DNA of 64,000 bases. Origin: Candidatus Obscuribacterales bacterium (GTDB lineage: Bacteria; Cyanobacteriota; Vampirovibrionia; Obscuribacterales; Obscuribacteraceae). The notes under the pieces are model-generated. The model was not told the DNA's origin, did no database searches, and saw only the letters and a list, made by a program, of their open reading frames with translations. The stretch's first letter is position 1; each line of letters starts with the position of its first letter. Location: contig JAIETZ010000005.1 in NCBI GenBank assembly GCA_019744775.1, positions 62,001 through 126,000 on the forward strand, written 5' to 3'. The position numbers were made by a program, and so were the translations under genes. Shown here one piece after another: positions 1 through 64,000 of the stretch.

Positions 1-11
1 CAACGACAAAA

Positions 12-275
12 ATGGCTATGTCTATAGGTGGTCAATCCGACATGAACACTATTCGCTCGGATAACTGGTCGACTTTATGTAGTCGTATAAATATTCGTAT
101 TCCAGCATTTAAGAACGTCTGCGAAGCGCTGATCAAAAATATAGAAGCATTCCTACCTGAGGTGCTGAATGACATCAAGCAACAGGGACATATGAATCAT
201 ACGGTTGAGTCTATTGCTAAAGTCATCGATAAACGCACGAATGAATTTTCGCGTTTGTTAGAAAAGATCAAATAG
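12..275 (+). CDS. hypothetical protein, possibly a C-terminal fragment
   Basis: I do not recognise this 87-residue product. It is mostly helical in appearance, with no signal peptide or membrane segment, and ends in a charged stretch (RTNEFSRLLEKIK). The frame stays open from base 3 to the first ATG at 12, so the gene may begin before the window and this may be only the end of a longer protein. There is no clear ribosome binding site before 12. It converges with the MBL hydrolase gene, leaving 13 bases between the two stops. Confidence 0.45.
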   Translation: MAMSIGGQSDMNTIRSDNWSTLCSRINIRIPAFKNVCEALIKNIEAFLPEVLNDIKQQGHMNHTVESIAKVIDKRTNEFSRLLEKIK

Positions 276-288
276 AAAGGTCTGCTGA

Positions 289-918
289 TCAAGTCAGGAA
301 AGGATTTTCTTTCTTCTCCGACCAAATGTCTGTGTCCGGACCGTGACCTGGAATTACTCTAGTAGAGTCTTCTAGTGTCATAAGACGTTCGGAAATGGAT
401 TTAATAATTTGCTCAAACGAACCACCCCACAAATCTGTTCTGCCTATGGAGCGATGAAATAATGTGTCGCCGGCAAAGAGAATATTTTCCTTGTCTCCAT
501 GCTCAAAGCAGAGACTGCCCGGAGTATGACCTGGCGTGTGAATGACTTTCGTCTTGCCTTTGCCAATCTGTAATTCCTGGTCGTCTTCTAAATAGACATC
601 GACAGGCAATGGTTCGGTGATGTTGAATCCGAACATATTTCCCTGTTTGGCCAAATTGTCGTAAAGCCATTGGTCGCCTGTGTGTAGGCAGATTTTCCCG
701 CCCGTGGCTTCTTTGACGGCGCGAGAGCCAAGGACATGATCAAAGTGTGCATGAGTGTGCAGAATGTATTTGACAGTTAGACCATGCTCTTTTACAAGCG
801 CCAAGATCTTTTCGGGATCGCCACCTGGATCAATAATTGCTGCCTCTTTTGTTTCAGGACAAACAATAATCGAGCAGTTGCACTGCAACGGACCAACTGG
901 AAATGATTCAAGCAGCAT
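289..918 (-). CDS. MBL-fold metallo-hydrolase (glyoxalase II-like)
   Basis: Seen: a 209-residue protein with the zinc-binding motif HTHAHFDH (residues 54-61), a later PGHTPGS, GDTLF and a C-terminal PGHGP segment. These are the ordered metal ligands of the metallo-beta-lactamase fold. Family: short proteins of this layout (YcbL-like) hydrolyse thioesters such as S-lactoylglutathione in the cytoplasm, and the true substrate often differs. The start ATG shares its A with the stop codon of prs (TAATG at 916-920), so the two genes are translationally coupled. No link in metabolism between them is evident. Glyoxalase II proper is usually longer (about 250 residues), so I do not assign gloB. Confidence 0.85.
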   Translation of the reverse strand: MLLESFPVGPLQCNCSIIVCPETKEAAIIDPGGDPEKILALVKEHGLTVKYILHTHAHFDHVLGSRAVKEATGGKICLHTGDQWLYDNLAKQGNMFGFNITEPLPVDVYLEDDQELQIGKGKTKVIHTPGHTPGSLCFEHGDKENILFAGDTLFHRSIGRTDLWGGSFEQIIKSISERLMTLEDSTRVIPGHGPDTDIWSEKKENPFLT

Positions 919-1973
919 TATTCAAACATCGCGCTGATAGAAGCGTCGTCGTGTATACGAGCAATAGCTTCACCAAGCAATTTGGCGACGCTCAACTGAA
1001 CAATCTTCTTGGAAGTTGTTTTTGGATCGTGCGGGATTGAATTTGTTGTGATCAGTTTTTCAATCGGCGAATCATCAATGCGCTTGTTTGCTTGTCCGGA
1101 TAATACTGCGTGTGTGCAGCAAGCATACACAGCTTTAGCGCCTTCTTTTTTCAAGAGTTCAGCACCTTTGACCAATGTTCCGGCTGTATCAACCATGTCA
1201 TCAACCATGATTGCAACTTTGCCTTCAACGTCACCAACTACTGTCAGCGATTCTGATTGATTTTGTAGCGATGGGTTGCGGCGTTTGTCGATAATGGCAA
1301 TTGGTGCGTCTTTGAGCTTTTTAGCAAATGCTCTGGCGCGTGCTACGCCACCTACGTCAGGGCTGACGATGACCAAATCTTTGTGCGGCAGTGTGCGGAT
1401 ATACTCTAGAAGAACTGGACTGCCGTAAAGGTGATCTACAAGAATGTTGAAGAAGCCCATTATCTGTGGAGCGTGCAGATCCAGTGCTACCACGCGCTGT
1501 GCGCCTGCTGTTGTAAGCAAATCGGCAACCAGCTTGGCTGTGATGGCTTCACGTCCGGCAGCTTTTCTGTCCTGACGCGCATAGCCGAAGTAGGGAAGCA
1601 CAACTGTGATGCGTCCGGCACTTGCTCTCTTCAATGCGTCAAGCAGAATGAGCAATTCCATCAAATTTTCGTTTACCGGCGTGCAGGTTGACTGAATGAC
1701 GAAGCAGTCGATGCCGCGAACGCTCTCTTGAACTTGAACGTAAATCTCACCATCGGAGAAGGGCGATATCTTGACCTGCCCTAATTCGGTCTCCAGGTAA
1801 TCGGTAACTTCGCGAGCCAGCTCAGGGTTGGCGGTGCCGGCGAAGATTTTGAGGTTGGCCTTGCTTATCGGCCGGGGCTCGGATTGTCTGATCACTTGTC
1901 TTTCCCGATCGTAATCCTTGCTGTGGTCAGTTTCCAGGTCTTTCCGTTGTTTTGACTGAACTTGTGTGACCAA
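918..1973 (-). CDS. prs: ribose-phosphate pyrophosphokinase (PRPP synthase)
   Basis: Makes 5-phosphoribosyl 1-pyrophosphate from ribose 5-phosphate and ATP, feeding purine, pyrimidine, NAD, His and Trp synthesis. Seen: the family's LKIFAG start region at residue 41, the SDGEIYVQ and PYFGYARQDRK segments, and the PRPP-binding loop VDDMVDTAGTL (about 257-267). The protein is 351 residues, against about 315 usual, because of a polar 40-residue N-terminal extension. The chosen start is a TTG at 1973: it has a strong GGAGG (1982-1986, minus sense) 8 bases upstream, which argues that the extension is real. Downstream it overlaps the MBL hydrolase start by one base. Confidence 0.95.
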   Translation of the reverse strand: MVTQVQSKQRKDLETDHSKDYDRERQVIRQSEPRPISKANLKIFAGTANPELAREVTDYLETELGQVKISPFSDGEIYVQVQESVRGIDCFVIQSTCTPVNENLMELLILLDALKRASAGRITVVLPYFGYARQDRKAAGREAITAKLVADLLTTAGAQRVVALDLHAPQIMGFFNILVDHLYGSPVLLEYIRTLPHKDLVIVSPDVGGVARARAFAKKLKDAPIAIIDKRRNPSLQNQSESLTVVGDVEGKVAIMVDDMVDTAGTLVKGAELLKKEGAKAVYACCTHAVLSGQANKRIDDSPIEKLITTNSIPHDPKTTSKKIVQLSVAKLLGEAIARIHDDASISAMFE

Positions 1974-2109
1974 GGCACTGTCCTCCAGTTGATGGATGTC
2001 ACGTCCCCAGGCTCATTGTAGCCCGGTGATTACCCTAGGCCAATTATTGTAGAAAACTTACGACCATTCGTGAAGGTGGAAAGCCACACTTTGACGGAAG
2101 GTTGACTGA

Positions 2110-3396
2110 TTATTTGTTAATAGCAGCCGATAAAAAGGGCAGTTCCCCCGATTGAGCCAGCTCAAGTGCTCCCTTAAGGGCGCACTTCACGTGCAGATAG
2201 CTCAAGCCACCTTGCAGATAGGCGGCAAAAGGAGGTCTCAAAGGACCATCAGCTGAGAATTCAATGGTTGAACCGGACACAAATGTGCCGCCTGCCATAA
2301 CCACCTCGTGCTCATAACCGGGCAAGAGAGCCGGCTCCGGCACGACATGGGCATCCACTGGCGAGAATCTCTGCAGTGCACGGCAGAAATTGATAAGACC
2401 ATCCTGATAGCCGAACTTAATTGCCTGAATTATGTCGAATCGGCTGTCAAACGGACCTGGTTGAACAGGCAGGCCAAGCTTTTCGAAGACGTAAGCAGCC
2501 AACAGGGCGCCTTTTACAGCTTGGCTCACAACAGAAGGAGCCAAGAAAAGCCCTTGCAGGATATGTCTATTTTGGTTGAATGAAAGCCCAAGATGTCCGC
2601 CAATTCCTGGCGCTGTTAGGCGATTCAGGGCATTGTCCACAAGCTTTTGCTTACCGGCAATGTAGCCGCCGGTGATAGCCAGTCCGCCGCCTGGGTTTTT
2701 AATGAGAGAGCCGGCAATGAGGTCTGCGCCAAGTGCGGTTGGTTCTGCCGCTTCAACAAATTCACCGTAGCAGTTGTCGACGAAGACGATAGTCTCAGGT
2801 CGAATTTTGTGAACACGGTCGACTAATTTGCCTATTTCTCTATTGCTTAGTGTGATGCGTTCGAATGAATATCCACAGGACTTTTGAATGTGCACCATTG
2901 TTGTCGGTGCTTCTAAAAGAATTTCCAATTCATTCTCAAGACTGCTGTCTGTATGAATGAACGGCAGTATATTTCCTTCTTCGTAAGCGACACCCAAAGA
3001 TTGTAGTGAGCCTTCGCTGTTGCCTGTGATACCTATCACTTCCTCAAGCGTGTCGTATGGAGCGCCGCTTAGCGTAAGCAATCTATCGCCGGGCTTGAGA
3101 TTGCCGAGAAGAGCGCATGCAATTGCATGTGTGCCCGATACCATCTGCATTCTAATTGCAGCAGCTTCTGTTTCAAACACATCCGCGTAGATGGCATCAA
3201 TTGCTTCCCGCCCAGCGTCATTTAGTCCGTAGCCGGTTTTCTCTGCGAAGAATTCTTCTGATACGCGATGTGTGCGAAATGCTGTCAGGATGCGCTCCTG
3301 ATTGATCATGGCAATTGCATCAACTTCTTGAAACTTGGCGTTAAGCGCCAGTTCTGCCTCGGCAATAAGTTGTGCGACATCTAAAGTGGTTTGCAT
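2110..3396 (-). CDS. PLP-dependent methionine gamma-lyase-like protein (aluminium-resistance family)
   Basis: Seen: a fold-type I PLP enzyme of 428 residues with VDNCYGEF (206-213, the aspartate that contacts the pyridine nitrogen) and SLIKNPGGG (230-238), where Lys233 is the likely Schiff-base lysine. Family: this matches the Met_gamma_lyase-like group, formerly called aluminium resistance proteins (YnbB), common in Firmicutes and cyanobacteria; the biological substrate is not settled. It stands alone, in the same direction as prs with a 136-base gap. The ATG at 3396 is preceded by AGAG in minus sense. Cytosolic; no signal peptide. Confidence 0.88.
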   Translation of the reverse strand: MQTTLDVAQLIAEAELALNAKFQEVDAIAMINQERILTAFRTHRVSEEFFAEKTGYGLNDAGREAIDAIYADVFETEAAAIRMQMVSGTHAIACALLGNLKPGDRLLTLSGAPYDTLEEVIGITGNSEGSLQSLGVAYEEGNILPFIHTDSSLENELEILLEAPTTMVHIQKSCGYSFERITLSNREIGKLVDRVHKIRPETIVFVDNCYGEFVEAAEPTALGADLIAGSLIKNPGGGLAITGGYIAGKQKLVDNALNRLTAPGIGGHLGLSFNQNRHILQGLFLAPSVVSQAVKGALLAAYVFEKLGLPVQPGPFDSRFDIIQAIKFGYQDGLINFCRALQRFSPVDAHVVPEPALLPGYEHEVVMAGGTFVSGSTIEFSADGPLRPPFAAYLQGGLSYLHVKCALKGALELAQSGELPFLSAAINK

Positions 3397-3479
3397 GGCT
3401 CTCTAATTAGGTTGGAAAGTGCATTATCGCATTAAATCCACGTTGTAAATAGGAATATTTTTTGAACTTTTTTCACCCC

Positions 3480-3508
3480 TTGACCGTCTTACATATACAG
3501 GCACAAAT
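3480..3508 (+). promoter_or_regulatory. possible promoter of comF
   Basis: A TTGACC -35 box (3480-3485) and a weak ACAAAT -10 box (3503-3508) are 17 bases apart, about 20 bases before the ribosome binding site AAGGGG and the ATG at 3530. The -10 match is poor, so this is tentative. Confidence 0.3.
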
Positions 3509-3529
3509 TTTGTTTCTAAGGGGTGCATT

Positions 3530-4372
3530 ATGGCGCTAAAAATAGGACGACTATTTCAGACGTGGCTAAATTACTTAGATGGAATTTTCTTTCATGAGCG
3601 GTGTCGAGTTTGCACAAAACTCTTGCCGCCTAGTGTTTTAGCTGCCGAACATTACTCTGTGCGCACCGAGGAAATTCCTAAAGCAATTTGTTTTGAATGC
3701 TGGCGTCAGGCGCTAGCATCCAATCCAACAATTGAATTGTGCCCGCTTAAAAATGCGCCATCACTAAAGATTGCCAGTGGTCGGTTATACACGGGACATA
3801 TTAAAAGACTTATCTACAAGTTGAAGTATGACAATGATCGTCTGCTGGCTTACGACTTAGCCTTACTTGTGGAAAAGGCATGGAGACTAATCGCGCACAA
3901 TTACGTCGATGAGCCTGTCGTGTTAATACCAATCCCGCTACATTCAGAAAGGCTGTGGCAGCGAGGCTACAATCAAGCTGAGGAAATAGCAAAACATCTA
4001 TCTACACGTGTCGAGGCGCCTGTAGAAACGCGTGCACTTAAACGCGTGAAGAACACTGAAGCTCAATTTGGATTGTCGCGATTGGCTCGTCTGCAAAATA
4101 TGAACGACGCGTTTGTCGCCGGAGGCAAGTTCTGTGTTGGTAGGCACGTCATCTTGATAGATGATGTTTATACTTCCGGTGCCACTCTTGTTGAAGCAGC
4201 GCAAGAAATCCTTGATTCTGGGGCACTGTCGGTTCTGGCGCTGACGGTCGCTCGTGCTGTATTTAAGGAAAAAACGGCGTGTGGCAAATCACTACCGTCG
4301 CTTCCACATAAAATTGTAAGCGTTGACAAGTCGTATCAAAATGATAACATACAAAGAGAGGTCTTGTTGTGA
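3530..4372 (+). CDS. ComF family phosphoribosyltransferase-like protein
   Basis: Seen: two N-terminal cysteine pairs (CRVC at 25-28 and CFEC at 54-57) that would hold a zinc, then a phosphoribosyltransferase domain ending in the PRPP loop VILIDDVYTSGATL (207-220). The RGYNQAEEIA helix (145-154) is typical of ComF/GntX. Family: ComF proteins take part in natural DNA uptake in Gram-positives and Haemophilus, but the biochemical role is open. The 280-residue length exceeds the usual 220-240 because of a polar tail after residue 240. A good AAGGGG site precedes the ATG. Its stop codon overlaps the GTG of a HigB remnant. No other competence gene is in the window. Confidence 0.85.
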   Translation: MALKIGRLFQTWLNYLDGIFFHERCRVCTKLLPPSVLAAEHYSVRTEEIPKAICFECWRQALASNPTIELCPLKNAPSLKIASGRLYTGHIKRLIYKLKYDNDRLLAYDLALLVEKAWRLIAHNYVDEPVVLIPIPLHSERLWQRGYNQAEEIAKHLSTRVEAPVETRALKRVKNTEAQFGLSRLARLQNMNDAFVAGGKFCVGRHVILIDDVYTSGATLVEAAQEILDSGALSVLALTVARAVFKEKTACGKSLPSLPHKIVSVDKSYQNDNIQREVLL

Positions 4373-4452
4373 ATATTCTTGGAAAAGATCTCACTGAGGA
4401 ATTTCAGTTAAAGCATCCACAATCTCGGACTCCTCTAAGAGATTGGATTTAG
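4369..4452 (+). pseudogene. HigB-type toxin remnant (N-terminal 27 codons only)
   Basis: A GTG overlapping the comF stop opens a 27-codon frame. Its product has the order of a HigB start: a short strand, then LTEEFQLKHPQSRTPLRDWI, before a TAG at 4450. Family: HigB mRNA-cleaving toxins (about 95 residues) begin with a similar segment, an aromatic residue in an xxFxxKHPxxxxPLxxW pattern. Everything after this pattern, including the catalytic core, is absent, and the antitoxin starts 11 bases later. Inference: the toxin gene has lost its 3' two thirds by an internal deletion that left the antitoxin intact. The alternative is a chance short leader peptide. Confidence 0.6.
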
Positions 4453-4463
4453 GAAAATATGAG

Positions 4464-4880
4464 ATGAGTAGTGTCATTAAGTGTAGTGCCGAATACTTTG
4501 AACTGGTCCGCAGCTTTCCTTTAGTTCCACTAAGGACAAAGAGACAGTATAAGCAAGCCCAGGAAGTTATTAGGAATTTGGTGATTGATCCTCTTGCTCT
4601 AACCCAAGCGAGAATTGATTACATTGGGGTTCTCGGAAACATTGTCACTGAGTATGAAAGAAACTATTTGCCTCCCACGCCCAAGATCTCTGGACGCAGG
4701 ATGCTTCGCTTCTTGATGAAGCAAAATGATCTTTCAATTAGTGACTTGGCGCGAGAAATAGGTGGACACAGATCGAATCTTTCAGCATTTCTGTCAGGAA
4801 CTCGCTCACTAAGTAAAGATGTTGCGATGGCTTTGTCCAAGCGCTTTCATATCAATGTAAGTGCGTTTCTCGAAAACTAA
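4464..4880 (+). CDS. HigA-like antitoxin with C-terminal XRE helix-turn-helix
   Basis: Seen: about 138 residues. The first 70 resemble the HigA dimerising region (EYFELVRSFPLVPLRT), and residues about 80-135 form an XRE helix-turn-helix (SDLAREIGGHRSNLSAFLSG). I start it at ATG 4464, which has AGGA 9 bases upstream; an upstream TTG at 4443 lacks a site. Family: HigA neutralises HigB and represses its own promoter. Here the toxin survives only as a 27-codon stump, so the protein is an orphan. It may be an abandoned regulator or may still act on other HigB proteins in the genome. Confidence 0.82.
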   Translation: MSSVIKCSAEYFELVRSFPLVPLRTKRQYKQAQEVIRNLVIDPLALTQARIDYIGVLGNIVTEYERNYLPPTPKISGRRMLRFLMKQNDLSISDLAREIGGHRSNLSAFLSGTRSLSKDVAMALSKRFHINVSAFLEN

Positions 4881-4954
4881 TGCATCGTTTTGGTCTGGAC
4901 TGCCGCTGAAGTTGCCCTCACGTCCGCTTTGATTTTAAATGGACAGCAAAGTGA

Positions 4955-4960
4955 TATGAT
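4955..4960 (+). promoter_or_regulatory. -10 box giving a likely leaderless mRNA
   Basis: TATGAT ends six bases before the ATG at 4967, so transcription would begin at or next to the start codon. No Shine-Dalgarno sequence is present. A TTGATT lies upstream (4929-4934), but the 20-base spacer is too long. Confidence 0.35.
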
Positions 4961-4966
4961 TTTTGA

Positions 4967-5812
4967 ATGAAAAGCAGAATATTGTTTCTTACACTTTTGT
5001 TGACGGGCTTCATTATGTCGGTACCGGCTCAGTCTCAAGACAATTACCAATCGCCTTACAGGGTGGAATTTTCTTATCCACCTGAAGAGCTCTATCGACC
5101 TGATGAATTTGCGCCACGAAATAATCCTCGTGAGGAATCATCGACACCATTTGGTGATTGGTATTCAGCACGCACGCGTAAACAATACGGTGCCTGGGGA
5201 CCGGAGCCGCGCCATTATCCAGCGTTGGACAATTACGATCAATTGTCGGCATCGTGGAAAAGGCAGCGGGTACTTGCTGTGGCAGTTAAATACACAGGAC
5301 TTCCTTATCAACACCACCATATTCCGGATTGGGATCCACCGGGATCTTGGCCGTGGAAACAGGTAGCATTCGGCAGAAACTCTAAAGGTGTTGATTGCAG
5401 TGATTTTTCTTCCTGGTGCTACAACTATGGACTAGGCATCAAGCTGAAAACCGGCATCAAGCAACAAGCTCTTGATACGCAAATTCCCAGACCAGGTGAC
5501 AATGGCTTTACCGACGCTCGAGTCATTCGTGACGACAACGGTTACGACACGCTAATTCGCACACTGAAGACAGGCGATCTTCTCTATATCAAAAACAATC
5601 AAGGTGAGCTCGCTCATGTAATTATGTGGGTCGGCGAGCACGGCGTATCACCTGATGGCACGCCACTAGTAATTGATTCAACAGGCTCCAATCACTACGA
5701 CTCCAACGGAGTCCAGATACCGATAGGTATTCACCTGCGACCATTTACAAAAGACTCTTGGTACTATCGCAGCTTTTCTCATGCGCATAGATTGATTCGT
5801 GAGGAGAGTTAG
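4967..5812 (+). CDS. secreted NlpC/P60-like cysteine peptidase
   Basis: Seen: a signal peptide (residues 1-22, ending PAQS), a polar linker rich in Pro, Tyr and Arg, and an NlpC/P60-like domain with catalytic Cys144 in GVDCSDFSSW and likely His217 in LAHVIMWVG. Family: these enzymes cut peptide bonds in peptidoglycan stems, usually gamma-D-Glu-mDAP, in the periplasm. The 281 residues contain no SH3 or LysM targeting domain. The third catalytic residue is probably in the VIDSTGSNH region. It sits between two orphan antitoxin genes. The substrate cannot be told from sequence. Confidence 0.82.
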   Translation: MKSRILFLTLLLTGFIMSVPAQSQDNYQSPYRVEFSYPPEELYRPDEFAPRNNPREESSTPFGDWYSARTRKQYGAWGPEPRHYPALDNYDQLSASWKRQRVLAVAVKYTGLPYQHHHIPDWDPPGSWPWKQVAFGRNSKGVDCSDFSSWCYNYGLGIKLKTGIKQQALDTQIPRPGDNGFTDARVIRDDNGYDTLIRTLKTGDLLYIKNNQGELAHVIMWVGEHGVSPDGTPLVIDSTGSNHYDSNGVQIPIGIHLRPFTKDSWYYRSFSHAHRLIREES

Positions 5813-5883
5813 AGGAGTTGTCGCTTCTTGACTATGCGTATGATTTAGTCCAAACTGGTTTAACTAGGTGTACTTGGTCAATC

Positions 5884-6126
5884 ATGAAAAGAATTGGTTC
5901 TTACTTAGCCAAGACTCATTTTGCCGAATTGCTGGCAGAAGTAGCTAATGGTGGACGGATAACGATCACTAAGCATGGAGTGCCGGTCGCTATGCTTGTT
6001 CCAGTACAGGCGACTGCTAAACATAATGCCGTACAAGCTGCGCAGTTAATACGCAGTAGCAAAAGACATAAGTTGCCGAAGGGGACTTCTATTAAGAATC
6101 TCATTGAAGAAGGAAGAACTTACTAA
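5884..6126 (+). CDS. Phd/YefM-type antitoxin, orphan
   Basis: Seen: an 80-residue protein with the Phd/YefM N-terminal fold: an AKTHFAELLAEVANG helix followed by RITITKHGVPVAMLVPV. The C-terminal part is the toxin-binding tail. I start at ATG 5884; the frame is open upstream to a TTG at 5818, but the conserved domain begins right at this ATG. Family: Phd antitoxins bind DNA and neutralise Doc, YoeB or VapC (PIN) toxins, whose gene normally follows directly. Here the next gene is on the opposite strand and overlaps this stop by 4 bases, so no partner is present. Confidence 0.85.
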   Translation: MKRIGSYLAKTHFAELLAEVANGGRITITKHGVPVAMLVPVQATAKHNAVQAAQLIRSSKRHKLPKGTSIKNLIEEGRTY

Positions 6127-6779
6127 ATAATTCGGGATGGTTTGCCTAAAAGACCAAAATCTGCAATCAGTGCAATCTGTTGTCCATCATCTGTCTTTGC
6201 CCAATAGCAGTGATAACCACCGTCGCCATAGCCTGCTTGCATAATAAACATATTGCTGCCATCGGGAAATGTGGTTTCTTTGAACAAGTTTTCAGACTTA
6301 CCATCGATTGCGGGACTGACGTCTACTTGATCTAAATCCAACTTTTGAAATTCATTTAGCGACTCGAAGCTACAGACTGCTGCCAAAGCTGAATCAACTG
6401 AAAACCAAGGAAGTTCTTTGCGTTTTGCTGTTATGCTGCGCCAGTGAGCAGTCCAAGCCGGCTCGAAGTGCGATATTTCACCGTCAGCGATTTTGACGCG
6501 TGCAGCAGCGATTCTGTGATCGTCATTTTTGGTCGCGACAACCGCATCCACTGAGTAGTTTCCCGGTGGTACTAATTCATCGAAGCAGGGATCGACTAAT
6601 TTGTCTGAAGGATCCTGAATAACCATTTTCCCCGATGGCACAGACAAAGTTCCGAGATGCATGAGACTGCCATTCAATGAGGCAAGCAACTCTGGGTGCT
6701 CTTGCTTTGCCCCATGTTCCAACCATTGAGCAAATTGCAAGTCACGTTCTTTATTGCCGAATAGCCAATTGAAAATCAT
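6123..6779 (-). CDS. DUF4241 domain protein
   Basis: Seen: 218 residues with features I associate with DUF4241: LSVPSGKMVIQDP, PPGNYSVDAVVAT, RIAAARVKI, and near the end GYGDGGYHCYWAKTDDGQ followed by IALIADFG. Family: DUF4241 proteins are uncharacterised; the domain appears among immunity-protein candidates of polymorphic toxin systems, as well as alone. No toxin gene adjoins it. No signal peptide. It converges on the Phd antitoxin gene with a 4-base overlap of stops and is divergent from the small secreted protein at 6871. Confidence 0.72.
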   Translation of the reverse strand: MIFNWLFGNKERDLQFAQWLEHGAKQEHPELLASLNGSLMHLGTLSVPSGKMVIQDPSDKLVDPCFDELVPPGNYSVDAVVATKNDDHRIAAARVKIADGEISHFEPAWTAHWRSITAKRKELPWFSVDSALAAVCSFESLNEFQKLDLDQVDVSPAIDGKSENLFKETTFPDGSNMFIMQAGYGDGGYHCYWAKTDDGQQIALIADFGLLGKPSRII

Positions 6780-6870
6780 GTTCCATCCCCAGGACTGTGG
6801 GTGCTTGACAGGTGTAGTATGCTGTATTCATCCAACAAGGATGTTTTTCCCCCTTTCAGGTCTTTGCTCT

Positions 6871-7233
6871 ATGGGTCGGTCCGTTCTATTACTATCGGTA
6901 ACGCTAACCTTGTTTTCATCCGTACCCGGATTTGCTCAGTGGGGTGGCTATGGATCTAGCTATGCCCAAGGTATGGCACGCCGAGCCGCTCGTGCCGGAC
7001 ATAGAATGGTTACGCGACATGCAAACCGCATGATTCAGAATCAGCGTAATAAGCCGAAGCGACAGAAAATGAAGAAGCAGGACAAACAACAGCAGCAAGA
7101 TCAGCCGGTCGAGCAAAAGGAATTACCGGCGCAACAATCTACAGGCAACATGTCACCATCGTCTGCCTATCCTGAATGGCCGCCGCCAGCAGAGCAAGCC
7201 CGGGAAGTTCCAATGAATCCTGCTGGATTCTAG
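6871..7233 (+). CDS. small secreted, Gln/Pro-rich protein of unknown function
   Basis: Not recognised. Seen from ATG 6871: a signal peptide (GRSVLLLSVTLTLFSSVPGFAQ), then a Gly/Tyr/Arg patch, a very basic Lys/Gln-rich stretch (KRQKMKKQDKQQQQDQ) and a Pro-rich end, 120 residues in total. ATG 6841 is an alternative start with AAGG directly before it, but it would place extra residues ahead of the signal peptide. Low complexity suggests a disordered protein at the cell surface or in the periplasm. It converges with the LysM gene; the two stops are one base apart. Confidence 0.6.
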   Translation: MGRSVLLLSVTLTLFSSVPGFAQWGGYGSSYAQGMARRAARAGHRMVTRHANRMIQNQRNKPKRQKMKKQDKQQQQDQPVEQKELPAQQSTGNMSPSSAYPEWPPPAEQAREVPMNPAGF

Positions 7234-7234
7234 A

Positions 7235-10162
7235 CTAACTTCCTGCTGGTTCTTCTGAAACCACGGGTCTGTGATCTTTTGATGGATTGAAGGACTCTGT
7301 TCTCTTAGTCCCGGACGGGGTAATGGTTACACGCTTGGTTTCTTCTGTAAACCATTCAAATTGCGGTTGGTCATTTTCCTCTAGTCCGGTACTTAGTTTT
7401 TTGTACTCTTTTAGTTTTCGCCAGTGTGTGATTCCGTCCTTAGGCACGTCCATCGTTTCTTCTTGGAACCGAACAGGTTTATTCGATTTAGGATCAATTG
7501 CTGAGTATTCACGAACTATATGCTTGGAGCCGCTTATTGGATTGTATTCTTCCAGTACTTGTGCCCCACCTTTTTCACTGTACCAAATTGATTTCCATCC
7601 CTGCTTAGTCTCACCATTGGTTACTTGAGTTATCTGCGGGTCTGATTTTAGGCACTTAATTCTGTCGTCGAGCCATTTTTGCCCAGAGACAAGTTTTTCT
7701 TTTGCAAATTGCATTTTCATATCCGGCTTTTGCCCTGGCGGTGCTTCCGGTGAAGCTGCCTCGGTGATTTTGCCGGTGCCGGTTTTCGAGATAAACTTCC
7801 AATGGTTGTTTTGATCGAGTGTGAATTTGTTTGTAATAGTTTGTCCGTCTGCGCTAGTAGTTGACACCTCTCTATTCGGCACACCGCGATGGTCTATGTA
7901 TTCTTCTTTTCTGTATCGAGCACCATCTGAAGTGCGATTGGCTTCTTCTATTTGTCGACCATTTTTCTCGTAGCGGATTTTTGTCCAGTCATTGGTTGGC
8001 TCACTAAATGGAACCTCTTCCAGATTTGTTACTTCTCTATCGCGTTTTAGTTGATTGAGATGCCCCTCCCATTTGTCGGTAAGAGGTATCATTTTCTCGT
8101 TTCCATCAGCATCTGTACGTACTCGAAACTTATTGGAGACTTCTTTGCCGCCTGCAGGAGTTGTTTTAACTTCTCGGATCGTTCCTAATCCGTCGCTGTA
8201 ATCTTCGGTGTGTACTCGGGACCCATTTTCAGGATTGAAAGTATCGGCGATCTTTCTTCCGCCTATTTTGGTCTCGTATTGCACGCCTGTCCATTTGCCT
8301 TGCAGACCTTCAATAGGTCTTACATTTGCGGCTTGGGGATTTTTATGTATTTGATCCAATTCCAGTTGCCAGGACTCTTCAGGAGTTGGCTTTGGTAGCT
8401 TCTGAACATATTTTGATACGTCAGGCTTTTGGGATAGTGGCACGTCGTGTGTTGATCCTTGATTCCATTTATCTGCACCGCTTGTATCCGTCGCTGTATT
8501 AGTTTGACCTTTTGTTGTGTCTGCCTGTGGCGCTCCTTTGGGTAGTTCCTGTTGTCCTTGTGTAGCGCCTTTTGAAGTGTCACCTTGTTGAGTGGTGCCC
8601 TTGGATGCATCAGTTGGTTGCTGCGGAGCAACTTTTGGTGCATCACCGACTTCGGTTGGAGCTGGAGTTTTAGCCACGTCTTTAGCCGGCGGGACTAACT
8701 TCGTGCTGTCCGTCGGTGGAGTTGGTGTTTCTTTGGGTAATTGGCTTGTCTTATTAAACGCGTCGGTGGTTCGAGAAGCAACGGCGCTATCGGCAGCTGT
8801 TGCGCCTGCAGTTGCCGCATCTGCTGCAGCTAAATCGGATGCAGTTGATGACGAAGCTGATTTGAGCATGGCTGCGCCTTCTGAAATTGCTGGTGCAACT
8901 CCGCCGACTAGACCGCCTGTAGCTAATCCTATGACTGCGCCATGGACTGTTTTTGAAGCAACATGCGGTACATCCACATAACCTTTTTTCTCGATATCGT
9001 CTCGCGTTGCAAAACCGCCTTCAATAACCCCGCCAGCTGTGGCCCCTCCGGCAGAGCCGGCGGCAACGCCTACAGCTGTTTTTGCCAAAATGCCCTCACC
9101 GCCTACCACAGCAGCTGTACGTGCGTGAGCTACAAGCCCCACACTTCCAGCGAGTCCAACTCCAAGTCCGGTTATTGCACCGTCCTTAACTCCACTTGCG
9201 GTTTTATCCCAGCGACCGGTATTGGCGTAATCGACTAATCCACCACCTGCTGCACCGGCCCCTGTTGCGCCGATTACTCCTCCTCCCAATAAGAAGGCTA
9301 AAGTAGCAGGAGGAAGAGCTGCCGTGGAACGAGCGGCTCTTCGACCAGCCTCTTGCGACTCTTCGTAATTGTCAGCCAGATTTGGAAATGCCAGAGATGC
9401 AGGCTTTTTATACTTTGATGAAAAATCAGTTGGGTTGAAGTTTTTGCCTGTGCATTGGCGGTAAAGATTTTCAAACTGATTAAGGTTAGGCAAAGTAGCC
9501 GACTTCTCCAACAGCTTTATCATTTGTCTTTCTTGTTCATATTCCTTTTCGATGCGATCGGAACTATGTTCAAGACCAGTTGACCGCTTAAACCAATCTA
9601 TTGCGTCATCAATTGGTCCCTGTCCTTCGTGTTGGGATTGGAATTTATTGTGCTGTGTTTCCAAAGCAATTTTGACCATCATTGCAGCACGCTTGGCGGC
9701 AAGATGTTCTTCGTCCATCATCTGGGTCTTAGACACTTTCTTTTCGGCAACGGCGCCGGGTGGTTTGCCGGCTGTCGGTGATTCTGGTTGCTCCAATCTC
9801 TGTTTGGCGACTAGCGCTTTTGCCCATTGGTCAAAGTATTTGACTGCATTTGGTACATCAGCATTGCTTGGAATATTCAGCTTGTCTCCGACGTGGTAGG
9901 TCGGCGCGCCATAGGCAATTTTGCCGTCCTTGAGCATGATTTTTGGATCCAGCTCGTGCTGATTGACGGCGTACAAAGCTTTCAGCGGAATACCGTACTG
10001 TTGGCATATTTCCGATAAAGTCTCGCCGCTTTTGATAGTGTGCGAGGAGAACTTTAGCTCTTTCTTTTCCGCTTTGAGGACGTCCTGTCCCTTCTCTAGT
10101 TGCTCAGCCTTTGGGGGTTCCGGCTGTCGTACATCAGTCGGCCTAAACTTATCAGAAACCAT
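7235..10162 (-). CDS. large LysM protein with glycine-zipper core and C-terminal repeats
   Basis: Seen: 975 residues. A LysM domain lies at about residues 38-100 (HTIKSGETLSEICQQYGIP), with no signal peptide before it. Residues about 280-430 are Gly/Ala-rich and hydrophobic, like a glycine-zipper membrane region. Residues about 430-570 are Thr/Pro/Gln/Lys-rich linker. The C-terminal 400 residues hold at least three diverged repeats of about 100-110 residues, each with a W-T-x-I/V-x-Y motif, a following E-xx-NP-xSG core and an acidic-aromatic KEEYID-type strand, reminiscent of RHS-like strand repeats. LysM binds peptidoglycan or chitin-like glycans. Inference: a cell-envelope or exported structural/effector protein whose export route is unclear. 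A GAGG site precedes ATG 10162. Confidence 0.75.
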   Translation of the reverse strand: MVSDKFRPTDVRQPEPPKAEQLEKGQDVLKAEKKELKFSSHTIKSGETLSEICQQYGIPLKALYAVNQHELDPKIMLKDGKIAYGAPTYHVGDKLNIPSNADVPNAVKYFDQWAKALVAKQRLEQPESPTAGKPPGAVAEKKVSKTQMMDEEHLAAKRAAMMVKIALETQHNKFQSQHEGQGPIDDAIDWFKRSTGLEHSSDRIEKEYEQERQMIKLLEKSATLPNLNQFENLYRQCTGKNFNPTDFSSKYKKPASLAFPNLADNYEESQEAGRRAARSTAALPPATLAFLLGGGVIGATGAGAAGGGLVDYANTGRWDKTASGVKDGAITGLGVGLAGSVGLVAHARTAAVVGGEGILAKTAVGVAAGSAGGATAGGVIEGGFATRDDIEKKGYVDVPHVASKTVHGAVIGLATGGLVGGVAPAISEGAAMLKSASSSTASDLAAADAATAGATAADSAVASRTTDAFNKTSQLPKETPTPPTDSTKLVPPAKDVAKTPAPTEVGDAPKVAPQQPTDASKGTTQQGDTSKGATQGQQELPKGAPQADTTKGQTNTATDTSGADKWNQGSTHDVPLSQKPDVSKYVQKLPKPTPEESWQLELDQIHKNPQAANVRPIEGLQGKWTGVQYETKIGGRKIADTFNPENGSRVHTEDYSDGLGTIREVKTTPAGGKEVSNKFRVRTDADGNEKMIPLTDKWEGHLNQLKRDREVTNLEEVPFSEPTNDWTKIRYEKNGRQIEEANRTSDGARYRKEEYIDHRGVPNREVSTTSADGQTITNKFTLDQNNHWKFISKTGTGKITEAASPEAPPGQKPDMKMQFAKEKLVSGQKWLDDRIKCLKSDPQITQVTNGETKQGWKSIWYSEKGGAQVLEEYNPISGSKHIVREYSAIDPKSNKPVRFQEETMDVPKDGITHWRKLKEYKKLSTGLEENDQPQFEWFTEETKRVTITPSGTKRTESFNPSKDHRPVVSEEPAGS

Positions 10163-10298
10163 CTAATTGCCTCTAAAAAACAAACCTAAAGGTAATCTAC
10201 CCAGAATTCAGGCCTGGCTTGCCGTTTAGGCAAGATAAAATCTCACGTTTAATCTTCGCCCGACTGGACGTGAACCCTAACAGGCTGAGACTTTGAGG

Positions 10299-11543
10299 CT
10301 ATTGGCTGACTGGGTTCATCACCTTACCGGCAAACAAGATAGTTTGTTTACCAGGCTGTTCTTCGTAGGTGACCGCACAGAAGAATGGATGATCGACATT
10401 CATCACAAAGGGAGTCATCGGCATGAATGACGAGCCCATCATGATAGCTGCGGTAACGGCTGCCGCTTCGGTGCCGTCCTCGTCTACATTAACGTAGGTC
10501 TTGTGAATCACGTCGCCGATAAAGGGCTTAGGCGGCGGCAGGGTCATCTGGGTAAAGTTTGCTCCTGGAGTAAAGGCTTCCGGCATGCCCATTTGTGATA
10601 GCAGTTTCTTCAGATGCAGCTCGTAGCTCATCTTGAATCGTGGCAGAGTCAAAGTGCCATTGCCCTTGTTCATACTATTCATGTAGCCTGTCCAGTTTGC
10701 CGGAGTTAGCGACTGACAAAACTGATTTACATCAGAATTACTGCGCGGCAGAAATACATACATGGCAAATCTGTCATCGGTGTAGGAAAGTTTTACTGCC
10801 TGGACGTTTGTGTCTTCTAAATAGAAAAATTGTCCGTCTCTGTGCATCATATTCGCCTTAACAGACTGTCCTGACAGCAAGTGAAAATCAGCCGGTGCCG
10901 TTTGTTTTTTATCAAATACTTTGTCCCAATGGGCTTTGAAATAAGCGCTGTTGATAAGCATTAGGAAAGTCGCCGGGTCTAAGGTTTTGACTATAGAATC
11001 AATTTTGTTGTGAGTTTTTTGCTTAACCCAATTGTTGATGATTGAGACGCTGTCAGCCCGTCTGAAATCGATAGTTTTTGCATCCGCATTGAATGCACTT
11101 GTTAAAAGCTTGCTGTAGTTTGGTACAAATCGTACATCTGGTCTTGCCCACAGTGAGTTGGCAATTTCCATTGTCAGAGACTTCCCTGGTCCTTTAATAC
11201 CTGGAATATCTTTCACGGTTTGCAGTTGGCGAGTAAAAGTGGCATAGCTGGAAGCTGCTGATTGAGCATCGATTCCTGACAAATTTAAGACATCAGCCAT
11301 ATCCACCTTTGTTTTTCCTGCGGCACCGACATAAACCATTTCCAGGCATGAGTGAATGCTCAATGGTGAAATGAATACGTTTTTGTTGTCGTTTGCTTGG
11401 TCGCCGGCAAGTCTGTTCACGACATTCAAACCAAAAGTAGAAGCCGGATCTAGTTGGTATCCGCTATCGATCTTGCTTTGAGCGCAGGGAATCGACGTTA
11501 GTCCGACAATAAGCAGCAGGGCTAACGCGAAATAATGGATCAT
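10299..11543 (-). CDS. secreted serpin (serine protease inhibitor)
   Basis: Seen: a signal peptide (MIHYFALALLLIVGLTSIPCAQS) and a full-length serpin of 414 residues, with the NVFISPLSIHSCLEMVYVGA helix region, INSAYFKAHWDKVF strand and the hinge DEDGTEAAAVTAA that marks inhibitory serpins. The reactive loop that follows (IMMGSSFMPMTPF) has no Arg or Lys, so a trypsin-like target is unlikely; chymotrypsin- or elastase-like, or cysteine proteases, fit better. P1 cannot be fixed because the loop is several residues longer than in alpha-1-antitrypsin. Bacterial serpins are patchy and probably protect against secreted host or prey proteases. It is followed by the LysM gene 136 bases downstream. 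Confidence 0.93.
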   Translation of the reverse strand: MIHYFALALLLIVGLTSIPCAQSKIDSGYQLDPASTFGLNVVNRLAGDQANDNKNVFISPLSIHSCLEMVYVGAAGKTKVDMADVLNLSGIDAQSAASSYATFTRQLQTVKDIPGIKGPGKSLTMEIANSLWARPDVRFVPNYSKLLTSAFNADAKTIDFRRADSVSIINNWVKQKTHNKIDSIVKTLDPATFLMLINSAYFKAHWDKVFDKKQTAPADFHLLSGQSVKANMMHRDGQFFYLEDTNVQAVKLSYTDDRFAMYVFLPRSNSDVNQFCQSLTPANWTGYMNSMNKGNGTLTLPRFKMSYELHLKKLLSQMGMPEAFTPGANFTQMTLPPPKPFIGDVIHKTYVNVDEDGTEAAAVTAAIMMGSSFMPMTPFVMNVDHPFFCAVTYEEQPGKQTILFAGKVMNPVSQ

Positions 11544-11551
11544 TGCTTCTC

Positions 11552-12853
11552 CTAATTGATTTGTGAAAGACTTTCTTCGACAGCCTTCAAGGTGTCATCG
11601 ATATCTTGCTTTGAATGCTCCAGCGAAATGAAAGCAGCTTCAAATTGAGACGGTGGCCAGTAAATGCCTCTGTCTCTTAGTGCTTGCCAGAATTTTGCAA
11701 ATTTCTTAGTGTCGCACTTCTGTGCGCTTTCTAGATCCGTCACTTTGTCTTTGGAGAAGAAGAGACAAATCATGCCGGTGACGCTTGCTACTTGAGCAGT
11801 AGTTTTTGTCTTTTTGATTATTTCAGCAAGACCATCAGCCAGGCGTTGAGTTCTGTTTTCTAATTGCGCGTAGCTCTGTGGAATTTGCAACATTCTCAAT
11901 TGCGCTATGCCTGCGGCCATAGCAATGGGATTACCGGAAAGCGTACCTGCTTGATAGACGGATCCCAGAGGGGCAATCATTTCCATGATGTCGCGTCTTC
12001 CGCCGTAGGCTCCGACTGGAAGCCCACCGCCAATGATTTTGCCTAGAGTTGTTAGATCCGGTTTGATCTTATAGCGCTCTTGTGCGCCGCCCAATGCAAC
12101 GCGGAATCCGGTCATAACTTCATCGAAAATAACCAACGTGCCATTTTCTTCCGCCAGTTTCTTCATCGCTTCGAGATAACCGTCGTTGGGTAGAATTAGC
12201 CCGGCATTACCGATTATTGGTTCAAGAATTATCGCTGCAATTTGTTTGCCGTGTTCTTTGAAGGCTTTCTTCAGCGAATCAAGATCGTTAAACGGCAGAG
12301 ATATTGTCAGTTTTGCAAGTTCCTCCGGCACGCCAGGCGAGCTGGAAATACCCAGTGTTTGTAATCCGGAGCCAGCCTTAATTAGAAATGAGTCGGCATG
12401 TCCGTGATAGCAGCCATCAAATTTGATGATCATGTCGCGTTTAGTAAATGCGCGAGCCAGTCTTATAGCCGACATCGTAGCTTCCGTGCCGGATGATACC
12501 AGTCTGACCATCTCAATGCTTGGCACAGAGTGGACTATAAGTTCAGCGAGTTCAATCTCATGAACCGAAGGTGCACCATAACTTGTACCGCGCTCAAGAG
12601 CATCTTCCAATGCTTCCAACACGCGTGGATGACGATGACCGAGAATCATCGGACCCCATGAGCCTACATAGTCTATGTAGCGGTTTTGATCGATGTCCCA
12701 CATGTACGGGCCGTCTGCACGATCGATAAATATCGGCGTGGCATCGACCGCCTTGCAGGAGCGTACCGGCGAATTGACTCCACCGGGCAAGACTTTGCTT
12801 GCGCGTTCGAATGCTTGTTGAGACCGGTTTGCCGGTACCGCTGTTTGTGTCAT
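11552..12853 (-). CDS. hemL: glutamate-1-semialdehyde 2,1-aminomutase
   Basis: Converts glutamate-1-semialdehyde to 5-aminolevulinate, the last step of the C5 route to tetrapyrroles (heme, cobalamin). Seen: 433 residues, the usual length, with the N-terminal LPGGVNSPVRS, the SGTEATMSAIRLAR substrate region, VIFDEVMTGFR, and TLGKIIGGGLPVGAYGG, where the Lys binds PLP. It follows the thioredoxin-like gene with a gap of three bases and precedes the serpin by eight bases, so the three may be co-transcribed. No other heme gene is in the window. Confidence 0.97.
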   Translation of the reverse strand: MTQTAVPANRSQQAFERASKVLPGGVNSPVRSCKAVDATPIFIDRADGPYMWDIDQNRYIDYVGSWGPMILGHRHPRVLEALEDALERGTSYGAPSVHEIELAELIVHSVPSIEMVRLVSSGTEATMSAIRLARAFTKRDMIIKFDGCYHGHADSFLIKAGSGLQTLGISSSPGVPEELAKLTISLPFNDLDSLKKAFKEHGKQIAAIILEPIIGNAGLILPNDGYLEAMKKLAEENGTLVIFDEVMTGFRVALGGAQERYKIKPDLTTLGKIIGGGLPVGAYGGRRDIMEMIAPLGSVYQAGTLSGNPIAMAAGIAQLRMLQIPQSYAQLENRTQRLADGLAEIIKKTKTTAQVASVTGMICLFFSKDKVTDLESAQKCDTKKFAKFWQALRDRGIYWPPSQFEAAFISLEHSKQDIDDTLKAVEESLSQIN

Positions 12854-12856
12854 TTT

Positions 12857-13327
12857 CTACGTAGCCGAAGTTTGCGCACCGGTACCGAGTAAGCGCTCGA
12901 GTACGGGCTCGACCATTTTGGCTGCCTTTTCACCGGCTTGGAAATGACGCAATTTTTGGTCGCGGTCAAAAATGTAAAATGCCGGCACGAATTTGTTTTC
13001 GAAAGCATCGGTAATTGTGTGCCAGTTGTCGACTACACATGGCCAAGTCAATTCGTATTCAGCCATGTTCTCCTTGACTGCCTCAATGTTCGTGTCGCTT
13101 TCTTGGCGAGGCATGTGGATGGCAACAACTTTCAAGCCATGTGATTTGTACTTCTCAATCCACTTAGAGATATCGGGAAGAGATTCTTTGCAAATACCGC
13201 AGCTTATTGCCCAGAAGTGAATAATCGTCGGGCTGCCTTTTAGGTCTTCAGTCTTAATCGGATCTGAGTTAAACCAGTCAGTCCCACCTTCAAGCGAGGG
13301 CATTTGACTATCCATACGAAGCGGCAT
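12857..13327 (-). CDS. thioredoxin-like protein (TlpA/redoxin type)
   Basis: Seen: 156 residues with a thioredoxin fold. The redox site is C43-G-I-C46 inside HFWAISCGICKESLPDI, followed by KVVAIHMPR and a cis-Pro region (FVPAFYIFD). There is no signal peptide or lipobox, so it is cytosolic unless exported otherwise, unlike many TlpA proteins. Family: such proteins reduce disulfides or act as peroxidases. The CGIC pair is unusual against the CxPC of most TlpA proteins, since Pro is missing before the second Cys. It begins the hemL-serpin group on the minus strand. Confidence 0.85.
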   Translation of the reverse strand: MPLRMDSQMPSLEGGTDWFNSDPIKTEDLKGSPTIIHFWAISCGICKESLPDISKWIEKYKSHGLKVVAIHMPRQESDTNIEAVKENMAEYELTWPCVVDNWHTITDAFENKFVPAFYIFDRDQKLRHFQAGEKAAKMVEPVLERLLGTGAQTSAT

Positions 13328-13344
13328 GTGAATCTCCTTGGCAA

Positions 13345-13367
13345 GGGCGCATGCAATGCGCCCCTAC
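13345..13367 (-). repeat. REP-like hairpin repeat, copy 1
   Basis: Contains GGGCGCATGCAATGCGCCC followed by CTAC on the plus strand. The arms GGGCGCAT and ATGCGCCC form a perfect 8-bp stem with a 3-base loop. It lies between the thioredoxin-like and peroxiredoxin genes, both on the minus strand, and is in the same sense as them when the GTAGG end is taken as 5'. Confidence 0.9.
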
Positions 13368-13400
13368 ATAAATTACCTTGCGCCTATTAATTTTACGCCA

Positions 13401-13436
13401 AAAACAAAACCAGATCTGCAATTTGCAGATCTGGTT
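13401..13436 (-). terminator. Rho-independent terminator of the peroxiredoxin gene
   Basis: A perfect 12-bp stem (AACCAGATCTGC at 13408-13419 with GCAGATCTGGTT at 13425-13436) closes a 5-base loop. In minus-strand sense it is followed by a T-rich run (TTGTTTT). It sits 28 bases after the stop of the peroxiredoxin gene. Confidence 0.85.
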
Positions 13437-13463
13437 CGTTACTGATTTGTTATTTCAACAAGT

Positions 13464-14003
13464 TTAGACTTGCAATGGCTTTTGACCAGGCTTCCAGTCA
13501 GCGCCGCAAAGTCCGCCGGTTTTAATGGCTTCCAATACGCGCAATGTTTCATCAACAGAGCGGCCGATGTTCAATGCATGAACAACTTGATATTGGAGAA
13601 CGCCATCTTGGTCGATGATGTAGAGACCGCGCAAAGCGATACCCTTTTCTTCAATCAAGACGCCGAAGTCACGGCTGACATCTTTGGTGATATCAGAAGC
13701 GAGAGGGAACTTGAGCGAACCCAAGCCATTCTTGTCTTCTGGTGTGTTGATCCAAGCGCGGTGGCTGTAGACGCTATCGGTTGATACACCGATTATCTCA
13801 GCGCCAGCTTTCTTGAACTCATCATAACGATCGTTGAATGCCTTGATTTCTGTTGGGCATACGAAGGTGAAATCGAGTGGGTAAAACAACAGAATAACGA
13901 ACTTGCCTTTGTAATCGGACAAGCGAACGTTCTCTTTAAGACCCTTCATGTCCTTCGTTGAAGGCATGTCGAAATCTGGAGCTTTTTTTCCAACTTGCAA
14001 CAT
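13464..14003 (-). CDS. 2-Cys peroxiredoxin (AhpC/Prx1 type)
   Basis: Reduces hydrogen peroxide and organic hydroperoxides in the cytoplasm. Seen: the peroxidatic Cys49 in [13 protein letters not shown], Arg and Thr of the active site nearby, and a C-terminal resolving Cys at about 166 in [11 protein letters not shown]. The usual VCP is replaced by LCG here, but position and length (179 residues) fit a typical 2-Cys enzyme. The GGLG and YF motifs of peroxide-sensitive forms are not evident. It is a single-gene unit with its own terminator; the electron donor could be the thioredoxin-like protein nearby, but that is inference. Confidence 0.95.
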
Positions 14004-14125
14004 TTAGGTATTAACCCCGTGGGTAAGGTAAGAAACTGATTTGAATGATAGCGGGCTAAACAGGCAAAGCCGCCGTCATTAATGGAAATCACATAATTAG
14101 TACAAAAACGTTCTAAAAGGCAGCC

Positions 14126-14332
14126 CTAGCGCTTCTTGGCGGCTTTGGGTGCTTGTTGACTAGTGCGTTCCCACTCGTCCAGTTCACTGCGCAGGCCGTT
14201 TTCAACCGCATATCTTTGTATAAGCGGGGCGTTTACATTCCAGCCTATCGAAAGCAAATGCCAAAGGTGCTCGCGAGGAGTAGCTCCTTGCTTGCTGCGA
14301 CCGAGTTCTGCTTCGTTTACTGCATCAGCCAT
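14126..14332 (-). CDS. small hypothetical protein
   Basis: Not recognised. A 68-residue soluble protein with an aromatic, helical middle (PREHLWHLLSIGWNVNAPLIQRYA) and a basic Ala/Lys tail (QAPKAAKKR). No membrane segment or known motif. The start ATG at 14332 has little Shine-Dalgarno similarity. It is flanked upstream by a REP-like repeat and is divergent from rplU. Its codon use resembles neighbouring genes and the frame covers the region fully, which favours a real gene. Confidence 0.55.
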   Translation of the reverse strand: MADAVNEAELGRSKQGATPREHLWHLLSIGWNVNAPLIQRYAVENGLRSELDEWERTSQQAPKAAKKR

Positions 14333-14364
14333 GTGATGAATTATAAAGAACCGGAAGGCAAAAA

Positions 14365-14387
14365 GGGCGCATGCAATGCGCCCCTAC
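14365..14387 (-). repeat. REP-like hairpin repeat, copy 2
   Basis: Same 19-base hairpin core as copy 1, with CTAC at the right edge. It lies in the divergent gap between the small hypothetical gene and rplU. Confidence 0.9.
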
Positions 14388-14474
14388 AAGGGAAATAGTT
14401 TATAAAAGACTAATTTGTTGGGCTGGGGTTGTTGAGAGAGGTTGTTATTTGATAGGATCTTCAATCCTTATGTT

Positions 14475-14499
14475 GTCCTTGAGGCACCTGTGCCGGGAC
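14475..14499 (+). promoter_or_regulatory. possible leader hairpin of rplU
   Basis: GTCC (14475-14478) pairs with GGAC (14496-14499), and inside it GGCA pairs with TGCC around a CCTG loop. The interrupted hairpin lies about 33 bases before the rplU start. Ribosomal protein L21 operons often carry a structured leader; whether this is one needs comparison across relatives. Confidence 0.35.
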
Positions 14500-14531
14500 G
14501 CGTAATTGTATGAATTTTGTCGGAGACGGTC

Positions 14532-15014
14532 ATGTACGCCATCGTAGAAGCTTGTGGTAGACAGTATCAGCTTGAAGCTGGTCGTTTTATAGATGTAGAA
14601 ATGCTGGCTTTGGAGCCAGGCGACAACTACACCTTTGATAAGGTGTTGATGATTGTCGACAGCAAGGGCAGCCACGTTGGCGAGCCGTATGTTAGCGGCG
14701 CCAAGGTAAAGGGACGTGTGATTTCCCATGGTCGCGATAAGAAGATTATCGTGTACCACATGCGCCCGAAGAAAGGCACACGCAAGAAGCAAGGTCACAG
14801 ACAAGGTCACACTCGTGTGATCATCGATTCAATCGAATTGAACGATAAAGTGCTTGCTGAATCCAAAGACACCGGCAAAAAGGCTCCAGTCAAAAAAGCT
14901 GAAGCCAAGGAAGCTAAAGCTCCTAAGAAAGAAGCCAAAAAAGAATCAGGCAAAGCTCCAGCTAAGGCTGAAAAGCCGGCAGCTAAAAAGGCAGCTAAGT
15001 CAAAAGCAGAGTAA
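14532..15014 (+). CDS. rplU: 50S ribosomal protein L21 with long basic tail
   Basis: Binds 23S rRNA domain and L20 in the large subunit. Seen: the L21 core at residues 1-103 (MYAIVEACGRQYQLEAGRF at the start, KKGTRKKQGHRQGHT near its end), then a 55-residue Lys/Ala/Glu-rich tail beginning near KDTGKKAPVKK. The usual protein is about 103 residues; total here is 160. I start at ATG 14532, with GGAG six bases upstream, rather than a TTG at 14517. It is followed by rpmA, as in nearly all bacteria, but with a REP-like repeat between them. Confidence 0.96.
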   Translation: MYAIVEACGRQYQLEAGRFIDVEMLALEPGDNYTFDKVLMIVDSKGSHVGEPYVSGAKVKGRVISHGRDKKIIVYHMRPKKGTRKKQGHRQGHTRVIIDSIELNDKVLAESKDTGKKAPVKKAEAKEAKAPKKEAKKESGKAPAKAEKPAAKKAAKSKAE

Positions 15015-15017
15015 ATT

Positions 15018-15040
15018 GTAGGGGCGCATTGCATGCGCCC
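15018..15040 (+). repeat. REP-like hairpin repeat, copy 3 (inside the rplU-rpmA operon)
   Basis: GTAG followed by GGGCGCATTGCATGCGCCC, starting three bases after the rplU stop and ending 25 bases before rpmA. It must be transcribed if the two genes share an mRNA. Confidence 0.92.
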
Positions 15041-15065
15041 GTAACTAGAAAGAGGGTTTTAGGCA

Positions 15066-15317
15066 ATGGCACATAAGAAGGGCGGCGGCTCGACACGTAA
15101 CGGCCGCGACAGCCAACCAAAAAGACTAGGCGTAAAGATGTTTGCCGGCGAAGCAGCAAACTGCGGTAGCATCTTGGTCAGACAGCGTGGCACAAGAATC
15201 CACCCAGGTGTCAATGTTCGCATCGGTAGCGACGACACCCTGTATTCGGTTATCGACGGTGTGGTCAAATTCGAGATGTCCCGCGGCCGCAAGCTGGTAA
15301 GTGTTTACCCAGCATAA
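15066..15317 (+). CDS. rpmA: 50S ribosomal protein L27
   Basis: L27 reaches into the peptidyl transferase centre. Seen: [17 protein letters not shown] at the N-terminus without the cleavable extension found in Firmicutes, then [17 protein letters not shown]-type core and [15 protein letters not shown]. The 83-residue length is normal. GAGGG precedes the ATG. Downstream, the usual obg gene is absent; instead a repeat with T-tract and then murE follow. Confidence 0.98.
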
Positions 15318-15338
15318 TTGTGGGTGCATTTGATACTT

Positions 15339-15370
15339 GTAAGGGCGCATTGCATGCGCCCTTTTCTTTA
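15339..15370 (+). terminator. REP-like repeat copy 4 doubling as a terminator of rplU-rpmA
   Basis: GGGCGCATTGCATGCGCCC (15343-15361) is followed directly by TTTTCTTTAT. A GC-rich 8-bp stem with a 3-base loop and a U-rich end fits an intrinsic terminator. It is the fourth copy of the dispersed repeat and lies 22 bases after the rpmA stop. The dual role is inference from the T-tract, which other copies lack. Confidence 0.65.
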
Positions 15371-15393
15371 TCTTATTCCTGAAGGTAATTGAA

Positions 15394-16923
15394 ATGGCCG
15401 GCAAGAAAAATATTGACTCAGTGCTCAAACTATTGGAGGCAAAGAATATCTCTGCCCCCGTTGCCGATTTAGCCATTACAGGCGTCTCTTATGACTCGAG
15501 AGCTGTAGCAGCCGGACATGCCTTTTGCTGTATTCCAGGCGAACATGTGGACGGCAATGAATTTGTCGGACAAGCCATCAAAAACGGTGCTTCTTGTATC
15601 TTCTCTGAAAGAGAGCAAGAAGGAATTACCGTTCCCTACTTTGTAGTCAAAGACGTTCGTCTGGCATTAGCGCTTTTGGCTGATCATTTTTATGACTATC
15701 CAAGTCTGAAGTTGCGTCCGTTAGGCGTCACCGGCACAAACGGCAAGACTACCATTACTCACATTGTCGAGCATATTCTTAGTCGCGCCGGCCACAAAAT
15801 AGGTTTGATAGGTACACTGGGTGCTCGTTGGCCCGGTCAAGACGAATACCAAAACACCAAATTCACAACGCCGCAATCATCTGACTTGCATCGCATCCTT
15901 GCTTCCATGGTGGATGCAGGTTGTAGTCATGTAGCCATGGAAGTATCAAGTCACGCTCTTGTGCAGAAGCGCGTTGGCGGCTGTCATTTTGCTTCGGCAT
16001 GTTTGACTAACATCACGCAAGATCACCTGGATTTTCACCAGACAATGGACCATTATTGGCGTTCCAAGCGCATTTTGTTTGAGTCCATGAACCAAGCAAG
16101 TCATGACGGTAAGTCCGCTGTCGTAAATATTGATGATGTTCTGGCTCAGGAGTTTCTCAAGGTAATCGGACCGAGTGTGAGAAAGCTCACTTATGGTTGG
16201 AAGGATAATGCCGACATTTACGTGAAGTCAGCGCAATTTGATTTTTCCGGTACGAAGTTAGTGCTTCAAACTCCTATCGGCGAACTGAAGACAAACATTC
16301 GTCTGACTGGTCATTTCAATGTGTACAACGTCATGGCCGCTGCGGCAACTGCAATTGCCGAAGGCGTAAGCCTCGAAGTTATCTCTCAGGCGCTTGCTGA
16401 TTTCGGCGGAGTAAGTGGACGTTTTGAAGTCGTTACAGGCGAATCCGTTGATGAGCCGTTGTGCGTTGTTGACTATGCGCACACGCCTGATGGTTTGGAA
16501 AACGTATTGAAAGCCGCTAGGGCAATGGTTCCTAAAGAAGGACAATTGATAGTTGTCTTTGGTTGCGGTGGTGATAGAGATCCATCCAAGCGTCCGCAGA
16601 TGGGTGAGATTGCCGAGAAATCAGCCGATGTTGTGGTTGTGACTTCGGACAATCCTCGCAGTGAAGACCCACAAAAAATCATCGCCAATATTCTGGCTGG
16701 AATTAAGCGCATGGGTTCCATTAAGGTCGAACCCGACCGCTCGAGAGCGATTAGATTAGCTATCGGGCGAGCCGGCAGCCACGATGTGGTCGTCATTGCC
16801 GGTAAAGGGCATGAGAATTATCAAATCCTTGCCGACAAGACAATTCCTTTTGATGACCGCACAGAAGTTCGCCTGGCGCTCGAAGAACGTGGGATAAACC
16901 GCCCTGAAGTTTCCGCAAAATAA
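15394..16923 (+). CDS. murE: UDP-N-acetylmuramoyl-tripeptide synthetase (mDAP-adding)
   Basis: Adds the third stem-peptide residue to UDP-MurNAc-L-Ala-D-Glu in the cytoplasm. Seen: the ATP loop GVTGTNGKTTITHIVEH (about 110-126), the catalytic carbamylated-Lys region, and DNPRSEDP near residue 424. The DNPR motif is the signature of meso-diaminopimelate selectivity; lysine-adding enzymes differ there. Length 509 is usual. The ATG at 15394 has GAAGG about eight bases before it. It is in the same direction as rpmA but separated by a probable terminator, so it may have its own promoter. Confidence 0.97.
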   Translation: MAGKKNIDSVLKLLEAKNISAPVADLAITGVSYDSRAVAAGHAFCCIPGEHVDGNEFVGQAIKNGASCIFSEREQEGITVPYFVVKDVRLALALLADHFYDYPSLKLRPLGVTGTNGKTTITHIVEHILSRAGHKIGLIGTLGARWPGQDEYQNTKFTTPQSSDLHRILASMVDAGCSHVAMEVSSHALVQKRVGGCHFASACLTNITQDHLDFHQTMDHYWRSKRILFESMNQASHDGKSAVVNIDDVLAQEFLKVIGPSVRKLTYGWKDNADIYVKSAQFDFSGTKLVLQTPIGELKTNIRLTGHFNVYNVMAAAATAIAEGVSLEVISQALADFGGVSGRFEVVTGESVDEPLCVVDYAHTPDGLENVLKAARAMVPKEGQLIVVFGCGGDRDPSKRPQMGEIAEKSADVVVVTSDNPRSEDPQKIIANILAGIKRMGSIKVEPDRSRAIRLAIGRAGSHDVVVIAGKGHENYQILADKTIPFDDRTEVRLALEERGINRPEVSAK

Positions 16924-16929
16924 CTTCTT

Positions 16930-16981
16930 GGAAACCTATTTAATGTGGTAGAATTTGGGCTTGTTTGGAAATAGGTTTTCC
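16930..16981 (+). promoter_or_regulatory. long inverted repeat in the leader of the FAD-dehydrogenase gene
   Basis: GGAAACCTATTT (16930-16941) pairs with AAATAGGTTTTCC (16969-16981) with one bulged T and a 27-base loop. It lies between murE and the next gene, ending 16 bases before the ATG. It could be an mRNA hairpin or a protein site. A TAGAAT in the loop (16949-16954) may be a -10 box with TTGGAA 15 bases upstream. Confidence 0.45.
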
Positions 16982-16997
16982 AACTGTTCGAGGTTCG

Positions 16998-18473
16998 ATG
17001 CGCAAGCTTGCTCTAGTTGGTCTTGGCGCTTCAGGTCTCTTTGCCCTTCGGGAATTGGCAGGAGCCAATGTCGAAGTACACGTTTTTGACGTTGGACCTG
17101 AATACAGCAAACGTTATGCCTGCCCAATCGACCAGGGCAAGCTGGAAGTCTGCCCGCCTAAGGCTTGCAGCTATTGCGCTCCCGGACAATCTGCCGGTAG
17201 TTGGAACGACTTCAAAGTAATTCTTTCGGCATCGCCGACTATTGGTGGGCGTCTCTATGACTTAGTTGGCCCGGCCGAATTACAAAAGCGCTTGGACAAA
17301 GTCAAAGCAACAATTCTGGCACACGCGCCTGTAGAAATTCCTGTTGTTACGCCTAATGCTGACGATCTTGAATGGATAAAGCGTAAATCGGCTTTAGCTG
17401 GGATGACCTACCATTATCAGGAATTGCTGCATTGCGGTTCGGACAATGCACCGGCCATCAACACAAGCATTCTCAAGGAAATTACGGATAAAGGTCCAAA
17501 TATTGTCTTCCACTGGGATACAAAAGTGCTTTCGGTGCGTCGAGTAGACGGCAAATTTCAGCTGACATTTGATCGTTATAGGCGACCTGAAAACGAACAG
17601 CAAGACACGTTTGATTATTGCGTGTTGGCACCTGGTCGTGGCGGAGCGCACTGGTTGACTCAGCAAGAGTTCTACAAAGATCTCGATATTCATCCAGGAC
17701 AAGTAGATATTGGTGTGCGCGTTGAGACAAGTAGCTTCTTTACAGAAGAAGTAGATAAGCGTTTTTACGAGCCTAAACTCTATTACAGAACGAAGCGCAC
17801 AAATGACGTTGTGCGCAACTTCTGCTCAAATCCTAAGGGCTTTGTTACACCGGAAAACCATCGTGACTACGTGCTTGTAAATGGTCATTCCAAAATGTAC
17901 GAGAAGTCGGAGAACAACAACTTCGCAGTGCTCGTCTCGAAGACATTCACGCGTCCTTTCAAAGATCCGCAGCTTTATTCGCAGACTTTAGCGAAAGTGG
18001 TAAACATGCTTGCCGGTGGTGGTCCGCTTATTCAGCGCCTTGGCGATCTCAAATCCGGTAGACGTACAAAGTCACTCAAAAACAATTTGATAAAACCAAC
18101 TCTAGAAGCAGAGTGCGGTGATTTGGCTCTTGCTTATCCGCATCGAATTCTTGAAGGCATTATTGAATATTTGGAAGCTCTGGATAAAATTTGTCCAGGC
18201 GTTGCCGACAATTGCACGCTACTTTACGGTCCTGAGTGTAAGAGTTATCCTGATTCGATCACAGTATCCAAAAACATGGAAACCAATATTCCTAATTTGT
18301 TTGTTGTTGGTGATTCAAGCTCCTGGACACGTGGTGTTGGACAAGCAACAACATCAGGAATTCTTGTTGGTGAAGGCATTTTGGAAAAACTCAAGGGAGA
18401 CAAATCGTCTCCAGCACCGGCAACTGAAGTGCCTGCTCCTAAATCAATTCCAGTTACTGTAATTAACCCGTAG
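16998..18473 (+). CDS. FAD-dependent dehydrogenase (COG2509-like)
   Basis: Seen from ATG 16998: 491 residues with an N-terminal dinucleotide fold (RKLALVGLGASGLFALREL), a cysteine-rich patch CPPKACSYCAPG at about 55-66, and the C-terminal FAD motif NIPNLFVVGDSSSWTRGVGQ, typical of two-dinucleotide-fold flavoproteins. Family: it resembles the uncharacterised COG2509 dehydrogenases; the reaction is unknown. An upstream in-frame ATG at 16965 would add 11 residues and lies inside the inverted repeat; I prefer 16998, which has GAGG just before it. The last 25 residues are Pro/Ala-rich. Confidence 0.8.
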   Translation: MRKLALVGLGASGLFALRELAGANVEVHVFDVGPEYSKRYACPIDQGKLEVCPPKACSYCAPGQSAGSWNDFKVILSASPTIGGRLYDLVGPAELQKRLDKVKATILAHAPVEIPVVTPNADDLEWIKRKSALAGMTYHYQELLHCGSDNAPAINTSILKEITDKGPNIVFHWDTKVLSVRRVDGKFQLTFDRYRRPENEQQDTFDYCVLAPGRGGAHWLTQQEFYKDLDIHPGQVDIGVRVETSSFFTEEVDKRFYEPKLYYRTKRTNDVVRNFCSNPKGFVTPENHRDYVLVNGHSKMYEKSENNNFAVLVSKTFTRPFKDPQLYSQTLAKVVNMLAGGGPLIQRLGDLKSGRRTKSLKNNLIKPTLEAECGDLALAYPHRILEGIIEYLEALDKICPGVADNCTLLYGPECKSYPDSITVSKNMETNIPNLFVVGDSSSWTRGVGQATTSGILVGEGILEKLKGDKSSPAPATEVPAPKSIPVTVINP

Positions 18474-18491
18474 CGCACGTCATTCTAATTC

Positions 18492-18513
18492 GTTGGGGCG
18501 CATTGCATGCGCC
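18492..18513 (+). repeat. REP-like hairpin repeat, copy 5
   Basis: GGGGCGCATTGCATGCGCC with GTT in place of GTAG and the last C of the right arm lost. It lies 19 bases after the stop of the FAD-dehydrogenase gene. Confidence 0.85.
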
Positions 18514-18544
18514 AATTAAGAAGAATTTCGCGTGTTAAAGACGT

Positions 18545-18582
18545 GAGATCTTCGGCGCGGCTACGCCGCTTCTCAGGATGAC
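18545..18582 (+). repeat. GATCTTCG...CTCAGGATGAC repeat, single half
   Basis: The element begins GAGATCTTCGG, contains an internal hairpin CGGCG/CGCCG, and ends CTCAGGATGAC. The same ends occur in an inverted pair at 57473-57567. Such elements are widespread as dispersed repeats in environmental bacteria. Confidence 0.7.
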
Positions 18583-18591
18583 GATTGCGGA

Positions 18592-18765
18592 CTAAGTGGC
18601 ACTTGTTCTCTGGGGACTCCATTTATCGATCATGGACTGCAACTCTTCAATGGTTACTGGCTTGCTCAAGTAGTCATCCATGCCGAACATTGGCAAATCA
18701 AAAATAAGCGCGTTGATAGACTCGATGCAGTCACCCCAACAACCTGAAAAACGATCTGGAGTGCC
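18592..18765 (-). pseudogene. decayed C-terminal end of a response-regulator receiver domain
   Basis: On the minus strand a frame open from 18765 to a TAG at 18592 encodes GMDDYLSKPVTIEELQSMIDKW followed by nine residues. The GMDDYLSKPV pattern, with the conserved Lys-Pro of the receiver beta-5 loop, and the final helix are characteristic of receiver domains of hybrid histidine kinases. The preceding residues (GDCIESINALIFDLPMF) look scrambled, and an in-frame stop lies just upstream (18766-18768). There is no phospho-acceptor half. Inference: relic of a deleted kinase gene. The rest of 18514-18874 holds two repeats and a promoter-like AT-rich stretch. Confidence 0.65.
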
Positions 18766-18874
18766 CTAGTGTTCCACTCACTCGGGTGTGTAAACAATTG
18801 CTTTCTACTATTAAAATTACACAGATAATTAACCTCTATATGTCATACTCTGGCTAACAATATTCGATGTTAGG

Positions 18875-20020
18875 ATGGATGAGTTAATGACCGAATTTTT
18901 AGTAGTATTTCTAGCGCTTTATATCTGGCATGGTTTAGGCGTGACGATTGGTTACCACCGCTTGTTATCCCACCGGTCTTTTACCTGTATAAAACCGCTT
19001 GAATACTTCTTTGTTTTGGGTGGATATTTAGCCTTTGAGGGATCCCCCATCTGGTGGGCCACAATGCACCGCGCACACCATCGGCATGTGGACACGCCAC
19101 TTGATCCGCATAGTCCGCGTTTTGGTGGTGTGTGGAACGCATATCTCGGCTGGACAATGTACAAAACGTATCCGGAGCACATTGATCCAAGTACACAAGG
19201 CAAAGATCTTCTCAAAGATCCAATCTATCGTTTCTTAGATCAAGGCGGTGATTGGACAAAAGCGCACATGCTGAATTTCGCGTTTGGTATTGGATTGCGC
19301 GTCGCACTGTATTTTCTTTTTGGCTGGCAAGTTGCTTTAGCGAGCATTTTGGCTTCCATTGCCGTTTTGCAAATTCCATTGCTATTGAATGTTGTTTGTC
19401 ACATGCCGAAAGCCGGCTACAAAAACTACGGCAGCGCTGACGATAGCGTCAATGTCTGGTGGGTAGCTGTTCTAGCAATGGGCGAAGGTTGGCATAACAA
19501 TCACCACATGTTCCCAGGTTCGGCTCGGTCCGGATTGAAGCTGCACGAAATTGATGCCTCGTGGATAGTCTTACGTATTTGCAAATGGTTTAACTGGGTC
19601 GGCTATATGAACGAAGCAGTCGTGCCGCGTTTCGAAGCCAAACAATTTGCAGCAAAACAAAAAGCAGCGCTACTTGCTCAATTGCCTGAGTTGCCGAAAT
19701 TTCCGGAAATGCCCAGGCTCCCCGAGTTCCAAATGCCGGAGATGCCCGAGCTTTCTTTGCCGCGCATGCCTGAAATGCCCAAGCTTCCTGAATTTCAAAT
19801 GCCTGAGTTGGCAGACTTGAATCTACCTAAGCTTCCGGAAATGCCTAAACTCCCTGAGTTTCAGATGCCTGAGATAGCTATGTTGCAAGACTTGCAATTG
19901 CCCAAACTGCCGGAACTAAATTTGCCGGAATTGCCGCAACTTGCTGATTTGCATTTACCTGAACTACCCGAGCTTCCGGAAATTCCAGGCTTGCAGAAAC
20001 CTAATCTGGCTCAATCTTGA
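18875..20020 (+). CDS. membrane fatty acid desaturase with Pro/Leu/Glu repeat tail
   Basis: Introduces a double bond into acyl chains at the membrane, probably at delta-9. Seen: the three histidine boxes of the acyl-CoA/acyl-lipid desaturase family, HRLLSH, HRAHHRH and HNNHH, with hydrophobic segments between. Residues 270-381 are a low-complexity tail with three copies of MPxLPEFQMPE in a looser Leu-Pro-Glu array; family members end near residue 270. GATGG near the start is not a clear ribosome site; ATG 18887 is an alternative. The next gene starts inside its stop codon (TTGA), so the two are coupled. Confidence 0.93.
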   Translation: MDELMTEFLVVFLALYIWHGLGVTIGYHRLLSHRSFTCIKPLEYFFVLGGYLAFEGSPIWWATMHRAHHRHVDTPLDPHSPRFGGVWNAYLGWTMYKTYPEHIDPSTQGKDLLKDPIYRFLDQGGDWTKAHMLNFAFGIGLRVALYFLFGWQVALASILASIAVLQIPLLLNVVCHMPKAGYKNYGSADDSVNVWWVAVLAMGEGWHNNHHMFPGSARSGLKLHEIDASWIVLRICKWFNWVGYMNEAVVPRFEAKQFAAKQKAALLAQLPELPKFPEMPRLPEFQMPEMPELSLPRMPEMPKLPEFQMPELADLNLPKLPEMPKLPEFQMPEIAMLQDLQLPKLPELNLPELPQLADLHLPELPELPEIPGLQKPNLAQS

Positions 20021-20391
20021 TTCGCTACCTGGCGTCATTGCCGCCGGCAAAACAAATTCTCTGGGGGTATTTCCTCTGGTATCTGGTTTTTGCTTGCTTG
20101 TACTTTGACGCCGATGTAAGGCTTTGGCTTACGTCATTAGGTATTGCTCTGATTGTCGGCTTAGCTCTTTACACAAATGCCAAATCAGCAGGCAACACGA
20201 AGCTTGAAACATGGCAGACTTTTCGTTTCTTCCTGACACCATTTTGTGTCTCAAGCTTTTCCGCTCTAGTAAAAGGGCGTGATTTTATTCTCGTCTTTTC
20301 GCCGAAGCTGCAAGACAACTTGATTGCAGCAGGTGTAATTGCAACTGCATTTTGTTTGACGCTTTTTGCTAAGGCTCTTAAATCGAGATGA
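20017..20391 (+). CDS. small membrane protein coupled to the desaturase
   Basis: Not recognised. It is 124 residues with about four hydrophobic segments (LWGYFLWYLVFACLYF, SLGIALIVGLALY, FFLTPFCVSSFSALV, IAAGVIATAFCLTLFA). The TTG start overlaps the desaturase stop (TTGA), which argues for coupled translation and a joint role, perhaps in the desaturase's membrane setting; that is inference. Its end overlaps the convergent mqnD gene by 14 bases. Confidence 0.65.
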   Translation: MIRYLASLPPAKQILWGYFLWYLVFACLYFDADVRLWLTSLGIALIVGLALYTNAKSAGNTKLETWQTFRFFLTPFCVSSFSALVKGRDFILVFSPKLQDNLIAAGVIATAFCLTLFAKALKSR

Positions 20392-21223
20392 ATTCGAGTT
20401 CGACAGGCTCTTTGATGATGCCTTTTTCGTAAGCCAACTCAAACAGTTTGGTCAATGCCTTGCGTCCTTGGTCGCCGTAATCAACGGTGAATTCATTGAC
20501 GTACATTCCGACAAATTTGTCGGCAAGTTTTGGATCCATGTCGCGTGCAAATGTTAGAGCATATTCCAGCGCATCTGCTCTGTGATCAAGCGCGAAGACA
20601 ATTGCTTCTTTGAGAATCTTGGTCACTTGTTTCATTGTCTCCATGCCCAAGTCTTTGCGGACGACATTTCCGCCTAACGGCAATGGCAAACCGGTTAAGT
20701 CAAACCACCACTGACCAAGATCAACTATTTGAGTGAGACCCAAATTCTGATAAGTCAGTTGACCTTCGTGAATGATTAGACCTGCGTCCACATCACCATT
20801 TTTTACAGCTTCAAGAATGGTATCAAACGGCATTTCTATAACTTCAAGTCCTGGTTGATAGATTTGCAGATAGAGATAGGCGGTTGTTAGTTTGCCTGGA
20901 ATTGCTACTTTTGCCTTTTGTAATTCTTCTTTGCTCATTGGCTTGCCGGCAACGATCATCGGACCGTATTTGAAGCCGATGCTGGCGCCGCACGGCATGA
21001 GCGCGTAGTTGTCTGCCACTAGCGGGTAGGCTGCAAAAGATATAGCCGAGACTTCATAAGTCTTATTTATCGCGTCCACATTGAGGCTTTGAATATCCTT
21101 CAGGACCTGCTTGACTTCCAGTCCTTGAGTGGCAATCTTGTCCTTTGCCAGGGCGTAGAACATGAAAGCGTCGTCGGAATCAGGGCTGTGAGCGATGGTA
21201 ATGGTTTTTGTTTGGATGGCCAT
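20378..21223 (-). CDS. mqnD: 1,4-dihydroxy-6-naphthoate synthase (futalosine pathway)
   Basis: Converts cyclic de-hypoxanthine futalosine to 1,4-dihydroxy-6-naphthoate in menaquinone synthesis. Seen: 281 residues resembling a periplasmic-binding-protein fold without a signal peptide: AHSPDSDDAFMFYAL at the start, YEVSAISFAAYPL, GPMIVAG, DAGLIIHEGQLTY, and LGLPLPLGGNVV-type segment near WWFDLTGLPLPLGG. These are MqnD family features (the His in the IHEGQL loop is catalytic). No other mqn gene is in the window. The gene is divergent from the PilZ gene with a REP-like repeat between. Confidence 0.93.
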   Translation of the reverse strand: MAIQTKTITIAHSPDSDDAFMFYALAKDKIATQGLEVKQVLKDIQSLNVDAINKTYEVSAISFAAYPLVADNYALMPCGASIGFKYGPMIVAGKPMSKEELQKAKVAIPGKLTTAYLYLQIYQPGLEVIEMPFDTILEAVKNGDVDAGLIIHEGQLTYQNLGLTQIVDLGQWWFDLTGLPLPLGGNVVRKDLGMETMKQVTKILKEAIVFALDHRADALEYALTFARDMDPKLADKFVGMYVNEFTVDYGDQGRKALTKLFELAYEKGIIKEPVELEFISI

Positions 21224-21267
21224 TTAGATAAGTCCTTCGAGAGAGCGCGCAAGTGGGCGCGTATAAC

Positions 21268-21290
21268 GGGTGCATACAATGCGCCCCTAC
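21268..21290 (-). repeat. REP-like hairpin repeat, copy 6 (diverged)
   Basis: GGGTGCATACAATGCGCCC followed by CTAC on the plus strand. One C-to-T change turns a G-C pair into a G-U pair and the loop reads ACA, so the hairpin is kept. It lies between mqnD and the PilZ gene. Confidence 0.75.
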
Positions 21291-21366
21291 AGAGGGATAT
21301 TCTGACGGAGAAATTGGGTCAGTGCCTGAAGTGGAATTTCGTTAAAAATGCGATAATGTAACTAAT

Positions 21367-22101
21367 ATGTTCAAGGTTGGCGATTCATTCAAAGTAAAGG
21401 TCGAATTCCCTAATGGCAACGTGGGATTCGGTCGTGCGAACATCCTTGCCAAAGAGGGCGCACGCTTTTTTGTCGTCGTGCGCAATGCGCGTGAAGGAAA
21501 AGAACATCCACCTGTAGGCAGTGTCATTTATTTAGTCGGCAACTACCAGGAAAATGTCTTCAATGGTTTGTGGTCGGCCAAAGTTGTCGGCGAGAAAATT
21601 ATTGACGGTTCTACAGCCGTGGAAATTTCCAATCCAAAATTCACTCCTATTCAGCAAAGACGCAAAGCTAATCGTAAATCATTTGTTTGTCCGGTCTCTC
21701 TAGAGCGCGAAGAAAAAGAGCAGGGGACAATTAAAACAAACTCCCGCAATATTTCTTTCAGTGGTATTGCTCTTGAATCAGAAGACAAAGCACTGCAGAA
21801 ATTATTAGTTGGCGAATGTGTCAACATTTCATTCAAGACTAAATTCGGACAAATTGAAGCAAAATGCCGCACAGTACGCACGGACTACAACTGGTTGGCC
21901 AACCGTGCTGATGCCGGTTTTGAGTTTGTCGAATTAGAACCCAAACAAAAAGACTTGTTGGAAAATTTATTGAATTCTCTTGGCGCTGACGAAGAAGAAA
22001 CTGTCGACAAGGGAAATATGTCGTCCGGTCTTGCCGGTTGGATCAAGGGCGGCAAAACTGATACCAAGTTTGTCAAAAAGACGACCGACCCTGAAAGCTA
22101 A
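21367..22101 (+). CDS. PilZ domain protein, putative c-di-GMP receptor
   Basis: Seen: 244 residues. An N-terminal beta-rich half (residues 1-90, YcgR_N-like position but not clearly that family) is followed by a PilZ domain: RRKANRKSF at about 98-106 supplies the RxxxR motif, and NISFSGIALES at about 126-136 the N/DxSxxG motif. Both are the c-di-GMP contacts. C-terminal tail is polar. Family: PilZ proteins relay c-di-GMP to motility, adhesion or polysaccharide machinery. No diguanylate cyclase is nearby. No Shine-Dalgarno site precedes the ATG; a GATAAT ends nine bases before it. uppP follows after 22 bases. Confidence 0.85.
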   Translation: MFKVGDSFKVKVEFPNGNVGFGRANILAKEGARFFVVVRNAREGKEHPPVGSVIYLVGNYQENVFNGLWSAKVVGEKIIDGSTAVEISNPKFTPIQQRRKANRKSFVCPVSLEREEKEQGTIKTNSRNISFSGIALESEDKALQKLLVGECVNISFKTKFGQIEAKCRTVRTDYNWLANRADAGFEFVELEPKQKDLLENLLNSLGADEEETVDKGNMSSGLAGWIKGGKTDTKFVKKTTDPES

Positions 22102-22123
22102 ATCAAAAAACTAAAGGAAAACA

Positions 22124-22942
22124 ATGTCACTTCTGGAAGCTGTTGTACTTGGTATTGTTCAAGGATTAACGGAGTTTTTGCCAATTAGCAGCACGGCGCA
22201 CTTGCGCGTTGTACCGGCACTTTTTCACTGGGCGGATCCGGGTGTTGCTTATTCAGCCGTAATACAGTTAGGCTCTGTCATTGCTGTAATTACTTACTTC
22301 ATGACGGACTTATTGCAGCTTGCATTTGGCTCGCTCAAAGCTATTGGACAACGCAATTGGTCTAACCATGATTTGCAGGTTTCGTTGTCGGTGCTTATAG
22401 GTACATTGCCTATCTGCATTTTGGGATTGCTGTTTAAATCAGTCCTTGAACAAAACGACGGCCCAGCGCGTTCTTTGTTTGTGATTGGTGGTGCTGCAAT
22501 TTTCATGGGACTGCTTTTACTGCTTGCAGAAATGAAAGGCAAGCGTGAGCGTGGCATGGAGTCTTTGACTATTAAGGATGGACTGCTTGTTGGTCTAGGT
22601 CAGGCATTGGCTTTGATACCGGGTTGTTCCAGAAGCGGCTCGACAATGACAGTAGGGATGCTTCTCAACATGAAACGCGAAGATGCTGCGCATTACAGTT
22701 TCCTTTTAGGTATTCCGGCAATTACCCTAAGTGGACTTTTGGAGCTTTATGAGCTTACCAAACACGGACTGACAAATGAGAGCATGAGTTCGCTAATAGT
22801 TGGTCTCATCACCTCGCTTGTAGTGAGTTACCTTTCCATTCATTGGTTACTCAAATATTTGCGCTCCCACTCGACCTGGGTGTTTGTCGTTTACAGGCTT
22901 GTCTTTGGTGCTGTGTCCATTGGTCTTGGCTTGATGCGCTAG
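22124..22942 (+). CDS. uppP: undecaprenyl-diphosphatase
   Basis: Dephosphorylates undecaprenyl diphosphate in the membrane to recycle the carrier for peptidoglycan and other glycans; confers bacitracin tolerance. Seen: 272 residues, about eight membrane segments, with both signature motifs: GIVQGLTEFLPISSTAHL at residues 9-26 and PGCSRSGSTMTVGML near 167-181. AAAGGA stands six bases before ATG 22124. In the same direction as the PilZ gene and WecA-type transferase further down, which uses the same carrier lipid. Confidence 0.97.
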   Translation: MSLLEAVVLGIVQGLTEFLPISSTAHLRVVPALFHWADPGVAYSAVIQLGSVIAVITYFMTDLLQLAFGSLKAIGQRNWSNHDLQVSLSVLIGTLPICILGLLFKSVLEQNDGPARSLFVIGGAAIFMGLLLLLAEMKGKRERGMESLTIKDGLLVGLGQALALIPGCSRSGSTMTVGMLLNMKREDAAHYSFLLGIPAITLSGLLELYELTKHGLTNESMSSLIVGLITSLVVSYLSIHWLLKYLRSHSTWVFVVYRLVFGAVSIGLGLMR

Positions 22943-22955
22943 GTCGAAATAAAGC

Positions 22956-22978
22956 GGGCGCATGCAATGCGCCCCTAC
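22956..22978 (-). repeat. REP-like hairpin repeat, copy 7
   Basis: Exact core GGGCGCATGCAATGCGCCC with CTAC at the right. It starts 13 bases after the uppP stop and lies before recO. Confidence 0.92.
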
Positions 22979-23023
22979 GCCGTACCAGATCAAAAAGCCC
23001 GATGCAGCGTAAAATGACTATCT

Positions 23024-23845
23024 ATGCCCACTTACACTGTGAATGCCATTAACGTTGGCAGCTTCAACCTTGGTGAATCGGACAAGCTTCTGACCTTGTT
23101 CACAGCCGAGCGCGGTTTGATTAAGGCTGTAGCCAAGGGTGCGCGTAAACCGGGTTCGAAAATTGCCGGTCGCGCCGAAGTACTCAATATCAATCGGCTT
23201 TTAGTATCAACAGGCCGTAGCCTGGATATCATCACTCAAGCTGAGGGAATTGAAAACTTTAGCCGGTTGCGGCATGACCTGTTGAGACTATCGTATTCTC
23301 TCTATTACGCTGAATTGACTCAAATTTTTGGGCAAGGACTTTCAGAAGAGTCACTGTCCTACTTCGATTTCTTGGCTGAGTCTTTGCAGAAGCAAGCCGA
23401 AGCCGACGATGACTCCACCTGGCTCTGCCTCAAGTTTGAGCTTGCTTTGATGCAGTTTCTTGGTTATTTGCCCGAGTTAACTTATTGCATAATTTGCCGG
23501 CAAATTCTAACTGATATGAATTTGTCGGTCTTTGACAAAGAATTGGGCGGTATAGCCTGCCAACAATGCCACCAAAAGCATACGCATTTGCTGGTAAAAG
23601 AACGTTCAGATTTGAATGCCGACGAAGAATATATCCAGCTCAAGGCTGTCATTCAGATTACGCCTAAAGTATGGAAGAACCTGGTTTTGGCGTCCCAGGA
23701 TTTGGCGGCGCCTGATTTAAACGTGCAAGCCATTCGGCAGTCGGTAACAGCCGCTCAACGATTATTGGAAAAGTACATCGAACATCGTGCCAGTCGCAAG
23801 GTCAAATCGCTGGAAATGCTTGCTGGCATTAGTTTTACAGGCTAA
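23024..23845 (+). CDS. recO: DNA repair protein RecO
   Basis: Mediates RecA loading on SSB-coated single strands in the RecFOR route. Seen: 273 residues. An N-terminal OB-fold (YTVNAINVGSFNLGESDKLLTLFT, here described in parts), the AKGARKPGSKIAG region at 37-49, and a Cys4 zinc site: CIIC near 155-158 and CQQC near 181-184. Size and layout match RecO. There is no ribosome binding site before the ATG; a TAAAAT ends eight bases upstream, so the mRNA may be leaderless. Confidence 0.93.
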   Translation: MPTYTVNAINVGSFNLGESDKLLTLFTAERGLIKAVAKGARKPGSKIAGRAEVLNINRLLVSTGRSLDIITQAEGIENFSRLRHDLLRLSYSLYYAELTQIFGQGLSEESLSYFDFLAESLQKQAEADDDSTWLCLKFELALMQFLGYLPELTYCIICRQILTDMNLSVFDKELGGIACQQCHQKHTHLLVKERSDLNADEEYIQLKAVIQITPKVWKNLVLASQDLAAPDLNVQAIRQSVTAAQRLLEKYIEHRASRKVKSLEMLAGISFTG

Positions 23846-24038
23846 TACTGACATCCGGGCTCGTCTTTGTAGTGTTCTGCGAAGGTGGAGTGCTGTGACG
23901 ATTTTGTTCTTATGTCCTTTAAATGACATTCTATAGTAGAAATTTAACGGGCCAACAAGTGCACTGCTGTGGCGGATAAGCGCTAAAATATCTGTCTATA
24001 GAAACGTCGCTAAAAAACCTTACTTTAGGAGATTGCCG

Positions 24039-25298
24039 GTGTCTTATCTCAAGCATACCGATCCAGAGGTATACCAAGCTATCCAAAAGGAGCTGGGTAG
24101 GCAGCAAAACGGACTAGAACTTATAGCTTCAGAGAACTTCGTTAGCGAAGCAGTTTTAGAGGCTCTTGGTTCGGTTTTGACTAACAAGTATGCCGAAGGA
24201 TTACCAGGCAAGAGATACTATGGCGGCTGTGAATTTGTCGACGAGGCTGAGGTTCTCGCTATAGAACGCATCAAAAAGCTTTTGTCCGCGCCACATGCTA
24301 ATGTGCAACCACATAGCGGTGCCCAAGCGAATATGGCAGTGTTCTTTGCCATGCTCAATCCTGGTGACACTGTCCTAGGCATGGCCCTTGATCAAGGCGG
24401 ACACCTGACACATGGTTCACCAGTAAACTTTTCCGGCAAGTGGTTCAACATCGTAAGTTATGGTGTCAATCCTGAAACAGGGCGCATTGATTACGACGAA
24501 GTTCTCAAACTTGCAAAAGAACACAAACCAAAGATGATCGTTTGCGGAGCCAGCAACTATCCGCGCATCATTAATTTCTCAAAGTTCCGCAAGATAGCCG
24601 ATGAAGTCGGCGCATATTTAATGGCTGATATTGCCCACATCGCAGGTCTCGTTGCAGCAGGGCTTCACCCGAATCCATTTCCTCACGCGCATTTTGTCAC
24701 CACCACCACTCACAAAACACTGCGTGGACCAAGAGGCGGTGTAGTGATGTGTCAGGAAGAATTCGCTCAGGCAATAGACAAGGCAGTATTTCCCGGACTA
24801 CAAGGCGGACCACTAATGCACGTCATCGCCGCAAAAGCTGTCGCTTTCAAAGAAGCCTTGGCACCTGAATTTAAGACGTACCAGCAAAACATCGTCGACA
24901 ACGCCAAACGCTTGTCGGAAGTTTTGATCAAAAATGGTCTTGCCATAGTTTCCGGTGGAACCGACAACCACCTTATGACGGTGGACCTGCGCAGTGTCAA
25001 CAGCACAGGCAAAAAAGCACAAGCCCTTTTGGAAAGTGTGCACATCACCGTCAACAAAAATACAATTCCAAATGATCCACAAAAACCGCATATTGCCAGC
25101 GGAATTCGCATAGGAACACCTGCTGTTTCTACTCGCGGCATGCAAGTGGCGGAAATGGATCTCATTGGTCAATGCATTGCTGATTGTCTAAAGAATCCTG
25201 AGGATCCGGCAGTTCAGGAAAAGGTTTTGAAAACTGTTGCAGATCTCTGTAATAAGTTTCCGCTCTACAAGGGCAATTTGGCATCGATATCCCGCTAA
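24039..25298 (+). CDS. glyA: serine hydroxymethyltransferase
   Basis: Interconverts serine and glycine with tetrahydrofolate, supplying one-carbon units. Seen: about 419 residues with [13 protein letters not shown] at the N-terminus, the [10 protein letters not shown] loop, [12 protein letters not shown] and the PLP lysine in [15 protein letters not shown] choose GTG 24039, seven bases after AGGAG (24027-24031); a TTG at 24033 is too close to that site. A WecA-type gene follows after 34 bases in the same direction and may share the mRNA. The 193 bases before glyA show no recognisable riboswitch. Confidence 0.97.
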
Positions 25299-25332
25299 TA
25301 CAATAACTACGTGAGGACAGGCAACATTTAAT

Positions 25333-26595
25333 ATGGCTATTCGCTTCTGCCAGTTTCTATTATTTGCAGTTGGCATAGCCTGGATATTTTATGGCGCCCA
25401 CGAACAGCTAAACCAAACTCAAATTTCCGGTTTTCTGATTGCCTTATCCATGAGTTGGTGGCTGACACCTGAAATTCGCGCACGCGCAATGCGACTTGGC
25501 TTAATGGATAAGCCCGGTGAAGAAAGAAGAATTCACAAAATTCCTGTACCGCGTCTTGGCGGCGTCGCTATCTATATAAGTATATTCGTCACTTTTACAA
25601 TGCTCGTAGCGATTTGCGGCAGATTTCCCAAACAAGGTGGTCTAGCCGGCATTGCTGTGGGCGGCACCATTATCTTTGTTCTTGGTTTGCTTGATGATCT
25701 TGAGTCAATTCCAGCCAAAGTAAAACTCGCGGTGCAAGTCCTGGCTGCCTGTGCTGCCTACTCACTAGGTGTGCGCATCAAGTCGATACCAATTCCAACT
25801 ACTTTTGATTTTGATCTTGGCATATTCCACTTACAAGGCGGCGTGCCGATTGAATTGGGTATGTGGAGCCTGCCTTTAACCGTATTTTGGTTAGTGGCAA
25901 TAGCTAACGCCGTTAACTTGATTGACGGCATGGACGGGTTGGCTGCAGGTGTTTCGCTCATATCTGCATTGACCATGTGGGCTGTAGCGCTTGCCGTAAA
26001 TATCGACCAACCTTATGCAGCCTTAATTGCCGCAGTACTAGCTGGCGCACTCTTAGGCTTCCTGCGCTGGAACTTTAATCCGGCTCATATCTTCTTAGGC
26101 GACTCGGGCGCCTATCTTGCCGGTTTTATCCTCGGCGCAGTTTCCATAACAGGTGTCTTAAAAGGAGCAACTGCGGTCACGCTCATCGTGCCCACTTTCA
26201 TTATTGTCTGGCTCATCTTATTCTTCCCACTGCTTGATACTTCATGGGCCGTTGTACGCCGTTTATCAAAAGGCAAATCTATCTTCGCGCCCGATGCAGA
26301 ACATATTCACCACCGCCTGTTAAAGGCCGGACTTTCCCAGAAGATGACCGCATACTTGATCTACGGCATGTCCGGATTACTAGGCCTTGTTGCCGCACAT
26401 CTGGTTAACCAAGAACACTACTTGCTGGCTTTGGGCGGAGCAGTAATTGCTATGGCGCTTTTCTTTGCCGAAGTCCTCAACCGCCACAGACAACGCCGTA
26501 ATAAAGGACAGCGCCTGGAGCCGGATTTACTTCCCGGTGAATACAACAAACAAGAAGAGCCGCTTGTGGACAACACAGCGACTGAAACTAACTAG
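25333..26595 (+). CDS. WecA/TagO-type undecaprenyl-phosphate sugar-phosphate transferase
   Basis: Transfers a sugar 1-phosphate (usually GlcNAc-1-P) from UDP to undecaprenyl phosphate, starting an envelope glycan. Seen: 420 residues, about ten membrane segments, with the MraY/WecA family motifs RIHKIPVPRLGG, GLLDDLESIPAKVKL, NAVNLIDGMDGLAAG, FNPAHIFLGDSGAYLAG and HIHHRL. The HIHHRL form points to WecA/TagO rather than MraY. The sugar is inferred, not shown. The C-terminal 40 residues are polar and cytoplasmic. Co-directional with glyA. Confidence 0.92.
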   Translation: MAIRFCQFLLFAVGIAWIFYGAHEQLNQTQISGFLIALSMSWWLTPEIRARAMRLGLMDKPGEERRIHKIPVPRLGGVAIYISIFVTFTMLVAICGRFPKQGGLAGIAVGGTIIFVLGLLDDLESIPAKVKLAVQVLAACAAYSLGVRIKSIPIPTTFDFDLGIFHLQGGVPIELGMWSLPLTVFWLVAIANAVNLIDGMDGLAAGVSLISALTMWAVALAVNIDQPYAALIAAVLAGALLGFLRWNFNPAHIFLGDSGAYLAGFILGAVSITGVLKGATAVTLIVPTFIIVWLILFFPLLDTSWAVVRRLSKGKSIFAPDAEHIHHRLLKAGLSQKMTAYLIYGMSGLLGLVAAHLVNQEHYLLALGGAVIAMALFFAEVLNRHRQRRNKGQRLEPDLLPGEYNKQEEPLVDNTATETN

Positions 26596-26604
26596 ATCCA
26601 CAAA

Positions 26605-26988
26605 TCAAATAGATTGCTGTTGATCGTTTGGATGTTGTTTATTGAGTTTTTCCAGTTTGGAAAAATCAAATAAGTCTTCTTCTGCTAGATGATCAATATC
26701 AGACTGCACATCAGCAGGCAACGAATCGTAGTACTTCGCCACTACGCGTTCTTGTTCTTCCTGTTGCCGGCGCTTTTCTAATTCCTCAAGCTCGGCATAT
26801 TCTTTTAGGCGCTTTTCTTCAGTAATTTCCTTACGCAGGCGTTCGGCGTAATCACGCCGCATGTCGTAATCTTTTTTCCGGCGCCTTTCTAAATCCTGAA
26901 TCTTCTTGCGCTCTTCCTTCTCCTGAGCCTCGCGCTCCTGTCTTTCTTCTTCACGGCGCCGGCGAACCTTTTCTATCCATCTGACCAT
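26605..26988 (-). CDS. charged coiled-coil protein
   Basis: Not recognised. From ATG 26988 it is 127 residues, of which about 1-85 are an almost continuous Arg/Glu/Lys helix (for example RRREEERQEREAQEKEERKK), followed by a short acidic region (LPADVQSDIDHLAEEDLFDF). A single long coiled coil is likely. ATG 26988 has GGTG nine bases upstream; a TTG at 27021 is possible but less likely. It converges with the WecA-type gene. Such proteins may be scaffolds; no function is claimed. Confidence 0.65.
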   Translation of the reverse strand: MVRWIEKVRRRREEERQEREAQEKEERKKIQDLERRRKKDYDMRRDYAERLRKEITEEKRLKEYAELEELEKRRQQEEQERVVAKYYDSLPADVQSDIDHLAEEDLFDFSKLEKLNKQHPNDQQQSI

Positions 26989-27061
26989 CGAAATACACCC
27001 AAGGTAGTGAGGAAGCCCCAACTTCTACCTTAGTTGATCCCTTGATAACGGTCAAGGATGC

Positions 27062-28570
27062 CTAATATTCCTCGTCAGCGTGACTACGCTTGGTTTTCCG
27101 GGCAACGCCTGTCTTAATTGCGGCTAAGGCAACAGCCTCAGCAACAGATTCAGCAACTTTAGGATTAAAGACTCCTGGGACAATATAGTCCTCGTTAAGC
27201 TCATTAGGAGCAATAACATTGGCTATGGCATGCGCTGCAGCTAGTTTCATCTCTTCATTAATGTCGCTTGCCTGGCAATCCAGTGCGCCACGGAAAATGC
27301 CGGGGAAGCACAGAACATTATTAATCTGGTTCGGATAATCCGAGCGTCCCGTAGCCATAATGCGGACATACGGAGCAGCTTCTTCCGGCATAACTTCCGG
27401 AATAGGGTTAGCCATGGCAAACACAATTGGATCACGAGCCATTTTGGAAAGCCATTTGGCTTCAATTGTGCCTGGACCGGACAAGCCTAAATACAAGTCT
27501 GCTCCATCCAGCGCTTCTTCAATTGAACCCTTCAAACCAGTTGGATTGGTGTTATCGGCAAACCAGTCCTTCATGTAGTTCATGTTGTCGATACGACCTT
27601 TGTAGATTGCCCCTGATCTATCAAAACCGATGATGTTCTTCACACCAGCCGACATCAATATCTTGGAACAAGCAACACCGGCTGCGCCAACGCCTGAAAC
27701 AACAACTTTCAATTTGGACATTTCTTTTTTGACAATCTTCAAAGCGTTAATTACGGCTGCAAGAACAACAACTGCCGTGCCGTGTTGATCATCATGAAAT
27801 ACAGGAATATCCAATTCCTTTTTCAAGCGTTCTTCAATTTCAAAACAACGTGGAGCGGATATATCTTCTAAATTGATGCCGCCGAAGACAGGTGCAATGT
27901 GTTTGACTGCTTGGATAATTTCTTCAGTGTCTTGCGTAGCCAAACAAATTGGAAACGCATCTACTTTGCCGAATTCTTTGAAAAGCATTGCCTTGCCTTC
28001 CATAACAGGCAAGCCTGCTTCTGGTCCGATATTGCCCAGACCAAGCACAGCAGTACCATCTGTAACTACAGCTACAGTGTTGCGCTTGATAGTGAGCTTG
28101 TAGACATTTTCCGGCTCTTTGTGAATCGCCATACAAACGCGTGCTACACCCGGCGTGTATGCCATCGACAAATCATCACGAGTGGTCAGAGGCACTTTGT
28201 TGGTGACGCGAATCTTGCCGCCCAAGTGCATTAAGAAAGTTCTGTCGGAAATATGAACAACGGTAATACCATCAAGAGCCTCTAGTTGCTTCACGAGGTC
28301 GTCGCCATGATCCGAATCACGTACCGAAATAGTCAGATCACGAATGATGCTGTCTTTTTCAAATCCGGCAATGTCGATTGCACCGATGTCACCGCCAATA
28401 TCGCCGATAAGAGAAGTTACTCGTCCAAGCATGCCGGGTACATTTTTGATTTTCAGGCGCACGGTTAAGCTATTGCTGGCCGATGGTCTCACTGAAACTT
28501 TAGCTTCAAGCTTTGCATCTGATTTAGCCTCTGGCTTGGACTGATTTGGGATCTTGGTTGCAGACATCAT
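27062..28570 (-). CDS. NAD(P)-dependent malic enzyme with N-terminal ACT domain
   Basis: Oxidatively decarboxylates malate to pyruvate and CO2. Seen: an ACT-like domain at about residues 30-105 (VRLKIKNVPGMLGRVTSLIG), then the malic N-terminal domain with LTTRDDLSMAYTPGVARVC (Tyr as general acid), HDDQHGTAVVVLAA (metal/NAD site) and the NAD-binding VVSGVGAAGVACSKIL. 502 residues is a little longer than the usual bacterial short form because of the ACT domain. ACT domains often bind amino acids, so allosteric control is likely. AGGAT precedes the ATG. Divergent from the SOD-like gene. Confidence 0.95.
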   Translation of the reverse strand: MMSATKIPNQSKPEAKSDAKLEAKVSVRPSASNSLTVRLKIKNVPGMLGRVTSLIGDIGGDIGAIDIAGFEKDSIIRDLTISVRDSDHGDDLVKQLEALDGITVVHISDRTFLMHLGGKIRVTNKVPLTTRDDLSMAYTPGVARVCMAIHKEPENVYKLTIKRNTVAVVTDGTAVLGLGNIGPEAGLPVMEGKAMLFKEFGKVDAFPICLATQDTEEIIQAVKHIAPVFGGINLEDISAPRCFEIEERLKKELDIPVFHDDQHGTAVVVLAAVINALKIVKKEMSKLKVVVSGVGAAGVACSKILMSAGVKNIIGFDRSGAIYKGRIDNMNYMKDWFADNTNPTGLKGSIEEALDGADLYLGLSGPGTIEAKWLSKMARDPIVFAMANPIPEVMPEEAAPYVRIMATGRSDYPNQINNVLCFPGIFRGALDCQASDINEEMKLAAAHAIANVIAPNELNEDYIVPGVFNPKVAESVAEAVALAAIKTGVARKTKRSHADEEY

Positions 28571-28716
28571 TCTTATCCTGTGGAGTTTGTCAAAAAGGGT
28601 ATGGACGCCATGAGCTTCTGTAACAAAAGCTATCCATAAGAATAATAAGTTCTTGGAGGCTATTAAAGGGCAGACTGCGCCTTAAAAAATTGAATTTTGT
28701 TCGTAAAACATTACTC

Positions 28717-28744
28717 AGCGAGACTCTCTTGGCCTCTCGCTTTT
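28717..28744 (+). terminator. hairpin with T-tract in the SOD-like leader
   Basis: AGCGAGA (28717-28723) pairs with TCTCGCT (28735-28741), and the stem is followed by TTTT. It lies about 80 bases before the SOD-like start, between divergent genes, so it could attenuate a transcript started further upstream. The stem is only 7 bp with an 11-base loop. Confidence 0.35.
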
Positions 28745-28822
28745 AATGAAAAAACCCACAGCTTTTCTATGCTTAAGCGTATATGCTGGCATTACAGCAA
28801 CGGCTTTACAGAGGAGAAGGAA

Positions 28823-29620
28823 ATGACATCTCAAAATAACGAGATCATTGGAAACTATGAAGTTACCGACAAGGAAGTAATTACCAGACGCGAAGTGCTC
28901 TTGATGGGCGCTATGGCTGCCGGAAGTATAGTTGCTGCTTTGCCGGCTCAAGCTGATCCGGCAATTTCCGCAACCGCACCAGTAATTGCAGGCAAGGGTG
29001 ATCCTTATGCCGCCAAAGACTTCAGCAGCCTTATGACCAAAAAATTGCAGGGCATGTCTGCCAATCAGATAGAACAGCACCTAAAGCTATACAAGGGCTA
29101 TGTCGGTAAAGCCAACGAAATTCAAGCCAAGCTAAAAGATGTTGATATCACAACAGCAAACGCAACCTATTCTCCGTTGCGTGAATTGCTCGTTGAACAA
29201 AGCTTTGCCTTGAACGGTGTTGTCTATCACGAGTTTTATTTCAGCAACTTAGGTGGCGCCGGTGGCGAACCTACAGGCGATTTGAAGTCTGCTATTGAAG
29301 CGACATGGGGCTCCACAGGCAAATTCATGGATTACTTCAAGGCAGCCGGCAAGTCCATGCGCGGTTGGGTAATTGTTGGCTACAACACCCGTGATGGTCA
29401 GCTACACGCATATGGACTCGATATGCACAATATGTGGGTACCGGCCAATGTAATTCCAGTTGTTGTACTCGATGTCTACGAACATGCATATATGATCGAT
29501 TACGGCATCGATAGAGCTAAATATCTTGATGCATTTGTCGCCAATATCGATTGGGATATCTGCAACAAGAGATTTGCCATGGCTCGCAAACATCCAGGTG
29601 GACCAGATTCGACCATCTAA
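28823..29620 (+). CDS. Fe/Mn superoxide dismutase-like protein with Tat-type signal
   Basis: Seen from ATG 28823 (GAGGAGAAGGAA directly upstream): 265 residues. Residues 20-45 form a twin-arginine-like signal (ITRREVLLMG... ending ALPAQA). The SOD domain has candidate metal ligands H86 (IEQHLKLYKGYV), H136 (VVYHEFYF), D217 and H221 (LDVYEHAY). The first conserved box differs from classical enzymes: HEFYF replaces NHTFYW, and the segment before it lacks the active-site Gln of Fe-SODs; DVYEH replaces DVWEH. So it may be an active exported SOD of a divergent type or a metal-binding relative. It precedes a thioesterase gene by 11 bases. Confidence 0.8.
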   Translation: MTSQNNEIIGNYEVTDKEVITRREVLLMGAMAAGSIVAALPAQADPAISATAPVIAGKGDPYAAKDFSSLMTKKLQGMSANQIEQHLKLYKGYVGKANEIQAKLKDVDITTANATYSPLRELLVEQSFALNGVVYHEFYFSNLGGAGGEPTGDLKSAIEATWGSTGKFMDYFKAAGKSMRGWVIVGYNTRDGQLHAYGLDMHNMWVPANVIPVVVLDVYEHAYMIDYGIDRAKYLDAFVANIDWDICNKRFAMARKHPGGPDSTI

Positions 29621-29631
29621 CAAGGTGACCA

Positions 29632-30012
29632 GTGAACTCGACCGAGTTTCCTACAGATAAGCGACAACCGGCCATTCGTGTCATGCTTTTACCGCGTGAC
29701 ACGAATGCTGCCGGCACCATCTTTGGCGGCATCATCATGAGCTATATCGACTTAGCCGGAGCCGTAGAGGCTGGCAAGCATACGCAGCATCGTATCGTCA
29801 CCGTGGCCATGGACGGTGTTGTTTTCAAGCATCCAGTGCGCGTCGGTGAGCTCGTAAGCTTTTATTCCTCAACGGTCAAAGTTGGCAACACTTCCGTGCG
29901 AGTGCACATTGATGTTGAAGTTGACCGTAAAGGCGAAATTATTCACGTGACAAAGGCGGATCTAACCTTTGTCTCAGTTGACAGCCAAGGTAATCCAATT
30001 CCACTGAAGTAA
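29632..30012 (+). CDS. hotdog-fold acyl-CoA thioesterase (YciA-like)
   Basis: Hydrolyses acyl-CoA. Seen: 126 residues with RVMLLPRDTNAAGTIFGGIIMSYIDLAG, whose N-x-x-G-x-x-F/V-G-G pattern and the following Asp are the active-site helix of the YciA/BFIT group. The HPVRVGELVSFYSS strand is also typical. The GTG start at 29632 is preceded by AAGGTGACCA. It may be co-transcribed with the SOD-like gene upstream (11 bases) and the corrinoid adenosyltransferase downstream (52 bases). Chain-length preference is unknown. Confidence 0.9.
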   Translation: MNSTEFPTDKRQPAIRVMLLPRDTNAAGTIFGGIIMSYIDLAGAVEAGKHTQHRIVTVAMDGVVFKHPVRVGELVSFYSSTVKVGNTSVRVHIDVEVDRKGEIIHVTKADLTFVSVDSQGNPIPLK

Positions 30013-30064
30013 TGACCTCAAATTGGTTATGATATTCAACTGTGTGAAGTTGGACGGATCACCC

Positions 30065-30649
30065 ATGACATCGCCCGTCGATTTGCCGGAAAATTTAGAG
30101 CGCGTCCGCCTTTATTTAGGACAAGGATGCGGTAAGACAACTGCTACTTTTGGCGTGATCTTAAGAGCTATTGCTGCGCGCAAAAATGTCTCCATAGTCT
30201 TCTTCGACAAATTGGAAGAAAACTCCAGCGAAGGCAAAACACTGCGTTATTTAGCTGAAGCTTCTAACGGATTTGGAAAGTTGTCTGTTAATTACACAGG
30301 TGTCAATCGTATCGGCACAGGACCCAAAGGTAGTTTCCGTCTCTATAGCTCACCCAACGGACTTCTTCCTGAAGACACAGATGCTGCCCGGCAAGGTCTC
30401 AACTACGTCAAAGAAGCATTACAACGCGGTGACGATATCGTTGTCTGTGATGAACTTCTAGATATCGGTCGTGTCGGCATCATCAATTGGGACGAGATTA
30501 AGGCGGTTCTCGATGAACGCAAAGACCCGACAATGCTAATTCTCACAGGACGTATTGCCCCTGACTGGCTCACAGAACGCGCCACGACAATTACTCAAAC
30601 AACACAAGTTAAGCACCATGGTCGTGCCATTGTAGGCGTTGATTGCTAA
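30065..30649 (+). CDS. cobO: cob(I)yrinic acid a,c-diamide adenosyltransferase
   Basis: Adenosylates cobalt(I) corrinoids for coenzyme B12. Seen: a P-loop near the start (LYLGQGCGKTTATFGV), IVVCDELLDIGRVG as the Walker-B/DE region, LILTGRIAPDWLTERA and a final TTQVKHHG segment: these are CobA/CobO (BtuR) features in the right order. I start at ATG 30065; ATG 30029 or TTG 30023 would add a short N-terminal stretch. The next gene starts within its last codons. No other cobalamin gene lies in the window. Confidence 0.86.
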   Translation: MTSPVDLPENLERVRLYLGQGCGKTTATFGVILRAIAARKNVSIVFFDKLEENSSEGKTLRYLAEASNGFGKLSVNYTGVNRIGTGPKGSFRLYSSPNGLLPEDTDAARQGLNYVKEALQRGDDIVVCDELLDIGRVGIINWDEIKAVLDERKDPTMLILTGRIAPDWLTERATTITQTTQVKHHGRAIVGVDC

Positions 30650-31338
30650 GTCCATCCGGCATTGAGCTTAAGCCCACAGATGCCGACGGAATTTCTCGCG
30701 TCGAAATAAAGGACAGTGGCAGTAAACAATTACTTACGTGGGATCGTTACGTAAGACTAAACGCAGCCTCGCAAGCCATAAAAGCTACCGGTTGCATAAC
30801 AGTTTTAGACGCAGGAGGTTTTGACGGAGCGCTTGGTCTATTTCTTCCTGATAGAAGTATTGATTTAATTGATCCTGCAACAACAGGTGGCTCAGTTCTT
30901 CAAATTCCAGCCAAAGACAATTCCTATGATCTAGTCGCAGCAATAGATGTCCTTGAACACATCGAACCCAAAGATCGCCTATCAACGCTAAAAGAATTTG
31001 CGCGCGTCGCTAAGAACTGCATAATCCTCAACTATCCGTGTCGGGATTCCAAATCCGCACAAGAACTAGTTTTGAAACTCACCGGCAACGAATTAATTCG
31101 CCAGCATGTAGAGTGGGAATTGCCGGACAGCAACTGGGTTTTAAGTCAACTAGCAAAATATGGCTTTGCAGGCACCGTTACACCTCATACAAGCATTGCC
31201 GTCTGGATAGGACAATACGTCAGCCTTAATCTTGCTCAGGACAAAGCGGCTTTACTTAACCAGCACCTTGTAGAGAATTACGCGAATGAACCAACTACAC
31301 GCAATCTATATCATTTACTTGTGTGCAAGCGTAACTAG
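30643..31338 (+). CDS. class I SAM-dependent methyltransferase
   Basis: Seen: 231 residues. A Rossmann-type methyltransferase with motif I TVLDAGGFDGALGLFLP, motif II around DNSYDLVAAIDVLEHIEP and a C-terminal region of strands. The DVLEHI segment is typical of small-molecule methyltransferases acting on lipids or quinones, but no substrate is suggested. The TTG start overlaps the adenosyltransferase stop by seven bases, so the two are coupled. It converges with the APC permease, leaving no gap. Confidence 0.8.
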   Translation: MLSPSGIELKPTDADGISRVEIKDSGSKQLLTWDRYVRLNAASQAIKATGCITVLDAGGFDGALGLFLPDRSIDLIDPATTGGSVLQIPAKDNSYDLVAAIDVLEHIEPKDRLSTLKEFARVAKNCIILNYPCRDSKSAQELVLKLTGNELIRQHVEWELPDSNWVLSQLAKYGFAGTVTPHTSIAVWIGQYVSLNLAQDKAALLNQHLVENYANEPTTRNLYHLLVCKRN

Positions 31339-33264
31339 TTAACCGACAATAATTTTGGGCCGACGTGCAGGGTTGGATTCGATCTGGCGCAAGATTTCTC
31401 TGGTTATAGGCGCAGTTTCACCTTCGCCAAGAAAAATGTACTTAATTACATACGTAATTGGATTTCCCTCTGTCCAGCCAAAATAAACCTGGGGAATCAT
31501 TTTCGTTCGATCACGCAGATGTAGTAGTATGGCGGCAATTGTATTAGGAACCGCATGACTTTCACAACGAAGAACGCGCCTTCCATCAACAACATGTCCT
31601 GTGACCTGAAGATCTTCGCCTCCAAACTGAGAGGGATCACTCACTCGAACCTCTAAGAAGATGAAACGCGCTTCTTCAGCAGTTAACTTGTGAATTCGGC
31701 GCGTTTCAATTTCTTTTTCCGCATAATCCATACCACCTGGACGATGAGCAAGTAGACTGACGCCACCGGGTGCATCAATCTCTTCATTCAAAAAGTCTTC
31801 AGCCACTTCATCAAACAATACCTTGCCCACTCTAAGCTCAAATGAGCGAATGATGCGAGAGGCAAGGGAAAATGCAATGATCGTTCCTATGAAAAATGAA
31901 GCGATGTGCAGACCTTCGGGACGCTCAATCATGTTGACTATTGATGTGTAAACAAATACGAGAAGAATGGTGCCGAACAACAATTTCTTCCTTAAGCCCT
32001 CTTTCCAAACGGCTAGGGTGACTCCAAGGGCAGCGGATACAAACAGAACTAACACGCCGGTTGCGTATGCTCCAGCTTGAGCGTCAACACTGGCGTTGAA
32101 AATATACGTCACAACAAATGTTACGACCGTAAAAAACGATACTAATGGTCTTTGCGCTCTTGTCCATTCAGGAGCCATGCCATAACGTGGTAAATAGCGC
32201 GGAACAAGATTCAATAATCCTGTCATTGCCGAGGCACCAGCAAACCATAGAATGAGAATTGTGCTTATGTCATAAATAGTGCCGAGTGTTTCGCCCAAAT
32301 ACATATGTGCAAGGTAGGCAATCGCTCTTCCATCGGCCGGACCACCGGTTTGATACGCTTCAGGCGGAATTAAAATCGTAGTTACAATTGTACTTCCCAT
32401 GAGAAGAAGTCCCATCAGGATAGCGGCTGTTAAAAGAAGCTTCTTTGTATTAGCGATTCGGCCCTGTGGTTGATCATGATTGTCATCTGGATTTCCCTTT
32501 ACAAGAGGCATCACAGCAACGCCAGTCTCAAATCCGGACATTCCCAAAGCCAATTTCGGAAACAGTAATGCGGACACGCCAACCATGGTCCAAACGTTTC
32601 CAAATGAAGCGAATAAACCGGACTGCCAGTGAGACCAGGCTTCCGGATGCGCTGTTAACTCCATGATTGCTCGGCCAATTACGACCGAGTTGCAGACCAG
32701 ATAGAATAGAACAATCGCGACTGCTAGACCGATGGCTTCACGAAAGCCAGCAAGAAAAATGCCGCCCAAAAGTGCCAAGATGAAAATTGTCAATGATACT
32801 CTATCTTGCAAATATGAAGGCCAAATTGGATTTTGCAAGACGTGTGCCGTAGCGTCAGCTGCCGACAAAGTTATTGTGATAACAAAGTCAGTTGCGGCAA
32901 ATCCAAGGAGAATTAAAACTAGAGTTTTGCCGGACCAGCCAGGCAACAAGCGTTCAAGCATTGCCACACTACCTTGTCCATGCGGGCTTTCTCTAGCAAC
33001 CCGAGAATACAGCGGTACCAAGCCAAATAAGGTAATTAACACCACCAAAAATGTGGCAAGTGGCGACAGTAGTCCGGCGGCGATTAGAGCAATTCCTGGC
33101 TGATAACCCAGCGTAGAGAAATAATCTACGCCTGTAAGGCACATCACCTTCCACCACGAGTACTGATTGTGCAAATGCATTTTGCTAGTTGGGCGAATGC
33201 CCTCAAAAAACCAGCGTCGTATTTGGTTTTGCGGTGTCAATGCCCTGCGCTCAGCGGTAAACAC
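31339..33264 (-). CDS. APC-superfamily permease next to a KdpDE-like pair
   Basis: Seen: 641 residues. About 12 membrane segments occupy residues 45-490 (WWKVMCLTGVDYFSTLGYQPG opens the first), with a 150-residue cytoplasmic C-terminal domain. The unwound first helix GVDYFSTLGYQPG fits the APC fold. GTG 33264 has AAGGA upstream. Family: the APC superfamily holds amino acid transporters and also K+ importers (Kup, KimA). Inference: because a KdpD/KdpE-like pair precedes it and no kdpFABC is present, potassium import is a good guess, but amino acid transport is equally open. A separate promoter lies in the 152-base gap before it. Confidence 0.82.
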   Translation of the reverse strand: MFTAERRALTPQNQIRRWFFEGIRPTSKMHLHNQYSWWKVMCLTGVDYFSTLGYQPGIALIAAGLLSPLATFLVVLITLFGLVPLYSRVARESPHGQGSVAMLERLLPGWSGKTLVLILLGFAATDFVITITLSAADATAHVLQNPIWPSYLQDRVSLTIFILALLGGIFLAGFREAIGLAVAIVLFYLVCNSVVIGRAIMELTAHPEAWSHWQSGLFASFGNVWTMVGVSALLFPKLALGMSGFETGVAVMPLVKGNPDDNHDQPQGRIANTKKLLLTAAILMGLLLMGSTIVTTILIPPEAYQTGGPADGRAIAYLAHMYLGETLGTIYDISTILILWFAGASAMTGLLNLVPRYLPRYGMAPEWTRAQRPLVSFFTVVTFVVTYIFNASVDAQAGAYATGVLVLFVSAALGVTLAVWKEGLRKKLLFGTILLVFVYTSIVNMIERPEGLHIASFFIGTIIAFSLASRIIRSFELRVGKVLFDEVAEDFLNEEIDAPGGVSLLAHRPGGMDYAEKEIETRRIHKLTAEEARFIFLEVRVSDPSQFGGEDLQVTGHVVDGRRVLRCESHAVPNTIAAILLHLRDRTKMIPQVYFGWTEGNPITYVIKYIFLGEGETAPITREILRQIESNPARRPKIIVG

Positions 33265-33297
33265 TTTTATCCTTCCAGGTTGTGACTAAAAGTCCTA

Positions 33298-33317
33298 ACT
33301 TGGATAGATTTCCAAGT
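33298..33317 (-). promoter_or_regulatory. inverted repeat in the permease leader
   Basis: ACTTGGA (33298-33304) and TCCAAGT (33311-33317) form a perfect 7-bp dyad with a 6-base spacer. It lies in the transcribed leader, about 35-45 bases before the permease start. It may be a response-regulator site or an mRNA hairpin. Confidence 0.4.
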
Positions 33318-33349
33318 AATTCCCATTTAACTGCACTTCTAATCAAGGA

Positions 33350-33377
33350 AATATAAAGGATTGCGTGGTCTTATCAA
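33350..33377 (-). promoter_or_regulatory. promoter of the permease gene
   Basis: In minus sense, TTGATA (33372-33377) and TATATT (33350-33355) are separated by 16 bases, close to the sigma-70 consensus. Transcription would start near 33343, giving an 80-base leader before the GTG. Confidence 0.55.
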
Positions 33378-33416
33378 GAAAGTGTCAAGAGCGGCTTAAA
33401 ATTACACAATTCAGCT

Positions 33417-34103
33417 CTATTCGTCAGTTTTGAACCGATAGCCGATGCGAGGCTCGGTGCGAATATATTGCGGACGTGCCGGATCATGCTCGATCTTGCT
33501 CCGTAAATTAGCCATATGAACGCGCAAAGTATGAGTATCGTCAATTTGCTCAGGACCCCACACCTTAGCCAATAACTGGCTATGAGTCATCACACGATTA
33601 CGATATTGAATAAGACACTTAAGCAAATCGTATTCTTTTGGTGTTAAGTGAATTTCCTCGCCGGCTACGGTTACTAACCTATTAACATAATCAACTTTGA
33701 GATCGTTTATCTCAAAAGTGGGATCTGTTGTATCTTCGTCATTGCCGAGCGATCGGCGCATGACTGCGCGCATGCGAGCAAGTAATTCACCTACGCCGAA
33801 AGGCTTGATCAAATAGTCATCAGCGCCTAGATCCAGCGCGCGAATTTTGTCGTCTTCTCTATCTCGAACCGACAAAACAATGATGGGGATTTTTGTCCAA
33901 CGACGAAGTTCCTCACAGACGGCAAAACCGTCGGTACCGGGCATGGCCAAATCTAAAATGACAATATCCGGTGGTCTTTCAGAGGCAAGCGTAAGTCCTT
34001 CTTCGCCACTGGATGCAGCCTGGACCGCGTAGCCGGTCCGCTCCAATCCAGCACGCAATGCTCGTCTTATCTGCGGTTCATCATCGATAACAAGAACTTT
34101 CAT
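33417..34103 (-). CDS. kdpE: KdpE-like response regulator (OmpR/PhoB family)
   Basis: Seen: 228 residues. Receiver domain 1-115 with DDE (8-10 region), phospho-acceptor D in VILDLAMPGTDG (about 51) and KPFG (about 101), then a winged helix DNA-binding domain (IHLTPKEYDLLKCL, and the recognition-helix region DDTHTLRVHMANLRSKIE). The segment PIIVLSVRDREDDKIRALDLGADDY is especially close to KdpE. It follows the sensor kinase gene after 36 bases. Likely regulates the permease downstream; direct target not shown. Confidence 0.9.
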   Translation of the reverse strand: MKVLVIDDEPQIRRALRAGLERTGYAVQAASSGEEGLTLASERPPDIVILDLAMPGTDGFAVCEELRRWTKIPIIVLSVRDREDDKIRALDLGADDYLIKPFGVGELLARMRAVMRRSLGNDEDTTDPTFEINDLKVDYVNRLVTVAGEEIHLTPKEYDLLKCLIQYRNRVMTHSQLLAKVWGPEQIDDTHTLRVHMANLRSKIEHDPARPQYIRTEPRIGYRFKTDE

Positions 34104-34139
34104 GTTTGCCTGACTCTTAAAAGGTCATCTATTAACAAC

Positions 34140-35135
34140 TTACCGCAAGGTTAGGCTAATTGTGAAGACCGAACCGCCACCTTCTCTATTACGGGCAGCG
34201 AGGATACCACCATTTGCCTGAACTAGTCCACGGCATACGGCTAAACCGATACCAAGTCCCGGTACTGAACTTTCCTGTAACCCGACGCCCCTATAGAAAG
34301 GCTCAAAGATGTGTGAAATATCTTCCGTGGATAGTCCTCGTCCTCTGTCGAGTACTTCTATTAAGACTTGCTCTCCTTGCTTGCGTGCAATTATTTCCAC
34401 CGTACTATCAGCAGGCGAATATTTGAGAGCGTTTTCCACTAAATTCTTCGCGACCTGAACCATCTGCACTGAATCTATAGAAATATCAGAGATGTCCGGA
34501 TCAATACTGACGGTAATACGATTATTGAATTCCTCACTAAAATGATCAAGAACCATCCCGACTAATTCCGAGACAGGTGTAGGTTCTAACTTCGGCCGCC
34601 AAGCACCTGCTTCAAGTCGAGACAGATCAAGAATATTGCCGATTAGTCTGTTCAGCCTATCTGATTCTTGATCAATAGTTTGATACAGAACTCGTTGAGT
34701 CTCCGGATCAAAAGGTTGTCCTTCGGAAAGCAACGTTGAAACAGATGCCTTAATAGCAGTCAATGGGCTTCGAAAATCATGAGAGACCATAGAAAGCAAC
34801 GCAGTCTTCAGCCTATCGGCATCAGCAAGCGCAGAGGCCTCCGACTGCGCTTTCATCAAAGCGTCGCGCATTGCAACAAGATGACCGGTGACGACTGCGG
34901 CAAAAAGAAACATACACAGCGTTATCCATTCCGCCGGAGATTGAACGGTAAATGTATATCGCGGTGTAATGAAAAACCAGTTAATTGCAAGGAACGAGCA
35001 AAGAGATGCCCAGACGGCTACGCCACGACCGGCAAACAGGGCCGTTATGATTACCACAAACAAGTATAAAATCGGTGCATTAGCAGCAGTATTACCCAAG
35101 CCAAGTTGCTGCATCAGTGCAGTGACTAAGGCCAC
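34140..35135 (-). CDS. KdpD-like histidine kinase lacking the N-terminal sensor domains
   Basis: Seen: 331 residues. Membrane segments with the KdpD DUF4118 signature (INWFFITPRYTFTVQSP at about 50-67), H-box MVSHDFRSPLTAIKAS, N-box NLVENALKYSP, and ATP-lid motifs DRGRGLS and GLGIGLAV. Full KdpD (about 900 residues) begins with a KdpD nucleotide-binding domain and a Usp domain; both are absent. The annotated GTG start has a poor ribosome site. The frame is open for 28 further codons to a stop inside the protease gene, with only rare codons (CTG, ATT) as starts, so the real start is uncertain. Senses something other than, or besides, the standard cues. Confidence 0.82.
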   Translation of the reverse strand: MALVTALMQQLGLGNTAANAPILYLFVVIITALFAGRGVAVWASLCSFLAINWFFITPRYTFTVQSPAEWITLCMFLFAAVVTGHLVAMRDALMKAQSEASALADADRLKTALLSMVSHDFRSPLTAIKASVSTLLSEGQPFDPETQRVLYQTIDQESDRLNRLIGNILDLSRLEAGAWRPKLEPTPVSELVGMVLDHFSEEFNNRITVSIDPDISDISIDSVQMVQVAKNLVENALKYSPADSTVEIIARKQGEQVLIEVLDRGRGLSTEDISHIFEPFYRGVGLQESSVPGLGIGLAVCRGLVQANGGILAARNREGGGSVFTISLTLR

Positions 35136-35190
35136 GCCTAAAGTGGCACAGCAAATTTGAATCGCTAATTTACCAAGTGAACGAATGGTT

Positions 35191-36567
35191 TTAGTTCTTG
35201 TAGGCAGACGGCGAAGTTGACTTTAATGATGCTGCCGGTGTAGTGGCAACAATTTCCTTATTTAACACTTCAACAGCTTTGAGCAATTGAACATCTTTGC
35301 CATCGGTGGGGGCACGTTTGAAATTACTGAATGTGGGATCAATCCACCAAGGACCTTTTCCTTGTTTGTAATCATCTTCTTTCAAAACAATTTCAAAATC
35401 AGGCACGATACCAAGCTTATTGATATCAGTGTCGTTTGGTGTTAGATAACGAGCAATGGTCACATTTATACCGGAGCCATCGTCAAGTCTGTTAATAGCT
35501 TGGACCAATCCCTTACCGAACGACTTCTGACCAATTAATTTAGCGCGTCCATTGTCACGCAATGCACCGCTCAAGATTTCACTGGCTGAAGCTGATCCCG
35601 GATTGATCAAGACAACCATAGGCAATTTGCTCACTACACCGGAATTAGCCATCTGCGAGGTTTTATAACCGTCAGCATCTATTGTTGAAACGATCACACC
35701 GGAGTCAATAAACATGTTGGCAATATCAATTGCATTGGAGAGTAATCCACCAGGATTGTTTCTCAAATCAAGCACAATTCCCTTGATATTTTTGCCGGCC
35801 AACTCTTTGATAGTTTCGCGCATTTCAGTATTGGCTTTGGAAGAAATGAACGTATCGAGTCGGATATAACCGATGCCGCCTGGCAAAACTGTATGGCTGG
35901 CTACTGCCTTAATTGGAATCTCAGCCCGAGTAAGAGGAATTTTCTTCTTCTCAGTACCGCGAGCAATTGTGATTATCACTTTGGTATTAATTGGTCCGCG
36001 AATCTGTTTTACAACTTGATCCAGCGACTGACCCTTAACAGGCTTATTATCAACTTCGATAATTTCATCACCGGGCATGATGTTGGCGTTATAAGCCGGA
36101 GTATTTTCAATTGGAGCAATTACAACAACTCTTTGTTCTTTATTCATGCCGAGTTGCATGCCTACACCAAAAAGGTGAGCTTCAATTTGCGATTTCTCCT
36201 CATCAAACGCATCGCGATTTAAAAAGCGAGTATAAGGATCGCCCAAACTGGCAAGCATTGTTTCAATGGCTTTACATGCGTCATCGGAAGATTTTAGTTT
36301 GCCATCGTAATGATGTTCCCAACGTCCCCAATCTTGACCAGCAAATTTCTGGTCATAATAAGAATCTTTGATGAGTTTCCATGCTTGGCGATACAAAACT
36401 GGCGGCGGCACGGAAATTTTATCTGGTTGAACAAATGTTGCCGGAGTCTTCGGCTCAGCAAAGACGGGATTTAATTGAAGTCCTCCCAGCCAAGAACCCA
36501 AAAGAATTGTGAAGCTAGCGGCTAAGCCTGCAAGTGCCTTGCCGGAGAATGCCTTGTAAGTACGCAA
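35191..36567 (-). CDS. S41 family C-terminal processing protease (CtpA/Prc-like)
   Basis: A periplasmic serine protease with a Ser-Lys dyad that degrades or trims proteins from the C-terminus. Seen: 458 residues. Signal anchor at 10-30, a PDZ domain at about 120-210 (GVGMQLGMN... IMPGDEIIEVDNKPVKG), the nucleophile Ser in NPGSASASEILSGAL and the Lys in GQKSFGKGLVQ. Its stop lies 55 bases before the kinase start, so it may be the first gene of the kinase-regulator-permease group; a role in that signalling is inference. Confidence 0.94.
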   Translation of the reverse strand: MRTYKAFSGKALAGLAASFTILLGSWLGGLQLNPVFAEPKTPATFVQPDKISVPPPVLYRQAWKLIKDSYYDQKFAGQDWGRWEHHYDGKLKSSDDACKAIETMLASLGDPYTRFLNRDAFDEEKSQIEAHLFGVGMQLGMNKEQRVVVIAPIENTPAYNANIMPGDEIIEVDNKPVKGQSLDQVVKQIRGPINTKVIITIARGTEKKKIPLTRAEIPIKAVASHTVLPGGIGYIRLDTFISSKANTEMRETIKELAGKNIKGIVLDLRNNPGGLLSNAIDIANMFIDSGVIVSTIDADGYKTSQMANSGVVSKLPMVVLINPGSASASEILSGALRDNGRAKLIGQKSFGKGLVQAINRLDDGSGINVTIARYLTPNDTDINKLGIVPDFEIVLKEDDYKQGKGPWWIDPTFSNFKRAPTDGKDVQLLKAVEVLNKEIVATTPAASLKSTSPSAYKN

Positions 36568-36742
36568 TGATGACTCCTCGATTAAATCGCTTCGATTAAA
36601 CTACCTGTACCGGCTAAATAGATCTACTAATCTTCAGTTTATTTAATTCTACAGTTTTTCGCCACCGCCGCTCAAATTATCGCCATAAGAAAATTGGCTT
36701 CTAATAGTGAACTTTATAGCCTTGTCTTTTAGATGCAATTCT

Positions 36743-36770
36743 TTGTAACTTAATAGGTATCCTCTATACT
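36743..36770 (+). promoter_or_regulatory. promoter of the flippase-like gene
   Basis: TTGTAA (36743-36748) and TATACT (36765-36770) with a 16-base spacer, about 80 bases before ATG 36852. The rest of 36568-36742 is AT-rich and shows nothing else clear. Confidence 0.5.
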
Positions 36771-36851
36771 CTGCCGGTCGACTCCGAGCGTCGATAACTG
36801 AGATTTCGCTTAGAATATGTCCGGTAAAAACGTCCTGGAGCCAATTAGGGC

Positions 36852-37937
36852 ATGATTACTGAAGAACTGACAAAACCAAAGCCGGAAGTGGAAGTGGCAG
36901 TGCCGGTTGCCCAACAGCAGCCAGAGTTCATTGATGCGTTATCCCAGCACCCGATTGTTGCCAAGTTGATGTCCAAAGAGGTCAAATTTCGCCTAAAAGT
37001 CGCCATAAGTGTCGTTCTCTTTGCCTCCTTGTTCATATTCGGCAAAGTTGACCTGAGTGAAGCTTGGCAGGCTGCCGTTAATGCCAACCAAGTTTATCTA
37101 GTGGGCGCATTAGCCATCTTCTTGTTATCGGTATTCCTTAACGCTCATCGTTGGCAATTGTTAGCCAGTGCCGTCGGACTGAATAAGTCACTTTTGCAAC
37201 TGGTGCAATATTGCTATGTCGGTCTTTTCTTCAACTTATTCCTGCCTTCAACAGTTGGCGGGGATGTCAGCCGTTGCTATTACTTGTCTAAAGGCACAGG
37301 CAAATACATCAATGCGTTTTACTCGGTAGTAGCCGACAGAGCAGCTGGCATATCAGTGCTTTTCTTGATGGCTTCAATTGGATTGGTTTTTGGGCCAGGC
37401 GGTACTGGTCTTCCCTGGCAACTTCGCTTACCGATATTTGTCGGAACAGTTTTGGTCTTCGGTTTACTACCATTTGTACCGCGTCTAGCAACTCTAGTTT
37501 TAGGCAAAGAAAACTGGGTTAGCCGTCAGCTTAACGAGTCCGTTGCTTCTGTTTATTGGCGCAACAAAAATCTTGTGATGGTCTCTTTTGCCTGGTCAAT
37601 TATTTTGCAGGTGGTCATAGTTGTTTGCCACGTTGCTGTCGGCATGGCATTAGGTCTTAACCAAGTACCACTCTGGTACTACTTTGTCTTCTACCCGTCA
37701 GTGGCTGTGCTCGGATTTATTACGCCGACATTCAACGGCATAGGCATCCGTGAATGGTCATACACCTATTTCTTGATGCTCATGGGCGTAGACAAAGCAC
37801 ACGCCGTCACTTACGCAATTATCTGGTTTGGTCTAATTACCTTGACCAGCTTGGTTGGCGGACTTGTCTATGGTCTGGGACATTTCAAAATCTCCGCTGC
37901 CGAGATGGAAAAGATACAACACGAAAGCCTTCACTAA
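36852..37937 (+). CDS. flippase-like membrane protein (LPG_synthase_TM family)
   Basis: Seen: 361 residues with a cytoplasmic N-terminus of about 45 residues (Pro/Glu/Val-rich) and about eight membrane segments. Motifs FNLFLPSTVGGDVSRCYYLSK and ADRAAGISVLF match the lysylphosphatidylglycerol synthase membrane domain/UPF0104 group, whose members move lipids or add glycans to the envelope. Without an MprF catalytic domain, lipid flipping or glycolipid handling is the best guess. The CCA-adding gene starts one base after its stop. Confidence 0.8.
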   Translation: MITEELTKPKPEVEVAVPVAQQQPEFIDALSQHPIVAKLMSKEVKFRLKVAISVVLFASLFIFGKVDLSEAWQAAVNANQVYLVGALAIFLLSVFLNAHRWQLLASAVGLNKSLLQLVQYCYVGLFFNLFLPSTVGGDVSRCYYLSKGTGKYINAFYSVVADRAAGISVLFLMASIGLVFGPGGTGLPWQLRLPIFVGTVLVFGLLPFVPRLATLVLGKENWVSRQLNESVASVYWRNKNLVMVSFAWSIILQVVIVVCHVAVGMALGLNQVPLWYYFVFYPSVAVLGFITPTFNGIGIREWSYTYFLMLMGVDKAHAVTYAIIWFGLITLTSLVGGLVYGLGHFKISAAEMEKIQHESLH

Positions 37938-39377
37938 GTGTTTGCCAAAGGTCTACATCCAAACGATAACGCCACCATAAGGCAAGTAATCGGGGACGCA
38001 GCAGCTGCTGGCGCCAAGCTATATTTAGTCGGCGGTTATTTGCGCGATGTATTGTCGGGTAAAGCAACTGCGGACAATTTACCAAAAGACATTGACTTCG
38101 CTGTTGAAGGTGCATCCGCCGTTCAATTAGCCAGAACTTTAGCGGACAAACTTGCCGGGCACTTCGTATTGCTTGACGAAAAACTTGATACCGCAAGAGT
38201 TGTATTCGACAACGGCCAAGTTGTTGATTTAGCAGGCGTTGTCGGCGGCAGCATCAAGACTGATATTTTTCGTCGTGATTTCACTATTAACGCGCTTGCC
38301 TGGGACTCAAGTGAACCGGACAAAATAATTGATCTGGTCAATGGCGAGTCCCATCTGAAAAACAAAATTGTTCAAGCAATTTCAGAAGAGAATCTCTTAG
38401 ATGATCCACTGCGTTTATTGCGCGCATTCCGCTTTCAAGCAACAACCGGCTGCAAAATAGATGGTGCAACATTTGATCTCATCAAGAAAAACAGCAAATA
38501 TCTTGCTGAGCCTGCCGCTGAGCGCATCAATTACGAGCTATTCAAAATCCTAGAGACTGACGATGCTAAAAGCATTCTCCAATTAATGGGCGAAGCAGAT
38601 ATTTTGGAAGTCATTTTTCCAGAACTCACTGCAACCAGACAAGTAACAACCAACGCTTATCACCACCTAGGGCTTTGGGATCATTCACTGGAGGTCGTCA
38701 GACAGTCTGAATTATGGACTAAAAAAGTCCCGGCTTGGGTTATGCAAAGCGCTACTCAAGATATAACTGCCGGCGTAAGTCGATTAGCCGCCACAAAATT
38801 GGCATGTCTCTTGCACGATATCGGCAAGCCGGCGACTTGGGTTATTAACGAAGATGGTCGCCATACTTTCTATGGTCACGACAAAGTCGGTGCGGACTTG
38901 TGCGAAAACATAGCCAAAAGACTCAAATGGTCGACAGCCTTGTCCAGATTCATAGTAAAGCTCGTTGCCTGGCATCTGCGCCCTGGACATTTATTCCATC
39001 AGGGTCGGCCAACGGAAAAGGCCGTTAATCGCTTTTACCGAAACTGTGGAGCCGATGTGCCGGAATTGATGCTCTTGGCATTTGGCGATTTAGGGGCAAC
39101 TTGTGGTCCTGGATTAGAAGGTGCGCAAAAAGATGCTCTTGAAAAGAGTTTGATTGAACTTTTAAGCGGTTTTCCCGTCTATATAAGTAAGCAGGAATCT
39201 ACACCGTGTCTGCTTGATGGCAAGCGAGTAATGAAGCTACTTGATATCGGTCCGGGACCAGTCGTGGGAGAGATTTTAGAAGCACTTTACGAGGCTCAGT
39301 GCGTTAATGAAGTAATCGGTCGGGAAGCCGCTGAACGCTTTGTTATTGACTACTACCAGCGACAAACAAAAAGCTAA
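37938..39377 (+). CDS. CCA-adding tRNA nucleotidyltransferase / poly(A) polymerase family with HD domain
   Basis: Seen: 479 residues. Class II nucleotidyltransferase head at 1-140 with YLVGGYLRDVLSG and the DID metal pair (PKDIDFAVEG), then DIFRRDFTINALAWD and RLLRAFRFQATTG. A C-terminal HD domain at about 225-400 has HHLGLWDHSLEVV, LLHDIGKPATW and a later FYGHDKVG. Family: such proteins add CCA or one of its parts to tRNA 3' ends; the HD domain can remove phosphate or cyclic ends. GTG start immediately after the previous stop (no gap), so coupled. In some lineages CC and A are added by separate enzymes, so full CCA activity is not certain. Confidence 0.9.
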   Translation: MFAKGLHPNDNATIRQVIGDAAAAGAKLYLVGGYLRDVLSGKATADNLPKDIDFAVEGASAVQLARTLADKLAGHFVLLDEKLDTARVVFDNGQVVDLAGVVGGSIKTDIFRRDFTINALAWDSSEPDKIIDLVNGESHLKNKIVQAISEENLLDDPLRLLRAFRFQATTGCKIDGATFDLIKKNSKYLAEPAAERINYELFKILETDDAKSILQLMGEADILEVIFPELTATRQVTTNAYHHLGLWDHSLEVVRQSELWTKKVPAWVMQSATQDITAGVSRLAATKLACLLHDIGKPATWVINEDGRHTFYGHDKVGADLCENIAKRLKWSTALSRFIVKLVAWHLRPGHLFHQGRPTEKAVNRFYRNCGADVPELMLLAFGDLGATCGPGLEGAQKDALEKSLIELLSGFPVYISKQESTPCLLDGKRVMKLLDIGPGPVVGEILEALYEAQCVNEVIGREAAERFVIDYYQRQTKS

Positions 39378-39464
39378 AACTTCTAACTTGGCATCTAGAA
39401 TTCACGATTAGCCTGCCTGTACCCGGGAATAGATAGAGGGGATGGGTTTAGAGGCACCAACGAA

Positions 39465-39734
39465 ATGGACAAGGGCTACAACGTAAAAGCGGACAAGCTT
39501 CGCAATTACACAATCATTGCCAGGCTGGACGATGCGATTCCGCTACAAACGGATGAATGGCAACACGTCGAGCAAATTCTCAATCAAATAAGTGAGTTCA
39601 TTCCGATAAGTATGCTCAATAACATCACTGAATCAATAATCGCCTATGCAGATGATCAAGCCCGCCGCGGATATCTCTTAGGTCAAGAAGATCTCGTCAA
39701 AGAACTCAAACAAAAAGCTTCGCGCATAGCATAA
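39465..39734 (+). CDS. small hypothetical protein
   Basis: Not recognised. 89 residues, soluble, with two helices (DEWQHVEQILNQISEFI and GQEDLVKELKQKASRI) around a PISMLNNITESIIAYADD segment. No motif that points to a function. Start ATG 39465; GAGG lies 11 bases before it. It falls between the CCA-adding gene and the THUMP-like methyltransferase and may share their transcript. Confidence 0.55.
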   Translation: MDKGYNVKADKLRNYTIIARLDDAIPLQTDEWQHVEQILNQISEFIPISMLNNITESIIAYADDQARRGYLLGQEDLVKELKQKASRIA

Positions 39735-39764
39735 TTAGACAAACACTCAGATCTGGGGTGGTTA

Positions 39765-40949
39765 GTGTCCAATACCACTGATGCTGTTGCACGTTTTCAG
39801 GCGCTCCTTTCTAAGCAGGGGCAATTACTGCTGTCAAAGTTGGCTCAAGAAGACTTAACTGCTGAAAACGAATTACGTATTAGCACTCAACTCCGCAAGG
39901 AATTTCCGGTGCAAATGGTACTTGATGCGCTGGTGCAGCATCAGCTGCGTCTAAAAGCTCAAGCTAAGTTTTCCAGAGCAATGTATATGTACTTCACCAA
40001 GGCTGGACTGGAACAAGCATCTTCAGAAGTAATCGCTGCATACCGCGCCAAGCGTTTTGCCCAATTGAACAACATAGCCGACTTTTGCTGCGGCATAGGC
40101 GGCGATCTAATTCACCTGGCAAATGTCAGTTCCGTTGCGGCAGTTGATTATGATCCATTGCATCTGGCAATTGCTAAAGTGAATGCAGATGTCTGCAATG
40201 TCAGTCATCCTGTGACTTACAACGAATCAGATGTTAGAGAATTTGATTTGGCAAACATCGACGGAATATTCATTGATCCGGCAAGGCGTACAACAGAAGG
40301 TCGTATGCGCACAGGCGACAGCGAACCTTCAATTAAGTGGTGCACTAACTTACTAGACTCAGTTACACGAATTGGCATTAAGGCAGCTCCTGGTATCGAT
40401 CACGAAATGTTTCCAGATGCCTGGGAGTTAGAATTTATTGCCATTGGCAAAGACTTAAAAGAAGCAGTTGCCTGGTCGCCTTCGCTTTCCCAATCTAAAA
40501 GGCGGGCGACAATACTACCTTTCGGTCATACACTGACAGAAAAGCCGGGACCACCAGTGGATGTAAAAATGCCTGGAGAATTTCTTTTAGACCCAAATCC
40601 ATCAGTCACAAGAGCGGGACTCGTGGAAGAGCTGGCACGTGAACTAAATGCCTGGAAAATAGACGAAAAGATTGGCTTTTTGTCTTCAGATAAAGAAATG
40701 CAGTCCCCTTTCGGCAGAACACTAAAGGTGATCGACTCAAACCCCTGGAATCAAAAACAACTTCCAAGCCGCCTTAAGCAATATGACATTGGAGTAGTCG
40801 ACATCCGCCGCCGGGGGCTAGCCGGAGACGTTGATCAATTTCAGAAGAGCCTTAAACTTACAGGCTCACGCAAGGCAACATTAATCATGACCCGCGTGCA
40901 AGAAAAGCCCTGGGCTCTGATTTGCGTTGATGTCGAAACAACTAGTTGA
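39765..40949 (+). CDS. class I SAM methyltransferase with THUMP-like domain
   Basis: Seen: 394 residues. Residues 1-90 are helical; the methyltransferase core is at about 95-200 with motif I NIADFCCGIGGDLIHLAN and AAVDYDPLHLAIAKVNA, and GIFIDPARRTTEGR as the catalytic motif IV region. The C-terminal part fits the THUMP-like domain. Family: these proteins probably modify RNA, but the target is unknown. GTG 39765 is preceded by GGGGTGG. Its end overlaps the convergent sulfatase gene by eight bases. Confidence 0.86.
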   Translation: MSNTTDAVARFQALLSKQGQLLLSKLAQEDLTAENELRISTQLRKEFPVQMVLDALVQHQLRLKAQAKFSRAMYMYFTKAGLEQASSEVIAAYRAKRFAQLNNIADFCCGIGGDLIHLANVSSVAAVDYDPLHLAIAKVNADVCNVSHPVTYNESDVREFDLANIDGIFIDPARRTTEGRMRTGDSEPSIKWCTNLLDSVTRIGIKAAPGIDHEMFPDAWELEFIAIGKDLKEAVAWSPSLSQSKRRATILPFGHTLTEKPGPPVDVKMPGEFLLDPNPSVTRAGLVEELARELNAWKIDEKIGFLSSDKEMQSPFGRTLKVIDSNPWNQKQLPSRLKQYDIGVVDIRRRGLAGDVDQFQKSLKLTGSRKATLIMTRVQEKPWALICVDVETTS

Positions 40950-42483
40950 GTTGGTTTGTAACATCAATAAATCTATACGGCTGAAGGTAGTTTGAAAAGT
41001 AACTCTTGTCCTGCAAAACTTCTAATTGAGTTCCAAAATACTGATTCAACAATACCCTGAATGTATTAACTGGCGAAATTTCCGGGTAAAGCGTTGAATA
41101 CTTGCCTTCAGGAAAATAGTAAGCGTTTATTATCGACATTCTTTCCTTAAGAAAATCATTAGTCGGTGATTCAATGCCTTCAGACGAATCAAGAGAAGCT
41201 GGTCCGTGATCAGACTGAATGATAATTACTGGCTTTCTTGAATGCGATAGCAGTTGATCAATGAGATTCTCTACCTTTGATTCTGTGAATTTCACCTGTT
41301 CTACAAAAGAATGCTTATCGGCATATTCTTCCAAGTGCATCACTAACGGACCCTTCTGTACACGGCTGCCATCTGCATTAAATAGATACGGCGGATGAGG
41401 CAGGATGCAATGAAGGAAGACGAACTTTGGTGACTGGATATCATCAAGATTAGCTGCTCGATCAAAAGTTTTGAGCCAGTGTGAGCACGCCTCATTTCTT
41501 AGGACCCTAACGTAATCCTCGGCATAAGTCCAAATGGTTGTCGACAATAGGCGGTTCAAGAAGACATCATTCCAACTAAGAGAAATGAGCGAATCGGCAA
41601 GTGGGCTTTTCTGCGTGACGGACCAGTCGGATTTGAACATCACGTATTTGTAGCCGATGGATTTAAGCGATTTGACGACGAAATTGTTTTCAATCAGCTC
41701 AATCATCGGAAACCAATCATTTGATTTCGGTTGGATATTTTCGACTGCGTTGACATAATTCATATTAAGGGTCGCAGCCAAGGAAAGCGGCGTCATCTGG
41801 TAATTGCTGTGACTCTCATCAGCAATGTAGAATCCCTTAGATTTCAAATAATTAGTGAACTTATCGTTATCGTAGTGATAAAGCATCTTCAAGATATCCG
41901 GGCGAGCGCAGCCATCAAGAATGATGTAATAAATGTCAGGCTTTGCACTAGCTTGCAATTGCTGGATTTTGACAGGCTCCTGAACAGCTTGAACTACTTT
42001 TGTTGCACTATGTCTTCTAACTACTTCTTTGCCCGCAACATCAACAGCAGACAACAACAGGCAGCAAACAGCAATCGTATTTAAAAGCGAATTCTTGCCT
42101 TCTAGATACCTACTGTTTCTCATGCAAGCAACAAGCGCAATCCCAGCCATCAACAGCCAAACACCTAAAAGCAACGTTGCGCTGATTGGAATATTACGAG
42201 AGCCTAGGACGAAATACAGAAGCAACATCTGTAGATTACAAATACTTTCGTAAGTAAATCTAAAAGCAAAAAAGCAAAAGACTAATGTGGTCGTCATAAA
42301 AGCAGCTACGACGACATTTCTGCTGATAAGCATGAATAGCAGAAGGAGGACTCCAACTGCACCCATGGCGACAATCATTGGAAGAGCGAGCACTTGAGGG
42401 ATACAGAAGACCGTGCTCACACTATAGAAAGACAATATAGAAAAGGCAGCAAACAAAAATGGATGCAGCGGCAATTTATTCAT
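40942..42483 (-). CDS. membrane-anchored alkaline-phosphatase-superfamily (sulfatase-like) protein
   Basis: Seen: 513 residues. Five membrane segments occupy residues 1-150, then an extracytoplasmic domain beginning KPDIYYIILDGCARPD with metal ligand D. The likely nucleophile Thr sits in NYQMTPLSLAATLNMNYV; later HCILPHPPYLFN and QSDHGPASLD give the further metal ligands. Family: EptA/LtaS-like phosphotransferases share this layout, as do sulfatases. The reaction here is unknown; envelope glycan or lipid modification is likely. It is the last gene of a three-gene minus-strand run with the methyltransferase (3-base gap) and the small membrane protein. Confidence 0.85.
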   Translation of the reverse strand: MNKLPLHPFLFAAFSILSFYSVSTVFCIPQVLALPMIVAMGAVGVLLLLFMLISRNVVVAAFMTTTLVFCFFAFRFTYESICNLQMLLLYFVLGSRNIPISATLLLGVWLLMAGIALVACMRNSRYLEGKNSLLNTIAVCCLLLSAVDVAGKEVVRRHSATKVVQAVQEPVKIQQLQASAKPDIYYIILDGCARPDILKMLYHYDNDKFTNYLKSKGFYIADESHSNYQMTPLSLAATLNMNYVNAVENIQPKSNDWFPMIELIENNFVVKSLKSIGYKYVMFKSDWSVTQKSPLADSLISLSWNDVFLNRLLSTTIWTYAEDYVRVLRNEACSHWLKTFDRAANLDDIQSPKFVFLHCILPHPPYLFNADGSRVQKGPLVMHLEEYADKHSFVEQVKFTESKVENLIDQLLSHSRKPVIIIQSDHGPASLDSSEGIESPTNDFLKERMSIINAYYFPEGKYSTLYPEISPVNTFRVLLNQYFGTQLEVLQDKSYFSNYLQPYRFIDVTNQLN

Positions 42484-42486
42484 TGT

Positions 42487-43881
42487 CTAAGCATCCGCAG
42501 TTTTTAACAAATACAATCGTCTTTTCGAGCCTTCAATATCTACCGCATCAACGATGGAATAATATTCCTTGAAAGCAGCCTCAAATCCTTCCTGTGTGTA
42601 ATCAGGGAAGATGTCCTCTCTTGATTGAAGAAGCCTTTCAACTTGTGAGTCATCTTTCGGCACAAATTCAACTAGCAAATATGGCGCCATGCTGCTGAAG
42701 AACTGAGCAATCTTAGCTAGAGGCACATTATTAGCAATCGCCATGTGGTGAATAAGAGCAAGAGCCATTACGAAATCAGCCTTTCCTCGCTCAAGAAAGG
42801 ACAATCGCTCTTTGTTTTCAAATCCTAAGGAAGCGGTTGGATTGGTTAGATCAACAACCATGGGTAAAATATTTCGACGACCTTCCGACAGACAGCGATT
42901 GTAATTCATTTCCACAGAATCATGATCCAGATCCGCAGAGACAACTAACGTAGACGTCGACGCCAGCCGACTGTAGTCTCCTGTATTGGCTCCTAAATCC
43001 ATCACGGTTTTAGGATTTATTTTTTCTAGAAACTGAGCAGCGAGCTTCTTCTTATGTGCAGAGCTTACTGCCTCATAGTTATTGTTTTGCGTGTAGTCAG
43101 CCCACACCGAATGCACAGAACGCACCTTCAATTCTGCAACCGAACTGCGTACATCCTGCAAAAGCGCCTTCAAAGCCTCTTTTGGCATTTTCGCAGAAGG
43201 TTTCCCACTATTTTCACCAGATTGTCCTTGCCAGCGGCTGTGCAAATGTAGATGAGTCAACAATCGATGATTGAACCAGGTTGACCCCGGCAAAAGACTG
43301 CTTGCTAAATCCATTGGAATGCCGTCTATGTAAACAGCGGAGAATTTGCTCAAGCGCGTGTCTTTGTAAGCCATCAAAGCCAATGGCGCTAAGAAGTGTT
43401 GGCAAAACTGGCGGTAGCCAATCCACGGTTGTCCGTCGATGTATTTCTCAAATGACAAAGTATCAACTAGTATCGGCTTGCCGTTTAGAAACTGCACATT
43501 GTAGGCGCTGGCATCTTTTAGGATCATCCCGGCATCTAGCGCAGCCAAGACAACGTCCATCGTTAATAGTGCTGCGTCTTTCAACTGACTAAAGCACCAC
43601 TCAAATGGATAGGAAATGAAAGGAACTTCTTGAGGTTGAACTACTTTGTATGCCTGTTTGGCATCAAATGGTTCGACAGAAACTTCTTCATGGGGGATAA
43701 GTTGCTTGTTCTCAATGAGACTGTCGTAAAGCTTGGAAGACAGCAACAAGTCGTAGTTGTCTTTGTACGACTGATTTATCTGCCGATAGAGTCTGCCATC
43801 TTTTAAAAAGACAAAACCGCTAGGATCACGAAACGAGCTACTGAGCTTCTCAATTGTTTTGATCATCTTGCTCAACTTCAA
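42487..43881 (-). CDS. NoeA-like SAM methyltransferase with kinase-like N-terminal part
   Basis: Seen: 464 residues. Residues 120-145 read AGMILKDASAYNVQFLNGKP followed by ILVDTLSFE, which resembles the catalytic loop (D-x4-N) and metal-binding Asp of APH/LPS-type kinases. Residues about 285-400 are a methyltransferase with MDLGANTGDYSRLAS and VSADLDHDSVEMNYN. Family: I associate this two-part layout with NoeA-type proteins, named for a nodulation factor gene in rhizobia. The substrate is unknown. The start overlaps the small membrane gene by up to 32 bases (15 less if ATG 43866 is used). Confidence 0.75.
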   Translation of the reverse strand: MKLSKMIKTIEKLSSSFRDPSGFVFLKDGRLYRQINQSYKDNYDLLLSSKLYDSLIENKQLIPHEEVSVEPFDAKQAYKVVQPQEVPFISYPFEWCFSQLKDAALLTMDVVLAALDAGMILKDASAYNVQFLNGKPILVDTLSFEKYIDGQPWIGYRQFCQHFLAPLALMAYKDTRLSKFSAVYIDGIPMDLASSLLPGSTWFNHRLLTHLHLHSRWQGQSGENSGKPSAKMPKEALKALLQDVRSSVAELKVRSVHSVWADYTQNNNYEAVSSAHKKKLAAQFLEKINPKTVMDLGANTGDYSRLASTSTLVVSADLDHDSVEMNYNRCLSEGRRNILPMVVDLTNPTASLGFENKERLSFLERGKADFVMALALIHHMAIANNVPLAKIAQFFSSMAPYLLVEFVPKDDSQVERLLQSREDIFPDYTQEGFEAAFKEYYSIVDAVDIEGSKRRLYLLKTADA

Positions 43882-44083
43882 TACTTACTTGGTCAGCTGT
43901 TTTATCAGGGCAGCATTTGTTCGTAATCGACCAAAAAACGTGCTTAATGCGTTGTCTAAATGAAACCACCAAGCCCAAGATAGTGCCTAGCGCAATTTGA
44001 AAGAAATAGCTACCTGTAGTCAAGTCAAGATAGGCGCATGCAGCAGGTGGAAAGGCAAAAAGCGTCAAAAGAATTATCAGCAC
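43850..44083 (-). CDS. small membrane protein with YLDxxTGSY motif
   Basis: Seen: 77 residues. A hydrophobic N-terminus like a signal sequence (LIILLTLFAFPPAACA), then YLDLTTGSYFFQ, a membrane helix (IALGTILGLVVSF) and a basic-to-acidic tail. I recognise the motif, usually AYLDPGTGSY, from a family of small uncharacterised membrane proteins. GTG start at 44083 with AGG seven bases upstream. It overlaps the methyltransferase start, so the three genes (this, methyltransferase, sulfatase-like) look translationally linked. Confidence 0.7.
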   Translation of the reverse strand: MLIILLTLFAFPPAACAYLDLTTGSYFFQIALGTILGLVVSFRQRIKHVFWSITNKCCPDKTADQVSIEVEQDDQNN

Positions 44084-44141
44084 GCAGAAACCTATGGGTC
44101 ACAACAGGCTCAATTATCCTTGTCTAAAAGAGTGCCGTCAA

Positions 44142-45341
44142 TTAGCGGACGTAATTAAGTGGGTTTCTCGGTTTACCGTCGATACGTACTTCAAAGTGCA
44201 CGTGCGGTCCGGTTGAGAATCCTGTAGAACCTTCGTAACCGAGGACTTCACCTTTTCTGACATTTTGTCCAGGCGAAACAGCCGTTTGCGCCATGTGCGC
44301 ATAAAGTGTCGATTTGCCATGTCCATGGCTAACAATGACTACTTTGCCATAGCCGCCGTACCAGCCGGTTTTTAGCACGCAGCCGGAATCAGATGCCTTA
44401 ATCGGTGTATGATTGGCGCCTGCCAGGTCAACGCCCGAGTGAAATCTTCTGCCGCCAAATATTGGATGCCCGCGATAACCAAATGGCGAAGAAATTGGTG
44501 CGCGAATCGGCATGCTCATCGAGCCTGAACCTACTGCCATATCACCCGAGCCACGTCTACTTGATTCGAGATCAACGATTTGTCTTTCTAACTGCTGCGA
44601 TTCAATAGCCAATTGCGTCTCGGCCTGTTCATAGAATGCACGCTGCGTTTTTAGCCGCTCCGCAATCTGTTCCTGCGCCGTCTTTTTCTTAGCGATTTCG
44701 GAAGCTTTCTTGGCAATATCTGTAATTATTTCGCCTAACTTGTTTGAATGCTCTCCAAGGAAATCTTTCTTGGCAGCTAAGGCCTGAGCTTTTTGTTTCA
44801 GCTCCTCAAGCAATTTCTTGTCCGCTTCGGCAATTCTCTCTTGATAATAGAACAGGTCCAACAACGACTGTAGGGATGTTACTTGGAAAAACATCTCCAG
44901 CAAACTTAAACGATGTCCTTCATAAACTTCGCGCAGTCTTTGCGCTGCTTGTTGGGATAGTTGTTGCTCCGTCGACTGAGTTATGTCAATTTTGCGTTCA
45001 GTCGCTTTTATATTGCTCTGCGTTTTTTCAAGTTCTTTTTCGTTCTGATGCAGATTTGCTTTGGTGTCATTATAGGTTTGTTGGATTTTGTGCAACGCTT
45101 TCATAGCAGCGTCTTCCTTACGCTTAGCCTGCTTATATTTTTCGTGGATTTCACGCTTCCGTTCTTCAATTTCATTGAGACGCGAACGCGTGCTGCGTGG
45201 TTCTTGATACGCTTCAAAAGTAGTGCCGGCAGCAATGCCTGCCAAACCCGAAAAGCTGTTAAGCAACAAAGCAATAGCGAAGCCGGTCGGCAATGCCAAA
45301 CGACCTACACGGTCTTTGTTAGTAGTTGTGAGTCGATTCAA
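44142..45341 (-). CDS. murein hydrolase activator / M23 endopeptidase with coiled coil
   Basis: Seen: 399 residues. A membrane-spanning signal at about 14-38 (LALPTGFAIALLLNSFSGLAG), a long coiled coil at about 55-255 (Gln/Lys/Glu-rich), and a LytM/M23 domain at about 285-395 with HSGVDL, and HVHFEV near the end. Both zinc-ligand motifs are intact (H-x3-D and HxH), so unlike EnvC it may itself cut peptidoglycan. EnvC-like architecture suggests a role in cell separation. TTG/ATG choice at 45341 not critical. Divergent from the aldehyde dehydrogenase. Confidence 0.92.
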   Translation of the reverse strand: MNRLTTTNKDRVGRLALPTGFAIALLLNSFSGLAGIAAGTTFEAYQEPRSTRSRLNEIEERKREIHEKYKQAKRKEDAAMKALHKIQQTYNDTKANLHQNEKELEKTQSNIKATERKIDITQSTEQQLSQQAAQRLREVYEGHRLSLLEMFFQVTSLQSLLDLFYYQERIAEADKKLLEELKQKAQALAAKKDFLGEHSNKLGEIITDIAKKASEIAKKKTAQEQIAERLKTQRAFYEQAETQLAIESQQLERQIVDLESSRRGSGDMAVGSGSMSMPIRAPISSPFGYRGHPIFGGRRFHSGVDLAGANHTPIKASDSGCVLKTGWYGGYGKVVIVSHGHGKSTLYAHMAQTAVSPGQNVRKGEVLGYEGSTGFSTGPHVHFEVRIDGKPRNPLNYVR

Positions 45342-45413
45342 GAGCGCACTGCTTGTCAGTAATAATGCGTATACAAGTTTACCACTGAAAAATAGTAGGT
45401 TTACAAGAGGAAA

Positions 45414-45442
45414 TAACTCTAATTTGAATTAGAAGTTATAAT
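45414..45442 (+). promoter_or_regulatory. dyad operator overlapping a -10 box
   Basis: ATAACTCTAATT and AATTAGAAGTTAT form a 12-bp inverted repeat (one bulged A) around TG. It runs into TATAAT (45437-45442), a perfect -10 box for the plus-strand aldehyde dehydrogenase gene, and covers where the -35 box would be. A repressor or activator site is likely. Confidence 0.55.
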
Positions 45443-45452
45443 TGTTGGGTTC

Positions 45453-45475
45453 GTAGGGGCGCATGTAATGCGCCC
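45453..45475 (+). repeat. REP-like hairpin repeat, copy 8
   Basis: GTAGG followed by GGCGCATGTAATGCGCCC: the loop is GTA rather than TGC, with both arms intact. It lies between the dyad and the aldehyde dehydrogenase start. Confidence 0.88.
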
Positions 45476-45503
45476 GTGCAGCGATAACCAGCAGGGCAGG
45501 GCG

Positions 45504-46937
45504 ATGTTGAAAGAAATCGTACGTTATCCACTTGGCGTCAGGGGCATAACCACTGAGGAATTTATAGAAGTCAAGAGTCCCTTTAGTCATGAATCAATAG
45601 CTTCCATAGGGCAAGCTGACGAAAAGGCTATCAATAAAGCTATTGGCATAGCTCAAGAATGTTTCACCAAAACCATGCGCTCAATGCCTGCTTACAAACG
45701 CTCGGAAATCCTAGCGAAAACGTCCCAGCTAATTTTGAAAAATGCAGATGACTTAGCGCGGACAATATCCCTTGAAGGCGGCAAGCCAATGAAGGATGCG
45801 CGCATTGAAGTGCAGCGTGCTGCCGGTACTTTTGCTGTCGCTGGCGAATTAGCGATGCACTTAGACGGTGAGCAAATTCCGATGGACAGGAGTCCAGGCA
45901 ATGAAAGTCGTTTGGCATTGGTTTTGCGCGAACCATTAGGAATAATAGGCGCCATAACTCCGTTCAATTTCCCATTGAACCTGGTCGCACACAAAGTTGC
46001 TCCGGCAATTGCCGCAGGCAATGTTGTTGTTCTTAAGCCATCATCTCAGACACCAATTTCCAGTCTCAAGTTGAAAGCGCTTCTTACTGAAGCAGGACTG
46101 CCGGAAGAAGTTCTGCAAATAATTCCTTGTCGTGGTGCTAAAGGTACAGCCCTTGTTACCGACCCACGCATCGCCATGCTCACATTTACCGGCAGCGCTC
46201 AAGTTGGTTGGGATTTGCGCAAGCAAATTGCGCCAGGCACACGCATCGTCCTTGAATTAGGCGGCAACGCAGGTGTAATTGTTCACGACGATGCCGACTT
46301 GGATTCAGCAATCAAAGGCATCTGCCGCGGTGGTTATTCCAATGCCGGTCAAAGTTGCATCTCTGTTCAACGTGTCTATGTTCAAGAAAAGGTCTACGAC
46401 AAATTCTTGAAAGAATTCTCGTCAGCTGTAAAAGCATTGAAAGTCGGTGACCCTCTGGATGAATCGACAGATGTCGGTCCAGTGATTGATGAGCCAAGCG
46501 CAGTAAAGACTGTCGAATGGATAAAACTTGCAGAAAAGTCAGGCGCCAAGATTCAAGCCGGCGGAAAAATAATCAGCAAGAATCTCATGGAACCTACTGT
46601 TCTTTCAGACACTAAACCTGAAATGAATGTTGTCTGTCAGGAAATATTCGGACCTGTTGTTACCGTCATGAAGTACTCAACAATTGATGAAGCAATTGCT
46701 GCTGTTAATGACTCCAGATACGGATTGCAATCAGCAATTTTCACAAAGAATATTGATATTGCCTTCAAAGCAGCAAGACAAATTGATGCCGGCGGTGTGA
46801 TCATAAATGATCCATCTACATTCCGCGCAGATCATATGCCGTATGGTGGACGCAAAGAATCCGGCATTGGACTGGAAGGCGTGCGCTACGCAATACACGA
46901 GCTCACACAACCAAAATTCATTTGCCTGAACTTGTAA
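45504..46937 (+). CDS. NAD(P)-dependent aldehyde dehydrogenase
   Basis: Oxidises an aldehyde to an acid. Seen from ATG 45504: 477 residues with PFNFPLNLVAHKVAPAIAAG, KPSSQTP (cofactor lysine), LELGGNAGVIV (catalytic Glu), and nucleophilic Cys in YSNAGQSCISVQRVYV. The QSCISVQR form resembles glyceraldehyde-3-phosphate (GapN-like), lactaldehyde and succinate-semialdehyde enzymes; substrate cannot be fixed. The nanE gene begins 10 bases after the stop, suggesting a sugar-related role. GGGCAGGGCG precedes the ATG. Confidence 0.92.
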   Translation: MLKEIVRYPLGVRGITTEEFIEVKSPFSHESIASIGQADEKAINKAIGIAQECFTKTMRSMPAYKRSEILAKTSQLILKNADDLARTISLEGGKPMKDARIEVQRAAGTFAVAGELAMHLDGEQIPMDRSPGNESRLALVLREPLGIIGAITPFNFPLNLVAHKVAPAIAAGNVVVLKPSSQTPISSLKLKALLTEAGLPEEVLQIIPCRGAKGTALVTDPRIAMLTFTGSAQVGWDLRKQIAPGTRIVLELGGNAGVIVHDDADLDSAIKGICRGGYSNAGQSCISVQRVYVQEKVYDKFLKEFSSAVKALKVGDPLDESTDVGPVIDEPSAVKTVEWIKLAEKSGAKIQAGGKIISKNLMEPTVLSDTKPEMNVVCQEIFGPVVTVMKYSTIDEAIAAVNDSRYGLQSAIFTKNIDIAFKAARQIDAGGVIINDPSTFRADHMPYGGRKESGIGLEGVRYAIHELTQPKFICLNL

Positions 46938-46947
46938 GGATTTGACG

Positions 46948-47685
46948 ATGACTAAAGACCTAACAAAAGAACTAGAAAAACTTCAGTTGCTAAAAGGCGG
47001 GCTAGTGGTATCCGTGCAGGCTGCCGAAGGCGAACCGCTTTGTCATCCTGATCATATTTTGGCTATGGCATTGTCGGCATTAAACGGTGGTGCTGCAGGG
47101 TTGCGTCTTGAAGGAGCAAATAACATTGCTCATGTAAGACAAAATACAATTGTGCCTATTGTCGGTCTCACTAAATCAAAATTGGTTCCGGAAAAAGATT
47201 GGATCAAGCACGTTTATATAACACCAACATTTGAAGATGCCGCAGAAATTGCCGAAGCCGGCGCGGATATCATTGCAATTGACGCAACCGACAGACAAAG
47301 ACCAGGTGGTGTCACTGTCGCTCAACTCATTGACCGCATTCGCAAGGAATTAAACAAGCCTGTCTGGGCAGATTGCTCAACCTTGGCAGACGGTTTAACG
47401 GCAGCCAAAGCGGGCGCTGATGTTATTTCAACGACATTATCCGGATACACGCAAGAAACGAAAGTCCCTCCGGAAACAACCGGTCCGGATCTCAAATTGC
47501 TTGAAGCCTTCATACGACTTACTGATAAACCTGTCGTATTGGAAGGTCGTGTTTGGTATCCACAGGAAGTTGCTGAAGCCTTTGCCATGGGAGCATTTAC
47601 CTGTGTTGTCGGATCCGCAATCACAAGGCCACAGCTAATTACACAGCGTTTCGTCAAGGCAATGCGGGCTACCGTGAATGCCTGA
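46948..47685 (+). CDS. nanE: N-acetylmannosamine-6-phosphate 2-epimerase family protein
   Basis: Interconverts ManNAc-6-P and GlcNAc-6-P in sialic acid or ManNAc use. Seen: 245 residues, TIM-barrel, with GGLVVSVQAAEGEPL at the start, VPIVGLTKSK, GADIIAIDATDRQRPGG, VWADCSTLADG and VLEGRVWYPQEVAEAFAMGA. Start at ATG 46948 with AAGGA seven bases upstream. No sialic acid lyase, kinase or transporter is nearby, so the context is unusual; pairing with the aldehyde dehydrogenase hints at another carbohydrate route. Confidence 0.87.
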   Translation: MTKDLTKELEKLQLLKGGLVVSVQAAEGEPLCHPDHILAMALSALNGGAAGLRLEGANNIAHVRQNTIVPIVGLTKSKLVPEKDWIKHVYITPTFEDAAEIAEAGADIIAIDATDRQRPGGVTVAQLIDRIRKELNKPVWADCSTLADGLTAAKAGADVISTTLSGYTQETKVPPETTGPDLKLLEAFIRLTDKPVVLEGRVWYPQEVAEAFAMGAFTCVVGSAITRPQLITQRFVKAMRATVNA

Positions 47686-47743
47686 TTGTGCTAAAGTGGT
47701 ACAGGAAATATAGGTTTTAGCACCTAGAAAGAGATACCTTACT

Positions 47744-48310
47744 ATGCACGATTGTCCAACATGTCGAGTTCCCCTGCATGGACACGAAGAGCGTTGTCCA
47801 TCCTGCGGTACACCGCAATACGTTCGTAAGGGTAAATCAAGCTTTTTCGATATCCAGAAAGAGCCATCAATTAACATGGCACCGATTATCGTCACAGCTC
47901 TTGCTGTAGGTGTTGTTTTTCTTATAGCCGTCCAGTTTAGTTGGATTGGACAAGTTATGAACCGCGGACAAGTCCAAGAAGATCCGATGGAGAAAATGAC
48001 TTATCTTGAAGCCCGCCAGCTAATTGAAAGCAAGATTACTGAAGGACTAACAGCAGTTGGTGCAAAAGGCGACTTCAAATGGACATCCAACGGTGAAGAA
48101 GTGGATAAAAATGCCGATCAAAATGTCGAGCTGATGATTGCCACAAGACTGTCAGATCCGTCGCAACGCAGAGCCATCATTGATCCCATTAAGGACTACA
48201 TGGAAAAAGCCAAGATTCCAACACTCACCATGACGGACTCAAAATCAAGTGCCACCTGGACCTACACCGTGGCAATACCAACAAGCGTGCCCGATGATGC
48301 CGGGATGTAA
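47744..48310 (+). CDS. zinc-ribbon single-pass membrane protein
   Basis: Not a named family to me. Seen: 188 residues. An N-terminal zinc ribbon (CPTCRVPL then CPSCGTPQY, residues 4-24), one membrane segment at about 45-65 (APIIVTALAVGVVFLIAV), and a 120-residue C-terminal domain with a helix (MEKMTYLEARQLIESKITEGL) and strands. The ribbon would be in the cytoplasm and the domain outside. In its gap upstream, AAAGAGATA may serve as ribosome site. Confidence 0.7.
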   Translation: MHDCPTCRVPLHGHEERCPSCGTPQYVRKGKSSFFDIQKEPSINMAPIIVTALAVGVVFLIAVQFSWIGQVMNRGQVQEDPMEKMTYLEARQLIESKITEGLTAVGAKGDFKWTSNGEEVDKNADQNVELMIATRLSDPSQRRAIIDPIKDYMEKAKIPTLTMTDSKSSATWTYTVAIPTSVPDDAGM

Positions 48311-48364
48311 AAATAGAATATAAATCAATTACCGTCGAATAATTTCGCAATACAGCATGGACCT

Positions 48365-48370
48365 TATAAT
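48365..48370 (+). promoter_or_regulatory. -10 box giving a likely leaderless mRNA
   Basis: A perfect TATAAT ends eight bases before ATG 48379, and no ribosome binding site is present, so transcription would begin next to the start codon. TTTCGC (48343-48348) is a poor -35 candidate with 16-base spacing. Confidence 0.4.
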
Positions 48371-48378
48371 GGTTTTTC

Positions 48379-48666
48379 ATGCTGTTCTTATTTTCTACCG
48401 CAGCTCTACTGGCGGCGCTCTTCTTCATGGAGGAAGCACGCTCCTTCCTTTGGCTCTACGTACTTGCTGGAGCTGCCGTTATCATTTACGCGCAGAAGTT
48501 GTCATCAACAACCGTGCCGGAAGTCATGAAGAGAATCAAGGCACCCTTTTCTTGGCTCGACGACACGCTTGACAATTTTGGTCCTGTTTTTGTTGGCGTG
48601 TTGATGGTCGTTGTTTGGAGCGCATATCAGATATTTGGATTTTTGCGCGCCACCTATTTTCAATAA
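48379..48666 (+). CDS. small membrane protein
   Basis: Not recognised. 95 residues with three hydrophobic segments (LFLFSTAALLAALFFM, FLWLYVLAGAAVIIYA, GPVFVGVLMVVVWSAYQIFGF). The start ATG 48379 has a TATAAT box just upstream and no ribosome site. It is between the zinc-ribbon gene and an aldo/keto reductase, 15 bases before the latter. Confidence 0.6.
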   Translation: MLFLFSTAALLAALFFMEEARSFLWLYVLAGAAVIIYAQKLSSTTVPEVMKRIKAPFSWLDDTLDNFGPVFVGVLMVVVWSAYQIFGFLRATYFQ

Positions 48667-48681
48667 GCTGGAGAATTACCA

Positions 48682-49629
48682 ATGGAAATGAAACGACTCG
48701 GCGACTCGGATTTGAAAGTGTCACCGCTCATGTTTGGTGGCAATGTTTTCGGCTGGACAGCCAATGAGGCAATGTCCTTCAGATTGCTTGATGCTTGGGT
48801 CGATGCCGGTTTCAATTTTATAGACACAGCAGATTACTACTCGAGATTTGCTCCAGGCAATGTCGGTGGTGAATCGGAGACCATTCTTGGTAAATGGCTT
48901 AATCGCAACGGCAATAGAGACAAAGTGGTAATTGCCACCAAAGTAGGCATGGAAATGGGTCCAGGCAAAGAAGGACTATCCAAGCCTTACATAATGCGTG
49001 CAGTTGAAGATTCCTTGCACCGTCTAAATATTGATCACATCGATCTTTATCAATCGCACAAAGACGATCTGGAAACACCACTGGATGAAACACTGGAAGC
49101 ATTTGGTGAATTAGTAAAACACGGCAAAGTGCGTTATATCGGTGGTTCCAACTACACACCGGAGCGTTTGAAGCTTGCGCTCAAGTTAAGCAAAGAACAT
49201 GGCTATCCGAAATTCCAGACTCTACAACCACTCTACAATCTCTACGATCGCTCTCAATATGAAGGCGAGCTTGAATCTGTCTGCGTTGAAAATGGACTCG
49301 GCGTCATCAGCTACTACTCACTTGGAGCAGGATTTCTCGTCGGCAAATATCGAGACAAGCAAAGCGTCGATAAAAGCGCCAGGAAAATTCGCATTGAAAA
49401 ATATTGGAACGAGCGCGGCTGGAAAATCTTAAAAGCATTGGATGATGTCGCCGCCAACCTAAATTCTACGCCAGGCAAAGTAGCGCTTGCCTGGGTGTTG
49501 GCACGACAAAGTATCACAGCACCTATTGTCAGTGCCACAAATCTAACCCAACTAAATGATCTGTTTGAAGCTACTTCGCTCACACTGGACAATGAGACAA
49601 TGCAAACTCTAAACCAAGCCAGCGCCTAA
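48682..49629 (+). CDS. aldo/keto reductase
   Basis: NAD(P)H-dependent reduction of aldehydes or ketones. Seen: 315 residues, TIM-barrel, with FIDTADYYSRF (catalytic Asp and Tyr), VVIATKVG (Lys), HIDLYQSHKDD (His) and the C-terminal cofactor loop VSATNLTQLNDL. The HKDD variant of the His box fits YghZ/Tas-like groups. GGAGAATTACC before ATG 48682 is a good ribosome site. Substrate unknown. Confidence 0.92.
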   Translation: MEMKRLGDSDLKVSPLMFGGNVFGWTANEAMSFRLLDAWVDAGFNFIDTADYYSRFAPGNVGGESETILGKWLNRNGNRDKVVIATKVGMEMGPGKEGLSKPYIMRAVEDSLHRLNIDHIDLYQSHKDDLETPLDETLEAFGELVKHGKVRYIGGSNYTPERLKLALKLSKEHGYPKFQTLQPLYNLYDRSQYEGELESVCVENGLGVISYYSLGAGFLVGKYRDKQSVDKSARKIRIEKYWNERGWKILKALDDVAANLNSTPGKVALAWVLARQSITAPIVSATNLTQLNDLFEATSLTLDNETMQTLNQASA

Positions 49630-49676
49630 ATTCACTTTCCAATTGCTATGTTGGAAATGACCGTATTATGGTGGAA

Positions 49677-49811
49677 ATGCGGGCTAATACAGCCAAGGAC
49701 AGACTCCCAACTGCTCCTTGGCTTATCTCCCAAAGACAGCGGTGCAACGCCCCAAGCGCTCCCAACACCTCGCGCCTCTCCTTTTGGAATAGCCCGACCT
49801 CTGTAAAACAG
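49677..49811 (+). ncRNA. candidate structured RNA with three CTCCCAA motifs
   Basis: The gap between the aldo/keto reductase and the MFS gene folds by eye into a three-way junction. P1 pairs 49680-49686 with 49790-49796 (CGGGCTA/TAGCCCG). P2 pairs 49691-49699 with 49715-49723 (AGCCAAGGA/TCCTTGGCT), with a 3-bp inner stem. P3 pairs GGTG (49741-49744) with CACC (49766-49769). CTCCCAA occurs three times in unpaired sites (49704-49710, 49727-49733, 49759-49765). A TATTAT (49664-49669) would start transcription close to P1. A weak hairpin (49825-49840) follows. The minus strand, with five GGA motifs, cannot be excluded. Not a family I recognise. Confidence 0.45.
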
Positions 49812-49840
49812 CCCATAAGTCCTGTCTTACGCAAGTAAGA

Positions 49841-51388
49841 TTAGTGAGCGGCCGTCTCCCCCAAATGGGACGGCCGTTTCAGTATGAAGACTGTGGCAAA
49901 GCAAAGCGCAATGGTAATTCCCATAACTAGAAACGCTTCGTTAAAAGCCATAACAAAAGACTCTTTACGCACAATGCTGTCGATAAGTCTCAGCGCCTGG
50001 TCATATGCCGTTGCCGCATCCGCACCTCGAGTAAGGAACATCTGCGTTAATTGATTTAACCTATCTTGCACTTGCGGTGCTGCCAGCGAAATGGATTCAC
50101 CAATACGTGACGAATGGAAGTGTTCTCTTTGAGTAAGGAATGTTGAGATAAGGGCAATTCCAATTGAGCCGCCGAGGTTGCGCATCATGTTGAATAGAGC
50201 GGAAGCTGAACCTACCTGTTCAATTTCAATGCCGCCGGTAGTTATTGTCGAAAGCGGAACCATAATTAGAGGTTGACCAATAGCTCGAACAAGCAACGAA
50301 GCAATTAATTGGGGACCTGCATGATCGTGAGTCATAAAAGCATTCATCAACGAGCTTATCGCAAATAGGAGTAAGCCGGAGCCAAGCAATAAACGAGGAT
50401 CAAAACGTTTCATCAAGATAGGCACCAATGGAATAATGAGTAGTTGCGGCAACCCCATCCAGACAAGAACTTGTCCTATCTGCAAAGAGTCATAGTTTTG
50501 AATTTGTGTTAAATAAACAGGCAATAGATACACAGACCCATAAAGACCAAACCCAAGTATTACATTTGCCACGCTGCCGATTCCAAAATTGCGTCGAGCA
50601 AGCAATCTCAAGTTGACTAATGGTTGTTTAGTTCGTAGCTCATGTATTAGAAATACAGTCAACGACACGGCAGCAATTACAGCTAGTTTCACTATCAATT
50701 CGGAACCGAACCAGTCTTTGCGATTGCCTTCCTCAAGAACAATCTCCAACGCACCTAGACCTAGAGCCATGCTGGCAATACCAAGCCAATCACCACGCTT
50801 CAGCTCGCTGAATTGTATTGCCTCTTTTGGCAAAGCCCAAAGAAGTATAGCTACCAGTATTGCTCCTGGAATTATGTTGAGATAGAAAATATACTGCCAG
50901 CTAAAAGTATCTGTTAGCCAGCCGCCAATGGCAGGTCCGATTGAAGGAGCAAAAGTTGCCGTCACGGAAAATATAGCCATGCCTACTGGACGTTTGCTCA
51001 AAGGCAAACTAGTCAAAATAATATTCAAGGCCATAGGAATTAGTGTGCCGCCTGTAAATCCTTGCAGCGCTCTAAACATAATCATTGAATTGAGATCCCA
51101 TGCCCAAGCGCAGCACACTGAAAAGAGTATGAATAGACAAGCATTAGTTATTACGTATAAACGCGTTGAAAATATCCGAGACAACCACGGCGTCAAGGGA
51201 ATAGTTATAACTTCGGCAACCAAGTACGAAGTGGCTATCCACGTACCCTCATCCAAGGTTGCACCCAGCGTGCCTTGAATATTTGCCAATGATGAATTGA
51301 CAATTTGAATATCCAATACAGCCATAAATGCGCCGAGGGCAGCACCTAAAACGGCGAACCAGCTCTTAAGTGGGACATGATCTTCCAT
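49841..51388 (-). CDS. MFS drug/proton antiporter, EmrB/QacA (DHA2) family
   Basis: Seen from ATG 51388: 515 residues, about 14 membrane segments. Motif DIQIVNSSLANIQGTLG in helix 1, RALQGFTGGTLIPMALNI, and motif C-like GPAIGGWLTD. These are DHA2 features. It follows the HlyD/EmrA gene with a 13-base gap, and a TetR gene is divergent: a tripartite EmrAB-type pump that needs an outer membrane channel, not encoded here. Substrates unknown. I prefer 51388 over an upstream TTG at 51427, which would overlap the previous gene. Confidence 0.92.
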   Translation of the reverse strand: MEDHVPLKSWFAVLGAALGAFMAVLDIQIVNSSLANIQGTLGATLDEGTWIATSYLVAEVITIPLTPWLSRIFSTRLYVITNACLFILFSVCCAWAWDLNSMIMFRALQGFTGGTLIPMALNIILTSLPLSKRPVGMAIFSVTATFAPSIGPAIGGWLTDTFSWQYIFYLNIIPGAILVAILLWALPKEAIQFSELKRGDWLGIASMALGLGALEIVLEEGNRKDWFGSELIVKLAVIAAVSLTVFLIHELRTKQPLVNLRLLARRNFGIGSVANVILGFGLYGSVYLLPVYLTQIQNYDSLQIGQVLVWMGLPQLLIIPLVPILMKRFDPRLLLGSGLLLFAISSLMNAFMTHDHAGPQLIASLLVRAIGQPLIMVPLSTITTGGIEIEQVGSASALFNMMRNLGGSIGIALISTFLTQREHFHSSRIGESISLAAPQVQDRLNQLTQMFLTRGADAATAYDQALRLIDSIVRKESFVMAFNEAFLVMGITIALCFATVFILKRPSHLGETAAH

Positions 51389-51401
51389 AATGCCACGTCC
51401 T

Positions 51402-52739
51402 CTAACGTACTTTGACGCTAGCAACAACCGACATTCCGGGGACTATCAGATTTTCAAAGCCTTGCAAACTGTCTCTCTTGAAGCGCACTTTCACAGGCAC
51501 TCTCTGGACAATTTTTGTGAAATTGCCAGTGGCGTTATCCGGTGGCAGCAAAGCAAACGTCGCACCCGAGCCAGGAGCAATACTGTCGACAACGCCTTCA
51601 AATTTCTTGTGCGGGAAAGAATCGACCTTAATCTCAACAGATTCACCAGGACGCAATTTCTCAAGCTGAGTCTCTTTGAAGTTGGCAACAAGCCATACAT
51701 CATCAGAGACCACAGTCATCAACTGTTGACCAGGCTGTACTCTCTGACCGGCTTCCACTGTTTTTCTGCCGACTCGACCATTTGTCGGTGAAACAATCCT
51801 TGTATAAGACAATTGCAACTGCGCGTCCGCTAGTTTTGCATTGGCCTCGGAAGTTGCCGATTGAGCAACTGCAAACTGACTTTCATTCACAGCTGTTTGC
51901 ACGTGACTTGCTTTTGCCTGTTGCAATAAACCACCTGATTGCAAAATTTGCGCACGAGCTGAATTAACTGCATGCTCTGCTTCAGCTAATCGACTGCCTG
52001 TTTGACGCACTGCTTCCCTAGCGGCTTCTCTCGATGCTTTTGCTACCTCATAGTCTCGCACCGCTGCATCTCGATCGTGCAGAGAAACTGCGCCTTCATT
52101 GGCAAGCATGACAAATCTTTTGTAATCGGCTTCAGCGCGCACAACTTCTGCAGCTTTTGCGCTGTATTGAGCTTCAGCCTCTTTTATCGCCGCTCTGGCT
52201 GTTCCAACTGCCTGTTGTGATTGACTTAGCAAAGCTTTAGCACTATCTATCTGACCTTGAGCTTCTGTGGTTTTACCACCGGCAGAAATACTGGCAAGAG
52301 AGATGGCGCTTTGAGCTGCTTGCGCATTGTGCTCAGCAGTTTCAAGTGACGCCTGAGCTTGTTTGACTCGTACCTCAAAATCTTTCGGATCGAGAATCAC
52401 CAAAGGCTGTCCGGCAACAACGTGCTCATTGTCATCAACAAGTACTCTTTCGACGGTGCCGTTTATCCGGCTGCTTATTTGGTGCAAATGACCTGTTGTG
52501 TAGGCATCGTCGGTTTGCTCATAGGTGAGAAAATAATTGACTGAGTTATAACCAACCACAAGTAGCGTAAGACTTGCAACCAAAATGACGGAACCAATCA
52601 ACTTAGTTTTGGCAGAAAAACGACTGGCAATGGTGGACTTTCCCTCAGTTTGTTCAACCGGAGGCAGAAGACGGCAAAAGGCGCCAGCTTCCTTTGCTGT
52701 CTCCTTTTCCTTCATATATTTAAGTTCTGCCGGTGACAT
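51402..52739 (-). CDS. HlyD/EmrA-type membrane fusion protein
   Basis: Periplasmic adaptor of an efflux pump. Seen: 445 residues. A cytoplasmic N-terminus, one membrane segment at about 48-70 (SVILVASLTLLVVGYNSVNYF), a biotinyl-lipoyl-like half-motif (DDNEHVVAGQPLVILD), a long Ala/Gln-rich coiled-coil hairpin at about 130-320, the second half (GQRVQPGQQLMTVVSD) and a barrel domain with GSGATFALLPPDNATGNF, typical of EmrA. Gene order EmrA then EmrB, on the minus strand. Confidence 0.93.
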   Translation of the reverse strand: MSPAELKYMKEKETAKEAGAFCRLLPPVEQTEGKSTIASRFSAKTKLIGSVILVASLTLLVVGYNSVNYFLTYEQTDDAYTTGHLHQISSRINGTVERVLVDDNEHVVAGQPLVILDPKDFEVRVKQAQASLETAEHNAQAAQSAISLASISAGGKTTEAQGQIDSAKALLSQSQQAVGTARAAIKEAEAQYSAKAAEVVRAEADYKRFVMLANEGAVSLHDRDAAVRDYEVAKASREAAREAVRQTGSRLAEAEHAVNSARAQILQSGGLLQQAKASHVQTAVNESQFAVAQSATSEANAKLADAQLQLSYTRIVSPTNGRVGRKTVEAGQRVQPGQQLMTVVSDDVWLVANFKETQLEKLRPGESVEIKVDSFPHKKFEGVVDSIAPGSGATFALLPPDNATGNFTKIVQRVPVKVRFKRDSLQGFENLIVPGMSVVASVKVR

Positions 52740-52758
52740 GACTAAATTCCCTCAAGCG

Positions 52759-52778
52759 AACTAACCATCTAGTTAGTT
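52759..52778 (-). promoter_or_regulatory. operator 1 for the TetR regulator
   Basis: AACTAAC and GTTAGTT form a perfect 7-bp inverted repeat with a 6-base spacer, 20 bases before the HlyD-type gene. Its half-site ACTAAC reappears in operator 2. Confidence 0.6.
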
Positions 52779-52889
52779 AATAGTATAAATCCGTTGGCTG
52801 CCTTTGTCAAGTTAGCCTATAATTAGCCGTAAGCCTCGCAAACTTCGGCTTCTCCGACCCCTTCTGAGTAGCCGCGAGAGATTTAATCA

Positions 52890-52903
52890 ACTAACCGGTT
52901 GGT
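52890..52903 (+). promoter_or_regulatory. operator 2 for the TetR regulator
   Basis: ACTAACCGGTTGGT is nearly palindromic (one mismatch) and shares the ACTAAC half-site with operator 1. It lies 28 bases before the tetR-family gene. Two sites fit control of both divergent promoters. Confidence 0.55.
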
Positions 52904-52931
52904 AATTGTAATTAAATCAAAGGAATCCATC

Positions 52932-53558
52932 ATGTCTACAAAAGCCACGCGCGACCCCGAAGCTACACGCAACCGCATTCTCGATGCAGCCGAGCAGGAA
53001 TTTGCCAAGGCTGGACTCTTGGGCGCCCGCACAGAAGCCATCGCTTCCAAGACGGCGGTCACCAAAGCCATGCTCTTTTATTACTTTGAGGACAAAGAGA
53101 CTCTTTATAAAGCTGTCCTTGAACGAACATTTGCCAAACGGGTACGCGCAATGCAACGCATGGACATCAATGCCGCTAAGGCAGAAGATGCCCTGAGAAG
53201 CTTCGTACAGGTATTTCTAGAAGAAATTTCTGCCAGCACTCATATGGGTTCAATGTTTATCTACGAGAGCATTCAGAACAAAGGCAAGTACTACCAAGAA
53301 ATTGCGATCGCTACACTCTATGCTCCCCTGGTGGCAATTATTCAACGAGGTGTGGCCAATGGTGAGTTTCGCAAGCTGGATCCGGTACATACTACGGTAA
53401 ATATCATTGGTGTGTGTTCGTTCTATTTTCTCGTACGCGAGAATATGAAACATCTCTGGCATCCGACAGCAGATCTTTTAGATCCGGAAATGATTCAACA
53501 ACACATAAGTGAAGCTATAGAATTTATTCTGGCAGGCGTTCGGCAAACTAATAAGTAG
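52932..53558 (+). CDS. TetR/AcrR family transcriptional regulator
   Basis: Seen from ATG 52932 (AGGA seven bases upstream): 208 residues. The N-terminal helix-turn-helix is at about 15-60 (ILDAAEQEFAKAGLLGART and KTAVTKAMLFYYFEDKETL), with a C-terminal helical ligand-binding domain. It is divergent from an EmrAB-type pump and two matching dyads occur between them, so it most likely represses the pump and itself until a ligand binds. Confidence 0.92.
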   Translation: MSTKATRDPEATRNRILDAAEQEFAKAGLLGARTEAIASKTAVTKAMLFYYFEDKETLYKAVLERTFAKRVRAMQRMDINAAKAEDALRSFVQVFLEEISASTHMGSMFIYESIQNKGKYYQEIAIATLYAPLVAIIQRGVANGEFRKLDPVHTTVNIIGVCSFYFLVRENMKHLWHPTADLLDPEMIQQHISEAIEFILAGVRQTNK

Positions 53559-53609
53559 AAGCGCCTATTATTGACCAAATCTCACGGCGCTGTATCTATC
53601 CAGTTGTCT

Positions 53610-54356
53610 CTAAACCAGCTGTTTCTTTTTACCAAAGATTTTGTTCCAGATCATCATGACCGGATCATAAAACTCATCAACTACGCGTTCCTTGAGAGGA
53701 ATGATGGCGTTGTCGGTGATGTGAATTTCTTCCGGACAAACTTCCGAACAACATTTTGTGATATTGCAGAAACCTATTCCTTCTTGGTCTTTGATGAATT
53801 CAGCGCGGTTCAATGTATCCATCGGGTGCATTTCGAGTCCGGCTGTTCTAACAAGGAAACGCGGTCCAAAAAACGCATCCTTGCGATCGTGGTCTCTCAG
53901 CACGTGACAAACGTCCTGGCAAAGGAAGCATTCAATACATTTGCGGAATTCCTGAACGCGCTCAATATCTTCCTGGTAAAAGGTCCAATCAGCATCAGGC
54001 GCCGGAGTAAATCCTGGAATGCGCTTATTTACTTCGTAATTCCAAGATACGTCTGTAACCAAATCTTTGATTACAGGGAATGTATGCAATGGTTCAACCC
54101 GAATTTCCTCGCCGTCAGCAAAGTGATCCATACGAGTTTTGCACATAAGACTCGGACGGCCGTTTACTTCAGCGCTGCAAGATCCGCATTTGGCGGCTTT
54201 GCAGTTCCAACGCACGGCAAGTTCAGGATCTTCATGGGCTTGGATGTAGTGTATGGCATCGAGAACTACCATGCCTTCTTCGATAGGCACCTTGTAGGTT
54301 TTAAATTCGCCCGTGTCCTTATCACCACGAAAAACGGATAGTGTCGCTTCACGCAT
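53610..54356 (-). CDS. sdhB: succinate dehydrogenase iron-sulfur subunit
   Basis: Carries electrons from the flavin to the quinone site. Seen from ATG 54356: 248 residues. A 2Fe-2S site NCKAAKCGSCSAEVNG with further Cys in LMCKTRM, then CIECFLCQDVC and CSEVCPEEIHI for the 4Fe-4S and 3Fe-4S clusters. Start has AGGAG upstream and overlaps the sdhA stop by eight bases. The layout resembles the anchor-single (Sdh1-like) enzymes of actinobacteria. It converges with the tetR gene. Confidence 0.95.
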   Translation of the reverse strand: MREATLSVFRGDKDTGEFKTYKVPIEEGMVVLDAIHYIQAHEDPELAVRWNCKAAKCGSCSAEVNGRPSLMCKTRMDHFADGEEIRVEPLHTFPVIKDLVTDVSWNYEVNKRIPGFTPAPDADWTFYQEDIERVQEFRKCIECFLCQDVCHVLRDHDRKDAFFGPRFLVRTAGLEMHPMDTLNRAEFIKDQEGIGFCNITKCCSEVCPEEIHITDNAIIPLKERVVDEFYDPVMMIWNKIFGKKKQLV

Positions 54357-56169
54357 GTGCAGGCTCCTTCTTAGCAAATAGTTTCTTCAAATCTTCAGGC
54401 ATCTCATTTAACGGTGATTCTTTAAGAGCCATTTTGCCGCCCTCTAAAGAACTAGAGTAATTGAACTTGCCAAAATCAGCCTCTGTATTTGGATAATCGA
54501 GACGACTGTGAGCACCGCGACTTTCCTTTCTTAGCAGTGCAGCTTTAGCAATTGCCTGTGAGCAAATAAGCATCGTCTTCAAGTTCAAGGCAAGGTGCCA
54601 ACCTGGATTAAACAGTTTGGTGCCTTGCGCTTTGGCATTATCGACTTCTGCTTGCAGTGCTTCCAATTCGGCAATTCCTTGTTTCAAGTCATTCTCTTCA
54701 CGGAAGATGCCTACATACTTGCTCATGATTTCATGTAGCTTCGTTTGCACATCGTATGGATTCAAGCCGTTTGCGCGCTTGAATGGTGCTTCCAATTCTT
54801 CAATAGCTGCGGTGATATCAGCCTCATTGATCTTCGGTTGCCCGCCGATTTTCTTAGCAAATTCCGCGGCACCGGCTCCGGCACGTTGACCAAAGACTAT
54901 CAAATCGGACAATGAATTTCCGCCCAGCCTATTAGAGCCATGCATGCCACCGGCAACTTCGCCTGCGGCAAATAAGCCCGGAACACGTGTACCGGCAGTG
55001 TCAGCATCAACGCGAATGCCACCCATGATGTAGTGCATTGTCGGTCCTACTTCCATAGGTCCGGCAGTGATATCTACATCAGCCAATTCCTTGAACTGGT
55101 GATACATACTGGGAAGCTTTTTCTTGACGCGCTCGGAATCTTGATAGCTGATATCCAAGAAAACGCCACCATGTGGTGAACCACGTCCTTCCTTTACTTC
55201 CGTGTAGATAGCGCGAGCTACGTTGTCTCTTGTGGATAATTCAGGTGGACGGCGATCATTTGTCTTTTCACCCTTCATTGCCGCATCAACCCAACGTTTC
55301 GCTTCTTCCTCGTCAGCAGCGTATTCATTACGCCTGTCTTCAGGCAGATATTTCCACATGAAGCGCTCGCCTTTGTTATTACGCAGAATTCCGCCTTCAC
55401 CGCGCACAGCTTCTGTTACTAGAATTCCTCTCACGCCTGGCGGCCAGACCATGCCTGTTGGGTGGAATTGCACGAATTCCATGTCAATTAGATCAGCACC
55501 GGCCTCGTAAGCCAGACCTTGACCGTCACCTGTGTACTCCCATGAGTTCGACGTCACAGGGAAAGAACGACCAACACCGCCAGTTGCTAAAACTACTGCT
55601 TTAGCTTTGAACAATACATATCTGCCGTCTTGACGGAAATAGCCAAATGCTCCGGCAATTGTGTCGCCGTCTTTCAGCAATTTACTGATGGCGCATTCCA
55701 TATAGACTTTGATACCCTGGTGCACGCCTTGATCTTGCAGAGTGCGGATCATCTCAAGACCGGTACGGTCACCGACGTGACAGAGTCGCTTATATGTATG
55801 ACCACCAAAGGCGCGCTGCAGAATTTTGCCATTTTTGGTTCTGTCGAAGACAGCACCCCAGTGCTCAAGCTCGCGTACGCGATCAGGAGCTTCTTGCGCA
55901 TGCAATTGAGCCATGCGCCAATTGTTGAGCATCTTACCGCCCATCATGGTGTCGCGGAAGTGTGTTTCCCAGCCATCAGCCGAGTCCACGTTACCTAGTG
56001 CAGCTGCTACACCGCCTTCAGCCATAACAGTATGCGCTTTACCCAAAAGCGACTTACAAACAAGACCTACAGACAAGCCCTTTGCCGAAGCTTCAATTGC
56101 CGCTCTCAGTCCGGCGCCACCAGCGCCGATAACCAGAACGTCATGTTCATGTGTTTCGTAATTTGCCAT
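54349..56169 (-). CDS. sdhA: succinate dehydrogenase / fumarate reductase flavoprotein subunit
   Basis: Oxidises succinate to fumarate (or the reverse). Seen: 606 residues. FAD-binding VLVIGAGGAGLRAAIEAS near the start, the FAD-linked His in GKAHTVMAEGGVAAALGN, EFVQFHPTGM, and the catalytic HxM/Arg regions including GGIRVDADTAGTRVPGLFAAGE and HGSNRLGGNSLSDLIVFG. It starts one base from the sdhC stop and overlaps sdhB. Size and motifs match complex II flavoproteins. Confidence 0.96.
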   Translation of the reverse strand: MANYETHEHDVLVIGAGGAGLRAAIEASAKGLSVGLVCKSLLGKAHTVMAEGGVAAALGNVDSADGWETHFRDTMMGGKMLNNWRMAQLHAQEAPDRVRELEHWGAVFDRTKNGKILQRAFGGHTYKRLCHVGDRTGLEMIRTLQDQGVHQGIKVYMECAISKLLKDGDTIAGAFGYFRQDGRYVLFKAKAVVLATGGVGRSFPVTSNSWEYTGDGQGLAYEAGADLIDMEFVQFHPTGMVWPPGVRGILVTEAVRGEGGILRNNKGERFMWKYLPEDRRNEYAADEEEAKRWVDAAMKGEKTNDRRPPELSTRDNVARAIYTEVKEGRGSPHGGVFLDISYQDSERVKKKLPSMYHQFKELADVDITAGPMEVGPTMHYIMGGIRVDADTAGTRVPGLFAAGEVAGGMHGSNRLGGNSLSDLIVFGQRAGAGAAEFAKKIGGQPKINEADITAAIEELEAPFKRANGLNPYDVQTKLHEIMSKYVGIFREENDLKQGIAELEALQAEVDNAKAQGTKLFNPGWHLALNLKTMLICSQAIAKAALLRKESRGAHSRLDYPNTEADFGKFNYSSSLEGGKMALKESPLNEMPEDLKKLFAKKEPAHA

Positions 56170-56170
56170 T

Positions 56171-56950
56171 TTAGAAAAGCCTTATATCAGTAAATAAACC
56201 GCTAGCAACAGAGCGCACGTAGAAGTCCGCAAAGCCAACTGAAAATAGCGAGCACCAAGCCCAGAACATGTGGTGTTCATTGAGCTTAGTCACCCTTTCC
56301 CAAATCTTGAAGCTTTGCTTAGACGTTGCCGAGCAAGAGAAGCAATCCAACCTTCCGCCTACCAAATGTCTCCATGCATGACAGCCGAAACTGTATAACG
56401 AAAGCAACATGACGTTTGCAACCAAAACTAAACTGCCGACGCCGACACCAAAGTGTCCGTCGAAATTGAAAGCAATAATTGCGTCATACCAGAGAAACGC
56501 CAGAACAATTGTCGCCAGATAAAAGAAATAGCGATGCAAATTTTGCAGTATGAAAGGGAAAGAGGTTTCACCACAATATTTCTCGCCACCGAAGTGACCG
56601 ACAGAACATCCCGGCGGATCAGCAAAGTACGCTCTGTAATAAGCCTTGCGATAGTAATAGCAAGTAGCACGAAATCCTGCCGGTATCCAGAGAATAAATG
56701 CAGCAGGCGGTACATAAGGAATAATTGCCGCAGGCAACATCTTCACCAAATCAAGCATGAATTTGGGAGAGAAAAATGGCGACAAGTATGGTCCCCATTC
56801 GTAGTAGTTATTTTCAAATACACGAAAAGTTGCGTAGACGATAAACAAACCAAAACCAATTGCCACAAGCATTGGTTCAATCCACCACGCGTCACGTCTT
56901 GCCGTAACCCCAAAGCCCTCGGGTTTTACGACATCTTTTGTTGCTTCCAT
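56171..56950 (-). CDS. sdhC: succinate dehydrogenase membrane anchor (Sdh1-type)
   Basis: Seen: 259 residues with about five membrane segments and several His residues that could bind heme (LHRYFFYLA, GCHAWRHLVGG, NEHHMFWAW) together with a cysteine-rich loop (ADPPGCSVGHFGG...C and GGRLDCFSCSATS). It matches the larger single anchor of the Sdh1/Frd-like complexes known in actinobacteria rather than separate SdhC and SdhD. It is the first gene of the operon, with a perfect TATAAT 72 bases upstream. Confidence 0.82.
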   Translation of the reverse strand: MEATKDVVKPEGFGVTARRDAWWIEPMLVAIGFGLFIVYATFRVFENNYYEWGPYLSPFFSPKFMLDLVKMLPAAIIPYVPPAAFILWIPAGFRATCYYYRKAYYRAYFADPPGCSVGHFGGEKYCGETSFPFILQNLHRYFFYLATIVLAFLWYDAIIAFNFDGHFGVGVGSLVLVANVMLLSLYSFGCHAWRHLVGGRLDCFSCSATSKQSFKIWERVTKLNEHHMFWAWCSLFSVGFADFYVRSVASGLFTDIRLF

Positions 56951-57028
56951 ATTTCATTTCCCTTCAGCGAACAAATTTCGCGCGCAAAAACCGGAGCACT
57001 AAGCCAGTCCGCATTTAAACGCAATCAA

Positions 57029-57034
57029 ATTATA
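57029..57034 (-). promoter_or_regulatory. -10 box of the sdhCAB operon
   Basis: TATAAT in minus sense, about 79 bases before sdhC. No good -35 box is seen at 16-18 bases. Confidence 0.4.
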
Positions 57035-57124
57035 GCTAAATGAAGATGCCAGGTGGGTTCGCTTACTGTTGTCAGCAAGGAACAAATAGGCGAATTCTCG
57101 TTAAGGCTTTGCTATCTGCGCAAG

Positions 57125-57445
57125 CTATGAACCAGTTACCGCCATGGTGATAACGACAACAGCAAGTGAACATAGTAGTATCAAAAGTCCAGCAGGCATA
57201 AATTTGCGGCTTTTCGTAAAACGAAAATAGAACATTACTGTAAGTAGAACCGACAAAACATCAGCAGTGATCAATGCTATCTTTGCATCTGTTTGACTCC
57301 ACGTATAGCAGCCGGCTAACAGACCAGAACTAATTATTCCGGAGATTAGAGATGGCTTACTTTTGGCTTTTATAAAACCGATTATTCCACCTATAAATAT
57401 GAATACGGCAAGAACGATCACCGTAAGTTTCGCTATCTCAACCAC
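57125..57445 (-). CDS. TMEM14-like small membrane protein
   Basis: Seen from GTG 57445: 106 residues, four hydrophobic segments. The first reads AVFIFIGGIIGFIKAKSKPSLISGI, a pattern (GGxxGFxKAxSxxSLxxG) typical of the TMEM14 family. GGAGAG is six bases upstream. The frame is open further upstream into the second repeat family, which is not coding. Family members in eukaryotes transport heme or fatty acids; the bacterial role is unknown. No partner gene. Confidence 0.78.
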   Translation of the reverse strand: MVEIAKLTVIVLAVFIFIGGIIGFIKAKSKPSLISGIISSGLLAGCYTWSQTDAKIALITADVLSVLLTVMFYFRFTKSRKFMPAGLLILLCSLAVVVITMAVTGS

Positions 57446-57472
57446 AATTACTCTCCGTTGTATCGAATTACA

Positions 57473-57567
57473 GTCATCCTGAGGAGCAGCACAGCTGCGA
57501 CAAAGGATCTCGCTACTTAAGATACGAGATTCTTCGCATCGGCGCCAGCGCCTTTGCTCAGAATGAC
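57473..57567. repeat. GTCATCCTGAG-type inverted repeat pair (MITE-like)
   Basis: The element begins GTCATCCTGAGG and ends CTCAGAATGAC, with inner ATCTCG/CGAGAT arms around a 14-base AT-rich centre, making an imperfect 95-bp inverted repeat. A single half occurs at 18545-18582. No transposase is in the window. The rest of 57568-57682 shows only a weak GGGTGCGTTGCAC that may be a decayed REP copy. Confidence 0.7.
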
Positions 57568-57682
57568 GTACAGGTGGTTGCAAATATGGTGGCACAATAC
57601 ATGCAAAGGGTGCGTTGCACGAATTTATCTGCAAGACACTATTCATGCCGATTTCGGATTATTTTTGTGTTATCATATGGCG

Positions 57683-57758
57683 GATTGAAGGTTATAATTC
57701 TTCCAAAGCAATATCTTTGGTGCCCCTTCAATATTGCTTCTAGATATAGAGGTGAACC
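57683..57758 (+). promoter_or_regulatory. leader with two mutually exclusive folds
   Basis: A TATCAT (57671-57676) would start transcription near 57683. Fold A pairs ATTGAAGG (57684-57691) with CCTTCAAT (57725-57732) and, inside, CCAAAG (57703-57708) with CTTTGG (57715-57720). Fold B pairs AGCAATAT (57707-57714) with ATATTGCT (57731-57738), using bases of both A stems, and ends 9 bases before the ribosome site AGAGGTG. This is the design of a translational switch; it matches no family I know. Confidence 0.45.
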
Positions 57759-58274
57759 ATGACAAATTTAGTCTCAAGAAAAGCCGACCAGATTGTCATA
57801 AGAGAAGCAGCTGTAAGTGATTTAGCTGCAATAAATTGGATTTACAACTTCTGGGTTGGTCAATCAACCGCCAGTTTTGATACCAGAGAAATGGCCGAAG
57901 CTGAGCGTTGGAATTGGTTCAACGAACACGAAAGACAAGACTTGCCTGTTCTAGTTGCTGAAGCAAAAGGACAAGTCGTCGGCTGGATAAGCCTTTCCTA
58001 CTATCATGCACGTTGCCGCGATACGGTAGAAGCATCCTTGTATATACATCCGCAGCATCGCAGCCGCGGTACAGGCAAAAAGCTCATGGCTGAACTCATG
58101 AAGCGTGCCGAGCAAAACAAGTATCACAGCGTGATAGTATTGATCTGTACTGAAAATTTAGCCAGTCTCAGATTGATTCGTGACTTCGCTTTTGAAAAAG
58201 TCGGCACTATTGCCGAAATGGGACGCAAATTTGATCGCTGGCTTGATATCGCAGTCTTCCAGAAAATCATTTAA
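57759..58274 (+). CDS. GNAT N-acetyltransferase (PAT/Bar-like)
   Basis: Seen: 171 residues. IREAAVSDLAAINWIYN at the start, EASLYIHPQHRSRGTGKKLM as the acetyl-CoA loop (RSRGTGKKL) and NLASLRLIRDFAFEKVGTIAEMG near the end: the pattern of phosphinothricin acetyltransferase-like enzymes. Amines of unusual amino acids are usual substrates of this subgroup; the physiological one is unknown. AGAGGTG precedes ATG 57759. An alpha/beta hydrolase gene follows after 13 bases. Confidence 0.9.
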   Translation: MTNLVSRKADQIVIREAAVSDLAAINWIYNFWVGQSTASFDTREMAEAERWNWFNEHERQDLPVLVAEAKGQVVGWISLSYYHARCRDTVEASLYIHPQHRSRGTGKKLMAELMKRAEQNKYHSVIVLICTENLASLRLIRDFAFEKVGTIAEMGRKFDRWLDIAVFQKII

Positions 58275-58287
58275 AAGCGGCAAGATA

Positions 58288-59151
58288 ATGAACCTATTGA
58301 CCAAAACACCGTTAGCCGGACTAGCACTGGGAGCGTTGTATTTGGCACTATCGCCGCGTGTTGCAGTACCGGTCTATAAACCGGTACTGTTTCGTCCTGA
58401 TAGATATCCCAACGGCGAATACCATCTTGAATCCTTGAGCGGGATTAAGCGCGAAGATGTATTTTTCCCTTCTACAAACGGCAAAACTTTGCATGGCTGG
58501 TTTTTTGAAACACCAGGCGCCGATAAAACTATTCTCTTCAGTCATGGCAACGGTGGTAATCTCGCCACGCGTACAGGCTTAGTGGGCGCACTTCTAGAGA
58601 CCGGTGCTTCTGTGTTCATCTACGACTATCAAGGCTATGGTCGAAGTGAAGGTACACCAAACGTCAAACGCATTTGCCAGGACGGACTGTCCGCCTATCG
58701 CTTTTTGACTAAGGAAGTCGGCATTGATAGCCGCGACATCATCAATTACGGGGAATCACTTGGATCAGGTGTTGCTAGCTATCTAGCGCTGAATGTTCCA
58801 ACGGCAGCTCTTGTTCTGCAGTCAGGTTTTTGTTCATTAGCTCGCATCGGTAAAGAACACGTTCCTTTGCTGCACGTATATCCGGATTGGCTATTTCCAC
58901 AGCCGGCACTAAACAATTTAGCCACAGTCAGAGGCAAACACCAACCACTTCTGATTATTCACGGTATGAATGATGAGACGGTACCTTTTGCACACGGGCA
59001 AGAGTTGTTTGCTGAGGCAAGCGAGCCAAAACGCTTCGCCGTTTTGCCTAATGCAGGACACATCAACATGTATGAAGTTGATCGTCAGCTCTACATAAAT
59101 GCAGTCAAAGAATTTCTAAATTCGCTTAGAGCGGCAACCGTTACCGTATAG
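58288..59151 (+). CDS. membrane-anchored alpha/beta hydrolase (ABHD13/Bem46-like)
   Basis: Seen from ATG 58288: 287 residues. A hydrophobic anchor at 10-30, HGNGGNLATR (oxyanion region), YDYQGYGRSEGTP, nucleophile Ser in NYGESLGSGVASY, Asp in HGMNDETVPF and His in NAGHINMYEV: the full catalytic triad. Family: Bem46/ABHD13-like hydrolases; substrates unknown. Its frame is open upstream through the acetyltransferase stop, but the anchor begins at this ATG. The next hydrolase gene starts nine bases after its stop. Confidence 0.86.
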   Translation: MNLLTKTPLAGLALGALYLALSPRVAVPVYKPVLFRPDRYPNGEYHLESLSGIKREDVFFPSTNGKTLHGWFFETPGADKTILFSHGNGGNLATRTGLVGALLETGASVFIYDYQGYGRSEGTPNVKRICQDGLSAYRFLTKEVGIDSRDIINYGESLGSGVASYLALNVPTAALVLQSGFCSLARIGKEHVPLLHVYPDWLFPQPALNNLATVRGKHQPLLIIHGMNDETVPFAHGQELFAEASEPKRFAVLPNAGHINMYEVDRQLYINAVKEFLNSLRAATVTV

Positions 59152-59160
59152 GAAATAACA

Positions 59161-60306
59161 ATGGATTCAAGTAAGAAAGCATTGATTCAATCAGTGTTGG
59201 CATTTTGTTTGGGCGCAGCACTCTGCATAATTGTCATGAATTTCCTTACGCCAAAGACGGCAAAAGACTCGAGCTCCGAAACGAATCGAGTAATAGAGAC
59301 GACAAAGACCACACAACAAGTAACTCCTGAGAAAAAAACGGCCCCTGCCAAGCCGATTACAAAAGAACAAACCAAAATAACAAGTACAACCAAGGCAGTT
59401 AGTTCCGAGAAGACCACGCAAATAGCTTCAGTAACACTTCCGGCAGGTCCCATTGAGCAACCTCCCGCTGCTATTCGCGGTTCGATGAAACAAGTTGACT
59501 ATGAAATACCAAGTAAATTTAGCTGCTGGATGTCTTCAGGCACCCCTATAAAAGGTGTTCTCATCTGCATACACGGGTTTGGCTTGTACAGCGAAGCCTT
59601 TCAGGCACTTGCCGATCGCGTTTGTCCAAAAGGATACGTTGCATATTCTGTCGACGCACGCGGATTCGGGCGATACATAAAGAAAGACAGGACGGCGGAC
59701 TTTGAGGGTTCAGTTACCGACGTTGCTCAGCTTATACAACTCGTACACAAAACCTATCCTGGCAAACCGATTATCCTCATCGGTGAATCTATGGGCGGCG
59801 CAATAGCCATTCAAGCAGGTTCACAGCATCAAAACGAAATAGCGGGCATTATTGCGTCAGCACCAGGTGATGTCCGTTATAAGCAAGTCAAAATGGATTT
59901 GAAAGTAGGACCAAAATTACTCTTGAGTCCCAATAAGAAACGCGACTGGGGCGATGAACTGATGGAAATGGCTACATCGAACCCGAAACTTATCGCAAAG
60001 TGGCAGGCTGATCCACTTGTACGTCAGAAGCTAGCGCCAAAAGAGCTTCTCGGATTCCAGAAATTCATGGGCAATACGAGCGATTTCGCCAAGCAAATTC
60101 ACACAACACCGATACTCTTTTTGCATGGCGGACATGACAAATTGACCAAGGTAAAAGGAACTATCGAGCTATACAACGATGTTCCGTCTTCCAAGAAAGA
60201 CCTGTTCATCCTCGGACAAAAGGACCATGTCATGCTTGAAGAGGGTCAGTTCGACGACACAACAATTCGTCTACTCGAGACCTGGTTAGCCAACGCCCCG
60301 AGATAG
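59161..60306 (+). CDS. membrane-anchored alpha/beta hydrolase (monoacylglycerol lipase-like)
   Basis: Seen: 381 residues. An N-terminal membrane helix at 7-27, a Thr/Lys-rich linker to about residue 105 that must lie outside the membrane, and a Hydrolase_4-type domain: HGFGLYSEAF, VDARGFG, nucleophile Ser in LIGESMGGAIA, Asp in HGGHDKLTK and His in KDHVMLEE. The triad is complete. Family: lysophospholipase or monoacylglycerol lipase-like. Probably co-transcribed with the hydrolase upstream. Confidence 0.88.
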   Translation: MDSSKKALIQSVLAFCLGAALCIIVMNFLTPKTAKDSSSETNRVIETTKTTQQVTPEKKTAPAKPITKEQTKITSTTKAVSSEKTTQIASVTLPAGPIEQPPAAIRGSMKQVDYEIPSKFSCWMSSGTPIKGVLICIHGFGLYSEAFQALADRVCPKGYVAYSVDARGFGRYIKKDRTADFEGSVTDVAQLIQLVHKTYPGKPIILIGESMGGAIAIQAGSQHQNEIAGIIASAPGDVRYKQVKMDLKVGPKLLLSPNKKRDWGDELMEMATSNPKLIAKWQADPLVRQKLAPKELLGFQKFMGNTSDFAKQIHTTPILFLHGGHDKLTKVKGTIELYNDVPSSKKDLFILGQKDHVMLEEGQFDDTTIRLLETWLANAPR

Positions 60307-60311
60307 CATAA

Positions 60312-60334
60312 GGGCGCATGCAATGCGCCCCTAC
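60312..60334 (-). repeat. REP-like hairpin repeat, copy 9
   Basis: Exact core GGGCGCATGCAATGCGCCC with CTAC, five bases after the hydrolase stop. It forms an inverted pair with copy 10. Confidence 0.92.
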
Positions 60335-60382
60335 GTAGAACCAATAAAACAAATTTGTAGATGCGTCGGCGAGTCAAAAGTT

Positions 60383-60405
60383 GTAGGGGCGCATTGCATG
60401 CGCCC
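60383..60405 (+). repeat. REP-like hairpin repeat, copy 10
   Basis: GTAG then GGGCGCATTGCATGCGCCC, in inverted orientation to copy 9, ten bases before the aconitase stop. The pair sits exactly at a convergent gene boundary, as in REPIN arrangements. Confidence 0.92.
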
Positions 60406-60414
60406 GATAAGGTT

Positions 60415-62688
60415 CTAGACCTTCATCTCTTGGCGTTGACGAATCAAGTTGAGCGCAGAGCCGGCTCTGAACCAGCCTATTTGCTCTTCAGTCATCGTGT
60501 GCTTCACATTTATCTTCTTCGTTGAGCCATCAGCCTTTTGAATAATTACTTCGACTAAGCTATTCGGCGCAATTTCTTCAATACCAACAACACTTAAACG
60601 ATCTTTGGCATCGATTAACTCGTAGTCCTTAGGATCGCTGAACGTGAAAGCAAGGATGCCCTGCTTCTTCAAGTTGGTTTCGTGAATACGAGCGAAACTG
60701 CGTGCAATTACAGCCTTACATCCGAGGAATCTCGGCGACATAGCTGCGTGCTCACGGCTTGAGCCTTCACCATAGTTTTGATCACCTATGGCAATCCAAC
60801 CCATGTGCTCAGCTTTGTAGTGGCGAGCAATGGCTGGAAGTGGTTTTTCCGTGCCATCCAACACATCAAAGCCTGTTCCAGGTTCCTTAGCAAAAGCATT
60901 GTTTGCGCCGGTAAACATGTTGTCGGATATCTTGTCCAAATGTCCGCGATAACGCAGCCAGGCTCCTGCCGGTGAGATGTGATCAGTTGTGCACTTGCCC
61001 ACAGCCTTTAGAATCACCGGCAATTTGTCAAAGTCTTTGCCATCCCATTCAGTGAATGGCTCGAGTAATTGCAAACGCTCACTGTCAGGTTTAACAGCAA
61101 CACTTAATTTGTCGCCATTGTCTGCAGGCGCGATATAGCCTGAATCTTCACTGATGAATCCGTTACCCGGCAATTCCGGAGCTTCCGGTGGTGTCAATGT
61201 GACTTTCTTGCCGCCTGACGCTTCCAATTGATCTTTCAACGGATTGAAAGCAAGCGAACCGGCTAGAGCAAACGCCGTCACAATTTCCGGGCTACCGATG
61301 AATGCCAATGTATTGGGATTGGCATCGTTACGACGAGGGAAGTTGCGGTTAAACGATGTGATAATCGAGTTTGTCTCACCTTGTTTGATATCTTCACGCT
61401 TCCACTGCCCAATACATGGTCCACATGCATTAGCTAATACTGTTCCACCGATACCGGTCAATGTTTCCAGCTGTCCATCACGCTTGATTGTCAGATTAAT
61501 CTGCTCAGATCCAGGCGTAATCAGGAATCCACATTTGACCTTAATGCCGGCTTCTCTAGCTTGCTCAGCAACATTGGCTGCTCTACTCATATCCTCGTAA
61601 GACGAGTTTGTGCAGCTTCCGATGAGCGCATATGTCAGCTTCTCCGGATAACCTTTCTCTTTTATCTCTTTAGCGAATTCAGAAATTGGTCTAGCCAAAT
61701 CAGGTGTGTGAGGTCCGACAACATAAGGCTCTAACTTATCCAAATCAATTTCAACAACTTGGTCGTAGAACGCTTTTGGATCTTTTTCCACTTCAGGATC
61801 TGCAACGAGAAACTCGGCATACTCTTCAGCGAGCTTAGCCACATCTGCTCTGCGAGTAGCTTTCAGATAGGTGGACATTCTGTCGTCAAATGGGAATAGC
61901 GAACAAGTTGCACCAAGCTCAGCACCCATGTTGGTGATTGTGCCCTTACCAGTGCAGCTGATTGATTTTGTTCCTGGTCCGAAGTATTCAATGATTGCCC
62001 CAGTTCCGCCGGCAACAGTCAGAATTCCTGCCAATTTCAAAATCACATCTTTCGGTGATGTCCAGCCGTTTAATTTTCCCGTGAGTTTGACACCAATTAC
62101 TTTTGGCCAACGCACTCCCCAAGGCTCGCCTGCCATCACATCGACAGCGTCAGCTCCGCCGACACCGATGGCGACCATTCCTAAACCACCGGCATTAGGA
62201 GTGTGCGAGTCGGTACCAATCATCATGCCGCCAGGGAAAGCGTATTGTTCCAAAACTACTTGGTGAATAATACCTGCACCTGGCTTCCAGAAGCCGATAC
62301 CATGTTTTTCAGAAGCTGTTCTAAGGAAGTTGTAGACTTCAGCGTTTTCCGAAAGAGCATTTTCCAAATCTTTGTCTGCACCAACACGAGCCAAGATAAG
62401 GTGGTCGCAATGCACCGTTGTCGGCACAGCAACTCTTTTCAATTTGGCTTGCATGAATTGCAAGAGAGCCATTTGCGCTGTGGCATCTTGCATAGCAACG
62501 CGGTCTGGACGTAAGAAAGTATATGTCTCACCACGCTTGAGACCTTCTTCGGGCCATCTATCAAGGTGAGCTGTAAGAATCTTCTCAGTGAGCGTTAAAG
62601 GACGCTTCAAGCGCTTGCGAGCATCTTCATGCTTTGCAGGCAGGCTCTTGTACACATTTTTGATGTCATTGATATTGAAAAACGTCAT
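60415..62688 (-). CDS. aconitate hydratase, mitochondrial type
   Basis: Converts citrate to isocitrate in the TCA cycle using a 4Fe-4S cluster. Seen from ATG 62688: 757 residues. GTDSHTPNAGGLGM, LIGSCTNSSYEDM and ACGPCIGQW supply the cluster-binding cysteines, and GSSREHAAMSPR is the fourth-domain substrate site. The length and order match mitochondrial-type aconitase (as also in Bacteroidetes), not AcnA (about 890) or AcnB. An in-frame extension upstream to 62742 is unlikely. Confidence 0.94.
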   Translation of the reverse strand: MTFFNINDIKNVYKSLPAKHEDARKRLKRPLTLTEKILTAHLDRWPEEGLKRGETYTFLRPDRVAMQDATAQMALLQFMQAKLKRVAVPTTVHCDHLILARVGADKDLENALSENAEVYNFLRTASEKHGIGFWKPGAGIIHQVVLEQYAFPGGMMIGTDSHTPNAGGLGMVAIGVGGADAVDVMAGEPWGVRWPKVIGVKLTGKLNGWTSPKDVILKLAGILTVAGGTGAIIEYFGPGTKSISCTGKGTITNMGAELGATCSLFPFDDRMSTYLKATRRADVAKLAEEYAEFLVADPEVEKDPKAFYDQVVEIDLDKLEPYVVGPHTPDLARPISEFAKEIKEKGYPEKLTYALIGSCTNSSYEDMSRAANVAEQAREAGIKVKCGFLITPGSEQINLTIKRDGQLETLTGIGGTVLANACGPCIGQWKREDIKQGETNSIITSFNRNFPRRNDANPNTLAFIGSPEIVTAFALAGSLAFNPLKDQLEASGGKKVTLTPPEAPELPGNGFISEDSGYIAPADNGDKLSVAVKPDSERLQLLEPFTEWDGKDFDKLPVILKAVGKCTTDHISPAGAWLRYRGHLDKISDNMFTGANNAFAKEPGTGFDVLDGTEKPLPAIARHYKAEHMGWIAIGDQNYGEGSSREHAAMSPRFLGCKAVIARSFARIHETNLKKQGILAFTFSDPKDYELIDAKDRLSVVGIEEIAPNSLVEVIIQKADGSTKKINVKHTMTEEQIGWFRAGSALNLIRQRQEMKV

Positions 62689-62717
62689 GATGATCTCTCT
62701 ACTTACGGTGAGACGTT

Positions 62718-62740
62718 GGAGCTGCCCAACCGGCAGTTCC
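62718..62740 (-). promoter_or_regulatory. hairpin in the aconitase leader
   Basis: In minus sense GGAACTGCC pairs with GGCAGCTCC with one mismatch around a short G/T loop. No T-tract follows, so a leader structure is more likely than a terminator. Confidence 0.3.
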
Positions 62741-62764
62741 ACAACAGGTCTATTTTACCGCTAA

Positions 62765-63250
62765 TTACTTGATCCAACCCTTGCGAATGAGCATTCCATA
62801 GGCAGAAATAACGAATTCATAATGAAACATCCAGAGCTGATGCCAGCCTCCGGCGCGCATTTCAGCAAATGCATCGTTGACATCCCAGCCTTCCCTGAGC
62901 ATGCGGAAAATGCCGCATAAGATGCCGGTCCTGTCCGCACCGTGCAAGCAATGCACAAAAATGGGTCTTTTCTCCGGATCATCGACAATTTCCAAAAAGC
63001 GCTTCACTTCTTTGTAGGTAGGGCTTTTCATATATGTCATCGGAATACTTTCAAACTGCATGCCGAGCTTTTCTACTATGGCTCTTTCCGTCTCTATTAG
63101 TCTTCTAGTTGAACGAAGGTTGATAACCGTCTTAATTCCACGGTCCGCCAGAGACTGGTACTGCGACTCAATAGGCTGCCCGCCTCGGAAGAGCCAGTCA
63201 TTTACTTGTTTGAAATTCCTGATGTCAATAGCCACTTTATTCGAAATCAT
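62765..63250 (-). CDS. tyrosine/dual-specificity phosphatase-like protein
   Basis: Seen: 161 residues. The P-loop HCLHGADRTG has nucleophile Cys101 and Arg107, with an N-terminal LFRGGQP segment and INLRS strand typical of the Siw14/DSP group (phytase- or inositol-phosphatase-like members included). The general acid is probably the Asp before it. Cytosolic. A 76-base gap with a hairpin (62718-62740) separates it from aconitase. Confidence 0.9.
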   Translation of the reverse strand: MISNKVAIDIRNFKQVNDWLFRGGQPIESQYQSLADRGIKTVINLRSTRRLIETERAIVEKLGMQFESIPMTYMKSPTYKEVKRFLEIVDDPEKRPIFVHCLHGADRTGILCGIFRMLREGWDVNDAFAEMRAGGWHQLWMFHYEFVISAYGMLIRKGWIK

Positions 63251-63345
63251 GGAAACTCCTGCTTAGACCAACATTCCCAGATTCGGCAATGTCTATATAA
63301 AACCGACAAGATTTAAAACTTCCAGGCGCTGGGAAAATAAGACTT

Positions 63346-63768
63346 ATGACTGAAGCAACACTTTCAATTGAAGACAACCCAAGCCCAGCTGATTTGCAGC
63401 AAGTTTGGGACATGCTCATCTCCCACAACACAGCGCAAGCAGGTCCGGCTAATTTTCAAAAAATATGCATTTTGGCGCGTGACGCAAACAACCAAATTAT
63501 CGGTGGAATGAATGGCTATACGTTTTGGAATTGGCTCTTCGTTGAAAACTTGGCAGTTGCGGAAAATCAACGAGGACAAAATCTCGGCAGTAAAATCCTG
63601 AAAGCAGCTGAAGCAGAAGCAATACGACGTGGCTGCAAGGCGGCTTATCTGGACACTTTCAGCTTTCAAGCCTTACCATTCTATGAGAAGCAAGGCTATC
63701 GTGTCTTTGGCACGCTCTATGATTTTCCTAACGGTCATCACAAGTACTTTGTCACCAAGCAACTTTAG
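63346..63768 (+). CDS. GNAT family N-acetyltransferase
   Basis: Seen: 140 residues with an acetyl-CoA loop NQRGQNLGSKILKAAEAEA (about 80-98) after the LFVENLAVAEN strand, and YEKQGYRVFGTLYDFP near the end. These are common GNAT features; the substrate is unknown. The start ATG 63346 lacks a clear ribosome site. It converges with the truncated gene at 63772, whose stop is three bases after its own. Confidence 0.87.
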   Translation: MTEATLSIEDNPSPADLQQVWDMLISHNTAQAGPANFQKICILARDANNQIIGGMNGYTFWNWLFVENLAVAENQRGQNLGSKILKAAEAEAIRRGCKAAYLDTFSFQALPFYEKQGYRVFGTLYDFPNGHHKYFVTKQL

Positions 63769-63771
63769 TAA

Positions 63772-64000
63772 TTACTTTCTTTGTGCAAAATACACTGAAG
63801 TGATGTACTTCATAACGACTTGTCCGTCTTTCTGACTTTCGCCAAACAAAGCACTCAGGTCTTGATTCAATTTCAAAAAGAGTTCGCCGGCTTTTGGCAC
63901 GTATGATGCAGAAGCGGCGCGTCCCAATAATCCTGCCTCATCCATCTCTTGTTGATTTTCAAAATCAACCTTGCCTGCTGACTGAAAAAGACTGCTTTCC
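63772..64000 (-). CDS. hypothetical protein, C-terminal end only (cut by window)
   Basis: The minus strand is open from the window edge to a TAA at 63772-63774, giving 76 C-terminal residues, including SYVPKAGELFLKLNQDLSAL, then KDGQVVMKYITSVYFAQRK at the end. I do not recognise the family. The amphipathic helix and lack of a membrane segment suggest a soluble protein. The start lies beyond the window. Confidence 0.55.
   Translation of the reverse strand, partial: ESSLFQSAGKVDFENQQEMDEAGLLGRAASASYVPKAGELFLKLNQDLSALFGESQKDGQVVMKYITSVYFAQRK

Follow-up and report, generated by a model that had tools for sequence, protein, structure and literature searches.

What does the gap between an aldo/keto reductase gene and an efflux gene encode in a genome of the Obscuribacterales, the non-photosynthetic relatives (sister lineage) of the cyanobacteria? 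The window, i.e. the whole stretch of 64,000 nt that was analyzed, is G000:C5:62001-126000 of the 4.1-Mb genome of a Candidatus Obscuribacterales bacterium (G000, the source genome), and positions below are those of the window. The gap is flanked on the left by the aldo/keto reductase (AKR) gene (positions 48682–49629, + strand; PF00248, E-value = 7e-70) and on the right by an MFS efflux gene (positions 49841–51427, − strand; PF07690), which is preceded by an HlyD-type gene and also by a divergent TetR gene. By the comparisons given here, a real and previously uncatalogued small-RNA gene occupies the gap on the + strand, at positions ~49679–49879. A structured RNA that is transcribed rightwards from a promoter directly before its closing stem is strongly supported because the conservation of the gap and the comparison of promoters both point to it.

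Conservation and genomic setting

Two congeners (G001 and G002) carry the same element. In the core (positions 49677–49797) the source genome is identical to G001 at 120 of 121 positions and to G002 at 111 of 121, plus 7 gap columns. Fourfold-degenerate sites serve as the yardstick: these are 62%–74% identical between the source genome and G001 (MFS and 95-aa genes) and 39%–47% identical between the source genome and G002 (AKR and 95-aa genes). Alignment of these genomes thus establishes the conservation of the element. The AKR gene was left out of the yardstick for G001, where it is more distant than its neighbors. The G001 AKR has 80% aa identity to that of the source genome and 46% identity at fourfold sites, and the neighboring genes have 93%–95% aa identity; this suggests exchange or recombination of the AKR gene alone in G001.

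In each of the three genomes the RNA is preceded, at ~50 nt, by the AKR gene, which runs in the same direction. The MFS gene is convergent to the RNA in the source genome and in G001, and the source genome has no co-directional gene downstream. In G002 the MFS gene is missing and different genes are found at a distance downstream, but the RNA and its 3′ hairpin are still there, which shows the independence of the element from this neighbor. The MFS region of G002 (L003:2208-3252) is swapped for other genes, including an AbiE-type toxin-antitoxin-like pair (judged by sequence only). A riboswitch or leader element was considered and rejected: the downstream gene is convergent in the source genome and G001, and the downstream genes of G002 are distant and unrelated.

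In the source genome and G001, the antisense strand of the 3′ hairpin (positions 49841–49879, − strand) codes for the C-terminal end of the MFS protein. The hairpin thus overlaps the MFS stop region in these two genomes and its conservation there could partly be coding. However, the hairpin is kept at 33–34 of 34 positions (33/34 for both pairs), also in G002, despite the missing MFS gene.

Predicted fold and C-rich motifs

The features of the locus are listed in Table 1. The start of the RNA is placed 7 nt past the −10 box, and its end is placed by the 3′ hairpin; both would have to be read as predicted positions.

Table 1. Features of the small-RNA locus (window coordinates)
Feature	Position	Strand	Remarks
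Palindrome TTCCAATTGCTATGTTGGAA, putative operator	49637–49656	+	Centre near −32, overlaps −35; conserved in G001 and G002
−35-like TTGCTA	49643–49648	+	Within palindrome; 18 bp upstream of −10
−10 box TATGGT	49667–49672	+	Register common to sites of the same promoter type
Small-RNA gene (predicted ends)	49679–49879	+	~201 nt; conserved as a block in the three genomes, with or without the MFS gene downstream
P1 closing stem, 5′ arm CGGGCTA	49680–49686	+	Fold; invariant in three genomes
P2 hairpin	49691–49723	+	12 bp, one bulge; fold; invariant in three genomes
C-rich motif 1, CTCCCAA	49704–49710	+	Exposed, P2 loop; unpaired probability 1.0 in three species
CTCCCAA copy 2	49727–49733	+	Mostly in P3 stem, partly paired; not conserved (ATTCCAAA in G002)
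P3 stem with internal loops	49730–49787	+	Fold; arms CCAAAG (49730–49735) and CTTTTGG (49781–49787)
Exposed C-rich segment CCCAAGCGCTCCCAA	49751–49765	+	Invariant; holds motif 3 (49759–49765)
P1 closing stem, 3′ arm TAGCCCG	49790–49796	+	Fold; invariant in three genomes
3′ hairpin GAGCGGCCGTCTCCCCCAAATGGGACGGCCGTTT	49846–49879	+	C-rich loop, weak T tail; 33–34/34 identical in three genomes

An earlier note on this DNA had described a three-way junction in the gap, and this fold is borne out: positions 49677–49811 of the + strand fold at −43.4 kcal/mol, vs. −28.7 ± 3.1 for shuffled sequences (z = −4.67). With inclusion of the 3′ hairpin (positions 49677–49890) the z-score is −5.06 in the source genome, and the G002 version of the RNA gives −5.60. 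The P3 stem pairs better in G002 than in the source genome. The fold of the opposite strand of the gap is less remarkable (z = −2.75). The interval 49677–49811 proposed in the note does contain a structured element, but it ends too early, since the conserved hairpin at positions 49846–49879 belongs to the element as well. The loop of this hairpin is CCCCCAAA, a further C-rich loop. The hairpin is the probable end of the transcript; a terminator scan did not call it, and its T tail is short (TTT).

The note had also named conservation of the stems in relatives, and covariation, as checks. The stems are indeed conserved: across the three genomes, which supply all the known sequences, they are nearly invariant and thus vary too little to yield covariation.

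The heptamer CTCCCAA starts at positions 49704, 49727 and 49759. Heptamers present three times within 62 nt number 3 in the real window vs. 0.45 per shuffled window (maximum 2, 40 shuffles), and the triple heptamer taken alone is only mildly unusual. All three copies had been described as unpaired, and this is correct for copies 1 and 3, the latter with an unpaired probability of about 0.7–1.0 in the three species. Copy 2, however, lies largely in P3: its CCCAA enters the stem (unpaired probability mostly about 0.2–0.7), and the copy is changed in G002. Of the three copies, only 1 and 3 thus combine conservation with an unpaired state in each species. Together with the loop of the 3′ hairpin, these two CUCCCAA motifs give the RNA several conserved C-rich unpaired motifs in three species.

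A promoter shared across the family

The palindrome upstream of the RNA is found at other loci. Among 28 exact palindrome sites, all have T at position 7, which the pattern did not prescribe, and 21 have T at position 8. A set of 16 sites from several genera, three of which precede the RNA itself, was gathered by the palindrome alone with no −10 box demanded. In all 16 the sequence NANNNT is present exactly 10 bp past TTCCAA-N8-TTGGAA, vs. 0–4 of 16 at other offsets (0 to 17). With up to one mismatch allowed, the palindrome and register pattern occurs in 21 of the 50 family genomes, at about 75 sites altogether, vs. 1 site in a reversed-pattern control. Further operator sites in the source genome are at G000:C3:444975 and G000:C5:218910.

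Because the sites of this type share a register, the −10 box is assigned to TATGGT (positions 49667–49672) rather than to the TATTAT (positions 49664–49669) chosen in the earlier note; the note's promoter starting an RNA close to the closing stem is kept, with the better box. The register therefore places the predicted start near 49679, one base ahead of the closing stem. The 16/16 register and the independence from the downstream gene argue for a freestanding RNA with its own promoter. The palindrome lies across the −35 box, which suggests repression, and activation is also possible.

Genes behind the same promoter encode FecR-domain secreted proteins and membrane proteins that look pilus-like (from their sequences only); another product is a conserved protein of 67 aa to which Pfam gives no match. 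An envelope-related regulon under this operator promoter is plausible. About half of the genera lack the operator TTCCAATTGCNNTGTTGGAA-N10-TANNNT. In other genera, no C-rich analogue with three CTCCC is found behind the same promoter.

Mode of action, relatives and alternatives

The reading that is favored, with moderate confidence, is a freestanding + strand small-RNA gene of ~200 nt with a regulated promoter, a three-way junction, and C-rich motifs that would likely pair in trans. Transcription would begin near 49679, at a regulated promoter whose −35 box is overlapped by a palindromic operator common to envelope-type genes of the family, and would stop at the GC-rich hairpin (positions 49846–49879). 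The three-way junction would display single-stranded C-rich motifs in the P2 loop and the P3 internal loop, with another in the 3′ hairpin loop. These redundant motifs would then pair in trans with G-rich sites of a few mRNAs, probably near ribosome-binding sites, and a divergent Hfq-like protein would perhaps assist the pairing. The source genome encodes such a protein, of 75 aa, with the match at G000:C4:251625-251744 (PF21979, E-value = 7e-17). Its gene adjoins an MreB-like gene. Hfq matches, mostly weak, are present in 32 of the 50 family genomes.

Possible targets were scanned in 464 kb of the source genome, i.e. 400 kb of stretches plus the window, about a tenth of the genome; for gene starts, the first ATG in each long frame was taken, a crude prediction. 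The sampled starts carry Shine-Dalgarno sequences of the AGGAG/GGAGA type. The exact complement of the motif, TTGGGAG, is present at none of the 371 predicted starts. Duplexes with the P2 loop and the 3′ loop are better at these 371 crudely predicted starts than in coding sequence by about 1.7–1.8 standard deviations of shuffled loops, which is no clear gain over such loops; duplexes of the P3 motif with starts give no signal in the 464-kb sample. There is no support for a generic Shine-Dalgarno-blocking role. The earlier note had proposed a regulatory sRNA acting on Shine-Dalgarno sites; the structured rightward sRNA stands, but the action on these sites is still a matter of inference. The strongest candidate target, in the leader of an aldehyde dehydrogenase gene (position 45440), was rejected because neither G001 nor G002 conserves it. 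At positions 45455–45480 this leader has a repeat-like GTAGGGGCG...CGCCC stretch that differs in the congeners, and GTAGGGGCG occurs 26 times in the 464 kb.

The lack of a signal in this search (464 kb, 371 starts) fits a second, less probable but real possibility, that the RNA is a scaffold or decoy whose rigid junction offers C-rich single strands to a protein and not to mRNAs. The stems are frozen as well as the loops, which goes beyond the needs of simple antisense pairing and makes a protein-binding role conceivable; on the other hand, no candidate partner protein is known. The RNA is similar in length to 6S RNA (RF00013), and in both a closing stem begins close to the 5′ end, but it is not the 6S RNA: the 6S covariance model has no match at the RNA locus in the Rfam scan, and a separate 6S-like candidate is present at G000:C9:4236-4442 (E-value = 7e-5, below the gathering score; found in 9 of 13 relatives). 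This candidate is possibly a divergent 6S RNA of the order.

It is improbable that the RNA is a processed 3′ part of the AKR mRNA and has no gene of its own. The short distance to the AKR gene and the common strand in all three genomes would agree with such an origin, but a promoter motif lies between the gene and the RNA, in a register that unrelated genes share family-wide. Still less probable is a protein-binding or recombination site that acts at the DNA level with no RNA function. The strong conservation of the primary sequence and the different gene content of the right flank in G002 are compatible with such a site; against it are the promoter aimed into the element, consistent stem and loop boundaries, fold z-scores of −4.7 to −5.6, and a single copy per genome.

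The earlier note had also suggested a CsrA-sequestering RNA on the opposite strand. The five GGA motifs do exist there, downstream of the MFS stop codon, but CsrA is not detected in the three carriers by a search that does recover it from the family relative G004 and from control genomes; moreover, the fold of the − strand is the less remarkable one and the element is kept without the MFS gene in G002, which leaves this proposal hardly any weight. A short protein-coding gene is just as hard to credit: a 56-aa or a 52-aa frame (+ strand) and a 62-aa frame (− strand) are open in the source genome, the first of them in G001 too, but in G002 the 56-aa frame has no ATG and a stop six codons in, and there are frame-changing indels of 2, 4 and 1 nt, so that the short frames are ruled out and the element is non-coding.

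The small RNA itself appears to be genus-specific. A covariance model built from the three sequences matches only G000, G001 and G002 among 50 family genomes, with one copy per genome, and yields no credible additional carrier among 386 genomes of the phylum; as the model comes from three near-identical sequences and large batches were strictly filtered, distant relatives could be missed. A weak 20-bit match in G424 was dismissed, as P2 is absent. The three-copy CTCCCAA pattern finds the same locus in the two congeners among the family genomes, and a match in G057 is an unrelated tandem repeat. The same kind of scan of public genome contigs gives only JAKFVJ010000264.1 (G001) and SBAT01000236.1 (G002). 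Phage and plasmid collections have no match to the RNA. Three related viral contigs give 26.6-bit matches; these lie inside an open frame of 775 aa, have a fold z-score of −0.7, and were set aside as chance. AKR homologues in other genera have no recognizable RNA downstream. Rfam has no match up to E-value = 10 at positions 49400–50100, and a scan of the whole window with 4227 models gave nothing over the gathering score at the RNA locus or elsewhere. Among the open-access papers searched, no small-RNA paper naming Obscuribacter was found, and the six that name Melainabacteria together with sRNA are, by their titles, apparently not on sRNAs of this group.

In comparison with known RNAs, the element is best read as a trans-acting sRNA, specific to the genus, whose redundant C-rich seeds would work like those of NfeR1 or LhrC, although it is unrelated to both. 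In these two trans-acting sRNAs the redundant C-rich seeds block ribosome-binding sites (PMC10746234, PMC4132741). NfeR1/alpha-r14 of rhizobia likewise has its own regulated promoter and repeated identical C-rich motifs that are unpaired in hairpins; in this trans-acting sRNA they are anti-Shine-Dalgarno motifs (PMC10746234). NfeR1 differs in having three separate hairpins with CCUCCUCCC and highly variable stems, in contrast to the three-way junction, CUCCCAA motifs and near-invariant stems seen here, and its host belongs to a different phylum. LhrC of Listeria is the nearest analogue by placement, and its action on lapB is Hfq-independent (PMC4132741). However, LhrC is multicopy, is described with two stem loops and no junction, and has no apparent sequence relationship to the RNA. 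Yfr1 of the cyanobacteria, a related lineage, shares the same anatomy with a single C-rich unpaired motif, ACUCCUCACAC, that is ultraconserved, and it pairs mostly at translation initiation regions (PMC2190773, PMC6974561). Yfr1 is 54–69 nt long with two stem-loops, whereas the RNA here, found in one genus only, measures ~200 nt and carries a different motif. The RNA has no Rfam match, and its motifs and architecture differ from those described for NfeR1/alpha-r14, LhrC and Yfr1; it is assigned to none of these families.

A more speculative and rather unlikely proposal is that the operator given above marks an envelope-related regulon not yet described, that this genus RNA of frozen sequence is its RNA arm, and that the RNA may be a protein-binding scaffold and not an antisense RNA. 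With a conserved sRNA, a promoter that is both defined and regulated, and an Hfq-like protein, this one genome offers a concrete starting point, and the promoter motif brings to light a regulon across the family that is open to testing.
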